DNA of 64,000 bases from Candidatus Nitrosopumilus sp. (GTDB taxonomy: Archaea > Thermoproteota > Nitrososphaeria > Nitrososphaerales > Nitrosopumilaceae): assembly GCA_025699075.1 (NCBI GenBank), contig JAILWG010000006.1, positions 35,739 through 99,738 of the forward strand, read 5' to 3'. Below are positions 1-64,000 of the stretch, one piece after another. A model generated the notes under the pieces. That model had not been told where the DNA came from and did not search any database. It saw nothing but the letters and a program-made list of their open reading frames with translations. Positions within the stretch are counted from its first letter, which is position 1. The number at the start of each line of letters is the position of its first letter. The position numbers were made by a program, and so were the translations under genes.

Positions 1-1
1 T

Positions 2-241
2 ATTGACAAAGATGGAACTAAAGACGGATATGATATTTTGTTGACTAGAACAGTCGTGGATTCTGTTTCCATCCCTGTGATAGCTTCAGGAGGATGTGGG
101 AAACCAGATGATATGATTGATGTTTTCAAAGAATCAAACGTAGATGCTGCACTTGCTGCTTCAATTTTTCATTATGATACTCATGGAGTAAATGGTGTAA
201 AATCATACTTGAAAGACAAAGATATTCCTGTAAGGTTATAA
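2..241 (+). CDS. hisF: Imidazole glycerol phosphate synthase subunit HisF, C-terminal part (truncated by window start)
   Basis: [25 protein letters not shown]...[11 protein letters not shown] is the HisF C-terminal signature; followed directly by hisI. Confidence 0.9.
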
Positions 242-264
242 TAGCTATTTCCATTTTTACCATT

Positions 265-594
265 ATGGAAAAATCCATCAATGACATTGACTTTGAAAAA
301 AGTGGTGGGATTGTTCCAGTAATTGTTCAAGATGCAAATACAAAAGATGTTCTTACACTGGCATATTCAAACAAAGAATCTCTAGAGCTAGCCGAAAAAA
401 CTGGAAACTCTTGGTTTTGGAGTCGTTCTAGAAATAAATTGTGGATGAAAGGAGAAGAATCAGGGAATACCCAAAAAATAATAAAGATTTTAGTTGATTG
501 TGATTCTGATGCAATAATTTATCTTGTTGAGCCATCTGGTCCCGCATGTCATACTGGTGAAAAAGTATGTTTTCACAATGCGTTAAAAAAATAA
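265..594 (+). CDS. hisI: Phosphoribosyl-AMP cyclohydrolase HisI
   Basis: SRSRNKLWMKGEESGNTQ...DCDSDAI...PACHTGEKVCFHN motif set. Confidence 0.93.
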   Translation: MEKSINDIDFEKSGGIVPVIVQDANTKDVLTLAYSNKESLELAEKTGNSWFWSRSRNKLWMKGEESGNTQKIIKILVDCDSDAIIYLVEPSGPACHTGEKVCFHNALKK

Positions 595-595
595 T

Positions 596-1213
596 CTAGC
601 AAACTGGTTGGTAATCTTCTTCTTCTCCTGGAAGAACATCTTCAGTAATTTTAAATTCTAAATTAGGATAATCAGTTCCTCTAAAAACAACTCTCCAATC
701 CCCAATAAAGTCCTCTGCAGAACAAATCCCTCTAAGTTTTGAAAGTTGTGGCTCCAAATAATAATTAAATGCTTGTTTATCAGATCCATCAAATGGTATT
801 GTCAAATAGACTTCATAATGTGTATTATTCAAAGGTCTTAGAAATGCTATTTGGCCCTTTTCATCATATCCTATACCTCCCATTCTGAGGAAAATTTTTT
901 CTCCTAAGACGTACTCACTTCGATCAATCTGAAACGGTCCTGAAGTGATCCATTCTCTATCTTTAGGCGAATATTCATTTTCTAAATTGATTTTTTCTTT
1001 TTCTTCTAACTTTGCTTGAATTTCTGGGGAAATCTCTTCTTCAGGTTGTAATTCTTTGTTTAAAGTATCTTCAACTTCCATTGAATTTGATTCTTGATTT
1101 GCTGTCGCAATAATTCCTACGATAACTATGATGATTCCTATAATAATTGGAATTACAATCTTACTATTCACAAAATTGTTTTTATGAAAATATCTAAAAA
1201 CCTTCCCCATCAT
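596..1213 (-). CDS. Hypothetical single-pass membrane protein
   Basis: 205 aa ORF with N-terminal TM segment (IVIPIIIGIIIVIVGIIA). Confidence 0.65.
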   Translation of the reverse strand: MMGKVFRYFHKNNFVNSKIVIPIIIGIIIVIVGIIATANQESNSMEVEDTLNKELQPEEEISPEIQAKLEEKEKINLENEYSPKDREWITSGPFQIDRSEYVLGEKIFLRMGGIGYDEKGQIAFLRPLNNTHYEVYLTIPFDGSDKQAFNYYLEPQLSKLRGICSAEDFIGDWRVVFRGTDYPNLEFKITEDVLPGEEEDYQPVC

Positions 1214-1340
1214 TGAAATTGTAGAAAATTATCCTTTCCTATTCTTCCCCTTATGATTACTATTATTCATTATATTTTTTAGTGATAAAATTAAGTGATA
1301 CTTAACTTGATATTAGGATTTTTTATGTATATTATCAAAG

Positions 1341-2567
1341 GTGATAATGATCTTGACTAGAACCTCGCTACAATGCAGAGAATGTAAAAAAAACTACGAT
1401 ACTGCTTTCAAGTATATCTGTGATGAATGTTTTGGGCCCCTTGATGTAAAATATAATTTTCCTACTGTTACAAAAGATACCTTTGAAAATCGTGATCAAA
1501 CATATTGGAGATATTTTGAATTATTACCCGTAGAGGAGAAATCCAATATTGTAAGTATTGGTGCTGGAATGACTCCTCTTATCAAAGCAGATAATCTTGG
1601 AAAGAAATTAGGACTAAACAACCTATACATAAAAAACGATTCTGTAAATCCTACATTTTCATTTAAAGATAGACCAGCTGGCGTTGCAATATCTAAGGCA
1701 AGAGAATTTGGGTTAACTGCTGTTGGCTGTGCATCTACTGGTAACTTGGCATCTGCAACTGCTGCACATGCAGCTAAAGCTGGATTACCATGTCATGTAT
1801 TTGCTCCAAGTAATATTGAGATGGCAAAAATTGCTCAGGCTTTATCCTATGGAGCTAACTATATTGCAGTTGATGGAACTTATGATGATGCAAATACAAT
1901 AGCTGCGCAAATTGGTGACAGTAAAGGTATTGGAATTGTAAATATCAATATGCGCTCTCATTATGTGGAAGGTTCTAAGACATTTTCATTTGAAGTTGCA
2001 GAGCAACTTGATTGGCAAGTTCCTGATCAATTAATAGTTCCAGTAGGCAGTGGTGCAATGCTTAATGCAATTTGTAAAGGCTTTGAAGAAATGCAATCAG
2101 TTTCACTCCTTGATGATGTATCTAACATGCATATGATTGCAGCACAACCACATGGATGTGCACCAATAGTTGATGCTTTTAAGAAAAATAGTAAAGAAGT
2201 AATTCCAGTTGAACATCCTGATACTATTGCAAAAAGTTTAGCAATTGGTGATCCTGGTGATGGTAGATATGTTTTAAAGCGTTTACAACAATACAATGGA
2301 TTTGCTGAAGAATGCAACAACAAAGAAATCCTTGATGCAATTTTATTATTGGCACAAACTGAAGGAATATTTACAGAACCTGCAGGTGGAGTTTCAATAT
2401 CTGTTTTACAGAAAATGGTTGAACAAGGAAAAATTGATGCAAATGACAAAGTAGTATGTTATGTTACTGGTAATGGACTCAAAGCAACTGAATCCATTAT
2501 GGAAGTCTTAAAGAAACCAATCATAATGAAGGCAGATGTAAATGAAATCTCGGCGGTAGTAAACTAA
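1341..2567 (+). CDS. thrC: Threonine synthase-like PLP enzyme with N-terminal zinc ribbon
   Basis: CRECKKNY...CDECFGPLDV zinc ribbon, NPTFSFKDRPAGVAISKA PLP-lysine motif. Confidence 0.88.
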   Translation: MIMILTRTSLQCRECKKNYDTAFKYICDECFGPLDVKYNFPTVTKDTFENRDQTYWRYFELLPVEEKSNIVSIGAGMTPLIKADNLGKKLGLNNLYIKNDSVNPTFSFKDRPAGVAISKAREFGLTAVGCASTGNLASATAAHAAKAGLPCHVFAPSNIEMAKIAQALSYGANYIAVDGTYDDANTIAAQIGDSKGIGIVNINMRSHYVEGSKTFSFEVAEQLDWQVPDQLIVPVGSGAMLNAICKGFEEMQSVSLLDDVSNMHMIAAQPHGCAPIVDAFKKNSKEVIPVEHPDTIAKSLAIGDPGDGRYVLKRLQQYNGFAEECNNKEILDAILLLAQTEGIFTEPAGGVSISVLQKMVEQGKIDANDKVVCYVTGNGLKATESIMEVLKKPIIMKADVNEISAVVN

Positions 2568-3898
2568 TGTCAAACATCACATTTACAATTCCTTCTGTGC
2601 TTAATCAAAGCGGTGGAGAAAAGAAAATAGAAATCACTGCAGATTCATTACAAGATGCATTTGCTAAAATCTCTGAAATAATGGGTGATGATTTTAAGAG
2701 ACGCGTTTTGGAAGGTGATGGAACTCCACGTTCATTAATTAACATCTACATTAACGGAAAGAATGCAAAATTCTCTAGTGGTATGGAGACTGCTCTAAAA
2801 GATGGTGATGAGGTTTACATATTACCAGCAGTGGCCGGTGGTTCTGAAGAACTATCTCCAAAAGAATTAGATAAATTTTCAAGACAAGTAATGTTGGAAG
2901 AAATTGGTTATGGTGGACAATTAAAATTAAAAAATGCCAAAGTTTGTGTTGTTGGAACAGGCGGTTTAGGACATCCAATAATTTCTAGATTAGCAACAAT
3001 GGGAGTTGGAACTTTACGTATTGTTGATAGAGATGTAATAGAACTATCAAATTTACATAGACAAATGATGTTTGATGAAGATGATGTAGGTCAAGTCAAA
3101 GTTGAAGTAGCTGCTAAAAAATTACAGAAATTAAATCCTGATTGTAAGATTGAGGCATTAGCTGTATCTGTAAATGATTATACAGCACTTGAGGTAGTTG
3201 AGGGATGTGATGTTGTAATTGATGCCCTTGATAGTGTAAATGCCAGATATGCATTAAACAAAGCATGTGTGAAGTTTAAAATTCCATTTGTTACTGGCGC
3301 TGCAGTTGGAACATCTGGACAAGTATTTACCATTCTACCAAAACAAAGCGCATGTTACTATTGCATGTTCCCATCACTTGATGAAGATTCAATGCCGACA
3401 TGTAGTATTGAAGGTGTTCATCCACCAATACTTTCTATTGTTGGAGCAATCGAAGTTTCAGAAGCTGTAAAAATTATTACTGGAAAAAAACCAAATTTAT
3501 CTGAAAGAATTCTACATGTTGATTTGGAAAATCTAGACTTTAACAGTACTAGAACATTCAGAGCTGATGAATGCCCTATCTGCGGTACTGGTAAACTTGA
3601 TGTTGTAGAAAAAGAAGAATTAATTTTAGAAGAATTGTGTGGACGCAATCGTGGGAAGAGAACTTATTCTATCACACCAACTGAAACATTTGATCTTGAT
3701 GTAAATGGTGTTACTGCAATTGGTAAAGAAAAAGGATTCATCGTTGACAATCAAGGAGACTTGGGATTATCTTTGAGAACCAATGAATTGTCTGTTAGTT
3801 TCATGAAGAAAGGATCAGCAGTTGTCGTAGGGCCAAAAGATGAGTCTGATGCTATATCGTTATACAAGAGTCTTTTAGGTAAGGAGATCAAGGCATAA
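2567..3898 (+). CDS. MoaD/ubiquitin-like domain fused to HesA/MoeB/ThiF (E1-like) adenylyltransferase
   Basis: N-terminal MoaD-like domain ending ...LPAVAGG, then VCVVGTGGLGHP...DRDVIELSNLHRQ E1 motifs and CYYC / CPIC cysteine pairs; ATG overlaps the thrC stop region. Confidence 0.88.
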   Translation: MSNITFTIPSVLNQSGGEKKIEITADSLQDAFAKISEIMGDDFKRRVLEGDGTPRSLINIYINGKNAKFSSGMETALKDGDEVYILPAVAGGSEELSPKELDKFSRQVMLEEIGYGGQLKLKNAKVCVVGTGGLGHPIISRLATMGVGTLRIVDRDVIELSNLHRQMMFDEDDVGQVKVEVAAKKLQKLNPDCKIEALAVSVNDYTALEVVEGCDVVIDALDSVNARYALNKACVKFKIPFVTGAAVGTSGQVFTILPKQSACYYCMFPSLDEDSMPTCSIEGVHPPILSIVGAIEVSEAVKIITGKKPNLSERILHVDLENLDFNSTRTFRADECPICGTGKLDVVEKEELILEELCGRNRGKRTYSITPTETFDLDVNGVTAIGKEKGFIVDNQGDLGLSLRTNELSVSFMKKGSAVVVGPKDESDAISLYKSLLGKEIKA

Positions 3899-4113
3899 AG
3901 TAGTCTATAAAAATTTCATAAATTATCACAAAAATATAAAAAATTTAACGATCATATTTCACTTTATGAATTAAAATGTAATTATTATAATCAATTTACT
4001 AAGAAATTATATCAAATTTCAAATTTTGATAAAATAATTACAAAAAACATGATAATTGTGGACAATTCGTCCATTAGCCTTTTATACTAATTTTTACGAA
4101 AAAAGCCAATAAC

Positions 4114-7100
4114 ATGAATAACGAAATAGGACGTAAAATAACTAGTCTTACATTAATGACAATTATGTTAGCAGGTGGAATGACAATTGCAGCTCCAGGC
4201 TTTATGCCAGCAGCATTTGCCGCCAACGCTAACCTATTTGTTTCCGCAGAAAACTCACAGTTTGATAACTACATGTCAGGACCTCAAGTAATTGAGGTCG
4301 TTGTGATTGATTCAGACATTAATGATACAGATGAGGCAAAAGGTGAACCAGACGTTACAGTAAACGGTAAGACCCTGAGAATGGTTCAAGCCGTAGACGG
4401 TAACTGGTATGGTTACTTTGCAGATAAGAACATGGCAACAATTGCAGACTATACATCACAAACAGCTGGTGTAGGCCTAGACTTTGGTTTGTTTTGTGAT
4501 CAAAACTTCCAATCAACTATTGGTGGCAACTCCACTGTAACATTTACTGATACAGTTGGTATTGCATTACCACAGTCTAATCTAGGATTGGCTACTGCTG
4601 TAAATGGTACAGGACTTACTGGACAAGTACTTCCAACATGTACTAATTACACTACCCAAGCTGCAGATGTTGACAACCACAACAATGTTGTAAGAGAAGC
4701 AAAAGCTTCTACTACACCATCTGCTGCTGGTGTTTCTGATGGTCAAATTGGTGTAACTCCAGCAATGTGGCCATTTGTACAACTCTATTCTCTAAACCCA
4801 ACTGGTAACGTAGTCGTACAGTACAACAAAGGTGGTGGTGCACAATCAACAACACTCACATTTGATACTGTTGATAACTTTGCAAGTGCAAGCTTAGACA
4901 GAGCTGTATATCCGCAAGGAGCAGAGGTACATGCTACTCTCACTGATTTATGGTTAAATGTTGACCCAACCGATGAAGACTCTTGGACATTTGGTACAGT
5001 AAGTACAATTACTACAAACTACCAAGTATTCAATGAGAACGGACTCGCAGTTGGTAACTATACCACAAACACTGATAGTAACCGCCTCAACGCAACCGCC
5101 TTATCTACTTTAATGTGTGAAGACAATTGTATTATGGAATTCAATCCAGATGTTCAAGGTAAAGGAGATGTCGCTACCCTACAGGATAACGACGATTCTG
5201 TACTTATTACAACATCCGCTGACCCTGATCTACAGAACCCAATAGCATTTGGTGTTCCAGTAGGTTCAGTAGGTGGCGCAGTATTGAATGCTACAGTACC
5301 AATTACATTCACAGAACAGGGTCCAAACAGTGGTGTATTTGGTTCATATGATGAATCAGACACATCAAACATTAAAATCACTGATGCAGCAGCAAGGGGA
5401 ACCTCTGCTTCTATCACATATAATGAGGACTCTGTTTCAATTCTTGTAGGTCACAGCTATGGTTCTGTTGACATCCAACCATCTGATGATGAATGGAACT
5501 CTGGTGAAGAGATTCCAGTCATAATCGTTGATGGCGATGCAAACAGAAACAGTAGAGCTGATGAAGACTTAGACTTGTTTAATGCAAATGCAAAATTGAT
5601 TCCTAGTTTAGTAACTGGTGATCCATTTACATTAGCAGAAGACAAAAACGTTGACGAATCACCATTAAATGCAATAATCATGGTTAATGCATCTGGTTCC
5701 ATCACAAATGGTACTGGTAAAACAATTAACTTGGTTGGTGCAACTAATGCAACATTAGACATCAAAGTAGATAGATTCAGCAAGAGAGCAATTGGTACTG
5801 CCAATGAAACTCTATCTGGAAATACTGTATTGGTAATTGATCTCGGTACAACCGCAGAACAACTAAAACAAACAGTAAAAGATCATTCTACAACAGGTGA
5901 TTTCAAAGGTTTCAACCTATTCAATTTGGATACTAGAAGCTTTGGAAATTCTGCTGTTGACGTTTTCATAATAAACGCTACAGACGGAACAGCCATAATT
6001 GGTTCTAATGGATTAATCCCAACAGGTCTAAACTACTTCTCTATTGTCAATGCTACTGCAGCACAATCTCTAAAGAATTTATCAACTAATGCAACAGTCA
6101 ATTCATTAGTAGAACAAAGAATAATTGGAATGACAGATTCCAATGAACTTGGTCTATTATTGCAATTTGATACTGCTGTCAATGTAGATATAACTGAAAA
6201 AGAAGCATTTGTTGCTGACTTCTTCTCATTTGGATTCACAGATGATGGATTGGAAGACAATCAAAGAATTGCCAACCAACTCATCAGAATCGAAGCAGAA
6301 GAAACAGGCGACAACACAAGCACTTTTGAAGGTTCATTAGAGTATGTGATGCTAAACCAGCTAAACATCTTAGATGCTTCTACTTACACATCACTTTCTC
6401 CAATTGCAGATGATCCATCATTCATCGTAATTGAAGACTTGGATGACGAAGAGTCACCAAGAGTTAACTACCTAGATTTAGGTGCTGACGGTGTTAAAAC
6501 ACAAGTAGCAGATCAAGAAGAGGCTCCAAGCCACTCTGGTATTGTATCATTTGATAGTGATTCCTACAAAGAAGCTGACACAGTTACAATTACTCTCGAA
6601 GACTTAGATCTTAACGTAGACTCTGATCTTATTGATATCTACACTGTCGTTTCAACCGATACTCACGGTCTGTATGACATCGTTGGAGACAGCGATAATA
6701 CAATCACCTTTAGTACTGGCGAAGAATTAGGCAGATTGCTTGATATCACATTTGATGATGAACCATGGGTAAAATCTACAATATTTGTTGACATTGATGG
6801 TGACAACACCAACGATTCAACAGAGAAATGTTCATCTACCCCAATTAGCAGTGATGGACTTGGTGCAACTGGATTTACTCTAGTTGAAACTGGTCCAGAA
6901 ACCGGTATTTTCATTGGTGACTTCCAAGTCCCATTCGATTACTGTTCAAGAGCTGGCAATGATGCTGGTTCTATTGTATCAGTAACCGGTCTCGACATTG
7001 AAGTCAACTATGTTGATTTCAGAGATGCTTCTGGTGAATTCATTGAAGTAGGTGACAGCGCAGGAATTCGTGCTACCACCGGTTCAGTAAGTCTTGATAG

Positions 7101-9270
7101 AACCGTTTATCCAGTGCCATTCGGTGTACCATCCAACTTTGTTGGTGGTTCTGCTGAAAACGACTCTACCCCAACCGGTAGATCCGTATTCCCAATACAC
7201 CAAACCGGTGTTAGTGGAGCACTTGGAACAGGCGAATTCTTGGCAAACGGTGATCTAACTATTCACGTAAGAGTTAACGATCCAGACTTTGATGTTTCAG
7301 CAAGTGGTGAAGATCTTATCGGACAAAACACAACCGGAACCGGTGTCGGCCCTGTCAAAATCTCTGTTATCAGAGGTGCTGATAGTGTCATACTAGGTTA
7401 TGCTGGTGGTGATACTAAATTAGATGGCAAAATTGGTGTCGGTTCATCCGATGCAAAGGCTGTCAGACAATTTGGTCCAATCGATGAAATTGCACCAGAT
7501 GCAGGAATATTTGAAGCTGATATTGTTGTAAGATATACCGATGGTCCAGCAGATTCTCAATGTCCAGTTACTACCGACTTTACACCATTAGACGGTACTA
7601 GCCCATCATTGACTAATCCTGATACAAGTAGATTTGCAGTTACCGCACCAACTGGTGAAGAATACTGTATCCTACAAGGAGATATTCTCCAAGTAGAATA
7701 CACTGACCCAGCTGATGCATCTGGTGACGTAAACACTGTAACAGATTCTGCTACATTTGACCTAAGAAACGGTGTATTGCAATCTGACAAATCCGTATAC
7801 ATTATTGGATCCGACATGATCTTGACCCTCATTGAACCAGACTTCGATCTGGACAATGACCAGGCTGAGACCAGAGACTTGGACTTAATTGAATGGGATT
7901 CTGATGCCGCTACTGTCACCATGGGTGACAAAGGTGGTGAAGCATCCGCATTTGACCCAGAACCATTAAGCTTTAGAGAAACAGGTGATAGCACTGGTAT
8001 CTTCCAGATTGTTATCGAAATTCCTGAGACTCTAGCTGGTGATAATTTGGAAAGAGGTGAAGAAATTATCCTTGAGTACACTGATTGGGGTCCATCCGGA
8101 TCTGACTATGTAGGAGATGAAGATGAAGATGTCAACTTGACTATCTTTACTTCAAACTTCGGAGCAACTGTAGAGCTTGACCAAAAAGTCTACACATGGA
8201 CTGATAAAGTATACATTACCATTGTCGCACCAGATCACAACTTTGACGGTGATTTAGTTGACGAAATCGGAGACACTGATTTAGATCCAATAAAGATCTC
8301 AACCAGAGGACACGATATTGACAACTACAAACTCGTCGAAACTGGTACTGACACAGGCATCTTCACAGGTGAAGTAATCCTAACAGGATTCCTACACGAT
8401 GCAGATGGCAAAGATGGTGATGACACTAACCCAAGAACATCTGCTGATGGCTCCGGCCCAACAGATGGATACCTCCAAACTGATGACGATGACGGACTTA
8501 CAGTCTCCTTTGAATTCTCAGAGGATGAAACTGTAGTTGGTTCATCATTAATTAGATGGAATATTGGTGAAGTTCAGTGGCTTGAAGCAAGCTATCCAGC
8601 AAGCGGAACAGGTGTTGTAAGAGTAATTGATCCAGACATGAACTTAGATCCAGAAGCAGTCGACAACTTCGATGTCGATGTGTGGTCTGACTCCGATGCC
8701 GGAGGTATTGACCTTACTGTAACTGAGACTAATGAGGCAACTGGAATTTTCGAGGGTACTGTATTCTTTACAGTTTCTGATGAATCTTCTGGTCACAGAC
8801 TCAGAGTCGCAGAAGGTGACACTGTCACCGCAGAATATGAGGACAATACACTACCAGATCCGTACACAACTGCAGATGAACTTGATATTACTGCCACTTC
8901 ACTAATCGGCACTGTAGTACCACCTCTTGAGAGAGCACCAGCTGCTAACTTGAGAACCGTTGATGCATTCGGTAACAGTTTAGATACTGTAGCCGTTGAC
9001 CAACAGGTACAAATCAGCGCTGACTTAGCAAATGGTCAGGATAGAGAGCAAACATTTGCATACTTGGTACAGATCCAAGATGGTAACGGTGTTACAGTCT
9101 CACTAGCATGGATTACAGGTTCACTATCTGCTGGTCAATCATTCAGCCCGGCATTATCATGGATTCCAACTCAAAGTGGTAGCTACACAGCAACTGCTTT
9201 CGTTTGGGAATCAGTAGATAATCCAACGGCATTATCACCACCAGTCAGTACAACGATAACTGTACAGTAA
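4114..9270 (+). CDS. Thaumarchaeal S-layer protein (1718 aa)
   Basis: Signal peptide, very long acidic Asp/Thr-rich extracellular protein with repeated ETGPETGIFIGDF-type motifs; GC-elevated codon usage suggesting high expression. Confidence 0.85.
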   Translation: MNNEIGRKITSLTLMTIMLAGGMTIAAPGFMPAAFAANANLFVSAENSQFDNYMSGPQVIEVVVIDSDINDTDEAKGEPDVTVNGKTLRMVQAVDGNWYGYFADKNMATIADYTSQTAGVGLDFGLFCDQNFQSTIGGNSTVTFTDTVGIALPQSNLGLATAVNGTGLTGQVLPTCTNYTTQAADVDNHNNVVREAKASTTPSAAGVSDGQIGVTPAMWPFVQLYSLNPTGNVVVQYNKGGGAQSTTLTFDTVDNFASASLDRAVYPQGAEVHATLTDLWLNVDPTDEDSWTFGTVSTITTNYQVFNENGLAVGNYTTNTDSNRLNATALSTLMCEDNCIMEFNPDVQGKGDVATLQDNDDSVLITTSADPDLQNPIAFGVPVGSVGGAVLNATVPITFTEQGPNSGVFGSYDESDTSNIKITDAAARGTSASITYNEDSVSILVGHSYGSVDIQPSDDEWNSGEEIPVIIVDGDANRNSRADEDLDLFNANAKLIPSLVTGDPFTLAEDKNVDESPLNAIIMVNASGSITNGTGKTINLVGATNATLDIKVDRFSKRAIGTANETLSGNTVLVIDLGTTAEQLKQTVKDHSTTGDFKGFNLFNLDTRSFGNSAVDVFIINATDGTAIIGSNGLIPTGLNYFSIVNATAAQSLKNLSTNATVNSLVEQRIIGMTDSNELGLLLQFDTAVNVDITEKEAFVADFFSFGFTDDGLEDNQRIANQLIRIEAEETGDNTSTFEGSLEYVMLNQLNILDASTYTSLSPIADDPSFIVIEDLDDEESPRVNYLDLGADGVKTQVADQEEAPSHSGIVSFDSDSYKEADTVTITLEDLDLNVDSDLIDIYTVVSTDTHGLYDIVGDSDNTITFSTGEELGRLLDITFDDEPWVKSTIFVDIDGDNTNDSTEKCSSTPISSDGLGATGFTLVETGPETGIFIGDFQVPFDYCSRAGNDAGSIVSVTGLDIEVNYVDFRDASGEFIEVGDSAGIRATTGSVSLDRTVYPVPFGVPSNFVGGSAENDSTPTGRSVFPIHQTGVSGALGTGEFLANGDLTIHVRVNDPDFDVSASGEDLIGQNTTGTGVGPVKISVIRGADSVILGYAGGDTKLDGKIGVGSSDAKAVRQFGPIDEIAPDAGIFEADIVVRYTDGPADSQCPVTTDFTPLDGTSPSLTNPDTSRFAVTAPTGEEYCILQGDILQVEYTDPADASGDVNTVTDSATFDLRNGVLQSDKSVYIIGSDMILTLIEPDFDLDNDQAETRDLDLIEWDSDAATVTMGDKGGEASAFDPEPLSFRETGDSTGIFQIVIEIPETLAGDNLERGEEIILEYTDWGPSGSDYVGDEDEDVNLTIFTSNFGATVELDQKVYTWTDKVYITIVAPDHNFDGDLVDEIGDTDLDPIKISTRGHDIDNYKLVETGTDTGIFTGEVILTGFLHDADGKDGDDTNPRTSADGSGPTDGYLQTDDDDGLTVSFEFSEDETVVGSSLIRWNIGEVQWLEASYPASGTGVVRVIDPDMNLDPEAVDNFDVDVWSDSDAGGIDLTVTETNEATGIFEGTVFFTVSDESSGHRLRVAEGDTVTAEYEDNTLPDPYTTADELDITATSLIGTVVPPLERAPAANLRTVDAFGNSLDTVAVDQQVQISADLANGQDREQTFAYLVQIQDGNGVTVSLAWITGSLSAGQSFSPALSWIPTQSGSYTATAFVWESVDNPTALSPPVSTTITVQ

Positions 9271-9381
9271 GATAACTAGTTCTAATTATCCTTTTTTTCT
9301 TTTTTTTGAATACCTCTTAACGAAAGTTATGCACAATTTTTTCACAAGTAATATCTAGGAGAACAATGAGAATAAATTAAA

Positions 9382-10353
9382 TTGAAATTTCATATTTTAT
9401 TTTCTTTGTTTGTTGTTTTGCTATTTCTAAACATTCCAAATTCTTTTTCAGAAGAACTAGTCTTAAACACAAATAGCAAGGTATACTCTCCTGAACATAC
9501 TTTACAGGTTTATGGAAAAGGCTTACCTAAAGAAAATTTAATCATTAGAGTATTTGCACCTGATGAATCTATTGCAAAATTTGATCAAATAACCACCAAA
9601 GAAGACGGTTCTTTTAATTATGCATTATTGACTTGGCCTGAACCCTCAACTAATTTTCCATATGGCACATATACTGTAGAGCTGATTAGTACTGAACAAA
9701 ATGGCGCTTCACAAAAAATTGATGTTAAATTTTCATCAACAACAGAACTTCTTGATGTGCCTGTGGAAAGACATGTTAGTACTCTTGTGTTTGCTCCAGA
9801 AACTGCGGCAATCAATCAACCAATCCGTGTATTTGTCCAAACAACTAGTGATGGTCTTTTAATTGGAAACGAACCTGCTGAGTTATTGGGAACAACACAT
9901 GTTCATCTTCCTTCTGGAATATCTGTAACACTGACAAATTCTTTCAAAACACTACATCAGGGATTGTATTACGTAGATTACACTCCAATTGAAGAAGGAA
10001 CCCATGTATTTCATGTAGTCGCATTTAGTCAAGGAACTACTTCTCATGGCTCAGCTGCCACAACTGTTCTAAGCCAAGATCTTGGAGGAATATCTAACCA
10101 AATAATTAAACTAAATTCCATTTTGGATGAAACCTCCGAAGAACTTGATGTGCTCAAATCTGAAATTGAAGGATTTGACACTACATTGAAATATGCAAGT
10201 AGTCAAATTGATGAAAATATTGGAACCTTTGCTCTTTCGGCAAAATCAATCAGTGAATCATCTGCACAACTAAATGCATTATTGCTACCAATCATTGCAT
10301 CTGTGGGATTAATTGTTGCATTACAAGTGGCGATTCTTGCTAGAAGAAGATAG
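9382..10353 (+). CDS. Secreted/membrane-anchored protein, C-terminal TM
   Basis: 323 aa, TTG start, signal peptide, C-terminal LLPIIASVGLIVALQVAILARRR. Confidence 0.75.
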   Translation: MKFHILFSLFVVLLFLNIPNSFSEELVLNTNSKVYSPEHTLQVYGKGLPKENLIIRVFAPDESIAKFDQITTKEDGSFNYALLTWPEPSTNFPYGTYTVELISTEQNGASQKIDVKFSSTTELLDVPVERHVSTLVFAPETAAINQPIRVFVQTTSDGLLIGNEPAELLGTTHVHLPSGISVTLTNSFKTLHQGLYYVDYTPIEEGTHVFHVVAFSQGTTSHGSAATTVLSQDLGGISNQIIKLNSILDETSEELDVLKSEIEGFDTTLKYASSQIDENIGTFALSAKSISESSAQLNALLLPIIASVGLIVALQVAILARRR

Positions 10354-10384
10354 TTATAATAATACAAGAAAAGAAAAATATCTG

Positions 10385-13300
10385 ATGCCCAAAGTGGCTA
10401 TTCTCTTTTTGATATTGCTTTTCTCTCCCATGATTACAAATTCACATGCATTTTTGCCTGTAGATTTAAAAAATATGGATAATGTTCATAGTCTTTTTAA
10501 TTTTAATTCTGATATTGTAGAAATTGATTCAAAATTTTTCACTGAAAATAATTTCAAAAGATATTTAATTTTTGGTGCTGATTTACAAAAAAATGATTTT
10601 TTAAAAACTAATTCTATATATGGAATTCAATCTGACAGTGGCTTTTTTTCAGTGGCTGTCCTTTCTGAAATTTCGGCATCTAATTTAATTTCTCAAGGTT
10701 ATCATGTTATTGAAGATTTCCAATTGGATTTTCATTTGTCTGATAATCAAATTCAAGATGCATCAAGAATTGGTGATATTACGGGATCAAATTTGGCTAA
10801 ATCAAAATACAATTCATCTGGAAACGGTACTGTAATTGCAATTGTGGATACAGGAGTTGATTTTTCAAATCCTGACATCCAACATTCGCTTGCACGAGAC
10901 AAACTTAATCATCCAATCATGCTTGATCCTGATGGCCAAGGAATTATTCTGACAAATGCAACTTTCTTTGCATATATTGACAAAAATGAAATTATTCGAA
11001 ATTATAGCAAACCAATTCCCTCTCATATGACATCCTCAGCATATGTCACACGTGATGGTGTCTTTCTTGATGTCTCTCAAGGTGGCAAGGGTAGCCTTGT
11101 TCCTATTTACAACTCTTTTTTTCCACAAATTGGCTCATCAATAATTTTTAACGGAACACTTGCTACTGACATGAAAATCGGTGATGATAATCGAAATTAT
11201 ATCAAATCAAAAAGTGGAGTTTACCATCTTGGCATAATTTATCAGGGTGCGTTAAGTGGCCCGTATGCCAAAATACAAGTAGTGCCCGTTCTTGTAGTTG
11301 ATTCCTTTACCCCTGGAGTGTATGACACAATAATTCCTGATCTGAGTACTTCTTGGGAAGATTATACTAGATTTGATCTTAAACGTGGAGAAGAGCCAAA
11401 TTATGATTTTGATTTTACTGATGAAAAACCAATAGTGTTGGGTAGTGGAAAAGAATTCCTTGTTTATGATTCAAACGGTGATGGAAAAAATGACTATAGT
11501 GCAGGAACCATTGGTGCACAAGTACTCGATGTTTATGGTGCAATAAGAAATAATTCAACTGACATTAATGACACTCTAAATGCAATCAATGGAACTCTTT
11601 TACCATCCTTGGATTCTGATGGTGAATTTTTTGGTTTGATGACTGATTTTATGGGACATGGAACTTCTAGTGCTGCATCCATAACCTCTCGTGGTCAAGA
11701 AACCTACGACATTTACAATAGTTCTAAAAAATATTCCATTACGGGTGTGGCACCTGATGCAAAAATTGTACCAGTCAAAGCATTGTGGTTTGGTGATACT
11801 GTTTATGGTTGGTTGTGGTCTGCAGGATTTGAAAATAAAGATCATAATTGGAAATTTTCCGGCAAACCTAATGTTGATATAATTTCTAACAGTTGGGGTG
11901 TATCTAACTTTCCTTCATTCAAAGCATCTCCAGGTATGGATATACTTTCATTAATTCTGAGTGTCTTGACAACACCTTCCTCATTAGATGATGATTATCC
12001 TGGAATTACAATAATCTCAAGTGCAGGAAATTCTGGTCACGGTTATGGAACAATTGGATTACCCAATGCATCTCCGTTTGGAATTTCAGTAGGAGCTACA
12101 ACAAACAATGTTTTTGTTGGATATGGACCTTTCAAAGATCAACCTAGATTTGGAAATACAACTACTCATTCTAACCATGTTGTTGACTTTTCTAGCAGGG
12201 GCCCTGGCTCAATAGGTGATCCAAAACCTGATGTAATGAGTATTGGAGCTCATGGATTTGTACCCTCGAATGTTTTAAAAGTTAACAAGGATTCCAAAGA
12301 CGAATCTTTTTCATTGTTCGGGGGTACCAGTATGGCCGCCCCCCTTGTCTCTGGAAGTGCTGCTATACTCATTGAAGAAATAAAAAAACAATCTAAAGAC
12401 TATGATTCATTTTTAATCAAAAATATCTTAATGTCAACTTCAACTGATTTGTATAATGATCCATTTACTCAAGGTTCTGGTTTAGTGAATATAGAATCTG
12501 CATTGGATTATGTTAATGGTAAAAATGGAGTTTTCATTGTGTATAATGATAATTCCTATAATAATATCAAAAATATTCTAGTTCCTGCAATAGAGAAAAT
12601 CAATTCCACATCAATTGGATTTGAGAATTTTCAACTTCCTTCACATTCATTTCCCATGACCAGTTGGTTTGCAGGACAACTACTTCCAGGTGAGAGAACT
12701 ACGACAACTTTTACAATTGATAATCCTACTACTGACACACTAACAATTAGTGTAAAACCGCAAATTGTATCATTAATATCAAAAACTCAATTTAATGGAA
12801 CAACTATTCTTAAACAACAAGATTCTATTCTGAATGAAACTGATACCTTCATTCCAAACTATGTGAAATTATCTGAATTGGGAAACCCTGATGAACTTTC
12901 GACCTTCTTTAATCATGATGATCCTATCCCTGATGAATCATCTCTTATGATACTGAATGTAAATTTTGATTTTCAAGACTTTATGAATAGTACTTCTGAT
13001 GTTTATGCTGATGATTTGAAAATTTCATCTCTTTATCTCTACGACTGGATTGATAGTAACAATGATACAAAAATTACTAGCAATGAATTATCAATGGTAA
13101 ATAGAGCTGGCTCTTGGGGAACTGTTCAAGAACTTAGGGTTTCAGAACCAAATGAAAAATTTGATGGTGTACCGCTAGTTGGAGTTTATCCTGTACCAAC
13201 AAGATATTCTTACTGGTTAGGTGACACAAAACAAAATTCCACTTCAATGGATTACACAATCTCTGCTAGTCATTATGAAAAAGAAAAATGGCCTTTGATT

Positions 13301-14176
13301 TGGTCTGAATATAATAAAATTTCTGTTCCACCAAGAAATTCGTCAACTGTTGACATCACACTAGTTACTCCAAATGATTTTCAAACTGGTGTCTATCAAG
13401 GATTTTTAACTTTTGAAAGTGACAAACATACTGTAAATGCCCCAATTTCTTTTGTCATCAAAGAACCTGTCACTGAAAATGATTCTACAATTTTGATCAA
13501 AGGAATACAAAGTAATGATGTTCTTTATGGAAATGGATACACTAAAGGTGCATTTGATATGGTTAATCGTTACATGGCAGGTGATTGGAGACAATATTAT
13601 TTTGATATTCAAAATGAATCCATCAACACCGCAGCAATAGAACTTTCCTGGATTAGTAATGATACCAACCTATCCGTATTTGTAATGAATCCCTCTGGAG
13701 AAATAATTCAAACTAATGTTCCATCTGGTGTGTTTGGACATTTTCTTGGATGGGCTTCACTTGATTGGTTAGGTAATTCAATTTTTAGTCAAGGTGGAGG
13801 TTTCTTCCCTGTGAAAAATAAAGATGACACTTCAACAGTCTTGTATGTGCCAATTAACCAAACTGGTATATACACACTATTGACACATTCAACTTTGTTT
13901 GGTGGCTTATCGACTACTGAACCAATTACACTGGTAGCCAAATTTACAAATATTTCTCCTGAAATGAATGCTGATTTAGTTCAAGATGAAATTGAGATCA
14001 AATCAATTCCAATTACTGAAGAAAAACCGAAACCAATTACTGAAGAAAAACTTTCATTAGAAGATGATGCGACTTCTGATAATTCATTTAATTTTGGAAT
14101 GGGAATTGGCATAGTCATTGGAATTGCGATCGGAATTGTTTTGATTATCATTATGAGACAAAAACCTCTCAAATGA
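10385..14176 (+). CDS. Subtilisin-like (S8) serine protease, membrane anchored
   Basis: VIAIVDTGVDFSNPD (Asp), DFMGHGTSSAASI (His), FGGTSMAAPLVSGSAAIL (Ser); C-terminal TM. Start moved to internal ATG preceding signal peptide MPKVAILFLILLFS. Confidence 0.9.
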   Translation: MPKVAILFLILLFSPMITNSHAFLPVDLKNMDNVHSLFNFNSDIVEIDSKFFTENNFKRYLIFGADLQKNDFLKTNSIYGIQSDSGFFSVAVLSEISASNLISQGYHVIEDFQLDFHLSDNQIQDASRIGDITGSNLAKSKYNSSGNGTVIAIVDTGVDFSNPDIQHSLARDKLNHPIMLDPDGQGIILTNATFFAYIDKNEIIRNYSKPIPSHMTSSAYVTRDGVFLDVSQGGKGSLVPIYNSFFPQIGSSIIFNGTLATDMKIGDDNRNYIKSKSGVYHLGIIYQGALSGPYAKIQVVPVLVVDSFTPGVYDTIIPDLSTSWEDYTRFDLKRGEEPNYDFDFTDEKPIVLGSGKEFLVYDSNGDGKNDYSAGTIGAQVLDVYGAIRNNSTDINDTLNAINGTLLPSLDSDGEFFGLMTDFMGHGTSSAASITSRGQETYDIYNSSKKYSITGVAPDAKIVPVKALWFGDTVYGWLWSAGFENKDHNWKFSGKPNVDIISNSWGVSNFPSFKASPGMDILSLILSVLTTPSSLDDDYPGITIISSAGNSGHGYGTIGLPNASPFGISVGATTNNVFVGYGPFKDQPRFGNTTTHSNHVVDFSSRGPGSIGDPKPDVMSIGAHGFVPSNVLKVNKDSKDESFSLFGGTSMAAPLVSGSAAILIEEIKKQSKDYDSFLIKNILMSTSTDLYNDPFTQGSGLVNIESALDYVNGKNGVFIVYNDNSYNNIKNILVPAIEKINSTSIGFENFQLPSHSFPMTSWFAGQLLPGERTTTTFTIDNPTTDTLTISVKPQIVSLISKTQFNGTTILKQQDSILNETDTFIPNYVKLSELGNPDELSTFFNHDDPIPDESSLMILNVNFDFQDFMNSTSDVYADDLKISSLYLYDWIDSNNDTKITSNELSMVNRAGSWGTVQELRVSEPNEKFDGVPLVGVYPVPTRYSYWLGDTKQNSTSMDYTISASHYEKEKWPLIWSEYNKISVPPRNSSTVDITLVTPNDFQTGVYQGFLTFESDKHTVNAPISFVIKEPVTENDSTILIKGIQSNDVLYGNGYTKGAFDMVNRYMAGDWRQYYFDIQNESINTAAIELSWISNDTNLSVFVMNPSGEIIQTNVPSGVFGHFLGWASLDWLGNSIFSQGGGFFPVKNKDDTSTVLYVPINQTGIYTLLTHSTLFGGLSTTEPITLVAKFTNISPEMNADLVQDEIEIKSIPITEEKPKPITEEKLSLEDDATSDNSFNFGMGIGIVIGIAIGIVLIIIMRQKPLK

Positions 14177-14218
14177 CTAAACAAGGTTTATAAGCAATTT
14201 GGCGAGTACGACAGCTGA

Positions 14219-14824
14219 ATGTCAGAGTTGGGGACAAAAAAGTCTGGCGGATTATCCCGAAGAGACTTTCTAAAATTAATGGGTGCAGCAGGCACTGGAT
14301 TAGCTTTTGCCCCATTTGTTCCATTTGGTAATTACATGCCAAATCCAAATCAGGCTTCGCTTGAAAGAGTCCCAGTAATATTGCCTGATGGCACTCAAGC
14401 AAATATCAATACTTATCCAATTAATCATGCTGAAGTAATTACATATCCTTCAACTGGAGATGCTGCACTTGATGCAGAAGCATTTCGTAAATGGCAATTC
14501 ATCAGACTCCCTGAAGAATTAGGTGGTGGAAAAAAAGATACTTCTTCACTACGAGCTTATAGTATGATTTGTTTACATCTTTGGTGTTTGTGGAAATACT
14601 GGCCAGATGATGGTAGAAAGAGAGGTGAATGTCCATGCCATGGTAGTATGTATGATCCAATGACTGGAACTGCATTTGTCGGTCCTGCATCTGTTCAAGC
14701 TGCCCCCTCAAACACATTACCTAAATTAACTTTAGATATAGATTCAGATGGTTTTGTATTTATCATGCCACCAAAGTTTAATGCAAATGAAAATGGAGTA
14801 ATTGGATATGGCCGTTTCGCTTGA
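14219..14824 (+). CDS. Rieske iron-sulfur protein
   Basis: Tat-like SRRDFLKLMGAAG; CLHLWC...CPCHGSMYDP Rieske cluster motifs. Confidence 0.92.
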   Translation: MSELGTKKSGGLSRRDFLKLMGAAGTGLAFAPFVPFGNYMPNPNQASLERVPVILPDGTQANINTYPINHAEVITYPSTGDAALDAEAFRKWQFIRLPEELGGGKKDTSSLRAYSMICLHLWCLWKYWPDDGRKRGECPCHGSMYDPMTGTAFVGPASVQAAPSNTLPKLTLDIDSDGFVFIMPPKFNANENGVIGYGRFA

Positions 14825-16403
14825 AAGAAGAACTGGGGTTGTAGCATTCCTTTATTGGCTTTGGGATGGAGTAGACAGAACTATCTTTACTGCAATTAAA
14901 TTTTCATTCCCTGCAAGATTTGTAAGTCCATTTGGATTCTTAGGAATGCTTACATTCATTGTATTCATTATTCTTGGAATCTCGGGAGCTCTGCTGATGT
15001 TTTACTATCAACCGATTCTTGATAGAGCTTGGGATAGTGTCAAATTCATCAATGATGACGTCCCATTTGGTTTCCACATTAGAAATATTCACTATCATGG
15101 TTCAAACGCTATGGTACTTTTAGCTGTTCTTCACATGTACTATCAATACTTTAGTGGACGATACAAAATTAGAAATGAAGTTTTATGGATGACAGGTGTG
15201 ATTCTTGGTACTGTTACAATTCTTGAAGCGTTTACTGGATATGATGTTATTTTTAGTGAAAGAGCAGAACTTGCAATTAGTATTGCGGCATCACTGACAA
15301 CATCTATTCCTATAGCTGGGCCGACGATTCGTGATGCGGCGTTAGGTAGTGGTTTCTCCGACTTTGTATTAAGATTCTATGCACAACATGTATTCTTGTT
15401 ACCTATTGTAATGTTAGGATTGATGGCAGTACACTTCCCAAGATTCTTGGTATTTGATGTACCAATGGTTATGGCAATTGGTGGTGCTATTTTGATCACT
15501 GGTGGTGTATTTCCAATTGATATGGGATTCAAATTTGAACCAACTGTACCGCCTGGCGTTACAGTTCCCGAATGGTATCTTACAGGAATCTATGCATTCA
15601 TGAGAACTCAATATGATAAATTTGTCACAGGCTTACTATGGCCATTATTGTTTATCATATCGTTTGTATTAATTCCATTTATCGACAGATACAAGAAATT
15701 CTCATGGAGAGATAGACCAATTATTACCGCATTTGGTATTACTAGTCTTGCTCAAATTATGGTTACAACGTATTGGGGATTCTATATCTCACCTGATATT
15801 TCAGTTCCATTGGTTGAACGTTTAGTCATTGATCCAATATTCTTCTACTCTACAATGATATTGTTAGTTCCATTAGGATTTGGATTTACTTACATGATGA
15901 TTAAACTGGCAAATGAAGCTGAAAGAAAATCAAAACTTGCAAAAAGTAGTGGTCCACAAAAAGTTGCCACGATCAATTTATCTGAAAAGTGGATTAATTG
16001 GTTATTGGTAGCACTACTGGCATTCCAAGTGTTCTTGAACATTGCAGCATACAACGCAGCTTTGACAGGAATGAAGAACATATCCTTGTTCTTTGTTGGT
16101 CTTATCTTGCTAGTGTTTGCTGCATTCTTCCATGTTTACAGATATGCCATGAGTCAGCAAAAGAATGCTCCTCCACCTGCACCTGTACCTTTAGTTGAAG
16201 AGAAACCAAAGTTGACAGAATCTGAAGTGTCTGTAGAATCAAGTAAACTTCCAGATGGTGAAACAACCTCTGATACAAAACCTGAGGTAAAAGAATTGGC
16301 CCCTGAAGTATCGGTGCCAAAAACTCAAGCTGATATAGGAGTTGGTACAACCAACAATTCAAATGTTGGTTCCAACGATCTTGATGGAGTGAAAAAATTA
16401 TGA
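14802..16403 (+). CDS. Cytochrome b (bc1/b6f-type)
   Basis: Multi-TM with FHIRNIHYHGSNAMVLLAVLHMYYQYF and PEWYLTGIYAFMRT motifs; overlaps Rieske gene. Confidence 0.92.
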   Translation: MDMAVSLERRTGVVAFLYWLWDGVDRTIFTAIKFSFPARFVSPFGFLGMLTFIVFIILGISGALLMFYYQPILDRAWDSVKFINDDVPFGFHIRNIHYHGSNAMVLLAVLHMYYQYFSGRYKIRNEVLWMTGVILGTVTILEAFTGYDVIFSERAELAISIAASLTTSIPIAGPTIRDAALGSGFSDFVLRFYAQHVFLLPIVMLGLMAVHFPRFLVFDVPMVMAIGGAILITGGVFPIDMGFKFEPTVPPGVTVPEWYLTGIYAFMRTQYDKFVTGLLWPLLFIISFVLIPFIDRYKKFSWRDRPIITAFGITSLAQIMVTTYWGFYISPDISVPLVERLVIDPIFFYSTMILLVPLGFGFTYMMIKLANEAERKSKLAKSSGPQKVATINLSEKWINWLLVALLAFQVFLNIAAYNAALTGMKNISLFFVGLILLVFAAFFHVYRYAMSQQKNAPPPAPVPLVEEKPKLTESEVSVESSKLPDGETTSDTKPEVKELAPEVSVPKTQADIGVGTTNNSNVGSNDLDGVKKL

Positions 16404-16864
16404 GTACTCCAACATCAAGTCACGCATATGGAATTGGTATGATTGCATTAATTATTGGAATGTCAGCATCTGTAATCTTTTACACTTCGTTTTATCTTCC
16501 TGAATCTATGGCAAAACCTTCAGTATCTGATCACATCTTACATCCAGCAGAAGAATTTTTCATAATTGAAATTGTTCCAGGTGCAGTAGTTGAGGGCAAT
16601 GAGAATTATGTTCCAAATAATCCAACAGTACTTTTGGAGTTCACAAATAATGTAAGATGGATAAATTATGACGATACAGCTCATACTGTTACTCCTGATC
16701 ACCGCCATGCTGATACTTATTCTGGAGACTTTGGTTCAGAAGGTGTTCTAAAACCAGGAGATACTTACGACTTTTTGTTTACTGAGCCTCAAGAAGTCCA
16801 CTATCATTGTCAGCCTCATCCATGGATGACAGGTTCAATTATAGTAGAAAAGAGTAGATTCTAG
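16400..16864 (+). CDS. Plastocyanin-like cupredoxin, membrane anchored
   Basis: DDTAHTVTPDH...HYHCQPHPWMTGSIIV type-1 copper motif; N-terminal TM. Confidence 0.9.
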   Translation: MSTPTSSHAYGIGMIALIIGMSASVIFYTSFYLPESMAKPSVSDHILHPAEEFFIIEIVPGAVVEGNENYVPNNPTVLLEFTNNVRWINYDDTAHTVTPDHRHADTYSGDFGSEGVLKPGDTYDFLFTEPQEVHYHCQPHPWMTGSIIVEKSRF

Positions 16865-17211
16865 ACTGAATATTTCGCAAAAATTATTTGACTTTCAATT
16901 TCCTTATGTTGCTCTATGATTGAAACTCTGAATTTTACTTCATATTCTTTTGTCGGCTCAAAATTAATTATGGCAGTAAATTCTGCTTTATGCTCTGGCA
17001 TCACATCCTTGTTGATAAATAATCTGGAAACGTTTTGAGAAATTTTTTTTCCATTATATGATTTGTAAATAATATGTTCATTTGAATCCAAAATCTGTGT
17101 ATTTATGACTACGCCGTCATATCTACCAGGATATGCAACAGAAATTACTCCTTTAATTTCTGAATTTGGGTGAATGTCTGTAGAGTTTAGTTTGAATTCT
17201 AAATCTTTCAC
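16861..17211 (-). CDS. Hypothetical protein
   Basis: 116 aa ORF, no recognised motif. Confidence 0.6.
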   Translation of the reverse strand: MKDLEFKLNSTDIHPNSEIKGVISVAYPGRYDGVVINTQILDSNEHIIYKSYNGKKISQNVSRLFINKDVMPEHKAEFTAIINFEPTKEYEVKFRVSIIEQHKEIESQIIFAKYSV

Positions 17212-17250
17212 GAATATTTACTCCCAACTAAGAATAATAATTTTGTTAAG

Positions 17251-17325
17251 CGGGCCCAAAGGGCTTCGATCCCTTGACCATCGGATTAGAAGTCCGGCAC
17301 TCTATCCATGCTGAGCTATGGGCCC
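17251..17325 (-). tRNA. tRNA-Arg (anticodon TCT)
   Basis: Reverse complement GGGCCCATAGCTCAGC...CCGGACTTCTAATCCG...AGGGATCGAAGCCCT...GGGCCC folds as cloverleaf. Confidence 0.93.
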
Positions 17326-17358
17326 AAAAACCTAGCAATTAATTACCATTTTAAGGGT

Positions 17359-18201
17359 TTACAGCCATTTTTTTTGGTAATTTTCCCTTTCCATCTTAAA
17401 GAGAAACTGCTGTGCATATCCTGCAAATGGACCAAAATAATTTACAATTTTTTCATGAAGAATTTCATATTGTTTTTCTGTAATGGTTTTTGTTTCAAGA
17501 TAAAATTTGTCTGAATAGTATTTTTCCAATATTCTAATCATCCATCTATCTAAAGGAAAAGCTTCCAACTTGTTTAATGAAAATAACATTATACAATCTG
17601 CTACTTTGTTTCCAATCCCTGGAATTTGACAAATCTCTTTCTTAGCTTCCTGGTAACTACATTTTTTCAAGTATTCAAAATTCATTTTCTCCAAAACTAC
17701 TCTGTTTGCTGCTTCCTTGATAAAATTAGCACGATATCCCACTCCACAACTTTTAATTTCATTTATTGATACCTTTGCAAGGTTTTCGGGTTTAGGGAAT
17801 AAGAAAAATTCCTGATTGTCAAATTCTACTTTGGTTCCAAATTTCTTTGATATTTTTTCTAGACTATTTTTAATTTTTTGAATATTCGAGTTTGATGAAA
17901 CAATAAATGAAATCAAACATTGAAAGGGATCTTGCTCAAGTATCCTTAACCCTAGATAATGTTTAACTGCTTTTTTCGTTACGGGATCTTTTGAAATTGA
18001 TTTGATTATTTTTTCAATATTGTCTGTTTTTCGAAAAAAATCTGTCTTAGTATTTTGATATGATTTGACATTTCCTGAATTAGTTATTTTTAGAACATCT
18101 TGACCATTTACGCCGTACCATCGATCATTATATTTTTTCCAAAGAAATACTTGACCGCTATTTATTGAATTATCTACATTTATGATTTGATAATTTTGCA
18201 T
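17359..18201 (-). CDS. N-glycosylase/DNA lyase, OGG1-like
   Basis: NSGQVFLWKKYNDRWYGV, HhH CQIPGIGNKVADCIMLFSLNKLEAFPLDRWM. Confidence 0.85.
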   Translation of the reverse strand: MQNYQIINVDNSINSGQVFLWKKYNDRWYGVNGQDVLKITNSGNVKSYQNTKTDFFRKTDNIEKIIKSISKDPVTKKAVKHYLGLRILEQDPFQCLISFIVSSNSNIQKIKNSLEKISKKFGTKVEFDNQEFFLFPKPENLAKVSINEIKSCGVGYRANFIKEAANRVVLEKMNFEYLKKCSYQEAKKEICQIPGIGNKVADCIMLFSLNKLEAFPLDRWMIRILEKYYSDKFYLETKTITEKQYEILHEKIVNYFGPFAGYAQQFLFKMERENYQKKWL

Positions 18202-18202
18202 C

Positions 18203-19468
18203 TTAGACTGTAATTTCTTCATTAACTGCTGGAGAAATTGCTTCCAAGCCAAATTGCTCATGAATTTCTTTGGCAAACATCTCACATGATTCAGCATCCC
18301 CATGAACAGTACAGACCTTTGGATTTCCTTTAATTTGCTTAATCATATCAAACAATTCTTTTCTATCTGCATGCCCAGAAAACTGAAATTGTTTCACTTC
18401 TGCTTTGACATGAAGATCTTTGCCTCTTGTTGATACCATCCCTGTATCTAGTAATTTTTTACCTGGTGTGCCTTCTCCTTGATATGAAACAAGAGCTATA
18501 CCATTTTTGCTATCAAAAGATAACTGTTGTAAATAATACACCGCATTTCCTCCAACTAACATTCCAGCTGGAGAAATTACAACACAAGGTTCTCCCATGG
18601 CACGCTTTCTTTCAGAATGTTCTCTGATAGATGTTGCATGCTTTATTGCATCTGAAAATACTTGCGGATCTCTTAGATAGTCTGGATGCTTAAACATTAT
18701 TTCATTTACTTTTAATGCCATTCCATCCATTATGATCTTGTGTTTGAAATTTGAACTTCTTAAAATACATGCAATTTCTTGAGAACGCTCAACTGAAAAT
18801 GACGGAATAAACAATATTCCTTTTCTATCCATTACTTCATTTGCAAATTCTATCAATTCTGTTTCTGATTCTTTTCTTGATTTTTGTTCTGTTTTTGCAT
18901 AGGTACTCTCTGTAATCAACAAATCAACCTCACCTATATCCAAATCCATCTCTCTAAGCATTCTGGAACCGTGAGTTTTGATGTCCCCTGTATAGAAAAG
19001 TCGTTTTTTCTCTGATTCCACTAAAACTGTACTTCCACCAATAACATGTCCTGATTCTCTTAGTTCAAAAGTTGCATTTCCCTTGGTAACTTTTTGTTTA
19101 AATCCAATTTCTTTGGCATTTCTCATCATATTATTCACTTCTGGTAAGTCAAATGGATGAGCATTTTTTTCAATTTTTAGCATATCTTCAATCAATAATT
19201 TTGAAAGATCAAATGTGGGTGGTGTGGCATATACATCAGTATTTCCACTCACAAAAAGAGATGGGACATTTCCTGAATGATCAAGATGAGCATGAGTAAT
19301 GATGATTGCGTCTAGATCCTTTGGCTTTACATGGAGTGGATATTGTGGAGGACTCCCTCTTCGTCCAAACATGACCCCATAATCTAACAATAATTTTGTA
19401 CCATTACAATCAACTAAAAATCCTGATCTGCCAACTTCGTTTGCTGCACCTAAAACTTTTACATTCAA
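18203..19468 (-). CDS. Metallo-beta-lactamase/beta-CASP ribonuclease (archaeal RNase J/CPSF-like)
   Basis: THAHLDHSGNVP, FYTGDIKTHGSRML, FSGHADRKEL, beta-CASP region. Confidence 0.88.
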   Translation of the reverse strand: MNVKVLGAANEVGRSGFLVDCNGTKLLLDYGVMFGRRGSPPQYPLHVKPKDLDAIIITHAHLDHSGNVPSLFVSGNTDVYATPPTFDLSKLLIEDMLKIEKNAHPFDLPEVNNMMRNAKEIGFKQKVTKGNATFELRESGHVIGGSTVLVESEKKRLFYTGDIKTHGSRMLREMDLDIGEVDLLITESTYAKTEQKSRKESETELIEFANEVMDRKGILFIPSFSVERSQEIACILRSSNFKHKIIMDGMALKVNEIMFKHPDYLRDPQVFSDAIKHATSIREHSERKRAMGEPCVVISPAGMLVGGNAVYYLQQLSFDSKNGIALVSYQGEGTPGKKLLDTGMVSTRGKDLHVKAEVKQFQFSGHADRKELFDMIKQIKGNPKVCTVHGDAESCEMFAKEIHEQFGLEAISPAVNEEITV

Positions 19469-19581
19469 GAATTAAAATGAAATTCTATCTACGTTAAAAC
19501 CTTCTCAGTAGCGATCCGATCATTATGCCTATCATGGAATCTACAAAAGCTTTAATTAGTGTAAGCTAAGATTCGATCCTC

Positions 19582-19794
19582 ATGGGAAGAAGCTTCCAAG
19601 AATGGTTAGGACAACAAGATCAAGCCGTCGTCGCTAAAACACGTGCAGGTGACGAAGCAAACAAACCACTCCTAAACCAAATTAACTGGATTTGGGTTAA
19701 CAATCTGATGAATCAGAAAGCAGACCTCAATCCTTCTTCAGCAGAACTACTTGACTGGGTAACTTCTGGTCAAATAGATGCAATGAGAAAATAA
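19582..19794 (+). CDS. Small conserved hypothetical protein (70 aa)
   Basis: Own intergenic space, followed by palindrome + T-run terminator. Confidence 0.7.
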   Translation: MGRSFQEWLGQQDQAVVAKTRAGDEANKPLLNQINWIWVNNLMNQKADLNPSSAELLDWVTSGQIDAMRK

Positions 19795-19826
19795 ACGTGT
19801 TAAACACGTTATCTTTTTGTTTTTTA
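19794..19826 (+). terminator. Hairpin plus T-rich tract
   Basis: aacgtgtt-a-aacacgtt perfect inverted repeat followed by atctttttgttttttaaattt. Confidence 0.6.
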
Positions 19827-19934
19827 AATTTCTTAATCTAGATTCTGCGCATGTGTTTTTGTCGATCATTTTCATAACAGGGTTATGAATTTCAATCATG
19901 GTTTAAATAGTCACCAATCAATCTTAATTTTGTA

Positions 19935-20187
19935 ATGCCAATAGCAATACTTCCAGACATTGATGAACAAAGATGTATCGGATGTGCACTATGTGTAGAA
20001 ATCTGTACAACTCTTGGTCCTGATGTCCTTAGAGTAAAACCTGTTGAAGGCTGGTGCATGCATCGGTGTATGCCCAACAAAATCAATCTTTTGGATGAGA
20101 CCAATGAATTACACAGCTGGACAACCAGTACCTCTTCACAAAAACGGTATCTTCATCAAAGGTTGGGCAGAAGACGCCGCTCTATAA
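19935..20187 (+). pseudogene. Ferredoxin gene (two [4Fe-4S] clusters) interrupted by apparent internal deletion/frameshift
   Basis: Frame 1 reads MPIAILPDIDEQRCIGCALCVEICTTLGPDVLRVKPVEGW then loses ferredoxin character; another frame from 20053 reads GACIGVCPTKSIFWMRPMNYTAGQPVPLHKNGIFIKGWAEDAAL* ending at 20187. Confidence 0.75.
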
Positions 20188-20225
20188 GCAGCATCTTTTA
20201 GCACATTCTTTTTTCTTATTTTTAA

Positions 20226-21749
20226 TTATTCAAAAGATTTTTTCTTGATCTCTTTTGGTAGAGTCTTTACAAAATGTTTAAGGAATTCATTTTCTTTATC
20301 ATAATATATTTCTGAAAATTTATTATTTGAAAAGAAATCATTCCATGTTTTTTCAAATGCAGGGAATTCTTCTGGTTGAAAATCTATTCTAGACGTTTCA
20401 TGATGTGCAGCTGGAAAAATATCTGAAATTTCAATTGGGATTAATCCCAAAATTGGATTATACTGACACACTTGAAATGATTCAAAATCTTTTAGTTTCT
20501 TTTTTAGACTTGTATATTGATGAGAAAGATATCCTGGTTTTGTACTGGATTCTTTAGTTATGATTATTTTCTTTTTCCTTGATTTGAATTTTCTAACAAT
20601 TTTGTGGAAAGATTGAACTTCTGGTCTGTATTGATCCTCTTTACTAAACAAGAAAATTGCTTTTTCTTTAAATTTTGGGGTGCCTAACCCAAGAAATTCA
20701 TAATTTTCCATCATCACTTCAATCATCTCAAATAGTTTGGGATGTGCCCTTGCTTTTTTAATCACATATTCCCATAATCTTCCCTCATGAATTGCTTGTT
20801 TTACTTTGTCTACTTCAAGTTTAATTGCATACAGGTTATGAATAGCCAGTTGATTGATTTTTTCATTGGCTTCTAATTGACGAAATTCATCCGGAGTGTA
20901 TCTTGAGCATATTTCACAATTACATGGAAATACTACAATGTCAGACAAATATCGTGTACCATCATCTGTAATGTATCTTAGTTGCTTTGCATAAAGCATG
21001 TATGATGCAGAATCAAACGTATCACATCCTAAAGCAATTGCAAATGGTATTGTTAGTGGATGGCCTGCACCAAAAAGATGTAATGGAATTGAATGCGGCA
21101 TCTGTTTTTTTGCTGCTACTATCATCTGTGCTAGCAATCGGTATTCATATGACTCCATAAACTCAACTGGACTTCCTAATGCAAGCATTTGAAATCCCAT
21201 TTCGACTAGACTTTTTGTGGATTTACCAACAAGATCAAAATGTTCTCCTCCTTGAATCGGACCTATCCAAATTTGTCCATTATCTTCTCTTTTGTCAAGT
21301 GTTTCTTTGGAAACTTTTAGAGTATGTTTGACATAATCTTCTGCTTTTTTGATTGGCATCCCGTATCCAGTTGGTTTGTCAAGTGGAATTGCAAAATCAG
21401 TTAAAATACCTTTTTCAAAATTTGCCATATCTGGAGGTAATACATCAACATCACCATATTCCAGAACTTGGTATCCTCCGGAATCTGTCATGATTCCTCC
21501 ATCAAAATTAATTATCTTATGAATTCCTTTTTGTATGGCTTCATCACCATAATTATTTTTTGTAATGTATGCATTAGTAATAACCAAATCAAAACCAATT
21601 TCTCTAATTTTTTTTGATGGAATAGTCTGTTTGACTGGATGAATTACAGGAACATATGCGGGAGTCTCAATTTTACCATGATTTGTATACAGAATCCCAA
21701 TCCTTCCAGCTAAATCTGTTTTAGATATTTCAAACAAGTAATTTATCAA
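20226..21749 (-). CDS. tgtA: Archaeosine tRNA-guanine transglycosylase
   Basis: MTDSGGYQVLEYGDV, IGPIQGG, CNCEICSRY motifs. Confidence 0.92.
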   Translation of the reverse strand: MINYLFEISKTDLAGRIGILYTNHGKIETPAYVPVIHPVKQTIPSKKIREIGFDLVITNAYITKNNYGDEAIQKGIHKIINFDGGIMTDSGGYQVLEYGDVDVLPPDMANFEKGILTDFAIPLDKPTGYGMPIKKAEDYVKHTLKVSKETLDKREDNGQIWIGPIQGGEHFDLVGKSTKSLVEMGFQMLALGSPVEFMESYEYRLLAQMIVAAKKQMPHSIPLHLFGAGHPLTIPFAIALGCDTFDSASYMLYAKQLRYITDDGTRYLSDIVVFPCNCEICSRYTPDEFRQLEANEKINQLAIHNLYAIKLEVDKVKQAIHEGRLWEYVIKKARAHPKLFEMIEVMMENYEFLGLGTPKFKEKAIFLFSKEDQYRPEVQSFHKIVRKFKSRKKKIIITKESSTKPGYLSHQYTSLKKKLKDFESFQVCQYNPILGLIPIEISDIFPAAHHETSRIDFQPEEFPAFEKTWNDFFSNNKFSEIYYDKENEFLKHFVKTLPKEIKKKSFE

Positions 21750-21768
21750 TTTTAAAGGCGTTATTTAA

Positions 21769-22317
21769 TCAATCAACAAAAAATTTTCCTAAATCATTAT
21801 TTTTCCCTACTAATTCAAGCCAATCAACTTCCTCATTTCCAATTTTCTTTGAAATAATATCCATCACACTTTCCGTTGTTTCTAAAATTGTTTTTTCACT
21901 AACGTTAACCTGAAATACTTTATCTTCAAATCTGTAAATTGCATCATGAGCGATAATTCCCAAAATTTCACTCCCGACATTTTCCCTAATTTTGTTATCC
22001 GAATATTCTCTATTTTTATACACTGAAATTAAATCATAAGGACTTCTCCTCAATACAATCATTACTTTTATCTGATTTTCTCTCAAAACGTAGGGTGCCA
22101 AATGTCCTACGATAATATTTTTTTCAGAAATCTTTTGTTTTAGTATGTCTTTTAATTTTTCAACATCTATTTCATTTGTATCGCCATTTTTTTCAAACAA
22201 TCCTGAGTTTTTTGCAATTTCATTGATGTCAATTATAGATAATTTCATTCTCTTAGCAATTTCTTCTGTAATTGTATGTTTTCCAACTCCTGGATTCCCC
22301 GTGATTACAATTGACAT
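21769..22317 (-). CDS. Adenylate kinase AK6/Fap7-like NTPase
   Basis: Walker A GNPGVGKHT, short P-loop kinase, VLRRSPYDL. Confidence 0.8.
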   Translation of the reverse strand: MSIVITGNPGVGKHTITEEIAKRMKLSIIDINEIAKNSGLFEKNGDTNEIDVEKLKDILKQKISEKNIIVGHLAPYVLRENQIKVMIVLRRSPYDLISVYKNREYSDNKIRENVGSEILGIIAHDAIYRFEDKVFQVNVSEKTILETTESVMDIISKKIGNEEVDWLELVGKNNDLGKFFVD

Positions 22318-22390
22318 GTTTTCAAATCCTGGTTCATTAGATTAAACGATTTCTGCAATACTAATAAGTAGAATTGGTTTTTCTACAATA

Positions 22391-23578
22391 TTGCAAATTG
22401 GTTTACTTGGAAAGGCAAATGTGGGAAAATCTACCTTCTTTTCAGCAGCAACTGAAACTCCTGTTGCATCTGGAAACTTCCCATTTACAACAATTGAACC
22501 TAATATTGGAGTTGCATATGTAAAAGCAGATTGTGCATGCAAACATTTTGAAATCAAACATGAAAATGAATTATGTGATAATGGCACACGTTTTATCCCG
22601 ATAAAACTAATTGATGTTGCAGGATTAGTTCCTGGGGCACATGAGGGAAAAGGACTGGGCAATCAATTCCTTGATGATGCAAGACAAGCTGAAGTTTTAA
22701 TTCATGTTGTTGATATTGCTGGAACTACTGATATTCAGGGACAACCTGTTCCACCTGGAACTCATGATCCATTAGAAGATGTTGCATTTGTTCAAGATGA
22801 ATTTGATCAATGGTTTGCAGATATTTTGAAAAGAGAATGGGATAAGATTACTCGTGAAATAGATCAAAAACGTGCAAAACTAACTGACGGTATTGCAAAA
22901 CGATTTTCAGGCTTGGGAATAAAAGATTTTCAAGTACAAGAAATTCTCCAAAAATTAGGATTTATGGCTAAGAATCCAAAAGAATGGACAGATGATGATA
23001 TTGAAACTTTTGTCAAAGAATTAAGAAAAAACACAAAACCAATGATCATAGCAGCAAACAAAGCAGATCTCTGTCAAGATCTTGAAATAATTAAAAAAAT
23101 AACTGATCCTGTTATTCCGTGTAGTGCTGAAACAGAATTACTTTTACGAAAGGCATCAAAAGCTGGAATTGTAAATTATTCTTCTGGAGATGAAGGCTTT
23201 ACTATAGTTGAAGGTAAAGACATTCCACCACCTCAACAAAAGGCACTAGATTTAGTAAAATCTGTTTTTTCAAAGATTCCTACCACTGGGATTCAAAAAA
23301 TTCTAAACACAGCGGTTTTTGATTCACTAAAATTTATTGTAGTCTATCCTGTTGAGGATGAGACAAAGCTCACCAACAAAGATGGTGTTATACTACCTGA
23401 TACTAAATTAGTTCCACAAGATTCCACCGCTAAAGACCTGGCAGGTTTAATCCATGCAGATATTGCAAAGGGGTTCTTACATGCAATAGATTGCAAAACA
23501 AAACAAAGGATAAGTGGTGATCAAAAACTAAAAAATGGGGATGTCATCAAAATTGTTTCAACCTTAAGTCGTGGATAA
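22391..23578 (+). CDS. OBG-family GTPase YchF-like
   Basis: GLLGKANVGKSTFFSAAT, DVAGLVPGAHEGKGLGNQFLDD, ANKADL, C-terminal TGS. Confidence 0.93.
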   Translation: MQIGLLGKANVGKSTFFSAATETPVASGNFPFTTIEPNIGVAYVKADCACKHFEIKHENELCDNGTRFIPIKLIDVAGLVPGAHEGKGLGNQFLDDARQAEVLIHVVDIAGTTDIQGQPVPPGTHDPLEDVAFVQDEFDQWFADILKREWDKITREIDQKRAKLTDGIAKRFSGLGIKDFQVQEILQKLGFMAKNPKEWTDDDIETFVKELRKNTKPMIIAANKADLCQDLEIIKKITDPVIPCSAETELLLRKASKAGIVNYSSGDEGFTIVEGKDIPPPQQKALDLVKSVFSKIPTTGIQKILNTAVFDSLKFIVVYPVEDETKLTNKDGVILPDTKLVPQDSTAKDLAGLIHADIAKGFLHAIDCKTKQRISGDQKLKNGDVIKIVSTLSRG

Positions 23579-23579
23579 A

Positions 23580-24563
23580 ATGCTAGGTCTTGGAATTGAA
23601 AGTACAGCTCACACATTTTCTTGTGCAATAATTAAAAAAAATGGTAAGAAAGGAAAAATTCTATCAGATGTTAGGAAAATCTATCGTCCAGATGAGGGAG
23701 AAGGAATCCATCCTCGTGAAGCATCTCGTCATCATATTGAGAATAGTTCTTTAGTTCTATCTGATTGTCTTAAAGAGGCAAATGTATCAATCAAAGATTT
23801 AGACATTGTTTCTTATGCTGCAGGTCCTGGCTTAGGTCCATGTTTACGTGTGGGTGCAGTAGTGGCAAGATCTTTGGCGTCTTTTTATAAAATTCCAATA
23901 TATCCTGTCAATCACGCAATTGGACATATTGAATTAGGAAAATTACTTACTGGTGCCACTAATCCTTTGGTACTTTTAGTTTCAGGTGGACATACCATGC
24001 TTTTGGCATTTCTAAATAAGCAATGGAGAGTATTTGGCGAAACCTTGGATATTACTTTAGGTCAATTACTTGATCAATTTGGACGTTCTATTGGATTTGC
24101 ATCTCCATGTGGAAAAAATATTGAAGAATTGGCTAACTCTTCTTCAAACTATGTAACTTTGCCTTATTCTGTAAAAGGAAACGATGTATCTTTTTCTGGT
24201 TTATTATCTGCCACAAAATCTGTTGCAACAAAAAGTAAAGTGGATGCATGTTACTCACTTCAAGAAACTGCTTTTGCAATGATCAGTGAGGCAGTAGAAC
24301 GTGCTTTGTCCTTTACAAGAAAAAAAGAATTGATGATAGTGGGGGGAGTTGCAGCAAACAAACGATTATCTGCAATGCTAAAGGATGTATGCAAACGACA
24401 TAATTGTAAATTTTTTGTAGTGCCATTACAATATGCTGGAGATTGTGGAAGCCAAATATGTTGGACTGGTCTTCTAGAATCTCAAGTAAAGCAGGGTGCT
24501 GAACTAAAAGATACATTTGTTACACAATCTTGGAGATTAGACTCTGTTAAAGTAAATTATTGA
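23580..24563 (+). CDS. kae1: KEOPS subunit Kae1 (tRNA t6A synthesis)
   Basis: GIESTAHTF, ASRHH, PVNHAIGHIE, SGGHT, VGGVAANKRL. Confidence 0.94.
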   Translation: MLGLGIESTAHTFSCAIIKKNGKKGKILSDVRKIYRPDEGEGIHPREASRHHIENSSLVLSDCLKEANVSIKDLDIVSYAAGPGLGPCLRVGAVVARSLASFYKIPIYPVNHAIGHIELGKLLTGATNPLVLLVSGGHTMLLAFLNKQWRVFGETLDITLGQLLDQFGRSIGFASPCGKNIEELANSSSNYVTLPYSVKGNDVSFSGLLSATKSVATKSKVDACYSLQETAFAMISEAVERALSFTRKKELMIVGGVAANKRLSAMLKDVCKRHNCKFFVVPLQYAGDCGSQICWTGLLESQVKQGAELKDTFVTQSWRLDSVKVNY

Positions 24564-24883
24564 TTTTTAAATTCGTTAATAGTTTGATCAAGTGTTTTAA
24601 CCCAACTTTTAGTATTAAAAACTCCAAACTTGAAAGTTTGTTCACCCTCATCTGTTTTAGCGGTAAAGCAAACTTTCTTCATTAATAATCCCTCTTTCCA
24701 TGTTTTTGTAATTTTATCTAGTGAAATATTTAACACTGTATCTCCAAAATGTTTTGAGAAATCCATTATCCTTGCATTTGTTTTATCAAATGCAACTCTC
24801 TTATTTGTTAAAGTTAAAATTCCTGCTCCCAACTTGTCCTCGCTACAATCTTCTTGCTTAATCCTTTTTTCTCCCTCATCCAT
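24557..24883 (-). CDS. Hypothetical PH-like small protein
   Basis: 108 aa; GAGILTLTNKRVAF resembles PH/GRAM-like fold start. Confidence 0.55.
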   Translation of the reverse strand: MDEGEKRIKQEDCSEDKLGAGILTLTNKRVAFDKTNARIMDFSKHFGDTVLNISLDKITKTWKEGLLMKKVCFTAKTDEGEQTFKFGVFNTKSWVKTLDQTINEFKNQ

Positions 24884-24914
24884 GATTAATTTTTATTGAA
24901 TTCTTCTGGATATA

Positions 24915-25541
24915 ATGTTAATGAAATTATTGAAAAAAGGAGCCGAAGCAGATCTTTATCAAACTAAATGGCAAGACTCTAAGGCTATATTAAAAATTAG
25001 AAAAATCAAAAAATATAGAAATTCTTCTTTGGATTCAAAAATTCGTAAACAAAGAACAATTAAAGAATCTCAAATGCTTTCACATGTAAAATCATTTGGT
25101 GTGCCTACTCCACTTGTATATTTTGTAAATTTAGATAAAACTTCTATTATTATGCAAGAAATTCCTGGCAAACCCGTACATGATTTACCTCCCTCACAAA
25201 TCATTGACTTGTCAAAAGAAATTGGAAGATTAGTTGGCACATTACATAAGAATGGTGTAATGCATGGTGATTTGACCACTTCAAATTTTATTTTATTTCA
25301 AAAAACAGTCTATGTAATTGATTTTGGATTATCTCAAATCTCTATAAAACCTGAAGATCACGCAGTTGATTTAAGATTGATAAAAGAAATCCTAAACAGC
25401 GCACATGCAAAAATCATGATGTCTTCTTGGAAGAATTTTCTAAATGGATACAAATCAATAGTTGGTCATGCCTATTTTACCCAAATCACTAAACTAGTTT
25501 CAGATATTGAAAGTCGTGGTAGATATGCACAAGTCGTTTGA
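24915..25541 (+). CDS. bud32: KEOPS kinase Bud32
   Basis: KKGAEADLY, HGDLTTSNF, VYVIDFGLS; adjacent to kae1. Confidence 0.92.
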   Translation: MLMKLLKKGAEADLYQTKWQDSKAILKIRKIKKYRNSSLDSKIRKQRTIKESQMLSHVKSFGVPTPLVYFVNLDKTSIIMQEIPGKPVHDLPPSQIIDLSKEIGRLVGTLHKNGVMHGDLTTSNFILFQKTVYVIDFGLSQISIKPEDHAVDLRLIKEILNSAHAKIMMSSWKNFLNGYKSIVGHAYFTQITKLVSDIESRGRYAQVV

Positions 25542-26079
25542 TCTGTTTTTTGTATCTTCAAATCGTCACAAGTATCAGGAAGCAAAAAATATCTTGAATC
25601 TTTATGGGATTAAGATTGGTTTTCTAAAATCTAATCTAAACGAAATTCAATCCAACTCTCTTCATAGCATTGCAATAGAAAAAGCTCAAGATGCGTTTTC
25701 TAAATTCAAAAAACCTGTGGTTATCGAAGATGATGGTTTGTTTATTGATTTTCTTGATGGTTTTCCAGGACCCTATTCATCTTATGTTTTCAAAACTATA
25801 GGAAATAAAGGAATTCTTAATTTATTAAAAAATAACAGAAAGGCAAAATTTGTTTCAATTATTACCTATTGTGATAAAAACATTGTAAAATCCTTTGAAG
25901 GAAAACTGGATGGAAAAATTTCTATAATTCAAAAAGGAAAAGGTTGGGGTTATGATCCTATATTCATTCCAAATGGTTTAAAGAAAACATTTGCCGAAAT
26001 CAATAACAAAAATGAATTATCTCATAGATACAATGCTCTGAAAAAATTTTCTAAATGGTATTTGTATAAGCAGGAATAA
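25525..26079 (+). CDS. XTP/dITP (non-canonical purine NTP) pyrophosphatase
   Basis: FFVSSNRHKYQEA, EDDGLFIDFLDGFPGPYSSY, GWGYDPIFIP. Confidence 0.9.
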   Translation: MHKSFDLFFVSSNRHKYQEAKNILNLYGIKIGFLKSNLNEIQSNSLHSIAIEKAQDAFSKFKKPVVIEDDGLFIDFLDGFPGPYSSYVFKTIGNKGILNLLKNNRKAKFVSIITYCDKNIVKSFEGKLDGKISIIQKGKGWGYDPIFIPNGLKKTFAEINNKNELSHRYNALKKFSKWYLYKQE

Positions 26080-27076
26080 AACGATCTATAAATCGCTCAT
26101 TATTTTGTAATATAGAAATTCTTGAGACAATACTTTCATCCATCACTGAAAATATTTTACTTTGCTTTGCAATTTCTTCACTAAACTTTTTCACTTCTTC
26201 CATTTCCAACATGTTTACATGCTCTAATCTATTTGTGGAACGTCCAATGTGCATGTATGATTTAATTTCAATAAAATGAGGACTTGCTTTTCTAAACATT
26301 TCTGCAAATGCTGGAATTCCTTCTTTTTGATCATTATAATCTCTTATCAAAGTAATTCTTAACACTGTTCTCGTATTCAAATTCTTTAACATATTTAGAG
26401 TTCTGTTCCATCTTTCCCATGAATCGTCATATTTTGGCTTGTTTATTCTCATAAATGATTCATAATCTGCAGCATTTGTTGATAGATACAATTGTGTTGG
26501 TAGTGCATCTTCATCTTGTAATTTTTGAATCATGTCTGGTTCTTGTCCATTTGTTACAAGAAAGATTGATTTTGTTGTTTCAAGCGAATTTAGATATTTT
26601 ATCAGTTCTGGAAGTTTAGGATACATGGTAGGTTCACCTGAAAGTGAAATTGCATAATGACTTGGAAGTAATGATTCATCTAATCTTTGTTTGTCGTTTC
26701 TTGAATCTCCATAATACCCATTGATTAGTTTTTTTCGTTCTGCCATCAACTTTGTCAAAATTTCTTCAGGTTCTGCAACCTGTTCTGGTTCCATCTTCAT
26801 TGAATCATAAAATTCCATTGGTCTCCAACAATACACGCATCTATTTTCACAATGCATCCCAGCTGGAGAAAACTCCATACATCTATGAGTTGAAATTCCA
26901 TAAAACTTATGTTTGTAGCAACTGCCCTCATGCTTAAATGATTTTTTTGTCCAATGACATAATTCTACTGTAGAATGATCTGCAACTCCGTACTTTGCTT
27001 TTTTTAATTGATCTGAAATTGCAGGCTTAATCTGAATTAAACGATCTTCTTCAATCGTTTCTCCAGAACAACTCAT
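26051..27076 (-). CDS. taw1: 4-demethylwyosine synthase (TYW1/Taw1), radical SAM
   Basis: CSGETI...CENRCVYCWRP CxxxCxxC motif, SLSGEPTMYPKLPELI. Confidence 0.92.
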   Translation of the reverse strand: MSCSGETIEEDRLIQIKPAISDQLKKAKYGVADHSTVELCHWTKKSFKHEGSCYKHKFYGISTHRCMEFSPAGMHCENRCVYCWRPMEFYDSMKMEPEQVAEPEEILTKLMAERKKLINGYYGDSRNDKQRLDESLLPSHYAISLSGEPTMYPKLPELIKYLNSLETTKSIFLVTNGQEPDMIQKLQDEDALPTQLYLSTNAADYESFMRINKPKYDDSWERWNRTLNMLKNLNTRTVLRITLIRDYNDQKEGIPAFAEMFRKASPHFIEIKSYMHIGRSTNRLEHVNMLEMEEVKKFSEEIAKQSKIFSVMDESIVSRISILQNNERFIDRFIPAYTNTI

Positions 27077-27214
27077 CAGTTCAGATCATGTTCTGGTTTA
27101 CTTAAATTGATCGAGTTTTTTGTCCAACATGGAAACTTTTCCCAAAACTATTGAGATTTTTAGTCGATTCCAGAGTGAGGTTTAATAACTGGATCTTCGA
27201 CGTATTTTTAGGCT

Positions 27215-29650
27215 TTGAAAAAAATACACTCTGTACCATTCCTATTCTTGCTTGTAGCCGTATTGACTAGTATGCCAGTTAGCCCTATTTTTGCTGCTGA
27301 TGACTTGGATAAAGATGGTGTTGATGACTCTATAGATTCATGTCCAAATTTACAGGAAGATTATGAAGGAGCAGTTGATGGATGTCCGTCTAATTTTGTT
27401 CCTTGGTATGATGAAGATTATGATGGCATAGAAGATCATATTGATCAATGCCCAAATCTTAAAGAACATTATAATAAATTCCAAGACGAAGATGGTTGTC
27501 CTGATACACTTCCTGGAAGTGGACCTGGTGGAGCCCCTGATTCTGACGGAGATGGATTTATTGATTTAGTTGATTTGTGTCCAAACCAACCAGAAACCTT
27601 CAATGGAATACTTGATAGAGATGGTTGTCCAGATAGTTATGGAGCCGGTGATAGAGACTTGGATGGCGTTCCAGACTCTGCTGATGAATGTCCTTTGAGT
27701 GCAGAAACTTACAACCGTTTCCAAGACGAAGATGGTTGTCCAGACTCAGTTAAAGATTTTAGTTTTATAGATACAGATAATGATGGAATTCAAGATAAAA
27801 TTGATTTATGTATTAATGAACCAGAAACATACAATGGTTACAGAGACACAGACGGTTGTCCTGATGTTGCATTAGATACTTCGTTTAATGATAAAGATGG
27901 TGATGGCATAGCTGATAAGTTTGATATTTGTCCAGACCAACCTGAAACTTTCAATAGATTTGCAGATTATGACGGTTGTCCAGATTCTGTTCCTTTCTTT
28001 GATGGCGTACTAAATGATGCTGATGGTGACAGAATCATGGATGTAAATGATGCATGTCCTTTAGATCCAGAAAGATACAATGGCTTCCAAGATGATGACG
28101 GTTGTCCAGACATTCCTCCGTATTCAAGTGATGTTGATTCTGATCTTGATGGAATTCCAAACAGTGTTGATCAATGTCCGCAAGTAAAAGAAACTTACAA
28201 CCGTTTCCAAGATGATGACGGTTGTCCAGACTTTGTAGGATCTAACAAAGGTATTCCAGATTCAGATGGTGACGGAATTAATGATTTTGCAGATTTATGT
28301 CCAAACCAACCAGAGACTTTCAATGGAGTCTTTGATAGAGACGGTTGTCCTGATACAAATGCTTCATCTGATAGAGATTTGGATGGCATTCCAGATAATT
28401 TAGATAAATGTCCAACTGCTAAAGAAACTTACAATGGTATTGATGATTATGACGGTTGTCCTGATGGCGTATCTGGATTATCTGGACAAGATTATGATGG
28501 TGACGGAATTACTGATTTGAATGATAAATGCCCCCTTGTTGCTGAAACTGTAAATGGTTATCTAGATCAAGACGGTTGTCCAGATGTCTCTGTTTTAGAT
28601 TCTGACGGTGATGGTATTAGAGATTCATTAGATCTATGTCCTTCAACTTCAGAAACATGGAATCGCTATCTAGATCAAGACGGTTGCCCAGATAACCCAA
28701 CTGAATTTGATTCTGACGGTGATGGTATTTTAGATTCAGTTGACCAATGTCCTCTTGTTAGAGAAAGATACAATGGCTTCCAAGATGATGACGGTTGCCC
28801 TGATTATCCTGACTTTATTACTAGTTTAGATACTGACTTTGATGGAATCGTTGACACTTTAGATCAATGTCCATTAGTTCCTGAAACTTATAATAAATTC
28901 CAAGATTTGGATGGATGTCCAGATTATGTTGCAGATAACAAGGGTACACCAGATACTGACGGTGATGGAATCAATGATTACAATGATCATTGTCCAAACC
29001 AACCGGAAACCTATAATGGTATTTTAGATTTGGACGGCTGCCCAGATAATTACATCTTAAAGAATGATAGAGATATGGATGGAATCCCAGATGGAATTGA
29101 TGCATGTCCAACTGCTAAAGAAACTTACAATAAATTCCAAGATGATGACGGTTGTCCTGATAATGTATCAAAATCATTTGTAGTTGACTCTGACAATGAT
29201 GGTATTCCTGATGTTTCTGATAGTTGTCCTTTAGTTGCTGAAAATTATAATGCCTTCCAAGATGATGACGGTTGCCCAGATAATGATAATACTCAACTTG
29301 ACTCTGACGGTGATGGTGTTCCAGATGTAATGGATATGTGTCCAAATCAAAATGAAACTTGGAACAAATATGTTGATTATGACGGTTGCCCAGATACATT
29401 ACCAACTGGAAATGTTAGAGTTGATACTGATGAAGATGGCATTTATGATGATGTAGATGCATGTCCAACTGCTAAAGAAACTTACAATAAATTCCAAGAT
29501 GATGACGGTTGCCCAGATATTGCTCCAGAACAATCCCGATACAAACATGACGCTGATTTAGATGGAATAATAAATGAAAATGATTTATGCCCTCTAGAGC
29601 CTGAAGATTATGACAATGACCGAGATGCTGATGGATGCCCTGACCCTTAG
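27215..29650 (+). CDS. Secreted thrombospondin type-3-like calcium-binding repeat protein (paralogue 1)
   Basis: Signal peptide then tandem DSDGDGIxDxxDxCPxxxETYNxxxDxDGCPD units. Confidence 0.88.
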   Translation: MKKIHSVPFLFLLVAVLTSMPVSPIFAADDLDKDGVDDSIDSCPNLQEDYEGAVDGCPSNFVPWYDEDYDGIEDHIDQCPNLKEHYNKFQDEDGCPDTLPGSGPGGAPDSDGDGFIDLVDLCPNQPETFNGILDRDGCPDSYGAGDRDLDGVPDSADECPLSAETYNRFQDEDGCPDSVKDFSFIDTDNDGIQDKIDLCINEPETYNGYRDTDGCPDVALDTSFNDKDGDGIADKFDICPDQPETFNRFADYDGCPDSVPFFDGVLNDADGDRIMDVNDACPLDPERYNGFQDDDGCPDIPPYSSDVDSDLDGIPNSVDQCPQVKETYNRFQDDDGCPDFVGSNKGIPDSDGDGINDFADLCPNQPETFNGVFDRDGCPDTNASSDRDLDGIPDNLDKCPTAKETYNGIDDYDGCPDGVSGLSGQDYDGDGITDLNDKCPLVAETVNGYLDQDGCPDVSVLDSDGDGIRDSLDLCPSTSETWNRYLDQDGCPDNPTEFDSDGDGILDSVDQCPLVRERYNGFQDDDGCPDYPDFITSLDTDFDGIVDTLDQCPLVPETYNKFQDLDGCPDYVADNKGTPDTDGDGINDYNDHCPNQPETYNGILDLDGCPDNYILKNDRDMDGIPDGIDACPTAKETYNKFQDDDGCPDNVSKSFVVDSDNDGIPDVSDSCPLVAENYNAFQDDDGCPDNDNTQLDSDGDGVPDVMDMCPNQNETWNKYVDYDGCPDTLPTGNVRVDTDEDGIYDDVDACPTAKETYNKFQDDDGCPDIAPEQSRYKHDADLDGIINENDLCPLEPEDYDNDRDADGCPDP

Positions 29651-29662
29651 GAGTATCTAAGA

Positions 29663-31831
29663 ATGAAAAAACAATATCTTTTAGGATTTTTACTTTTACT
29701 AACATCGACAATTGGTATGATGCCAAGTAGTGTTTTTGCTGCCGAATCTATCGATTCTGACGGTGATGGTGTCCCAAACAATCTTGATCAATGCCCTCAT
29801 CTTTTAGAAGACTATGATCCACAATATGGTAATAATATTGACGGTTGTCCTGCAGACTTTGTTCCTTGGTATGACGCTGACTATGATGGTATAGAGGACC
29901 ATGTCGATAACTGTCCTACGGTAAAAGAGACTTACAATAAATTCCAAGATGAAGACGGTTGTCCAGACTTGTCTCCTTATGTCGTAAAAGGTATTGCTGA
30001 TTCTGACGGTGACGGCTATCCTGATTTTATGGATTCTTGTCCAAACCAACCAGAAACCTTCAATGGTATTGATGACAAAGACGGTTGTCCAGATGATACT
30101 GTAACTTCAAAAGATTCAGACCGAGATGGTATCTCTGATACATCAGATGAATGTCCACTAGAGCCTGAAACTTACAACAGATATCTTGATTCTGACGGTT
30201 GTCCAGATAGTATTGATTCAATCAATCCACAATATACATTCCCAGACACTGACGGTGACGGCATCGAAGATAGATGGGATTCATGTATTGATGAACCAGA
30301 GAATTTCAATGATTATCTAGACCATGACGGTTGTCCAGATGTTCCTGGTGTCACTTCTTTAGAGGCTCCTGATGCCGATTATGATGGTATTCCTGATGAT
30401 GTAGATGAATGTCCACTAGATCGTGAAAATTACAATAAATTCCAAGACCATGACGGTTGCCCTGATATTGTAGAATATATGATTAGTGGAGATGTTGATG
30501 GTGATGGTATTTTAGATCAAAATGATTCTTGTCCGTTCAGTCCTGAAACTTACAATAAATTCCAAGATGAAGACGGTTGCCCAGATTATGTTGCAGATAA
30601 TAAATTTGCATTTGACACCGACGGTGACGGTATCATTGATAATTTAGATCGTTGTCCAAACCAACCAGAAATTTACAACGGCTTCCAAGATTCTGACGGT
30701 TGTCCTGATAGTGGTTCTATATCTGATGTGGATTTTGATGGAATAATTGATACTTTAGATGAATGCCCATTAATTCCTGAAACTTACAATAAATTCCAAG
30801 ATGAAGACGGTTGCCCAGATAGTATTACTGTAATAGACTCTATCTACACATTCCCAGACACTGACGGTGACGGCATCGAAGATAGATGGGATTCATGTAT
30901 TGATGAACCAGAGAATTTCAATGATTATCTAGACCATGACGGTTGCCCAGATGTCAAGGGCACTACTGCAGGCGATATGCTTGATGCCGATTATGATGGC
31001 ATTGCAGACCATTTAGATAAATGTCCGACATTAGCTGAAAGATACAATAAATTCCAAGACGAAGACGGTTGTCCTGATAGTATTGATTATAAAGCAGTTG
31101 TTGATTCTGACGGTGATGGAATTTTTGATGATTTAGATTTATGTCCATTTGCAAAAGAGACTTACAATGGATTCCAAGACACTGACGGTTGCCCAGATTA
31201 TGTTGCAGATAATAAACTAACATCTGACTCTGACAATGATGGCATTCCAGATGTTTTAGATTCTTGTCCAACTCAGCCAGAAACATACAATGGATTCCAA
31301 GACACTGACGGTTGCCCAGATAAACACTCTTCAAAAATTGACTCTGACATGGATGGTATTCTAGATGTCTTTGATGCATGTCCATTAGAACCTGAAACTT
31401 ACAACAAATACCTTGATAGTGACGGCTGCCCAGATTCCGCTAGTTCAATCAATCCACAATATACATTCCCAGACACTGACGGTGACGGCATCGAAGATAG
31501 ATGGGATTCATGTATTGATGAACCAGAGAATTTCAATGATTATCTAGACCATGACGGTTGCCCAGATGTTCCTGGCGCAGAATCAACCACTCCTCAATAT
31601 GCTGATTCTGACAGTGACGGCTATCCCGATGTAATAGATTCATGTCCAACAAGCCCAGAAACATGGAACAAATACCTTGATTATGACGGCTGTCCAGACA
31701 CTGCTCCAGAACAACAAAGATTTGTCCATGATGACGATCTAGATGGTATCATCAATGATGAAGACTTGTGTCCTCTTGACCCTGAGGACTATGATGGTGA
31801 CAGAGATTTGGATGGTTGCCCAGATCCATAG
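29663..31831 (+). CDS. Secreted thrombospondin type-3-like repeat protein (paralogue 2)
   Basis: Same repeat; signal peptide MKKQYLLGFLLLLTSTIGMMPSSVFA. Confidence 0.88.
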   Translation: MKKQYLLGFLLLLTSTIGMMPSSVFAAESIDSDGDGVPNNLDQCPHLLEDYDPQYGNNIDGCPADFVPWYDADYDGIEDHVDNCPTVKETYNKFQDEDGCPDLSPYVVKGIADSDGDGYPDFMDSCPNQPETFNGIDDKDGCPDDTVTSKDSDRDGISDTSDECPLEPETYNRYLDSDGCPDSIDSINPQYTFPDTDGDGIEDRWDSCIDEPENFNDYLDHDGCPDVPGVTSLEAPDADYDGIPDDVDECPLDRENYNKFQDHDGCPDIVEYMISGDVDGDGILDQNDSCPFSPETYNKFQDEDGCPDYVADNKFAFDTDGDGIIDNLDRCPNQPEIYNGFQDSDGCPDSGSISDVDFDGIIDTLDECPLIPETYNKFQDEDGCPDSITVIDSIYTFPDTDGDGIEDRWDSCIDEPENFNDYLDHDGCPDVKGTTAGDMLDADYDGIADHLDKCPTLAERYNKFQDEDGCPDSIDYKAVVDSDGDGIFDDLDLCPFAKETYNGFQDTDGCPDYVADNKLTSDSDNDGIPDVLDSCPTQPETYNGFQDTDGCPDKHSSKIDSDMDGILDVFDACPLEPETYNKYLDSDGCPDSASSINPQYTFPDTDGDGIEDRWDSCIDEPENFNDYLDHDGCPDVPGAESTTPQYADSDSDGYPDVIDSCPTSPETWNKYLDYDGCPDTAPEQQRFVHDDDLDGIINDEDLCPLDPEDYDGDRDLDGCPDP

Positions 31832-31906
31832 ATCTTATTTACTAATTTTTGAAGAATCAGTTCAACGTGAGACTTAATAAATACTTGATAATAGCGGAGT
31901 CATAGA

Positions 31907-34078
31907 ATGAAAAAACAATATCTTTTAGGATTTTTACTTTTACTAACATCGACAATTGGTATGATGCCAAGTAGTGTTTTTGCTGCCGAATCTATCGATT
32001 CTGACGGTGATGGTGTCCCAAACAATCTAGATTTTTGCCCTCATCTTTTAGAAGACTATGATCCACAATATGGTAATAATATTGACGGTTGTCCTGCAGA
32101 TTTTGTTCCTTGGTATGACGTGGATTATGATGGAATTCAAGATCATCTTGATAATTGTCCTACGGTAAAAGAGACTTACAATAAATTCCAAGATGAAGAC
32201 GGTTGCCCAGACTTGTCATCTTATGATACAAAAGGAATTGCTGATTCTGACGGTGACGGCTATCCTGATTTTATGGATTCTTGTCCAAACCAACCAGAAA
32301 CCTATAATGGTCTTGATGACAAAGACGGCTGTCCTGATGATGCGTTTAGTTTAAGAGATTCTGATAGAGATGGAATATCTGATACATCAGATGAATGTCC
32401 ACTAGAGCCTGAAACTTACAATTTCCATCAAGACGAAGATGGCTGCCCTGATTCAATTGATGCTGTAAATCCTGTATATAATTTTCCAGATACTGACGGT
32501 GATGGAATAGATGATAGATGGGATCAGTGTTTGAATGAACCTGAAAATTATAATGGTTATTTAGATTGGGATGGATGCTTAGATGTACTTGGTGCTTCTT
32601 CTAATGGTTTAATTGATTCTGATTATGATAGCATTCTTGATTCTGTTGATGCTTGCCCATTAGATCGTGAAAATTTTAACAAATTCCAAGACGAAGATGG
32701 TTGTCCTGATGAAGTTGAATATGCAGTATCTGGAGACTCTGACGGTGATGGAATTTTAAATCAATTTGATGTTTGTCCATATAATAAAGAAACTTACAAT
32801 TTTTACTTGGACAATGACGGTTGCCCAGATTCTATTGTAAATAACAAATTTACTTATGATTCTGACGGTGATGGAATTGTTGATAATTTAGATCACTGTC
32901 CAAACCAACCCGAAACCTATAATGGTGTTTTAGATTCAGATGGCTGCCCAGATAATCTTAATTCCACACTTGACTCTGATATGGATGGCATTCCAAATAT
33001 TTCAGATGAATGTCCACTAGAGCCTGAAACTTACAATTTCTTCAAAGATGGTGACGGCTGTCCAGATTCAACTGGTTCTGTAATGTCTTCTTATATTTTC
33101 CCCGACACTGACGGTGATGGAATAGATGATAGATGGGATGCATGTCTTAATGAAAAAGAAAATTATAATGATTATTTAGATTCAGATGGCTGTCCAGATG
33201 TTCCTGGAATCTCTAAATCTGCATTATCTGATATTGATTACGATTTAATTCCTGACATATTTGATGAATGTCCAACAATTCCAGAAAAATACAATCAATT
33301 CCAAGATGAAGACGGTTGCCCAGATACTATAGCTTATGATTCATTTGGTGATTCTGACTTTGATGGAATTCCAGATAATGTAGATCAATGTCCTAATGCA
33401 AGAGAAACTTTCAACAGACATCTAGACGAAGACGGTTGCCCAGATTCAATTGCAGATAATAAACTAACATCTGATTCTGACGGTGATGGAATTGTTGATA
33501 ATTTAGATTCTTGTCCAAACCAACCAGAAACCTTCAATGGTTTCCAAGATAAAGATGGCTGTCCAGATAAATTTGTCTTTACACTTGATTCTGATCAAGA
33601 TGGAATTGTAGATGTATCTGATGCATGCCCATTAGAACCTGAAACTTATAATTTCTATCAAGACGAAGACGGTTGCCCAGATTCAACTGGTTCTGTTGTA
33701 CCATCATATAGTTTTGCTGATACCGATGGAGATGGAATAGATGATAGAAAAGACGCATGTATTGACGAACAAGAAAACTTTAATGGATATCTAGACTGGG
33801 ACGGTTGCCCAGATGTATTGGCAGCAGAATCTACAACTCCTACGAGACCTGATTCTGACGGTGATGGATACTATGATGCAATTGATTTATGCCCTACAAA
33901 TCCAGAAACGTGGAACAAATACAATGATCATGACGGCTGTCCAGATACTGCTCCAGAACAACAAAGATTTGTCCATGATGACGATCTAGATGGTATCATC
34001 AATGATGAAGACTTGTGTCCTCTTGACCCTGAGGACTATGATGGTGACAGAGACTTAGACGGTTGCCCAGATAACTAG
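31907..34078 (+). CDS. Secreted thrombospondin type-3-like repeat protein (paralogue 3)
   Basis: Same repeat; signal peptide DNA identical to paralogue 2. Confidence 0.88.
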   Translation: MKKQYLLGFLLLLTSTIGMMPSSVFAAESIDSDGDGVPNNLDFCPHLLEDYDPQYGNNIDGCPADFVPWYDVDYDGIQDHLDNCPTVKETYNKFQDEDGCPDLSSYDTKGIADSDGDGYPDFMDSCPNQPETYNGLDDKDGCPDDAFSLRDSDRDGISDTSDECPLEPETYNFHQDEDGCPDSIDAVNPVYNFPDTDGDGIDDRWDQCLNEPENYNGYLDWDGCLDVLGASSNGLIDSDYDSILDSVDACPLDRENFNKFQDEDGCPDEVEYAVSGDSDGDGILNQFDVCPYNKETYNFYLDNDGCPDSIVNNKFTYDSDGDGIVDNLDHCPNQPETYNGVLDSDGCPDNLNSTLDSDMDGIPNISDECPLEPETYNFFKDGDGCPDSTGSVMSSYIFPDTDGDGIDDRWDACLNEKENYNDYLDSDGCPDVPGISKSALSDIDYDLIPDIFDECPTIPEKYNQFQDEDGCPDTIAYDSFGDSDFDGIPDNVDQCPNARETFNRHLDEDGCPDSIADNKLTSDSDGDGIVDNLDSCPNQPETFNGFQDKDGCPDKFVFTLDSDQDGIVDVSDACPLEPETYNFYQDEDGCPDSTGSVVPSYSFADTDGDGIDDRKDACIDEQENFNGYLDWDGCPDVLAAESTTPTRPDSDGDGYYDAIDLCPTNPETWNKYNDHDGCPDTAPEQQRFVHDDDLDGIINDEDLCPLDPEDYDGDRDLDGCPDN

Positions 34079-34133
34079 TTATTTTAACACAAACATTTGA
34101 ATGATAAATATATTCAACTTGTAAAGTTTCAAA

Positions 34134-35096
34134 ATGCTTCCACCTTTTTCTAGTAAGGCATTTTTGGCTCCTATGGCAGGAGTAAGTGATCCTGCACTTC
34201 GTTTACAGTGTAAAAAAATGGGTGCTGGATTGGTAGTTACTGAATTTACTAATATTCACAGCATCATTGCAAAAGAAAACCAACTGAAAGAAAAAATGAA
34301 AACCATTCAAGAATTCATTGAATATTCTGATGAAGAAAAGCCTTTGTCAATTCAGTTGTTTGGTTCTAACCTTTCTGCTTTAGAAAAAGCAGCAAAAATT
34401 GTAGAGCCTTATTTTGATATAATTGATTACAATATGGGCTGTCCTGCACCACACATTACACAACAAATGGCTGGAGGTGCATTATTACAAGAAGTTAATC
34501 TGACACAACAAATTTTCAGCACCCTTGTTAATGCTGTAAAAAAACCTGTAACTTTGAAGATTCGTTCAGGTGTAACTGATGCTAGTAAATTTCTCTTTAG
34601 AGATATTGCAGAAATTGCTGAGGATGAAGGAATTCAAATGATTACATTGCATCCTAGAACTGTTAGTCAAGGTTATTCCGGTCATGCTGATTGGGATTTG
34701 ATTAAAGAACTCAAAGAAATTTCCAGTATCCCAATTGTTGGGAACGGTGATATCACAACTCCTGAAGATGCCAAAAATATGATTGATCATACAAATTGTG
34801 ATTATGTGATGATTGGCAGAGGTGCTATGGGAAATCCGTTTCTTTTTGAACAGATTAATGATTTTCTGAAAACCAATTCCTACAAGGAGTATTCATTCAA
34901 GGATAGACTGGATTCTTTTTTTGATTACTTGCATCTTACAAATCAATACAAAATTAAATTTGCAAATATTAAAGGTCAGGCAATGAGATTTACTAAAGGT
35001 ATGAAAGGTGGTTCTAAATTGCGTTCAAGAATAACATTATCAAAAAATATTGAAGAACTAGAAAAAATCATGAATGATGCATACGTCTCATCCTAG
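34134..35096 (+). CDS. dus: tRNA-dihydrouridine synthase
   Basis: APMAGVSDPALR, NMGCPAPHITQQMAGGALL, HPRTVSQGYSGHADWD, GNGDI. Confidence 0.92.
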   Translation: MLPPFSSKAFLAPMAGVSDPALRLQCKKMGAGLVVTEFTNIHSIIAKENQLKEKMKTIQEFIEYSDEEKPLSIQLFGSNLSALEKAAKIVEPYFDIIDYNMGCPAPHITQQMAGGALLQEVNLTQQIFSTLVNAVKKPVTLKIRSGVTDASKFLFRDIAEIAEDEGIQMITLHPRTVSQGYSGHADWDLIKELKEISSIPIVGNGDITTPEDAKNMIDHTNCDYVMIGRGAMGNPFLFEQINDFLKTNSYKEYSFKDRLDSFFDYLHLTNQYKIKFANIKGQAMRFTKGMKGGSKLRSRITLSKNIEELEKIMNDAYVSS

Positions 35097-35236
35097 AAGT
35101 TTTTTAAATAATCAAAAATATCTTTACATTTGTTTACTGTATTGATGAATTTTATGTTTAATTTTTAAGTCAATTGGACTATTCTTATATATTTCAAAGA
35201 AGGATTTTATGTATGAAAATAGGAGTAGAACAATAA

Positions 35237-35476
35237 ATGGCAACAGCTTATGTTCTCATAAATTGTGAGCTAGGTTCTGAAGAAGCAGTTATCTCAGAAC
35301 TAAAATCTATTGAAGGTGTTGTTGAAGTCCATGGTACCTTTGGTGCATATGATATTCTAGCTAAGGTGGAATCAAGTCAAGTAGAGGCACTGCGTGAAAC
35401 TATTACTTGGAAAATTAGGAAAATTCCAAAAATTAGATCAACTCTGACCTTGATGGGAATTGAAGGTCAACAATAA
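35237..35476 (+). CDS. Lrp/AsnC C-terminal (RAM) domain protein
   Basis: 79 aa AYVLINCELGSEEAVISELKSIEGVVEVHGTFGAYDILAKVE. Confidence 0.88.
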   Translation: MATAYVLINCELGSEEAVISELKSIEGVVEVHGTFGAYDILAKVESSQVEALRETITWKIRKIPKIRSTLTLMGIEGQQ

Positions 35477-35561
35477 CTCTTCAAGTCCTTTGCTTTTATA
35501 CTAAAATTGTAATAGGATACTATCCCTTCAAAAAAACATGTCCCCCAAAGGGATGCCAACC

Positions 35562-35586
35562 CTGAGAGGAGTAGTTATCCTCTCAG
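35562..35586. other. Strong isolated hairpin (9-bp perfect stem, 7-nt loop)
   Basis: ctgagagga-gtagtta-tcctctcag in intergenic space between convergent genes. Confidence 0.6.
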
Positions 35587-35632
35587 CAGTTAAATTTTCA
35601 TTATTTACTGGAATTTTGATAAAAGAAAATGA

Positions 35633-35974
35633 TTAGAGGGCTTCATGACCACTCTTTTTAGTTGCGATATTCATGACGTTATCCACATTGGTAACTACAA
35701 TAATTCCATCTCCGCCTTTTCCTGTAAAAGCTGCATCGGCAATTGCTGTGGAAATTTTTTCTACGTCTGAGTCATCTACAATTGTATTTACAGTTGCAAC
35801 ATGGTTGTATTCTGCAGTGATAGTGCCAGTTCCTCTACCAGATCTCATCTCTTGTCTAGTCCCAGAACCTCTACCCTTTCCTTCTAAAATGGTGAATCCT
35901 CCAACAATACCTGTGATTGCCTCAGTGACTGCACCAATTTTGGTTGCCTGAATAGTTGCCTCAATTCGTTTCAT
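35633..35974 (-). CDS. P-II family nitrogen regulatory protein
   Basis: MKRIEATIQATKIGAVTEAIT...GRGTGTITAEYNHVA...GKGGDGIIVV. Confidence 0.93.
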   Translation of the reverse strand: MKRIEATIQATKIGAVTEAITGIVGGFTILEGKGRGSGTRQEMRSGRGTGTITAEYNHVATVNTIVDDSDVEKISTAIADAAFTGKGGDGIIVVTNVDNVMNIATKKSGHEAL

Positions 35975-36101
35975 TTGAATTCTTTTTTTCGTATTGTTTA
36001 AAAAAGATCATATGTTTTTATCCAAATTTTATGATACTATCCTCCCTAATTGGTTATGTCATAATCCTCTGACCTTTTTAGTCTTAAAAAAAAATAAAAT
36101 T

Positions 36102-36278
36102 ATGAAAAGTGATGAAAAAAGATCCCATAGACTGAACTACCTTTTAAAATATTATCTTACAAATCCAAAAGAAAGTGACTTGTTTCAACGGGCAAAACAA
36201 ATGGGAGTCACTGACTCAACAGCCAAAGATTACATTAGAACAGTCATAATTCAAGCCCAAAAAATATGCTCAAAATAG
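36102..36278 (+). CDS. Small hypothetical, possible HTH
   Basis: Internal ATG MKSDEKRSHRLNYLLKYYL...RAKQMGVTDSTAKDYIRTV. Confidence 0.6.
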   Translation: MKSDEKRSHRLNYLLKYYLTNPKESDLFQRAKQMGVTDSTAKDYIRTVIIQAQKICSK

Positions 36279-36324
36279 CTTTCTGACATATATTCATAAA
36301 TAATCAATTTGAGAGAAAATACAC

Positions 36325-37020
36325 ATGACAGATCCGTTGTTGGATGATGTGAAAGCTCTTTTGGATAAGGATTTTGGAGATGATAGAATCCTAAAACAAA
36401 TCTGTAGAGCTTGTGAACGTAATGAAGTGATTAGTAATTATGAAAGAAATTATGTTAGAAAATTAGCCGAAAAACATTTAGGAAAAAAACCGGAATTCAT
36501 CACAAATCCTGTTGATGAAAAACCAGTAACTCCTGATGTTGTACTTCCTGAAACTCAATCTGTTTCACAAACCCATTCTTTCCAAATGCATACACCTGAA
36601 ATATCCTACTCTAAAACAAAAAACAAAAAAATAATTTTTGGAATTGGTGGTTTAGCATTAGTAATAATCATTGCAGCAGCAATATCTTTTAGTGGTGTTA
36701 CTATTGGAACTCCCAAAATTGATACTTCTATAGATACAACACCGATTTCATTATCTATTCAAACTGATTTAAAATCATACAACAAGAAGGACTTAATTTC
36801 AATTAGTGGAGTATCTGATACTACTGGAACTGTAAATCTTTCAATAGAAAATCAAAACAATGATCTTGTATGGGCAGAGCAAATCTCATTGAAAAGCGAT
36901 GGAAGATTTTCCACCTTGGCTATTGCCGGTGGTCCAGGATGGGAAAAATCTGGCACTTATACAATTAAAGTAGACAACGGAAAGGAAATAAAATCCGATA
37001 CATTTTCATTTACTTCATAA
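36325..37020 (+). CDS. Hypothetical membrane protein with extracellular Ig-like domain
   Basis: Internal TM (IIFGIGGLALVIIIAAAISF) and DLKSYNKKDLISISGV. Confidence 0.7.
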   Translation: MTDPLLDDVKALLDKDFGDDRILKQICRACERNEVISNYERNYVRKLAEKHLGKKPEFITNPVDEKPVTPDVVLPETQSVSQTHSFQMHTPEISYSKTKNKKIIFGIGGLALVIIIAAAISFSGVTIGTPKIDTSIDTTPISLSIQTDLKSYNKKDLISISGVSDTTGTVNLSIENQNNDLVWAEQISLKSDGRFSTLAIAGGPGWEKSGTYTIKVDNGKEIKSDTFSFTS

Positions 37021-37021
37021 T

Positions 37022-37597
37022 CTATTCAAACTCTTTCCAGTGTGAGTCAACCAAATCTCTTAATTTTTCAACACTGATTTCATCCATATATTCACGATAA
37101 ACTATGAATTTGTTTTGTTTACCAGTGTCTTCACCGTAAATGTCAGTGGTGTTTTTTGGAATTGCACCTGTCTTCCATTGATTCATTTCAAAAATCCAAA
37201 TTGTCGAATCTGGATTAGAAAAATCAATATCGTCACATCCCACAACATAGAGATAGCACTTTGTTGCAAGATTTAATTTTTCATGTAGCTTTTCATATGC
37301 TATCATTTGCCCTTTTGCTATGTTGATTTTATCATTGTGAAATCCTTTGAATTCTAGAATAATGAAACTCCCTTTATGTTCAATTAACCAATCAATATCT
37401 GTGCCTCCAGACGCAATCATTCCATGTACTATTAGATCACCTAGGACCTCTCTTCCCCGCGTAAATTCAGACTCGTCAAAAATTTGATATTTTGCTTTTG
37501 CGCTTTTACGAATAATTTGCTCTGAAACTTGCTTAGTTTGAATTTGATTGTCTTTCTCATAAAATGTATCGATTAAATCACTTGTTTCATTAGGCAA
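37022..37597 (-). CDS. Putative PD-(D/E)XK-like nuclease-fold protein
   Basis: GTDIDWLIEHKGSFIILEFKG resembles D...ExK core. Confidence 0.5.
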   Translation of the reverse strand: MPNETSDLIDTFYEKDNQIQTKQVSEQIIRKSAKAKYQIFDESEFTRGREVLGDLIVHGMIASGGTDIDWLIEHKGSFIILEFKGFHNDKINIAKGQMIAYEKLHEKLNLATKCYLYVVGCDDIDFSNPDSTIWIFEMNQWKTGAIPKNTTDIYGEDTGKQNKFIVYREYMDEISVEKLRDLVDSHWKEFE

Positions 37598-37668
37598 TAT
37601 TTTTTAAATTTATTCCTGAATGATAAGAGATTTAGTAAAATTTAGTAAAGTTTTATGATTCTTCTAAT

Positions 37669-37890
37669 CTATCTACAAAAAAATTCATTTCCTATACCCT
37701 TATACAATACAAAATATTCATCTTGATTCTTTCTATCTTTTTTTGCATTCAAAGCATCTTGATACATTTCAAAATGCTCAACTAAATACAATTGGTTCCC
37801 AGGTTCTGCAAAATAGTCAATTCCAACTAAATCAAAGCCTTTTTCAGGAGTTAATCTTATCTTTTCATCTTCAAAAATGTCTTTGGCCAA
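37669..37890 (-). CDS. Hypothetical protein
   Basis: 73 aa ORF. Confidence 0.5.
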   Translation of the reverse strand: MAKDIFEDEKIRLTPEKGFDLVGIDYFAEPGNQLYLVEHFEMYQDALNAKKDRKNQDEYFVLYKGIGNEFFCR

Positions 37891-37909
37891 TTTTCAGAAT
37901 AATCTATAA

Positions 37910-38473
37910 TTATTGATCATAAATCATTAGATTTTTCTCTTCTAATAACGCATGCAAATTGTGAACAGAACGATAAACATCTGACTCTTTTTTAGCCCCT
38001 GTACATACAAGTTTACCAGATGCAAATAACAAGATGACTGTTTTAGGATCTAACATTCTATGAATAAGACCTGGAAATTGCTCCGGCTCATACATGCTTC
38101 TCGGTAATGTTCTTGCTGCTTTTTCTAAATGGATTTTTCCACCAAGATTAATTGCTGCTACTATATTCTGAACTGTAATTACTGCATCTTTCTTAATTTT
38201 GATTTTACCTTTTCTTAATTTTTGAACAACTGTATTGACAGCCTTTATTGACATCTCTTCTGATTTAGCACCTGTACATACCATCTTACCTGTTCTAAAA
38301 ATCAATGTTGCAGTTCTTGGATTTGTTAATCTGAAAACAAGTCCTGGAAATTGTTCTGGATGATATTCAGTATCTGGAAATTTTTCAGTAATTTCAATAA
38401 GATCAATTTTTTGGTCAACTGATGCAGATGCTACAACATTTTCAACACTAACAATTGGCTTAGTTTGAGGCAT
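37910..38473 (-). CDS. tbp: TATA-box-binding protein
   Basis: Two-fold repeat: YHPEQFPGLVFRLTNPRTATLIFRTGKMVCTGAKSEE / YEPEQFPGLIHRMLDPKTVILLFASGKLVCTGAKKE. Confidence 0.95.
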   Translation of the reverse strand: MPQTKPIVSVENVVASASVDQKIDLIEITEKFPDTEYHPEQFPGLVFRLTNPRTATLIFRTGKMVCTGAKSEEMSIKAVNTVVQKLRKGKIKIKKDAVITVQNIVAAINLGGKIHLEKAARTLPRSMYEPEQFPGLIHRMLDPKTVILLFASGKLVCTGAKKESDVYRSVHNLHALLEEKNLMIYDQ

Positions 38474-38482
38474 AACGAGGGA

Positions 38483-38507
38483 CTTTATATATCCCCTTTA
38501 TATATAC
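38483..38507 (-). promoter_or_regulatory. Two tandem TATA boxes upstream of tbp
   Basis: Minus strand reads TATATATAAAGGGGATATATAAAG then ATG. Confidence 0.6.
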
Positions 38508-38535
38508 TAGTCCGATTTTATTACCATTTGATTTT

Positions 38536-38991
38536 CTAATGATGTCCGATCCACTGATAGCGATATTCTTCATCAATGATGTCTGAAACAATTTCTTTGT
38601 TTTTGATTTTAATTTTTGGTATATCAACATCAAAGAATCCAAGTTGTCCCTTCCATGGAATTGGAATTCTAAACGGTTTTGGATTTTTCAACATGAATCC
38701 AAAAGTCTTATTTTGAAATTTCTTTGATGCAAAATGAAATTTTTGATCTGATTTTATTTCTTTAATTGAATTATATTTTTTTACATCATAAATCTGCACT
38801 TTACCAATAATTGCCCCTGTGACAAACTTTCTACCCATTTTCAATCTTTCTGAATCTTCAAATCTGATTTTTAGTGGAGCATGAATTAAAAATTCTCCAC
38901 GAAAATTTGTATTCCAATTTCTTAACTCAATGCTCTTTTTCCCTGAAATTATTAGATCAGCAAATGGTTGAGATACTGAAAGACATTTCAA
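38536..38991 (-). CDS. ASCH-domain protein
   Basis: MKCLSVSQPFADLIISGKKSIELRNW, FGFMLKNPK. Confidence 0.8.
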   Translation of the reverse strand: MKCLSVSQPFADLIISGKKSIELRNWNTNFRGEFLIHAPLKIRFEDSERLKMGRKFVTGAIIGKVQIYDVKKYNSIKEIKSDQKFHFASKKFQNKTFGFMLKNPKPFRIPIPWKGQLGFFDVDIPKIKIKNKEIVSDIIDEEYRYQWIGHH

Positions 38992-38995
38992 TATT

Positions 38996-40537
38996 TTATT
39001 CTCTAGCTATCTGAATATATTCGCCAGGATTCTTGCCTTGTCCTTCTGGAAGATTAGTAATTCCACCATTCAAACTTTCCGTAACAATGCCCTTGCTTGC
39101 TAGTACTTGAGCAGTCATTAATGATGTATTTCCAGCCATACAAATTAGTAACGACTTTCCTTTAGAACCGTCTAATTCTTTATTCAGCTCTTCTGGAATC
39201 TGCTGAGTTGATAATAATTGGTTGATAGTACTTGCTTTAGGTATTGAAATTTTTTCCTTATCTACTCCTAAAGATTTTGCAATAATTTCAATTCCTTCTT
39301 CTTTTGGTGTATATTGGGTGTGCACCCAGATTATTCTATCATAATCTTGAGCACTTGTTGCTGCTTCCTCCAATGAAACTTGAATACGTTGATTTGATGA
39401 CATTGATTCTAGATTTTTTCTATATTTTTCTATACCGTCTGCAACTACTACCATAAATTTCCCTTTTTCTCCATCACTTACCATTTCTAATATTGCATAC
39501 AGTGCAAGTGCCGTACTTTCACCAATATTGTGACCTTTATCCACAAAGAATTTTAGCAAATGTTTAGCTTGTCCAAAATCTACTTCATGTTCAGCAGCAT
39601 ATGCATCTGGATTATACAATTTTAGTCCATCTGCTTTTGCCTTTGTCCTAATTCCTGCAACATCTTGACCTGGAGATGGAAATACTACATGGACTGCCTT
39701 TTTTCCATATTTTTCATTCATGTATTTGCTTAAACCTCCTGATGTACCACCAGTTCCAAATGAACAAACAATTCTGTAATCTTCTAATGAATCGTGATTT
39801 TCGTGCAATTGTTGATCAATTTCTACAGCTGTGATGGTTCTATGAGCCTCAATGTTTAATTCATTATCATATTGCTCTGGACAAAAACAATCATAAATTT
39901 TTGCTAGTAATTTTGCCAAATTGATTATATCTTGAGCTGCCAACAATGATTCTACTTCCGAAATTTTATTATCATAATTTGTAGGATCAAAACCCAATTC
40001 TATTAATTGAGAGCGAATGTTTGCTGCAGTTGCCTTTGCAACTAATGCATCCGCATCACTATCTTTCATTCCTGGAGCAGGACAAATATCCATATCTAAA
40101 TCCATGATGCGAATATTTTCATTTCTTAATTCTTTGAATACTCCTTCTTGTAATTTTCTTGAAACAAGGGAAACAACTGTTAATCCTAATTTTGACATTT
40201 GTCCAAGAGCAATTCCAAAATTTCCTGATGTTGCTTCGATAATTGTTTGACCACTCTTGAGCTTGCCTGTTTTTATTGCATCATGCATTATGTGAATGGC
40301 AGGTCTGATTTTGATTGAACCCGAAACTAGGTTTGCGTCAAATTTCCCATACACTCTCAAATCCAAATCGGAAATATCCAATCTGTAAAGATTTTTTGCA
40401 CATTCCTTAAGATCACTAGTAAGATCAATTAGAGGTGTTGCATTCACAACTTTCCCTTCTTCTAAATGTGGAATTTTATTCCAAATTTCACGTTCAAATT
40501 TTTCAAGTAGAGGTTTATCAAAATCACTTTCTGACAT
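38996..40537 (-). CDS. PLP-dependent cysteine-synthase-like enzyme with C-terminal rhodanese-like domain
   Basis: SGSIKIRPA, EATSGNFGIALG, SFGTGGTSGGLSKY; C-terminal SLLICMAGNTSLMTAQVLASKGIVTESLNGGI. Confidence 0.8.
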   Translation of the reverse strand: MSESDFDKPLLEKFEREIWNKIPHLEEGKVVNATPLIDLTSDLKECAKNLYRLDISDLDLRVYGKFDANLVSGSIKIRPAIHIMHDAIKTGKLKSGQTIIEATSGNFGIALGQMSKLGLTVVSLVSRKLQEGVFKELRNENIRIMDLDMDICPAPGMKDSDADALVAKATAANIRSQLIELGFDPTNYDNKISEVESLLAAQDIINLAKLLAKIYDCFCPEQYDNELNIEAHRTITAVEIDQQLHENHDSLEDYRIVCSFGTGGTSGGLSKYMNEKYGKKAVHVVFPSPGQDVAGIRTKAKADGLKLYNPDAYAAEHEVDFGQAKHLLKFFVDKGHNIGESTALALYAILEMVSDGEKGKFMVVVADGIEKYRKNLESMSSNQRIQVSLEEAATSAQDYDRIIWVHTQYTPKEEGIEIIAKSLGVDKEKISIPKASTINQLLSTQQIPEELNKELDGSKGKSLLICMAGNTSLMTAQVLASKGIVTESLNGGITNLPEGQGKNPGEYIQIARE

Positions 40538-40601
40538 ATTTTTCTCTAGACGCAGTCAATTTTTTGCTCATATAAAATATCCTGATAGCAGATTGACAAA
40601 T

Positions 40602-42167
40602 CTATGCATCTAAAATACTCATTACTTTATTTGGAATATCGTTTAATCTACTTACAGCCATAGTTTTTTCATATCCTAAATGTCTTAGATTGTTTGCAAT
40701 AGTTGTGGCTCTTACTGTATTTGGTCCTAATCCTAATGCTATCATGTTAACTCCTAATCCTTTGAAAGACTTGATCATATTTCTTACTGCATCTGGATCT
40801 GAGGGTTCTCCATCAGTCAATGTCAAAAACATATCTGGTCTTTTTGATTGTAAAATTGGAAACATTCTATCATATACTTCTGCTAACGGTGTTGAACCAT
40901 TAGCAACAATCTGTGCTAATCGCTTTGCAGTTATACTATTCCATTTTACACTATCTGGTTTGATTGACCAACATACCATTGATCTATTTTCAGTACTAAA
41001 TGCATAAACTGCAAATTTTACTTTAAGAAAAGCCAACACTTCACAAAGTGCCAAAGTTGCTTTTTTGTATTCAATTGCATCTGATGCAATACTGGAAGAA
41101 TGATCTAATAATATCACAATTTTTGTTTTAATTGATTTTTTAACATCTGTAAAGAATGGCTCATGACCTTCAATGTAATTTTCTTCATCAAACTCATCTC
41201 CTGAACTCAGATGCTGTTCTTTCCAACCTGATTTCCATTCTTTAAATTTCATTTTTAATCCATTTATCAACCGCATATCGTAGATTACAGTTTCATCTAC
41301 ATTTCGTGTTGATGGAATTTGTATTCCAATTGTTTCAGTTGACAATCCTTTATTCTCAGTTTTTTTATTTTCATCCAGTAATACCTTGTATTCATCATAT
41401 ACATCATCACCACGAAGAATAGACGATGGGTCAACAGTTCCCAAGTCTCCCTCTTTATTTTTAGAAATTATTTTTAAGACTTTGAGTAGTTCCTCTTCTG
41501 ATAATGCCATTCCAGCTTTCATAAATGGCAAAGATATTGGAATAGTTAACAGGGAATCAATATCTAATATTTTTATAATCTCACTGACATTTTTTTCGAC
41601 CCATTCGGTATCTTGTTTTTCAGTGATGGCCTGTTTGACAATTTTTTTTGCAAATGTTGTTGCTTTTTTTATTTTCTCAAAATTACTTGATTGCATTTCT
41701 CCTTTAATTACACCAAACATGAAATATTGATAAAATGCCTCTACAATCCTTGCTTTTCCATAAACTGTATGCAATTGAGGTCTTGCCACAAGCATGTAGG
41801 TATAATTGAAAAGAATTTCATTATCCATTCCTTTCCAAATTTCTCTTCCTAATTGTTCAATTCTTTGTGTTTCCATTGTATTGAGAATAAATCCAAAAGC
41901 ATGATCATCACTAAGAATTTTCTTACAATATTTTATTCTCATAGCCTCATACCATAATGACGTTCTAAATTGGCGATATTTTTGGAAATTATTTCCAATT
42001 CTTTTTTCTAAAGGAGTTAAGATTACTTTGCTTTCTTTCAATCGTGTCTTGGTTTCTGTTTTATCTGAAATTTCTACTACGATGTTATCTTTTTCAGACC
42101 ATCTTCTAACAAGAAAAGTTGCTATTTCGACTAACGAATCGTTTTGGAGCTCAATTATTTGCTGCAT
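40602..42167 (-). CDS. VWA-domain protein
   Basis: KIVILLDHSSSIASDAIEYKKA MIDAS, MFLTLTDGEPSD; next to MoxR-type ATPase. Confidence 0.82.
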   Translation of the reverse strand: MQQIIELQNDSLVEIATFLVRRWSEKDNIVVEISDKTETKTRLKESKVILTPLEKRIGNNFQKYRQFRTSLWYEAMRIKYCKKILSDDHAFGFILNTMETQRIEQLGREIWKGMDNEILFNYTYMLVARPQLHTVYGKARIVEAFYQYFMFGVIKGEMQSSNFEKIKKATTFAKKIVKQAITEKQDTEWVEKNVSEIIKILDIDSLLTIPISLPFMKAGMALSEEELLKVLKIISKNKEGDLGTVDPSSILRGDDVYDEYKVLLDENKKTENKGLSTETIGIQIPSTRNVDETVIYDMRLINGLKMKFKEWKSGWKEQHLSSGDEFDEENYIEGHEPFFTDVKKSIKTKIVILLDHSSSIASDAIEYKKATLALCEVLAFLKVKFAVYAFSTENRSMVCWSIKPDSVKWNSITAKRLAQIVANGSTPLAEVYDRMFPILQSKRPDMFLTLTDGEPSDPDAVRNMIKSFKGLGVNMIALGLGPNTVRATTIANNLRHLGYEKTMAVSRLNDIPNKVMSILDA

Positions 42168-42962
42168 CTAATTACCAAACATCGATGTAATGATGTCGCT
42201 TACCTTCTGATATTCTATATCTCCCCACTGGGTATAGACATTACCAAAAACTATCTCTGCTACTTCTTTTGGTAACATTCCTTTCTCTAATAGTTTACCA
42301 AAAGCAATGGTTTCTCTTAAGCTAGGTGAATAAAATAATTCTTCAACTGCGGCGGCCTGTCTTAATGTATTTGCTAGTTTAATTGCTTGAATAATTTCTG
42401 CATCATAATTTCCTGAAACATGTTTTTTCACAATTTCTAATTCTATGTCTTCTGGTGGATATTCTAATCTAATTCGTACTGGAAATCTGCTTAACAATTG
42501 AGGTGGTAATTCTTTAGTTCCACTATGAGTCAATGGATTGATTGTTGCAATGACAAACCAACTCTCTTTTGCTTTGACCACTTCTCCTGTTGATTCCTTT
42601 AATACAATTTGACGTCTATCATCTAATGCTTCATCCAGTCGTAACAACACATCTGCTTCTGCTGAGTTTATCTCATCCAGATAAAGCATATTGCCATTCC
42701 TCATTGATTTAATCAAAATCCCTTCATCAAAGCTTACTGTTCCATCCGTCAATGTCTTTGTGCCAACCAAATGACTTTCTCTAGTTCTTAGACTAAAGTT
42801 AATGGATTCTAAATTCACACTCTTGTTTTTGGCAAAATCTCTAACCAATGATGTCTTTCCAGTTCCTTTTGGACCTATAATGAGAACAAAAAGACCTGCT
42901 TCATATGCTTTGTTTAAAATTTTAGCTGAATTATTCCAATCAAGATACTGCACTTCCTCCAA
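42168..42962 (-). CDS. MoxR/CbbQ-type AAA+ ATPase
   Basis: IGPKGTGKTSLVRDFA, MLYLDEINSAEADVLLRLDEALDD, FVIATINP. Confidence 0.87.
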   Translation of the reverse strand: MEEVQYLDWNNSAKILNKAYEAGLFVLIIGPKGTGKTSLVRDFAKNKSVNLESINFSLRTRESHLVGTKTLTDGTVSFDEGILIKSMRNGNMLYLDEINSAEADVLLRLDEALDDRRQIVLKESTGEVVKAKESWFVIATINPLTHSGTKELPPQLLSRFPVRIRLEYPPEDIELEIVKKHVSGNYDAEIIQAIKLANTLRQAAAVEELFYSPSLRETIAFGKLLEKGMLPKEVAEIVFGNVYTQWGDIEYQKVSDIITSMFGN

Positions 42963-43002
42963 AGTACGTTTTCATTGATTTACACAATATTTAATATTAG
43001 AT

Positions 43003-44460
43003 CTAAGAGCCAAATGCTTCTACTTTTGCAAATGCTGCATCCATTCTTTGATGAAGTGTTTTATTCCAATCATCAAATCCAGACGGATCTTTTGGATATT
43101 TGTGATAATGTTCTACTAACCATTGATTTTCTTTTGATGTAAATCTTAATCCATCTGCAACAGTTTTGTTCATTGCTCCTCTGATAATCATTCCAATTTT
43201 TCCCAATCCTGAAAAGTCTGGATGTTCACCTTTACTAATAGATTCTACATCCATATTTCCCAAAAAGTGTTTCATGCCATAGCTAATTTGCTCATTAGAC
43301 ATTTGCTGTACCAATCTTCTAAATAATTCAAGTCCTGCGGTTTTGTATCCATATTCTTTGATGTAATCTAAATTGTATTGCCATAAACCAGCTTCAGAAA
43401 CATCATTTGCTTCTAAAGCCTGAGCTACATTATTTCCAAGAATAGTACCTGCAATCAAAGCTGGTCCAATTCCACCTGCATCAATTGGTTTTGGCATCCA
43501 TGCAGAATCTCCAACCATCATGTATCCTCCAGATACCATGCAGTCATTTTGTCTTCTTACTGAAACTTGGAACACTCCAGAATTGTTGTTAATATCTTCT
43601 GGATCTTCTGATAACCTTGCATTTTTGATTGCAACATTTCTATGTAGATATTCTTTCATCAGCGATTCTACATTGTCTTTTTTACCTAATCTCTTGTTTC
43701 TTTTATCCAAAAGAGATTTCTCAACTCCTAAACCAATGTTAACTTTGGTCTCTCCTTTTGGAAACACCCATCCATATCCGCCAGGTGCAATATCTTGATC
43801 TAAATGAATAATACAATAATCTGGATCAAATTCTGAAAGATCTTTTTGTCCTGGCTCAAAATGCATAATGTATCTTCCAGTGGATTCTAAATCTCGTCTA
43901 TCGATTCTTTTTTCAACTTTTGTAGAATTTTGAAGCCCGTTTCTAAGCATGGATGTAACTCCTGTGGCATCAATTACAATTTTTGATGTTTTCTTAAATG
44001 GTTGTTTTGTTTTATTGTCTACTCCTTGAATCCCTACTGCTTGCTGACCTTCATAAATTAGACCTGTCAGATTAACTTCAAACTCAAACTCAATTCCCAT
44101 TTTTCTACATCTTTCATTTTGAATTTCTGGTAATTTTTGACGATTTAGCATAAATCCTGCACCATCAAATGGTATTGCAGTTTCTTTATCTGGCGAGAAT
44201 GCCATGACTCCTTTTACATCATGTTCGATTTCAGGTCTGGTCCACTTGACTTTGATTCTGTCTGACATAAAATCAACAGCTTCTTTGGAACATGCATCTC
44301 CACATACCCATCCTGCCAATGACTTACGACCTGGTAGAAATTCTGTATTTCTATCAACGACTAATATTTTCAAATTTTGTTTTGAATAGTGAGAAATAGC
44401 TTGTGCTGTAATAGTCCCAGCAAGGCCTCCTCCTGCGATTATAACGTCATAATCTGCCAC
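43003..44460 (-). CDS. Geranylgeranyl reductase family flavoprotein
   Basis: YDVIIAGGGLAGTITAQAIS, GDSAWMPKPIDAGGIGPALIAG. Confidence 0.87.
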   Translation of the reverse strand: MADYDVIIAGGGLAGTITAQAISHYSKQNLKILVVDRNTEFLPGRKSLAGWVCGDACSKEAVDFMSDRIKVKWTRPEIEHDVKGVMAFSPDKETAIPFDGAGFMLNRQKLPEIQNERCRKMGIEFEFEVNLTGLIYEGQQAVGIQGVDNKTKQPFKKTSKIVIDATGVTSMLRNGLQNSTKVEKRIDRRDLESTGRYIMHFEPGQKDLSEFDPDYCIIHLDQDIAPGGYGWVFPKGETKVNIGLGVEKSLLDKRNKRLGKKDNVESLMKEYLHRNVAIKNARLSEDPEDINNNSGVFQVSVRRQNDCMVSGGYMMVGDSAWMPKPIDAGGIGPALIAGTILGNNVAQALEANDVSEAGLWQYNLDYIKEYGYKTAGLELFRRLVQQMSNEQISYGMKHFLGNMDVESISKGEHPDFSGLGKIGMIIRGAMNKTVADGLRFTSKENQWLVEHYHKYPKDPSGFDDWNKTLHQRMDAAFAKVEAFGS

Positions 44461-44540
44461 GATATTGGGGTTTGTCTATCGGTATTTAAAATAATACCAT
44501 GAAAAAGTCTGTAAAATCCACATCTCAAAATTATTGATCG

Positions 44541-44605
44541 ATAAAAGGGGTCGGTTCGTCGCGGCGTCTTCAAAGCTTTCGCTCAGACTGGAGCGGCTGT
44601 TATTT
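44541..44605. ncRNA. Candidate GC-rich structured RNA with kink-turn-like motif (orientation more likely minus)
   Basis: GC-rich island in AT-rich intergenic; minus strand GTCT-GA-GC-GAAA-GC-TTT-GA-AGAC matches K-turn layout. Confidence 0.3.
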
Positions 44606-44646
44606 CCTCATTCCCAAATTCTATAGTTGTCTTATTCCTATTTAAT

Positions 44647-45075
44647 CTAGTTGGCAATTTGAAAAATTTCAGAAAATGTTTTGACAGTGTCTTTTTTGTT
44701 GTAAATCGGTGTGTGAATTTTTAATTTTATCGTGCCTTTTTCTCCAACTACTACATTTCCTTTAATCAGTTCCTGTTTGTCTAATCTCAAATGGAATCTA
44801 GAGTCAACAGTTCTTTCTTCAATTTCCTCAATCAACTCCTTTACTTGTTCACTAGACAGAAATTCAAGTAGTTTTTTCATAAAATTTTGAGCCTGTTTTT
44901 TAACAAGATTTGCCTTTAACATGATAATTGGATTTTCATAATGTCCTTCCACTTCCTCAATTACAAAATCTTCTTTTTGAATCTCTAAGACATCTTCAAA
45001 AGACTGGAAAATTTTTGATGTGTCTTCTGTTGCATGAATAATTACATCAATTGTAATCTCAATCTTATGATCCAT
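44647..45075 (-). CDS. RNA-binding protein of the archaeal exosome-associated COG1325 type
   Basis: IDVIIHATEDTSKIF...EEVEGHYENPIIMLKANL. Confidence 0.7.
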   Translation of the reverse strand: MDHKIEITIDVIIHATEDTSKIFQSFEDVLEIQKEDFVIEEVEGHYENPIIMLKANLVKKQAQNFMKKLLEFLSSEQVKELIEEIEERTVDSRFHLRLDKQELIKGNVVVGEKGTIKLKIHTPIYNKKDTVKTFSEIFQIAN

Positions 45076-45101
45076 GATTGTAAAAGAATAACTCGTTCTG
45101 A

Positions 45102-45713
45102 TTATGCTTCGAGTAATTTTGTTTCTTTATCTGCAGTTCTGATAAGTTTTACTTTCTCAAGACCCACATGTCTTACTCTAATTACTTTCTTGAATGCTGC
45201 CATGATGTCTGAATTAATTTTACTATAACATGTTGCTTGAACAAATTGATCAATTGTCATATCTGGAATTGTCTTGTTAATTACATCTCTTGCAATTAGT
45301 CTTAGGGCATGTTGTCTGGATGTGTTTAGTTGTCTGTGTGTTAGAGCAAGTAATTTAATTCTAAAAATATAGCCGTCTTTTGTTTTGATGTCTACGATAA
45401 AATTAATTTTTGATGAACCACGTCTAACTAAACTACGCAAAAATTCTTTTGAATATTCATATCGCTTGAAAATTGTAGATGCCTTATCGCCTTCAACTTT
45501 ATCGATTTGGAAATAGATTTTGTATTGGTGCTGGGAAGGATCTCCTTTTAGAATGTCGTAAAGTGTAACTTCTAAAACTCGTCCAACAGCATTTTCATCA
45601 TCAGTGATTGGAACATAGGCAATTGGAACATTGTTAAATGAATCTGGTGCATATACTGTAATCCAGCGCTTTTCTCTCCACTTGTCCTTTACTCGACCTT
45701 TTCTACGTGCCAA
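45102..45713 (-). CDS. rps3ae: 30S ribosomal protein S3Ae
   Basis: DKWREKRWITVYAPDSFNN, TVDI...IPDMTIDQFVQ. Confidence 0.9.
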   Translation of the reverse strand: MARRKGRVKDKWREKRWITVYAPDSFNNVPIAYVPITDDENAVGRVLEVTLYDILKGDPSQHQYKIYFQIDKVEGDKASTIFKRYEYSKEFLRSLVRRGSSKINFIVDIKTKDGYIFRIKLLALTHRQLNTSRQHALRLIARDVINKTIPDMTIDQFVQATCYSKINSDIMAAFKKVIRVRHVGLEKVKLIRTADKETKLLEA

Positions 45714-45753
45714 TTATTAACGACCTTTGAATCCAAAATATAAGGGTATATCA

Positions 45754-47019
45754 CTAGATCTCTTTCTGATTTCCCATGTAACTCTGTAAAACAGCAGGAA
45801 TTCTAATGTGTCCATCTTTTGTTTGGAAATTTTCCATAATTGATACCAAAATTCTAGTTGTGGCTATCAAAGTACTATTTAGTGTATGAACATACTGTGT
45901 GTCTTCATTTGTTTTATCTCTGAATCTGATCTTCAATCTTCTTGCTTGGTATTCTAAACAGTTTGAACACGAAACAATTTCTCTATATGCATTCTGTCCT
46001 GCCATCCAAGCTTCAATATCATATGTCTTGGCTGAAACCTTTCCCATGTCGCCTGATGATAATAGCATCACTCTGTGAGGAATTTCCAAATTTTGATAAA
46101 ATTCTTCTGCCACTGCTAACATTTTTTCATGTTCCTTCCAAGAATCCTCTGGTCTTGAAAATACAAATTGTTCAATTTTATCAAATTGATGAACTCTGAA
46201 AATTCCTTTTTGATCTCTGCCATGTGCACCAGCTTCTTTTCTAAAACAAGGACTAATCCCTGCATATCTTAGAGGTAAATCTTTTCCTTCAATGATCTCT
46301 TTTGATCTCATTGCTGCCATGGCATGTTCAGACGTTCCAATCATGTATAGATCTTCATCTTCTACTTTGTAGATAACTTCTTCAAAATCATCTGCAATGA
46401 CTGCTCCTTCCATTGATTCTCGATTAATCATGTATGGTGGTTGAACAAGAGAATATTCTTTTTTTGCAAGAAAATCTAATCCGTAATGAAGTAATGATTG
46501 ATTCAATCTTACAAGATCGTTTTTCAAATAATAGAATCTTGCTCCTGCTACTTTTGCTGCCCTTTCAAGGTCTACTAAATCTAAATTTTCTGAAATATCT
46601 ATGTGATCATTTATTTTGAAATCAAATTTTGGAATGTCTCCCCATTTCCTTATTTCCTTATTTGCACTTTCATCAGTACCTATAGGAACTGATTCATGTA
46701 TCAGATTTGGAATGGTTAAAGCTAATTTGTTGTATGTATTTTCAATATTTTCTTGTTCTGATTCTAACTTTGCTAGTTCTGCTGAAACATTTTTCATTTC
46801 TGACAAAATTGATGAGGCGTCTTCTCCTGCCTTTTTTTTCTGAGAAATTTCTAATGCCACTTGATTTTTCTTTTTTCTTAATTCGTCAGTTTTGAGAATA
46901 AATTCACGTCTTTTTTGATCTGATTCAATCAATGTATCTAAATCAAAATCTACAGATCTGGCTTTGAGCATATCTCGAATAACTTGTGATTTTTCCTTGA
47001 TAATTTTTGGATCTAACAT
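45754..47019 (-). CDS. serS: Seryl-tRNA synthetase
   Basis: MLDPKIIKEKSQVIRDMLKAR; SPCFRKEAGAHGRDQKGIFRVHQFDKIEQF class II motifs. Confidence 0.95.
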   Translation of the reverse strand: MLDPKIIKEKSQVIRDMLKARSVDFDLDTLIESDQKRREFILKTDELRKKKNQVALEISQKKKAGEDASSILSEMKNVSAELAKLESEQENIENTYNKLALTIPNLIHESVPIGTDESANKEIRKWGDIPKFDFKINDHIDISENLDLVDLERAAKVAGARFYYLKNDLVRLNQSLLHYGLDFLAKKEYSLVQPPYMINRESMEGAVIADDFEEVIYKVEDEDLYMIGTSEHAMAAMRSKEIIEGKDLPLRYAGISPCFRKEAGAHGRDQKGIFRVHQFDKIEQFVFSRPEDSWKEHEKMLAVAEEFYQNLEIPHRVMLLSSGDMGKVSAKTYDIEAWMAGQNAYREIVSCSNCLEYQARRLKIRFRDKTNEDTQYVHTLNSTLIATTRILVSIMENFQTKDGHIRIPAVLQSYMGNQKEI

Positions 47020-47261
47020 TATTCTATCACCTTTAATGCAACTTGAATGTGTTCCATAACTTCATCAACCGTCCCTATTAGCTGTTTCATATTCTTTTTA
47101 CTTTCAAAATTAAAAACTAGTTTGTTATCAATATTTTCGATATAAAGACTCAATCCTTCTGGAAAATTCACGTTATCTGGTTCTAAGGCTTTTTTCACAG
47201 TTTCAGCTTTTTCTTTAGTTATGTTATTGAGAATTACCTGAACTTGGCACGTTAACGACAT
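47019..47261 (-). CDS. pcc1: KEOPS subunit Pcc1-like
   Basis: 80 aa; AETVKKALEPDNVNFPEGLSLYIENIDNKLVFNFES. Confidence 0.8.
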   Translation of the reverse strand: MSLTCQVQVILNNITKEKAETVKKALEPDNVNFPEGLSLYIENIDNKLVFNFESKKNMKQLIGTVDEVMEHIQVALKVIE

Positions 47262-48645
47262 TTACTTCCAAATAGTTAAGAAATTCATCCAATTTGTCTT
47301 TAGTTATTTTTGCTCCGGCTGCTGCGTTATGACCTCCTCCTATACCATCAAATCTTTCAGCACCTGTTCTCATGATTTCACTTAGGTTGATGTCTGATTT
47401 ACATCCAAATGATTTTCTTGATGAAAACTTGATTGTATTCTCCTCTGCCTTTGTTCGCAAAATTACTATTTTTCCTGAATTTTTCGGAGATCCTGCAATT
47501 AGTGATGAAATGGTGCCAGTCATCGTTTCTGGAACTATATCCTCCCCATTTACCATGACACATGTTTCGCTTTCTGAAATTCTCCATCTTTCATTGGATA
47601 AAATATTCATATATTCTCTAATCATTTTTCTATAATCTTTTAGAATGGTTTCTGCTTCTCTTAGGATCTTGTTTCTATCTCCCATGCATACTGCAATTCC
47701 TACTCCAGAACGGTTAATTCTTCCACAAGAGTTTAACATTGTTGCAAATTCTCTTCCATCTCTTAGGAAACTTCTGTTATCCTCTCTTGGAAATGTATAC
47801 GTATATCCAATTAACTCTGTCATAATTTCAGTTGCATTTTTTCCAGACGCAAATTTGGTTATAGCTTCGATAACTAGCCTTTTTTCCTCTTCGTTTAATT
47901 CGGCTGGGACTCTCCACCTTCCCTCTTCTTTAAGACTGATTCCTGAAGAGTTTAGGATTGATAAACATGCATCTCTATTCCAGGTTAAACCTTCGATAAA
48001 TGGTTGTGAGGTAAATGCTAGTGCATCTGCAAGCGGTCTTGTTTCTCTTCCAACTAACAATAAATCTAAATCAATTTCAACCAAACCTTGCTCTTTTGCA
48101 ATATTTGCAATCTCAAAATTTTTGCCAATGAATGACTTTCTTTCTCCTTGATCTTGTCTGTCCCCTAATGCTGAAACAACAGCTATTGCAGATAAATCCA
48201 AATTTCTTTCATCTAATGCAACTGATGCAAGATATGCCATTCCTCCTGCACAAACTTCTACTCCTCCGTCAATTCCATATTTCCATGAATTAATGACGTT
48301 TTGATTATCCATCTCCTCATCTGAAATTTGATGATGATCCAAAACAACCCAATTGTCTCCCAGTGTTTTATTCAATTCATTGGCAAAACCTCCTCCTAGA
48401 TCAGTAACTACATGAAAATCTCTTGAATCTGTTTTGAAAGATTCTAGGACATTCTTGCTAAATTCTTTTGATGTTCTAACGGTACAATTTGCTCCTGCTC
48501 TGATTAGAGCTTTAGTAATGATACTTCCTGATGTTAGACCATCACAATCAATATGGGTAGTAACCGAAATTGATTTTTTTGATTTTATACAATCTGAAAT
48601 TTTATCTTTGAAAAATGAAAGTGATTCGTCAAGTGATTTTGTCAT
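47224..48645 (-). CDS. DHH-family phosphoesterase (archaeal RecJ-like)
   Basis: VTTHIDCDGLTSGSI, VVLDHHQIS, GGGHNAAAGAKI. Confidence 0.88.
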   Translation of the reverse strand: MTKSLDESLSFFKDKISDCIKSKKSISVTTHIDCDGLTSGSIITKALIRAGANCTVRTSKEFSKNVLESFKTDSRDFHVVTDLGGGFANELNKTLGDNWVVLDHHQISDEEMDNQNVINSWKYGIDGGVEVCAGGMAYLASVALDERNLDLSAIAVVSALGDRQDQGERKSFIGKNFEIANIAKEQGLVEIDLDLLLVGRETRPLADALAFTSQPFIEGLTWNRDACLSILNSSGISLKEEGRWRVPAELNEEEKRLVIEAITKFASGKNATEIMTELIGYTYTFPREDNRSFLRDGREFATMLNSCGRINRSGVGIAVCMGDRNKILREAETILKDYRKMIREYMNILSNERWRISESETCVMVNGEDIVPETMTGTISSLIAGSPKNSGKIVILRTKAEENTIKFSSRKSFGCKSDINLSEIMRTGAERFDGIGGGHNAAAGAKITKDKLDEFLNYLEVNVVNVPSSGNSQ

Positions 48646-49109
48646 TACTCTAGTTGAGCAACCACGGATTTATACTTCCATGTTTTTGAAATTCTTCCAA
48701 TTCTTTTGTAATAGACAGATAGTCTGTGAACTTTGGCTTCAATTAATTCCAAAGATCTGACATTTCTATTATCTCCCTTGTTTGCTTTAAGGTGTTTTTG
48801 AAGACCTACTGCTTTTCTAACAATATTCTCAAGATCTTCTGGCATTTCTGCTTTCAAATCATTTTCCTCTAAAATCTGGCCCATACTTTTTTTGGTAATT
48901 GGTTTGATTAAAGGAATGGAATGTTGATCTCTTAATTTAATTCCGATTTGACTAGGTGTCAAACCATCTTTAGAATATTTAACTACTAATTCTTCAATTT
49001 CTGCAGGACTCTGAGTTATCCAAGAAGGTGCACGAAGTGTAGCTGGTCTAATTGAATGTGATTTTCCGTGTCTATGTGTATGCATTCGTCCCATGATTTG
49101 GCTCATCAT
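48645..49109 (-). CDS. rps15: 30S ribosomal protein S15
   Basis: GRMHTHRHGKSHSIRPA, GLTPSQIGIKLRDQ. Confidence 0.93.
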   Translation of the reverse strand: MMSQIMGRMHTHRHGKSHSIRPATLRAPSWITQSPAEIEELVVKYSKDGLTPSQIGIKLRDQHSIPLIKPITKKSMGQILEENDLKAEMPEDLENIVRKAVGLQKHLKANKGDNRNVRSLELIEAKVHRLSVYYKRIGRISKTWKYKSVVAQLE

Positions 49110-49131
49110 AGAACAGAATTAAACGTTACTT

Positions 49132-49146
49132 ATACTGATCTCGTAC
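49132..49146 (+). promoter_or_regulatory. 15-nt motif ATACTGATCTCGTAC, copy 1
   Basis: Exact match to copy at 49628..49642. Confidence 0.55.
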
Positions 49147-49218
49147 ATTAGACCTAATTTTGGGGTTCAGAATAAAAGTTAAATAAGTCTCTGGCGCCAA
49201 AACGAGCAGGTAAACGGT

Positions 49219-49551
49219 ATGAATACAAAAATACTATTAGCAGCATCCTTACTAGCTGTCTTCACAATCGGAATCTATGCTGAAAATGCAGTAGCATTTG
49301 CACAGTACATGGGTAACGTCGGTAGTGAAGGACAAACCGGATCATACACATTAGAAGAAGCACTTGAGATTCAAGCAAGAAGAATCGCAGCAGCTGAAGC
49401 AAATCCATCTTCTGGTTCAGGAACTCCATATCTTGATGCCAGTGGTGTAGTTGGTGCAGCCGTTATTGCAGGTGCAGTATTCGGTGGTATTGCAGGAGCT
49501 TTCTTCATTAGAGGAAGATCTGGCAAATACGCAGCAATGGGAAGAGGATAA
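49219..49551 (+). CDS. Small membrane protein adjacent to AMO locus; candidate accessory AMO subunit
   Basis: 110 aa with signal peptide and C-terminal TM (GVVGAAVIAGAVFGGIAGAFFI). Confidence 0.75.
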   Translation: MNTKILLAASLLAVFTIGIYAENAVAFAQYMGNVGSEGQTGSYTLEEALEIQARRIAAAEANPSSGSGTPYLDASGVVGAAVIAGAVFGGIAGAFFIRGRSGKYAAMGRG

Positions 49552-49627
49552 ACAAACCCTCACTTTTCTCTTATTTTATTATCTATCCTTTAGTGGATAC
49601 TAAGAGAATTTTTTTCACCCTTGACTA

Positions 49628-49642
49628 ATACTGATCTCGTAC
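49628..49642 (+). promoter_or_regulatory. 15-nt motif ATACTGATCTCGTAC, copy 2
   Basis: Exact match to copy at 49132..49146. Confidence 0.55.
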
Positions 49643-49693
49643 TTTTTGATAATAAAAGAAATGTATATATCGCACAAATAGAGCCAAAATATT

Positions 49694-49963
49694 ATGATTC
49701 CTATCGTAGGTACTTTCCTAAGCATCCTGTCTTCAATTACAGGACAACTAGGACCAAACTATGATCCATTATTTTACGATGTAATGATTTACATCTTCGG
49801 AACCATTATGTTCACAATATTCCTTCTTGGAATTATCTCATTCTGGTTACGTGTACACGGATGGGCTTACAAAGACAACCGTGAAAGATGGGTTGATGAA
49901 TTAGACAGACACTTTGAAAGAGAAGGTATCGGTCTCATTCCAGACAACGGTAAATACTGGTAA
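49694..49963 (+). CDS. Small membrane protein adjacent to AMO locus; candidate accessory AMO subunit
   Basis: 89 aa; TM MIYIFGTIMFTIFLLGIISFWLRVHGW. Confidence 0.78.
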   Translation: MIPIVGTFLSILSSITGQLGPNYDPLFYDVMIYIFGTIMFTIFLLGIISFWLRVHGWAYKDNRERWVDELDRHFEREGIGLIPDNGKYW

Positions 49964-50073
49964 AATTACCAACTTTCATCTTTTCATTATTTTTAATATC
50001 TCTTAGTGAAAACTATGGTTTTTTACAAAGTCTACAATACTGATTTTTCAGTTATTCTTGGTATTACTATGTA

Positions 50074-50598
50074 CTATTTTTCTAGTTCTGGTAAGAAGTC
50101 TTTGTCTTTGGATGAGTCATAATCCTTTGAAGTAAACACTGCTTTGTAATGATATTTGTCCTGTAATGGTGTTTTTAGACCCATATCTGATAACCTGTCA
50201 TTTACATAAATTTCTGTTTTTGATTCTTCCATATCTCTAATCTTGAACTTGGAAATGTATAAGAAATGACCTATTTCGAAATTGGGGTCTTCTGTCCATT
50301 CAGCATATACTGTACCATCATTAGATAGTGTGTAAATTGCTCTCTGACAATCTTCTGTTATTCCAATATTTGGTTGGACTTCAGCTTTTTGACCGTCCAT
50401 GATCATTTCAAATGTAAATGAAATTTTCCAATTTGTATCAACATTATCAATACAAGCATTATGTGGTTGCTGACCTATCATTGGGTTTACTACCAAACTA
50501 GTAAGTAATACTGCTATGGCGCCTATGATGGCACTTAAAATAAGAAACTTTATTGTCTTGCTTCTTTTGTAAGGATCGCCCATTCCAGGATATTTCAA
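50074..50598 (-). CDS. Hypothetical membrane-anchored protein
   Basis: N-terminal TM FLILSAIIGAIAVLLTSLVV. Confidence 0.68.
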   Translation of the reverse strand: MKYPGMGDPYKRSKTIKFLILSAIIGAIAVLLTSLVVNPMIGQQPHNACIDNVDTNWKISFTFEMIMDGQKAEVQPNIGITEDCQRAIYTLSNDGTVYAEWTEDPNFEIGHFLYISKFKIRDMEESKTEIYVNDRLSDMGLKTPLQDKYHYKAVFTSKDYDSSKDKDFLPELEK

Positions 50599-50636
50599 CG
50601 TGATGACTTTGACCAGATTCCTTAAAGTCCTTTCTC

Positions 50637-50951
50637 TTATTCATACATAATTTCAATTGTATCACATTGATCCTGATGATCTGCAAGAAAGTATGTTATT
50701 TCATCTGAATCAATTTCTAACCATTCAGATTCTCCTTTGTATGGAAGGTAATCTTCGATAAACAAATTCCCTTCTCCTAATACTCTGACAACAATTTTTT
50801 CATTTTTTGGTTTTATCTCAAAAGGTAATTTTAGAACTTTTCCTCTTCTTTGATTTTGTATGTTTACTTTGTATTTGTCAGAACGAAATTCTGTTTCTCC
50901 AAAAAAATAACTTTGAAAAATATCTAATTTTGTAATTTTGAAACTTAGCAT
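50637..50951 (-). CDS. Hypothetical protein
   Basis: Internal Met start MLSFKITKLDIFQSYFFGE. Confidence 0.55.
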   Translation of the reverse strand: MLSFKITKLDIFQSYFFGETEFRSDKYKVNIQNQRRGKVLKLPFEIKPKNEKIVVRVLGEGNLFIEDYLPYKGESEWLEIDSDEITYFLADHQDQCDTIEIMYE

Positions 50952-51048
50952 GTTCTCATTATTGTTTTCTAGAAGATAAAACTTGGTTTGTTGACTTACG
51001 TTATTCGTAAGATGTATCAATAAAATGAAAAGGAAAAGGTTGGGTTGT

Positions 51049-51618
51049 TTAGATTACTTGCCAGGGTCGTGTTGCAAAGGTAATGACATAACCGACACCG
51101 ATCATAATTGATTGATATGCGATGTTAGTGTATGGTATTTCTTTGAGTATTGGATCTCCTTCAACTACTACTGTTTGACCTGGACCAAGTCCTGGACCAA
51201 CTTGTGCAATGTTGAGTTGGGTGTGTACGTGGTATACACCTGCTTCAAGTGCTTTTGCAGACAATGAGTATTCGACGACAGCGTTACCTGGAATGTCAAA
51301 GACGTTTCCTGGTGGATCTCTTGCCAACATCTCCCATCTGTTACCTGCGTTGGTTGACTCTGTGAAAATGGATAGCCATCCTCTTAGGTCTCTTTCTACT
51401 AAACTAACTAAAGTTCCTTGAAGTGTCAAGGTTTCGCCAGTTTGTAGGGATTGTCTGTTGAAGGTTTCATCCTCAATTCTGATGAAACGACTCTGGAGTT
51501 GTGCTTGGACACCGTGTGCATCTGCAGTTGGAAGTACGGATTCAACCCAGTTGAAACCTAAGGTTCCTAGTGCAAGTACTACAGCAAGTCCAAATACGAA
51601 AATTCTTTTTTCGACCAT
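51049..51618 (-). CDS. amoB: Ammonia monooxygenase subunit B
   Basis: MVEKRIFVFGLAVVLALGTLGFNWVESVLPTADAHGVQAQLQSRFIRIEDE; thaumarchaeal AmoB. Confidence 0.95.
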   Translation of the reverse strand: MVEKRIFVFGLAVVLALGTLGFNWVESVLPTADAHGVQAQLQSRFIRIEDETFNRQSLQTGETLTLQGTLVSLVERDLRGWLSIFTESTNAGNRWEMLARDPPGNVFDIPGNAVVEYSLSAKALEAGVYHVHTQLNIAQVGPGLGPGQTVVVEGDPILKEIPYTNIAYQSIMIGVGYVITFATRPWQVI

Positions 51619-51858
51619 AGTTATCCCTAAAATGAGGAGATGAAACACGTCGTTATATGTTTTACCTTAACAACGAGGATCGATACTTTGCCACCGTTAA
51701 TCATTGATGTATAACATTGAAATCAGTAAAATAACAATCAAATTTAAATTATTTTAAACATGATAATATGTAATATTTTTAAATAATTTTTAATTTATTA
51801 TAAAAAATTAGGTAAAATATCTCTGATTTAGAACTCTTACTTTATATTCCGAATTCAC

Positions 51859-52434
51859 ATGATGGTGTACATGGCACAGATGCCCGCATTAATCCCAAAA
51901 GAAGTTGAGATCCAGAGACTAAAGAAAGTCTGGCTCATCGTTATTGCTATGGGTTCTACTGCAGCATCAGTCGAAGTTGATAACTTCGTTGATGGTTCTT
52001 TGCATCAAACCTCTATCAGAGATAGTGCATTTACACCAGCACACTGGTGGCTATACTCCCACTTCATCACATTACCACTTGGATGGGGAGCAGCAGCAAT
52101 CTATGATAGAAAAATTCCAGTTCTTAGAGGCCCAAATAATTCAATGAACACTGGATTGAAGATGACCATTCTTGGTTACCTTGCAACCATGTTTACAATT
52201 GGTGTCAATGAGATGTGGCATTTCTGGTTTGTAGAAGAAATCTTTGCAGTTCCAAATCACTGGATGTTTAACATGGGAGTCGTAGTGGCTTTCATGGGTG
52301 CACTTGCATACGTAGTTAGAGTATATGCTCGACTCGTAGAACTTGGTGCAGAAACTCCAGGAGAGAATCCATACGTTGCAGAGATGTACAAGATGGCCTT
52401 AGAAGGCAAATTGTACAGCAGAGCAATTCCTTAG
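51859..52434 (+). CDS. amoC: Ammonia monooxygenase subunit C
   Basis: MAQMPALIPKEVEIQRLKKVWLIVIAMGSTAASVEVDNFVDGSLHQTSIRDSAFTPAHWWLYSHF. Confidence 0.97.
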   Translation: MMVYMAQMPALIPKEVEIQRLKKVWLIVIAMGSTAASVEVDNFVDGSLHQTSIRDSAFTPAHWWLYSHFITLPLGWGAAAIYDRKIPVLRGPNNSMNTGLKMTILGYLATMFTIGVNEMWHFWFVEEIFAVPNHWMFNMGVVVAFMGALAYVVRVYARLVELGAETPGENPYVAEMYKMALEGKLYSRAIP

Positions 52435-52435
52435 A

Positions 52436-52462
52436 AAAAGTGCTTTAGCACATTTTTTTCTT
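52436..52462 (+). terminator. Short hairpin plus T-run after amoC
   Basis: gtgc-ttta-gcac followed by atttttttctttt. Confidence 0.5.
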
Positions 52463-52547
52463 TTATTATTTTTAAAATGACGTAGATCGTACAAGCCATA
52501 TCCGTTTAAGAAAGACTTAAAAGAATCTGAATTAGAATAATTCCAGA

Positions 52548-52910
52548 ATGACTCTTCCAAAAGGATTCGGTTCTGGCAGTGCTGGTGGTTCATCAAGCGC
52601 TGATGTAGAACGAATGATTGGAAAACGCGTTGAAAACATGACTGGTATGATCACAGTATCATTCTGGGCAGCAATATTGGCAACTTTTGGTGGTACTGCA
52701 GCAGGATATTTCTATTATCCATGGGCATATCCAACAGCAAGTGGTCACTTTGCATTCATCGTATTGACAATCATCATCACAATAGGTTACATCTTCTGTG
52801 TTAAAGTCATGGAAGAAGGTTCCAACAAAAACAGTAACGGTATACTTGCCGCTAGTGTTGCTGGTGCAACTGCATTTTGCTTGTTTGTATCACTATTCGT
52901 TGGTTGGTAA
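52548..52910 (+). CDS. amoX: AMO-associated subunit AmoX
   Basis: 120 aa MTLPKGFGSGSAGGSSSADVERMIGKRVENM between amoC and amoA. Confidence 0.9.
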   Translation: MTLPKGFGSGSAGGSSSADVERMIGKRVENMTGMITVSFWAAILATFGGTAAGYFYYPWAYPTASGHFAFIVLTIIITIGYIFCVKVMEEGSNKNSNGILAASVAGATAFCLFVSLFVGW

Positions 52911-53027
52911 TCGAAAGAAAACCCCTTAGACACTTCTTTTTCATTTTAATTTTAAATAATTTTATTCTGACGTGTTTTTTTGATATTCTACCAAGTCCAA
53001 AATAACGATCTTCATCACACTCTAAAA

Positions 53028-53036
53028 TTTTATATA
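53028..53036 (+). promoter_or_regulatory. TATA box of amoA
   Basis: tttatata about 25 nt upstream of the amoA ATG, consistent with a (near) leaderless transcript. Confidence 0.5.
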
Positions 53037-53058
53037 CTGACCGTTTCTTCACCATCAT

Positions 53059-53709
53059 ATGGTCTGGTTAAGACGATGTACACACTACTTATTCATAGTA
53101 GTAGTTGCAGTTAACTCAACACTGTTAACAATTAATGCAGGAGACTACATCTTCTACACTGACTGGGCTTGGACTTCGTACACGGTATTCTCAATATCGC
53201 AAACGTTGATGCTTATTGTAGGTGCAACATATTACCTAACATTTACAGGCGTTCCAGGCACAGCAACGTACTACGCTCTAATTATGACAGTATACACATG
53301 GATAGCCAAAGCCGCATGGTTTTCACTCGGTTATCCATATGACTTCATTGTAGTTCCAGTTTGGTTACCATCAGCAATGCTGTTGGACTTAGTATACTGG
53401 GCAACAAAGAAGAACAAGCACTCCTTGATACTGTTTGGCGGCGTACTAGTAGGAATGTCATTACCATTGTTCAACATGGTGAACCTGATAACAGTAGCAG
53501 ACCCACTAGAGACGGCATTCAAATATCCAAGACCAACATTGCCACCATATATGACACCAATCGAACCGCAAGTAGGTAAGTTCTATAACAGCCCAGTTGC
53601 TCTCGGTGCAGGTGCAGGTGCAGTATTGGCATGTACATTTGCAGCCTTAGGTTGTAAATTGAACACTTGGACATACAGATGGATGGCCGCCTGGTCAAAG
53701 TGGGACTAA
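53059..53709 (+). CDS. amoA: Ammonia monooxygenase subunit A
   Basis: 216 aa MVWLRRCTHYLFIVVVAVNSTLLTINAGDYIFYTDWAWTSY; archaeal AmoA. Confidence 0.98.
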   Translation: MVWLRRCTHYLFIVVVAVNSTLLTINAGDYIFYTDWAWTSYTVFSISQTLMLIVGATYYLTFTGVPGTATYYALIMTVYTWIAKAAWFSLGYPYDFIVVPVWLPSAMLLDLVYWATKKNKHSLILFGGVLVGMSLPLFNMVNLITVADPLETAFKYPRPTLPPYMTPIEPQVGKFYNSPVALGAGAGAVLACTFAALGCKLNTWTYRWMAAWSKWD

Positions 53710-53912
53710 AACTCCAACCTTTTCCTTTTCATTTTATTATCTTCTCTTAGAGTATTCTCTACACTTTAGGATCTAGATTTTCATTTTTTACAAAAAAATT
53801 TACACATGATTAGGAACAATCATAGGGAAATTAAGTCCGATAATAGATATTATTTTGATAAATTTGACAATTCAAAAAATCAAAAAGTTAGGAAAATCTT
53901 TTTTGAATTTTT

Positions 53913-54773
53913 CTAATAATTTTTAATCAATAATTCAAAGTGTCCAGTTCGTTTTTTAGAATTTGAATTGATTGAGCGATTAGCTTGAATTTTATTTATT
54001 TTCCAGGGTTTGTCTGAGAAAATCTTTGCAACTTCTTCTGAATCAGAATTTGACAATAAAACTTTGCATCCTTTAGAATCCAATTTTAAACAAAGCTCAG
54101 ATAATCTATGAAGATCATCATATGTGAAACTCTTATTTGTATAACTTGTAAAGTTGGCAGTATCACTAACTGGTTGGTATGGAGGATCAAAGTAAACTAG
54201 ATCTCCTTTTTTAGCATCTCGTAGAACTGATTCAAAATCCCTGCATTTTATTGCAACTTTGCTGGAGTGTAAAATGGCACTAACTGAGCGTAAATTATCC
54301 TCATTTACAATATTGGGATTTGTGTATCTGCCTAGAGGGACATTGAATTTTCCTTTGCTGTTTACTCTATACAATCCATTAAAGCAGGTTCTATTCAGAA
54401 ATAACAATCTTGATGTTTTTTCAATCTCACTTCTTGGATTGGATTCCCTGACTGAGTAATAGTATGTCTTTGAATCTTTTTGATAGTTTTTTTCGTGATT
54501 TCTCAGTGATGAGATTAACTCATCAATTCTGTCTCTAATTGTAATATATGTCAAAACAAGATCAGAGTTCAAATCCGAGATACTGCATTTTTGAGCATTT
54601 CTCTCAGTAAGCATATGGAACAGTAATGCCCCTCCTCCTAGAAATGGCTCATAATAGGTCCCAAAGGATTTTGGGAGATTCTCATTTAGAATGGGAATTA
54701 GTTGACGTTTTCCACCTGCCCACTTTACGAATGGTTTTGGGGCAGTTGCAATCTGTCGATAAAGTTGCTTCAA
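53913..54773 (-). CDS. Dam-family adenine-N6 DNA methyltransferase
   Basis: KPFVKWAGGKRQLIPIL, YYEPFLGGGALLF, DLVYFDPPYQPVSDTANFTSY. Confidence 0.92.
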   Translation of the reverse strand: MKQLYRQIATAPKPFVKWAGGKRQLIPILNENLPKSFGTYYEPFLGGGALLFHMLTERNAQKCSISDLNSDLVLTYITIRDRIDELISSLRNHEKNYQKDSKTYYYSVRESNPRSEIEKTSRLLFLNRTCFNGLYRVNSKGKFNVPLGRYTNPNIVNEDNLRSVSAILHSSKVAIKCRDFESVLRDAKKGDLVYFDPPYQPVSDTANFTSYTNKSFTYDDLHRLSELCLKLDSKGCKVLLSNSDSEEVAKIFSDKPWKINKIQANRSINSNSKKRTGHFELLIKNY

Positions 54774-54899
54774 TGATTGCTATTACAAAAATCATTAACT
54801 GTGCTTTAGATAAAATTATTTGATCTGGAACTAACTTTTTCCTAGTCTCACAATAGCTTAAATACAAATTTCGTAAAATGGTGATTTAGAAAATAGAAA

Positions 54900-54972
54900 G
54901 CTTCGAACGGGATCTGAACCCGTGACCTTTACATTACCAATGTAACGCTCTACCAGACTGAGCTACCGAAGC
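54900..54972 (-). tRNA. tRNA-Thr (anticodon GGT)
   Basis: GCTTCGGTAGCTCAGTCTGGTAGAGCGTTACATTGGTAATGTAAAGGTCACGGGTTCAGATCCCGTTCGAAGC. Confidence 0.94.
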
Positions 54973-55063
54973 ACAAATTCACCCTGTAGAAAATCCTTAT
55001 AATTCTTCATTCTGGGTGGATTTACTCTAAACTGTTAAATTTCACTCAGATTTTTATCCTTTT

Positions 55064-55185
55064 GGAGGAGTAATCAAGCCTGGCCAAAGTAAGCACTTTG
55101 TGCTTTTGGACATGCAGGACTTAAGATCAAATAATGGGTGATCCTGTCTCTCAGGAGTTCGTGGGTTCAAATCCCACCTCCTCCA
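55064..55185 (+). tRNA. tRNA-Leu (anticodon TAA) with two putative introns (55090..55111 in D-arm; 55126..55140 at 37/38)
   Basis: Acceptor GGAGGAG/CTCCTCC, T-arm GTGGGTTCAAATCCCAC, anticodon arm CAGGA-CTTAAG^A-TCCTG restored after intron removal, long variable arm. Confidence 0.85.
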
Positions 55186-55187
55186 CT

Positions 55188-55574
55188 CTATCTTGGGTTT
55201 TTGATTCCTCTAGAGTTTAGAACTTCATAAACGTCTGGCAATGAGAATACAAATCCCACGTGGACACAATCTTTCTCATCACATAGCTGACAAAATAGTT
55301 CGCCTTTTTGAATTGCAACTTCTGCAATTCTATTTTTGATATTATCTTTTAGTATAACACGATCATCATCAATTGAAATTTTTTCAATCTTTGGAGCATA
55401 TCTTGCAAAGGTCTTGTCCTTTTGCATCATCTCCTCTAACATGTAAGTTACATAGCCGGCAAAACTGTTGACACCCTTCATTGTTAGGTCGTCTTTACTC
55501 TTTTGATAAACTTCGTGGAACTTATCATAAACAGTTTCCGAAACAGTGATTGATTTGAATCCAGCTTTTGGCAA
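55188..55574 (-). CDS. Hypothetical protein, N-terminal ribbon-helix-helix-like, CxxC...C
   Basis: FKSITVSETVYDKFHEVYQKS...FCQLCDEKDC. Confidence 0.65.
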   Translation of the reverse strand: MPKAGFKSITVSETVYDKFHEVYQKSKDDLTMKGVNSFAGYVTYMLEEMMQKDKTFARYAPKIEKISIDDDRVILKDNIKNRIAEVAIQKGELFCQLCDEKDCVHVGFVFSLPDVYEVLNSRGIKNPR

Positions 55575-55683
55575 TTTACTTTTCCTTACCGTACTATACA
55601 GTACCCAAGTATATAATGTTTTATTCTAAAGGTGCTGTGGCGTTGACGGTTGATTCTTCTAGGTGTTGACTGTCGGTTGATGA

Positions 55684-55830
55684 CTATTTTTTTAGTTTCT
55701 TTGTTAGAACTTCCCCTACTATTTCAGAAAAGGACACACTACGATTTTCTTTTTGAATTTTTTCAGATTGAATTTTTCTTAGTTTTGTAATCAAATCATC
55801 ATCTAACACTAATGTTATTCTTTTACCCAT
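55684..55830 (-). CDS. Ribbon-helix-helix (CopG-like) small regulator
   Basis: MGKRITLVLDDDLITKLRKIQSEKIQKENRSVSFSEIVGEVLTKKL. Confidence 0.7.
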   Translation of the reverse strand: MGKRITLVLDDDLITKLRKIQSEKIQKENRSVSFSEIVGEVLTKKLKK

Positions 55831-55919
55831 ACCTCCCATTCTATCATGGATATAAAAATCTGAAATTATGGTTATGTTGCTGATCTCAGACACCTTCCTT
55901 GATTCATAAAGAACCCAAA

Positions 55920-56084
55920 ATGAGAATTTTTGGAAGAGATATGGACGAGAAGACAATGGCACAGATTATGCAAGAAGAAAAAGAAAAATTATTGGCAGAA
56001 ATTAACGAGAAAATCAAAAAGAAAAAAGCACTTATGAATACGGACGAACCTGAGACAGGATTTCAGAATTTTATAAGAAAGTGA
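55920..56084 (+). CDS. Small coiled protein, copy A of a duplicated mini-gene
   Basis: MRIFGRDMDEKTMAQIMQEEKEKLLAEINEKIKKKKALMNTDEPETGFQNFIRK. Confidence 0.65.
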   Translation: MRIFGRDMDEKTMAQIMQEEKEKLLAEINEKIKKKKALMNTDEPETGFQNFIRK

Positions 56085-56144
56085 TATTATTATAATTCCA
56101 AAAATCTAGAATCTTTTTTTATCTGAATTGTCATTAACTATGAT

Positions 56145-56354
56145 GTGAGATCATCATCTCAACCCCCAACAAAATCTGAACTATCCTTATTCGAAGAAAT
56201 TATTGAATGTCCAAGATGTCTTTCAAGTGAGAATGTCTGTAGTATTCATGCAGAATTTGTAAAATCTATTTTGATAAAAGAGGCAAAAGCGGAGATGGAA
56301 AAATTAATGGCTACAAAAAATACCAAGTTATCTTCTACACCAGATAATCAATAA
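56145..56354 (+). CDS. Small hypothetical with cysteine motif
   Basis: ECPRCLSSENVCSIHAEFVK. Confidence 0.55.
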   Translation: MRSSSQPPTKSELSLFEEIIECPRCLSSENVCSIHAEFVKSILIKEAKAEMEKLMATKNTKLSSTPDNQ

Positions 56355-56393
56355 CCATCAAGGTTATCTTGAAACCCAACCTAGTGAGTTTCT

Positions 56394-57521
56394 TTACTTT
56401 TTGCTTGCGTTCTGGATTACTGTTATCCATTTGTTGTCTCCTTTGATTTCAATCCCACAGGCTTCGGCGGGAGTCTTGCCATCTAACCCCATATGAGGTC
56501 GGAAGTAATTGTGATAAATCTGAGTGCCATCAAAAATCACAGAGTCCATTTTCTTGACTCCTCTCATTACTTTCTCCCTGTCTCTGAACTCTCCATTGAG
56601 ACGTTCCATCTTGTTGTTGTTTCTATCTCCTTTTAGTGAGATGTGTCGTATATGGATAGGGCTTCCTTTCTTTACTGCACCGTATTCCTTTTTGAAAGCG
56701 TCTCGGTATGCTGGCAATCCATCAGTGACAAAGACTCGGGGTTTTGTCTCCATTTTCTCTTTAGCCATTCTGAGAAGATTTCTAGCATCATGTTTGAATT
56801 TGGAATCTGCCACTTCTTGTGCTATCCAGAATCTCGTCTCATCATCCATTAATGCAAATAGGTATTTCTTATCGCCCTTGACCTTGACGTAAACCTCGTC
56901 AGCCCTCCAAGTATCACCAACCTGTGGAATGATATTCTCAAGATAATCTCCCATGAGGTTTGTGTATTTTTTAATCCACTTGTAGATTGTAGTGTGGTTT
57001 ACGCTGACTCCCTGTAGTGCCAAGAATTTCTGAATTCCTCTCAGGGATTCACCTGTAAAGTATAGTTGAAGTGCTGATGTGATTACCTTAGGACTGGAAC
57101 GCATTTTCTCAAATCCGACATTAATTGAGAATGTCTTTTTACAATCTGAACATTGGAATCGCTGAATGTCTCCGTACTTGTTTTTTCTGATTCCATATTT
57201 CTTGATGTTACCACCATGACAGAAAATACATTCCTCATTTGAGACAGTATCGATAACTATTCTGTTTCTCTGTCTTGCCTCCTCTCTTAATCTTAAACTG
57301 ATAGAAACTGCTAGGGCGTGCTTGCAGGTGACCTTTCTGTAAATGTGATCAAAGCAGGTGCACTTCCAACCAAACTCAGTTGAGTGAATGTCATAGATTC
57401 TGTTTGTTGCAAGTGATTTCATTTGAAAGTGATTGTCGTTAATTCTTAGAATGTGGGTGTTTGGGTTCTCGAGTAGTTTCTGTGCTCGTTCTTCTCTTGT
57501 TAGATATTCTTTCTGTGTCAT
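56394..57521 (-). mobile_element. Transposase: N-terminal SWIM zinc finger, zinc ribbon, HTH and DDE (IS6-like) catalytic domain
   Basis: CTCFDHIYRKVTCKHALAVS (SWIM), FQCSDCKKTFS, TWRADEVYVKVKGDKKYLFALMDDETRF, VTDGLPAYRDAF, NNKMERLNGEFRDREKVMRG. Confidence 0.88.
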
Positions 57522-57531
57522 TTAACTTACC

Positions 57532-57595
57532 TATTAGTAATATACCATTAGTATTATTAAACCTTTAGAAAAGTTATATACCATTAGTAATATAC
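57532..57595. repeat. Repeated AT-rich operator-like motif (ATTAGTA(A/T)TAT units)
   Basis: tattagtaatataccattagtattatta ... atataccattagtaatatac between divergent genes. Confidence 0.6.
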
Positions 57596-57601
57596 TGAAA
57601 T

Positions 57602-57790
57602 ATGGCAGAAATAATGCTGAAAGGATATAGATGTGAAAGATGTAATCACACTTGGGTTCCAAGAGATGAATCTAGCCCTACAGTTTGTCCTAAATGTAAA
57701 TCACCTTATTGGAATAAACCAAGAAAATCTGAATCAGAACAAGCACATGAAAGTATGAAATTAAAACGTTCACGGGGGAGAAAGGTTTGA
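57602..57790 (+). CDS. Zinc-ribbon protein
   Basis: YRCERCNHTWVPRDESSPTVCPKCKSPYWNKPRK. Confidence 0.8.
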   Translation: MAEIMLKGYRCERCNHTWVPRDESSPTVCPKCKSPYWNKPRKSESEQAHESMKLKRSRGRKV

Positions 57791-58314
57791 CCAGAACTTT
57801 AACAGATCAAGATTGGGAAGAAATTGATAGATTAGCAGAAATATTGGAAAAAAACCCAATGCCTGAAAACATGGAACGTAAAATAACCCGACTATTATTC
57901 GGAATGCCTGAACAAATCCCAATGCTTTTTGATGCCGAACGTAAATTACGAAAAAAAAGAATTGGAAATTTCCAAAATATTATTGAAAATACTAACGCTG
58001 ATCCAGATAAAGAACCAGCACTTTTTGCTATGGTTTCAAATCTAAAATTAATAATCAAACAAACTGAAGAAGATATTTCATTATTGGATCTTGTTGAAGC
58101 GATAGCATTGCATCAAATCGAATTACGAAAAGACGTGAAAAAAATAACTAAACTTGCATCATCAGGAAAAAATCAAACTAAACAATTTCAAGAATTATAT
58201 TCAAAAATGAAAAAGAAAGAACAGTCAGAAAGGGAAGATACAGATTATAAAAAATACATGAGAATAATGAAAGATGAATTTGACTTAGAGGCTAAAGATA
58301 CAACAGAATTATGA
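57787..58314 (+). CDS. Hypothetical coiled-coil protein
   Basis: 175 aa, start overlaps the preceding stop codon. Confidence 0.65.
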   Translation: MTRTLTDQDWEEIDRLAEILEKNPMPENMERKITRLLFGMPEQIPMLFDAERKLRKKRIGNFQNIIENTNADPDKEPALFAMVSNLKLIIKQTEEDISLLDLVEAIALHQIELRKDVKKITKLASSGKNQTKQFQELYSKMKKKEQSEREDTDYKKYMRIMKDEFDLEAKDTTEL

Positions 58315-58664
58315 CCAACGAAATTGATATTCTACGACAGACCATATCTGAGTATGATAAAGCCAAGAGAATTAGATTGAAGAATGAAGAATTATTTGAA
58401 CATCTTTGTGATTCGGTTTATTATTTGATTAAATATTCTGAAAAATACTCTATACCACTACCTAAGAAATCAGCATTATTGAGAATGATATCTAGGGCTG
58501 ATAACATAGCAAGCGACATTCACCAACCGAAAGGCAACACGAAGAAAAACAACCAACAAGACAACAGCACCATTCTAAAGGTACTGGTTCGTTTGTTAGA
58601 CATAACCCTGTCTGTTTTTTGTAAGGTTATGGTCAATCTGGATCAACTGTTGTTTGATAAATAA
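58311..58664 (+). CDS. Hypothetical protein
   Basis: 117 aa, start overlaps preceding stop. Confidence 0.6.
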   Translation: MTNEIDILRQTISEYDKAKRIRLKNEELFEHLCDSVYYLIKYSEKYSIPLPKKSALLRMISRADNIASDIHQPKGNTKKNNQQDNSTILKVLVRLLDITLSVFCKVMVNLDQLLFDK

Positions 58665-58694
58665 ATCCAAATCCAGAAATTAGCAGAAAGAGAC

Positions 58695-58838
58695 ATGGAT
58701 GGAAAAACATTTGCTCAGATAATGCAAGAAGAAAGAGAGAAACTTTTGGCTGAAGTCAATGAAGCAATAGAACGGAAAAAAGCATTTATGATATCCGAAC
58801 CTGAAACTGAATTTCAGAATTTATTAAAAAGAAAATAA
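58695..58838 (+). CDS. Small coiled protein, copy B of duplicated mini-gene (absent from ORF track)
   Basis: MDGKTFAQIMQEEREKLLAEVNEAIERKKAFMISEPETEFQNLLKRK*; clearly homologous to 55920..56084. Confidence 0.7.
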   Translation: MDGKTFAQIMQEEREKLLAEVNEAIERKKAFMISEPETEFQNLLKRK

Positions 58839-58937
58839 GGTCACACTTCCCTAATCTGCCCAGAACCGTTCCAAATTTGAGCCTCGTAATTATTGATGAA
58901 AATTAGTCTTTATAGAATACCTTTGTCCAAGAGCACT

Positions 58938-59831
58938 ATGGGAAAAGGCTATTCCACTGAGGAAATAAGACAACAACTAATCTCAGTTTTAGATGATGCA
59001 GTTTCTGGAATGTCTGGTGTAGAAATTTCAGAAAAAATTGGTGTAAATAGAATTACAATGTCAAAGTATCTCAAGGTTTTTGCAGCAGAAGGATTGCTCC
59101 GACAAAAAAATATTGGAAATGTAACTTTATGGTTTTTAGAACCTGGACAAGAGTCTTTTAATTTCCCTGATGATTATTTCAAGGTGGCTCCACAATTTAT
59201 TGAATATCTGGTAAAAGGAACTGAGGATCAAGTTTTCTCTCTGATTAGAAACTGCTTGCATTCTGGAGGAACTGTAAATCGTCTAGTATTGGAAGTGATT
59301 TTTCCATCCATTGAACATGTGCAAAAATTGTATGATGATGGTAAAATTGGAACATCAGAACAAAGTTTGTTGATGAATACTATATCAAAATCACTTCAAA
59401 TTTTCAACCAAGTTCAGATAGTATCTGATCCAAAAAAGAATGTCATTGTGATAGCAGCTGATGCACAAAGTAGATTGACTTCTGAGGCATCTTCGGCAGT
59501 TTATCATTCTGATGGATGGCGTGTTTCTCATTTGGGTGATATGTCATCTTCAATCAATGTATTGTTTGATCTTGATTTTCAGAAATTGATAGGAAAGGTT
59601 TGGAAACAAAAACCTGGAATTTTGATAGTGGTAGTATTTTCTCAAACTGATGAAGGCCTAAACTTTTTTGCCGATTCCATAAATCCAATTATTGCAAAAT
59701 CTGGAAAAAATATGAAATTGGCACTCTGTGGAAAAGTATCCAAAAAATCTAAAATTCGTGCCGATTTGATTTCTGAAAAAATTGAAGATATTTTACAATG
59801 GTCTCAAACTGTATCTGAAAATCTAAAATAA
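58938..59831 (+). CDS. HTH transcriptional regulator with B12-binding-like C-terminal domain
   Basis: VEISEKIGVNRITMSKYLKVFAAEGLL; EVIFPSIEHVQKLYDDGKIGTSEQ cap-like helices; DGWRVSHLGDMSSS. Confidence 0.7.
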   Translation: MGKGYSTEEIRQQLISVLDDAVSGMSGVEISEKIGVNRITMSKYLKVFAAEGLLRQKNIGNVTLWFLEPGQESFNFPDDYFKVAPQFIEYLVKGTEDQVFSLIRNCLHSGGTVNRLVLEVIFPSIEHVQKLYDDGKIGTSEQSLLMNTISKSLQIFNQVQIVSDPKKNVIVIAADAQSRLTSEASSAVYHSDGWRVSHLGDMSSSINVLFDLDFQKLIGKVWKQKPGILIVVVFSQTDEGLNFFADSINPIIAKSGKNMKLALCGKVSKKSKIRADLISEKIEDILQWSQTVSENLK

Positions 59832-59838
59832 TGAAAAA

Positions 59839-59913
59839 TGGGCCCGATGTGATTCGAACACATGACCTTTCGATTATCAGTCGAACGCTCCAGCCAAGCT
59901 GAGCTACGAGCCC
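59839..59913 (-). tRNA. tRNA-Ile (anticodon GAT)
   Basis: GGGCTCGTAGCTCAGCTTGGCTGGAGCGTTCGACTGATAATCGAAAGGTCATGTGTTCGAATCACATCGGGCCC. Confidence 0.93.
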
Positions 59914-59946
59914 ACGAACCAATCTCTAGGCTAGACTCATTTAAGT

Positions 59947-60501
59947 TTAATTTTCTTTCCACTTGATTGAGCACCCAATTGAAGGGTCAAAATCTTTCTC
60001 AATTTTTTCTCCAGCAATCAATTTTTCCATGTTGATAATCATTGTCTTTTCAGTTGCCTTATCATCTGGTTTCATGGCATTGTCTATTTTTCCATGAAAA
60101 ACCAACTGTTTTTGTGCATTAAACAAGAAAGGATCTGGAGTACACATTGCACCATATTTTTTTGCAACCTCTTGTGTCTCATCAACCAAGTAATCAAATT
60201 GAAATCCTTTCTCTTTGGCTGTCTGTTTCATGGCATCAAAACTGTCTTCTGGATAATCTGTAGAATCATTGCTGTTAATTCCAACAATTGCTATGTCTTT
60301 CCCACATTTTTCATAGAGTTCATTGAGTGCATCTACTTTAGCTTTAACATATGGGCAATGATTGCACATGAAAATTACTAAAATTCCCTTGTAGTTGCTA
60401 TAGTCATTTAGTGAATGTTTTTTATCATCAATTCCCATTAATTCGAAATCGGGAGCAATATCTCCTGTTTTTAGTTTGATTTGTGATTCTAAAAGTACCA
60501 T
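59947..60501 (-). CDS. Thioredoxin-like/AhpC-TSA family protein
   Basis: GDIAPDFELMGIDDKKHSLNDY, VIFMCNHCPYVKAKV. Confidence 0.87.
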   Translation of the reverse strand: MVLLESQIKLKTGDIAPDFELMGIDDKKHSLNDYSNYKGILVIFMCNHCPYVKAKVDALNELYEKCGKDIAIVGINSNDSTDYPEDSFDAMKQTAKEKGFQFDYLVDETQEVAKKYGAMCTPDPFLFNAQKQLVFHGKIDNAMKPDDKATEKTMIINMEKLIAGEKIEKDFDPSIGCSIKWKEN

Positions 60502-60581
60502 GTGGTGTTCTTCGTGTTTTCAAATAAAATTCTTGCCAAGAAGACAACAATTAAAATCCACACTTTATTCATTCTTCGTGT

Positions 60582-60655
60582 GGGCCGGTAGTATAGCCTG
60601 GTAGTATACCCGCCTTGCACGCGGGGGGTCACGGATTCAAATTCCGTCCGGTCCA
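60582..60655 (+). tRNA. tRNA-Ala (anticodon TGC)
   Basis: GGGCCGGTAGTATAGCCTGGTAGTATACCCGCCTTGCACGCGGGGGGTCACGGATTCAAATTCCGTCCGGTCCA. Confidence 0.94.
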
Positions 60656-60732
60656 CTTTCTAACTTCCCGATCTACGCTGAAATTCAGACTTGCTGGGTG
60701 GATTTAAATAGGATGACTTTCCGTTTTTCATC

Positions 60733-60834
60733 ATGGCAACAGCAGCAGACGCATGGCCGGTATTCATACCACTCATTGTTGGTTTAACTCCAGGATTAAT
60801 TTACTGGTTAGCAATTACCGCAAAGAAAAAATAA
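60733..60834 (+). CDS. Single-TM microprotein (33 aa), absent from ORF track
   Basis: MATAADAWPVFIPLIVGLTPGLIYWLAITAKKK*; AT-rich promoter-like gatttaaata about 30 nt upstream. Confidence 0.6.
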   Translation: MATAADAWPVFIPLIVGLTPGLIYWLAITAKKK

Positions 60835-60966
60835 AAATTATAACAATTTTTAATTTCTTTTTATTCTAACACTATCTAGTGTAAACTGGGTTTAACGTTG
60901 TTACCTTTCTTGTTCACTATTTGATATGTTACCTGAAATTAATCTGATTTCTTTAGGAAAATTACG

Positions 60967-62028
60967 ATGAAGACCATTTTATGCACATTTTTGATATTAC
61001 TTTTGGTTCCATTCACTCAAGGCTTTTCTCAAGAATATTATGATAAAGAACAACCCCTCAACGTATCTGTCGAAAAATATCCCTTTGTCTATAAGGATTC
61101 AGAAGGTTACACTGTCGTGGTGGGGATGGTTGAAAATAATAATCCTCTAACTCCTGTGTCCAATGTTAAAATTCAGGTCAGTTTCTTTGATGACATTAAT
61201 CCTAATCCTCTAGAAATCGTACAAGGAAGTAGCACATTGGAAGTAATTGCCTCTAATGGAAAATCTCCTTATTCTATACGCTCTCAAAATCCCAACCCTG
61301 ACATAACTCAGGCATCTGTCTTTCTTTTGGGATATGATTCTTCAGTACCAAAACAAAAAGGGTTGACCGTTTTCTCAACTGATGTATTTTTAGATACTTC
61401 ATTTAGATTCTCAGGAGTTCTTCAAAATGGAGGGGCCCCTAATTCTGATACCAATGTATATCTTGCATTTTATGATGCGTTTGAACCTCCAAGAATTCTT
61501 GGAGTATCTACAATAGAACTTGGCGATGTACCTCCAAACAGTGAGATTTCATTTGAATTAAATGAAAAAATTAATTCAAAAGCCGTAGGGTTTTTCCTGT
61601 TTGCCGAATCCAATATCTTTAGTTCAAATTTGATTGACATTAAAATCCCCCCATCCCAAATACCTGATAAACTGATAACGATTTCTGATGTCTCAGTAGA
61701 AGACTCTGAAGGAAATCCCTTATCCGAATTAACTGTTGGTTCTGCTGTAAACATAAAGAGTGAGACAATGATTCAATTTGCAGCTGATCAAGAATCAAAC
61801 GAAACTGCATACACCTACTATGTTCAGATAAAAGAATCTGGTAAATCCCCAACTGTTGAATATGTTGGAAAATATGATGGCAGATTTATCGGTACTGGAC
61901 AAGAAACTCAATCAATAGATTGGATTCCTGAAAAATCTGGATTGTTTTTCATTGAGACATTCGTCTGGGATCGAAACAATATTCCACTTGCCGAACAAGG
62001 CCCATTTGTTCTGATAGTTGTGAATTAG
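60967..62028 (+). CDS. Secreted protein, C-terminal module shared with S-layer C-terminus
   Basis: Signal peptide; C-terminus TQSIDWIPEKSGLFFIETFVWD resembles SLSWIPTQSGSYTATAFVWE of the 4114..9270 protein. Confidence 0.75.
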   Translation: MKTILCTFLILLLVPFTQGFSQEYYDKEQPLNVSVEKYPFVYKDSEGYTVVVGMVENNNPLTPVSNVKIQVSFFDDINPNPLEIVQGSSTLEVIASNGKSPYSIRSQNPNPDITQASVFLLGYDSSVPKQKGLTVFSTDVFLDTSFRFSGVLQNGGAPNSDTNVYLAFYDAFEPPRILGVSTIELGDVPPNSEISFELNEKINSKAVGFFLFAESNIFSSNLIDIKIPPSQIPDKLITISDVSVEDSEGNPLSELTVGSAVNIKSETMIQFAADQESNETAYTYYVQIKESGKSPTVEYVGKYDGRFIGTGQETQSIDWIPEKSGLFFIETFVWDRNNIPLAEQGPFVLIVVN

Positions 62029-62084
62029 AAATATTTCATCACCTTCTTATCCACTCACCCTTTAAATGCAGAAACAAATGTGCT

Positions 62085-62783
62085 ATGTTAATTATGATGA
62101 CAAAGAATTTTTTCATTATTTCTATGATTTCTCTAATTTTTATATTTACTTCTAGCCCTGAAGTTTTAGGATACGGTGGACCTCCTGAACAAACCAGTGT
62201 CAACAATTACACTGTGGAAATAAAATCCGATTATGAATCATACTCACTTGGAGATTCTGTAATATTTTCAGGCAATGTCAACAAATATGATGAAGAAAGA
62301 AGTTTGCGAATTTCAATTTTTAGTGGAAGTAATCTAGCTGTAACTCAAAAAGCATCTGTAGATGTTGATGGGACATTCATCCATGAGGTTCCTCTGAATG
62401 AAAAATTCAATGATGGCAAATTCACAGTCAAGGCTCAATATGGAAATACAAAAACAACAATTGCAATCATTTCGTTTGTAGTCAATTCTAATGATGATGC
62501 ATCATCTCAAAACAACAAAATCCCAGATTGGATTAAGAACAATGCAGGATGGTGGGCTGCTGGTGATATAGATGACAGTTCATTTGTACAAGGAATTCAA
62601 TTCTTAATCAAAGAAAACTTTATGAAAATTCCAATAACTGAACAAGGATCATCATCTCAAAACAACAAAATCCCAGATTGGATTAAGAACAATGCAGGAT
62701 GGTGGGCTGCTGGTGATATAGATGACAGTTCATTTGTACAAGGAATTCAATTCTTAATCAAAGAAGGATTCATGAAATTATAA
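62085..62783 (+). CDS. Secreted protein with two identical C-terminal IPDWIKNNAGWWAAGDI modules
   Basis: Signal peptide, Ig-like domain, duplicated C-terminal module. Confidence 0.8.
   Translation: MLIMMTKNFFIISMISLIFIFTSSPEVLGYGGPPEQTSVNNYTVEIKSDYESYSLGDSVIFSGNVNKYDEERSLRISIFSGSNLAVTQKASVDVDGTFIHEVPLNEKFNDGKFTVKAQYGNTKTTIAIISFVVNSNDDASSQNNKIPDWIKNNAGWWAAGDIDDSSFVQGIQFLIKENFMKIPITEQGSSSQNNKIPDWIKNNAGWWAAGDIDDSSFVQGIQFLIKEGFMKL
62501..62765 (+). repeat. Exact 115-nt direct repeat, period 150 nt (62501..62615 and 62651..62765)
   Basis: Base-by-base comparison of the two copies. Confidence 0.95.
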
Positions 62784-62850
62784 AAATAATCTCTGATTTA
62801 GACTCAAAATCTACTAGTAGCTTTATTTTCAAAGAAAATTATCAATTTAC

Positions 62851-63327
62851 ATGTCAAAATACTCTCTTACTGCAATGGGTGGAACTTTTGATATTATTCA
62901 CAGAGGACATTTAACTTTGCTTTCAAATGCATTTGATATTTCTGATAAAGTAATCATAGGACTCACCAGTGACGAGCTTGCTGCAAAAAAAGGAAAAACT
63001 CCAATAAACAAATATGAACAACGTCTAGAAAATTTAACATCTTTTATCTCAAAAGAATTCCCAAACTCTTCATTTCAAATTAGTAAATTGGAAAATGATT
63101 TTGGACCTGCTGTTTTAGAAAAAGAGGTTCAAGCTTTGGTTGTTAGTGATGAGACTAGTGATCAAGGTAAAAAGCTCAATGAATTAAGGGCAAAAAAGAA
63201 CATGCCGCCAGTCAATGTTGTGATAGTTCCAATGTTTTTGGCAAAAGATGGAACAAGAGTTTCGACCACAAGAATCAAAAATTCAGAAATAGATCTTGAT
63301 GGAAACTTGCTATCAATTGACAAGTAG
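62851..63327 (+). CDS. coaD: Phosphopantetheine adenylyltransferase (archaeal type)
   Basis: MGGTFDIIHRGHLTLLSNAFDISDKVIIGLTSDE, TRVSTTRIKN. Confidence 0.88.
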   Translation: MSKYSLTAMGGTFDIIHRGHLTLLSNAFDISDKVIIGLTSDELAAKKGKTPINKYEQRLENLTSFISKEFPNSSFQISKLENDFGPAVLEKEVQALVVSDETSDQGKKLNELRAKKNMPPVNVVIVPMFLAKDGTRVSTTRIKNSEIDLDGNLLSIDK

Positions 63328-63370
63328 CTTATCGAACTTTGAGTGATTGTAATAAAACAAAATTCTTGGA

Positions 63371-63709
63371 TTGAGCCTCATGGCAATCATTAATCATATG
63401 ATGAAAAAAATAGATACTGATGTGGCAAATCTCAAACAGGGCTTACATCCTCAAAATCTTTCATACTGGTATGATAAAATAATTAAGGAAACAATTGAAA
63501 TGGCTCCCCCATGGCTTCAGGATAAAATCAAAGTTCATCAAGATCCTGTTCTAACTATGAAATTTAATCTGGATATCTCAAAACGTGCTGTACGATACTT
63601 TATGATTGTAGTTGACAATAATTTGGATGATATGCCATATTCAACAAAACTCTATTTTCTAAAAGTGCAAGAAATAATGTCTGCTGAAATGGATAAATCT
63701 CTGGTTTGA
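63371..63709 (+). CDS. Hypothetical protein
   Basis: 112 aa ORF; likely true start at 63380. Confidence 0.6.
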   Translation: MSLMAIINHMMKKIDTDVANLKQGLHPQNLSYWYDKIIKETIEMAPPWLQDKIKVHQDPVLTMKFNLDISKRAVRYFMIVVDNNLDDMPYSTKLYFLKVQEIMSAEMDKSLV

Positions 63710-63782
63710 TATGGTTTTTTTATTCTAGGCACAAACTAAAGCTCTAAGTATCTATAACCAATTGATCTAAAATTCTCTATCA

Positions 63783-64000
63783 ATGGAGCTATACAAATCA
63801 AAATATTCAGATGGAAAAACAGATGGCAGGGATTCAAGACGAGAAAATAAAGCATATCGTTCATTTAGAAATACACGAGATGACAGAGGCTCACGAAATA
63901 GCAGAGATGAATCTACAACTGTAACTTGCTCTGATTGTGGTACTGAATGTACAATTCCATTTGTTCCAAGAACTAACAAACCTGTTTACTGTAATGATTG
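63783..64000 (+). CDS. Zinc-ribbon protein with basic Arg/Asp-rich N-terminus (truncated by window end)
   Basis: MELYKSKYSDGKTDGRDSRRENK...VTCSDCGTECTIPFVPRTNKPVYCND. Confidence 0.7.
   Translation, partial: MELYKSKYSDGKTDGRDSRRENKAYRSFRNTRDDRGSRNSRDESTTVTCSDCGTECTIPFVPRTNKPVYCND

Follow-up and report, generated by a model that had tools for sequence, protein, structure and literature searches.

A conserved GATC-core promoter element at five AMO genes of Nitrosopumilaceae

Activator sites in archaea occur upstream of BRE/TATA, and in bacteria, several promoters are controlled through Dam and GATC sites, e.g., pap and agn43. In some of the ocean's most abundant organisms, transcription of the archaeal AMO genes ranks among the highest of all genes. 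In the soil AOA N. viennensis, amoA, B, C, X, Y, and Z are co-regulated, and the same study reported no obvious promoter motif shared by all six (Hodgskiss et al., 2023, PMC10030591). In N. maritimus, amoA, B, C, X, and Y are highly expressed, with amoZ expression lower than that of the other AMO genes (PMC10030591). No cis-regulatory element or regulator of archaeal AMO genes was found described in the open-licence literature searched, although an earlier account elsewhere is possible.

The window analyzed here is a stretch of 64,000 nucleotides from Candidatus Nitrosopumilus sp. (contig JAILWG010000006.1), which has the same AMO subunit genes in the same gene order as those described by Hodgskiss et al. 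(2023, PMC10030591):

49219 to 49551, plus strand: amoZ, 110 aa (synteny and size)
49694 to 49963, plus strand: amoY, 89 aa (synteny and size)
51049 to 51618, minus strand: amoB (Pfam PF04744)
51874 to 52434, plus strand: amoC, the only AMO gene without the element described below
52548 to 52910, plus strand: amoX (synteny)
53059 to 53709, plus strand: amoA (Pfam PF12942)

The two small membrane-protein genes that the original prediction had placed beside AMO are identified as amoZ and amoY by their order, size, and distance to amoB, which are as described for Nitrosopumilaceae (PMC10030591). In this family, amoZ lies directly before amoY, 1–2 genes from amoABCX, and amoY is present in 131 of 151 genomes. 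No Pfam or NCBIfam model matched the amoZ or amoY products.

The prediction started from an exact 15-mer, ATACTGATCTCGTAC, shared by the amoZ and amoY promoters. Both copies were confirmed: the one at 49132–49146 ends 72 nt before the amoZ ATG, and the one at 49628–49642 ends 51 nt before that of amoY. A third exact copy is absent from the whole assembly (1,436,504 bases searched), where the next-best matches are two sites with two mismatches each. Chance had been called very unlikely as the source of such a pair; when the window was shuffled 150 times with its dinucleotides preserved, 4 of the shuffled sequences contained a compositionally complex exact 15-mer pair within 500 nt, so that the pair is indeed unlikely (approximately 3% per window) but not decisive by itself. 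Taken alone, it is a lead, and conservation decides the reality of the element. The 11-mer TGATCTCGTAC has 41 occurrences in 22 genomes of the genus (151 whole genomes searched), nearly all of them, to judge from position, at amoY/amoZ promoters; the matches elsewhere, about four, equal the rate of a reversed control pattern. The genome-wide search proposed with the prediction thus found the exact 15-mer only at the two AMO promoters and the 11-mer nearly confined to amoY/amoZ. The full 15-mer is the amoY/amoZ form, and the best-preserved one, of a wider element; it is found in the source genus and a few related genera.

What is shared more widely is a GATC core, which stands upstream of five of the six AMO genes:

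49132 to 49146, plus strand: amoZ element ATACTGATCTCGTAC, GATC at 49137–49140, 41 bp upstream of TATA; GATC in 22/22 genus genomes
49628 to 49642, plus strand: amoY element ATACTGATCTCGTAC, GATC at 49633–49636, 29 bp upstream of TATA; 22/22 genus genomes and most genera
51672 to 51684, minus strand: amoB element ATCGATCCTCGTT, GATC at 51678–51681, 20 bp upstream of TATA; 16/16 genus genomes
52479 to 52492, minus strand: inverted amoX element, which reads GTACGATCTACGTC on this strand, GATC at 52485–52488, 31 bp upstream of TATA; 14/14 genus genomes
53004 to 53016, plus strand: amoA element AACGATCTTCATC, GATC at 53007–53010, 22 bp upstream of TATA; 14/14 genus genomes

The weaker relative of the 15-mer reported near 52483 is real and is the amoX copy: GATCGTAC at 52485–52492, the core of which reads CGATCTACGT on the opposite strand, the plus-strand reading of the site at 52479 being GACGTAGATCGTAC. 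The sites at amoA and amoB had been missed. The genus counts above hold for positions −35 to −100, where GATC is found at 0/14 amoC, 0/16 serS, 1/22 dhh, and 1/12 orf128 promoters. When all 256 tetramers were counted in the stretch 12–48 bp before TATA, with one vote per genus and 13–20 genera, GATC ranked first at amoZ, amoY, amoX, amoA, and amoB and 223rd at amoC; the genus votes are related and not fully independent, but that five separate promoters agree on one tetramer is independent, and this is the main result. At amoC, the GATC element was found in 0 of 46 promoters.

Conservation extends beyond the core. Once the amoX copy is inverted, the sites have in common roughly [C/T]GATC[T/C](N)C(G/A)T, in Nitrosopumilaceae [C/T]GATC[T/C]..CGT, and the invariant blocks run past GATC into the flanks (CTGATCTCG, TAGATCG, and CGATCTTCATC). 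For amoY and amoZ, about 110 Nitrosopumilaceae loci were compared. In the genus, TGATCTCG is almost invariant at amoZ, while the sequence separating the element from the TATA block changes from genome to genome. In other genera, amoY has CTGATCTCG, GCGATC, or GTGATC with the same spacing, and several of these genera keep CGGATCTCGTAC at amoZ. Similarly, AGATCG at amoX is kept across further genera. Orientation, flanks, and spacing vary between the AMO genes. At orthologous promoters in Nitrosopumilaceae, the GATC element is kept at a level above background. Of the shared AMO regulatory element first suggested, a conserved, promoter-proximal element common to AMO genes including amoX stands; however, its core is GATC with semi-conserved flanks and not the 15-mer, amoC is without it, and radA has it.

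Two further observations concern single copies. The amoZ element abuts the promoter of the divergent rpsO (ribosomal protein S15) at 49110–49131 of the window and may affect rpsO too. In one other genome of the genus (L072, 4671–7001), a 2.3-kb insertion lies between the GATC element and the core promoter of amoY; it contains a 390-aa transposase-like gene with, as judged by eye, a SWIM-type zinc motif and a DDE-like region. The insertion may be a natural test of the element or an assembly matter.

The position of the element is constrained relative to the core promoter, for which the following TATA boxes were taken:

49178 to 49185, plus strand: amoZ TATA box GTTAAATA, a conserved core promoter block behind a purine/A-rich BRE
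49662 to 49669, plus strand: amoY TATA box TGTATATA within the nearly invariant block AGAAATGTATATATCGC
51654 to 51661, minus strand: amoB TATA box AACATATA (conservation)
52516 to 52523, plus strand: amoX TATA box CTTAAAAG (conservation)
53029 to 53036, plus strand: amoA TATA box TTTATATA (conservation)

With one definition of an 8-bp TATA box applied throughout, the modal distances from GATC are 20 bp at amoB, 22 bp at amoA (in 43 of the sampled promoters), 29 bp at amoY, 30 bp at amoX (31 bp in the window), and 41 bp at amoZ (next 42 bp), all with tight distributions. Unsupervised training of a TATA matrix drifted and was dropped, and a strict TATA regular expression yielded too few promoters. 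The five spacings, together with that of radA (22 bp), may form a ladder of approximately 10 bp, such as a protein working from a single side of the helix would produce, but the statistical support is weak (p 0.02–0.07, depending on the period tested).

GATC is also moderately enriched at promoters in general. Genome-wide, 139 GATCs were observed at −42 to −80 against approximately 86 expected (z 4.5), and GATC is the sole G/C-containing tetramer among the most promoter-biased ones. The extended pattern, which each of the five AMO genes has, shows no general excess (22 in promoters against 19 expected). Among the 20 genes of a control region (up to 81 loci), the only conserved noncoding GATC was at radA, where CGATC is conserved 22 bp before TATA, a spacing as at amoA (G000:C3, about 108660–108720; L227–L304). 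The matches at control genes 626 and 739 lie in conserved coding sequence and were rejected as promoter sites. A set of 50 genes in which GATC precedes a TATA-like box was likewise discarded, the number being about what chance gives; it included a nirK-like oxidase gene, at which GATC is not conserved. The element is thus far above the background rate at AMO genes, yet it is not exclusive to them, and it does not mark an AMO-specific regulon, being absent from amoC (0/46) and found at an unrelated promoter (radA), with GATC also in excess genome-wide.

Beside amoA lies a gene for a methyltransferase whose expected target is GATC:

53913 to 54773, minus strand: Dam-family (GATC type) N6-adenine DNA methyltransferase gene (DpnM 2dpm E=3e-67; EcoDam E=1e-36)
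54816 to 54830, minus strand: GATC (54822–54825) in the leader/promoter region of this gene, 12/12 genus genomes

The product matches the Dam family model and GATC-specific enzymes over its full length; of the enzymes with solved structures, DpnM and E. coli Dam, both acting on GATC, come closest to it. Dam-family genes were found in 136/151 Nitrosopumilaceae genomes, in all 22 genera (93/96 of the high-quality genomes), and in 6/6 Nitrososphaeraceae, 0/6 Nitrosocaldaceae, and 0/2 genomes of a further AOA family. Nearly all loci long enough to show it have dam adjoining amoA, and at the compared loci, its flanking genes are AMO genes; the enzyme may be solitary. In Nitrosarchaeum BD3, 9446 of 9618 GATC sites (98.2%) carry m6A, and the GATC-type enzyme has no restriction partner (PMC6329791); the genome of BD3 has dam next to amoA and the GATCs of amoX and amoA. 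It is therefore very probable that the AMO promoter GATCs are either methylated in vivo or shielded by a protein, and the element may be modulated by methylation. Two types of dam leader, each with a conserved GATC, were seen, i.e., TTGTGATCTTTTATTG when dam follows amoA in tandem and AGATCAAAT when the two are convergent (L057–L135); the GATC lies at or after the likely transcription start, which suggests autoregulation. Near dam, at 55684–55920 of the window, a small protein has by eye the look of a ribbon-helix-helix DNA-binding protein and no Pfam match.

The element is a Nitrosopumilaceae feature. At amoA and amoX, it is absent in Nitrososphaeraceae, a third AOA family, and Nitrosocaldaceae (groups f8, f3, and f2, presumed to be these families from gene content), a range that fits the published lack of a common motif in N. 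viennensis (PMC10030591); compared with the promoters of that species, the element here belongs to Nitrosopumilaceae and to five genes. Within the family, most or all AMO genes are without it in genera g5, g7, g8, g16, and g21, which presumably express AMO all the same; g5, g8, and g21 have Dam and lack sites at most AMO genes.

Taken together, this is a real, conserved promoter element of five Nitrosopumilaceae AMO genes, previously undescribed in the literature searched. That the amoY/amoZ 15-mer arose by accident or from recent duplication of a promoter segment would account for the pair, which some 3% of shuffled windows can match; yet the surroundings of the two copies are completely different, both copies are kept across the genus although adjacent bases turn over, and the core recurs at three further AMO genes. 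Such an origin is extremely improbable and is ruled out by the conservation. We consider it probable that the element is a promoter-proximal cis-regulatory site, most likely for a sequence-specific activator, with a GATC core that can be methylated. The conserved flanks indicate a protein-binding site, probably that of an activator, and the first rank of GATC at five of six AMO genes and the tight spacing agree with this, as do the published co-regulation of the AMO genes in N. viennensis and the high expression of amoA, B, C, X, and Y in N. maritimus (PMC10030591). Against it stand the lower expression of amoZ in N. maritimus despite the same site in the genus (PMC10030591), the missing element at the core subunit gene amoC, its presence at radA, which means that the signal would not be ammonia-specific, the five genera that presumably express AMO without it, and the unequal orientation, flanks, and spacing between genes. 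An activator so placed would tie together five separately transcribed AMO subunit genes and, bound upstream of BRE/TATA at a distance that is constant within each gene (20 bp at amoB, 22 bp at amoA, 29 bp at amoY, 30–31 bp at amoX, and 41–42 bp at amoZ), would help TBP/TFB recruitment from 20–42 bp upstream; its GATC core would probably be N6-methylated in vivo, and methylation might modulate binding of the factor. Archaeal activator sites resemble the element in being short, 20–40 bp upstream of TATA, gene-specific in spacing, and found in either orientation; a GATC core is not known to us from any characterized archaeal activator.

Alternatively, the sites could be kept for N6-adenine methylation by the Dam beside amoA, with the methylation state (full, hemi after replication, or protein-protected) setting amo promoter activity as at Dam sites of some bacterial promoters. 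The five sites share no core other than GATC, the Dam gene, closest to DpnM and EcoDam, is widespread in the family and adjoins amoA in almost all loci, the leader of dam has its own conserved GATC, and BD3 GATCs are methylated with no restriction partner (PMC6329791). Nearly all of them are methylated, however, so methylation alone would carry little site-specific information; a bare methylation target needs no conserved flanks, and Dam occurs in genera g5, g8, and g21 without sites at most AMO genes. The presence of Dam by itself also fails as the reason for the sites, since Nitrososphaeraceae have Dam in 6/6 genomes and no such sites at amoA/amoX. We regard this account as unlikely, the flanks and the Nitrososphaeraceae indicating that a binding protein, not methylation alone, would keep the element. 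Less likely still is a general role, in which GATC is common upstream in strong Nitrosopumilaceae promoters through a general factor or architecture with no link to ammonia oxidation: the genome-wide excess and the matching spacing at radA agree with it, but in the 20-gene control region, radA was the only gene with a conserved noncoding GATC, the nirK-like gene has none that is conserved and five of six AMO genes do, and the extended form is not promoter-enriched.

An activator site and Dam could also act together, and we tentatively raise, as a doubtful extension, methylation-sensitive AMO control, in which a GATC-binding factor and Dam would compete for the same sites and couple amo expression to adenine methylation, and possibly to replication too, as dam and radA carry GATC sites. 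The likeness to pap and agn43 is a GATC in the regulatory region of a genome with a possibly solitary Dam-type methyltransferase; the differences are the archaeal promoter type, the conserved flanks, and the single GATC per promoter. If true, archaea would have a regulon that responds to Dam and serves a key nitrogen-cycle enzyme in marine and freshwater Nitrosopumilaceae. The defined site offers a bait for isolating the regulator together with a set of target genes, and long-read data that already exist would show how it relates to GATC methylation; with Dam beside amoA, control of archaeal AMO therefore becomes directly testable.

The control promoters of nirK-like multicopper oxidases have no conserved GATC; they conserve a wholly different palindrome, AGTTAGCCTAGGCTAACT. 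A near-perfect palindrome, AAAGTTAGCCTAGGCTAACTTT, overlaps TATA in these promoters family-wide (L307–L336; G000:C2, about 290040–290130), often with a second half-site upstream, and may resemble DtxR/IdeR-type boxes. Among the 50 discarded genes is also a 1091-aa multicopper oxidase (G000:C3:192071–195343; L184, L337) whose C-terminal part is beta-propeller-like; of the 70 other Nitrosopumilaceae genomes searched, only 3 have a relative of nearly full length.
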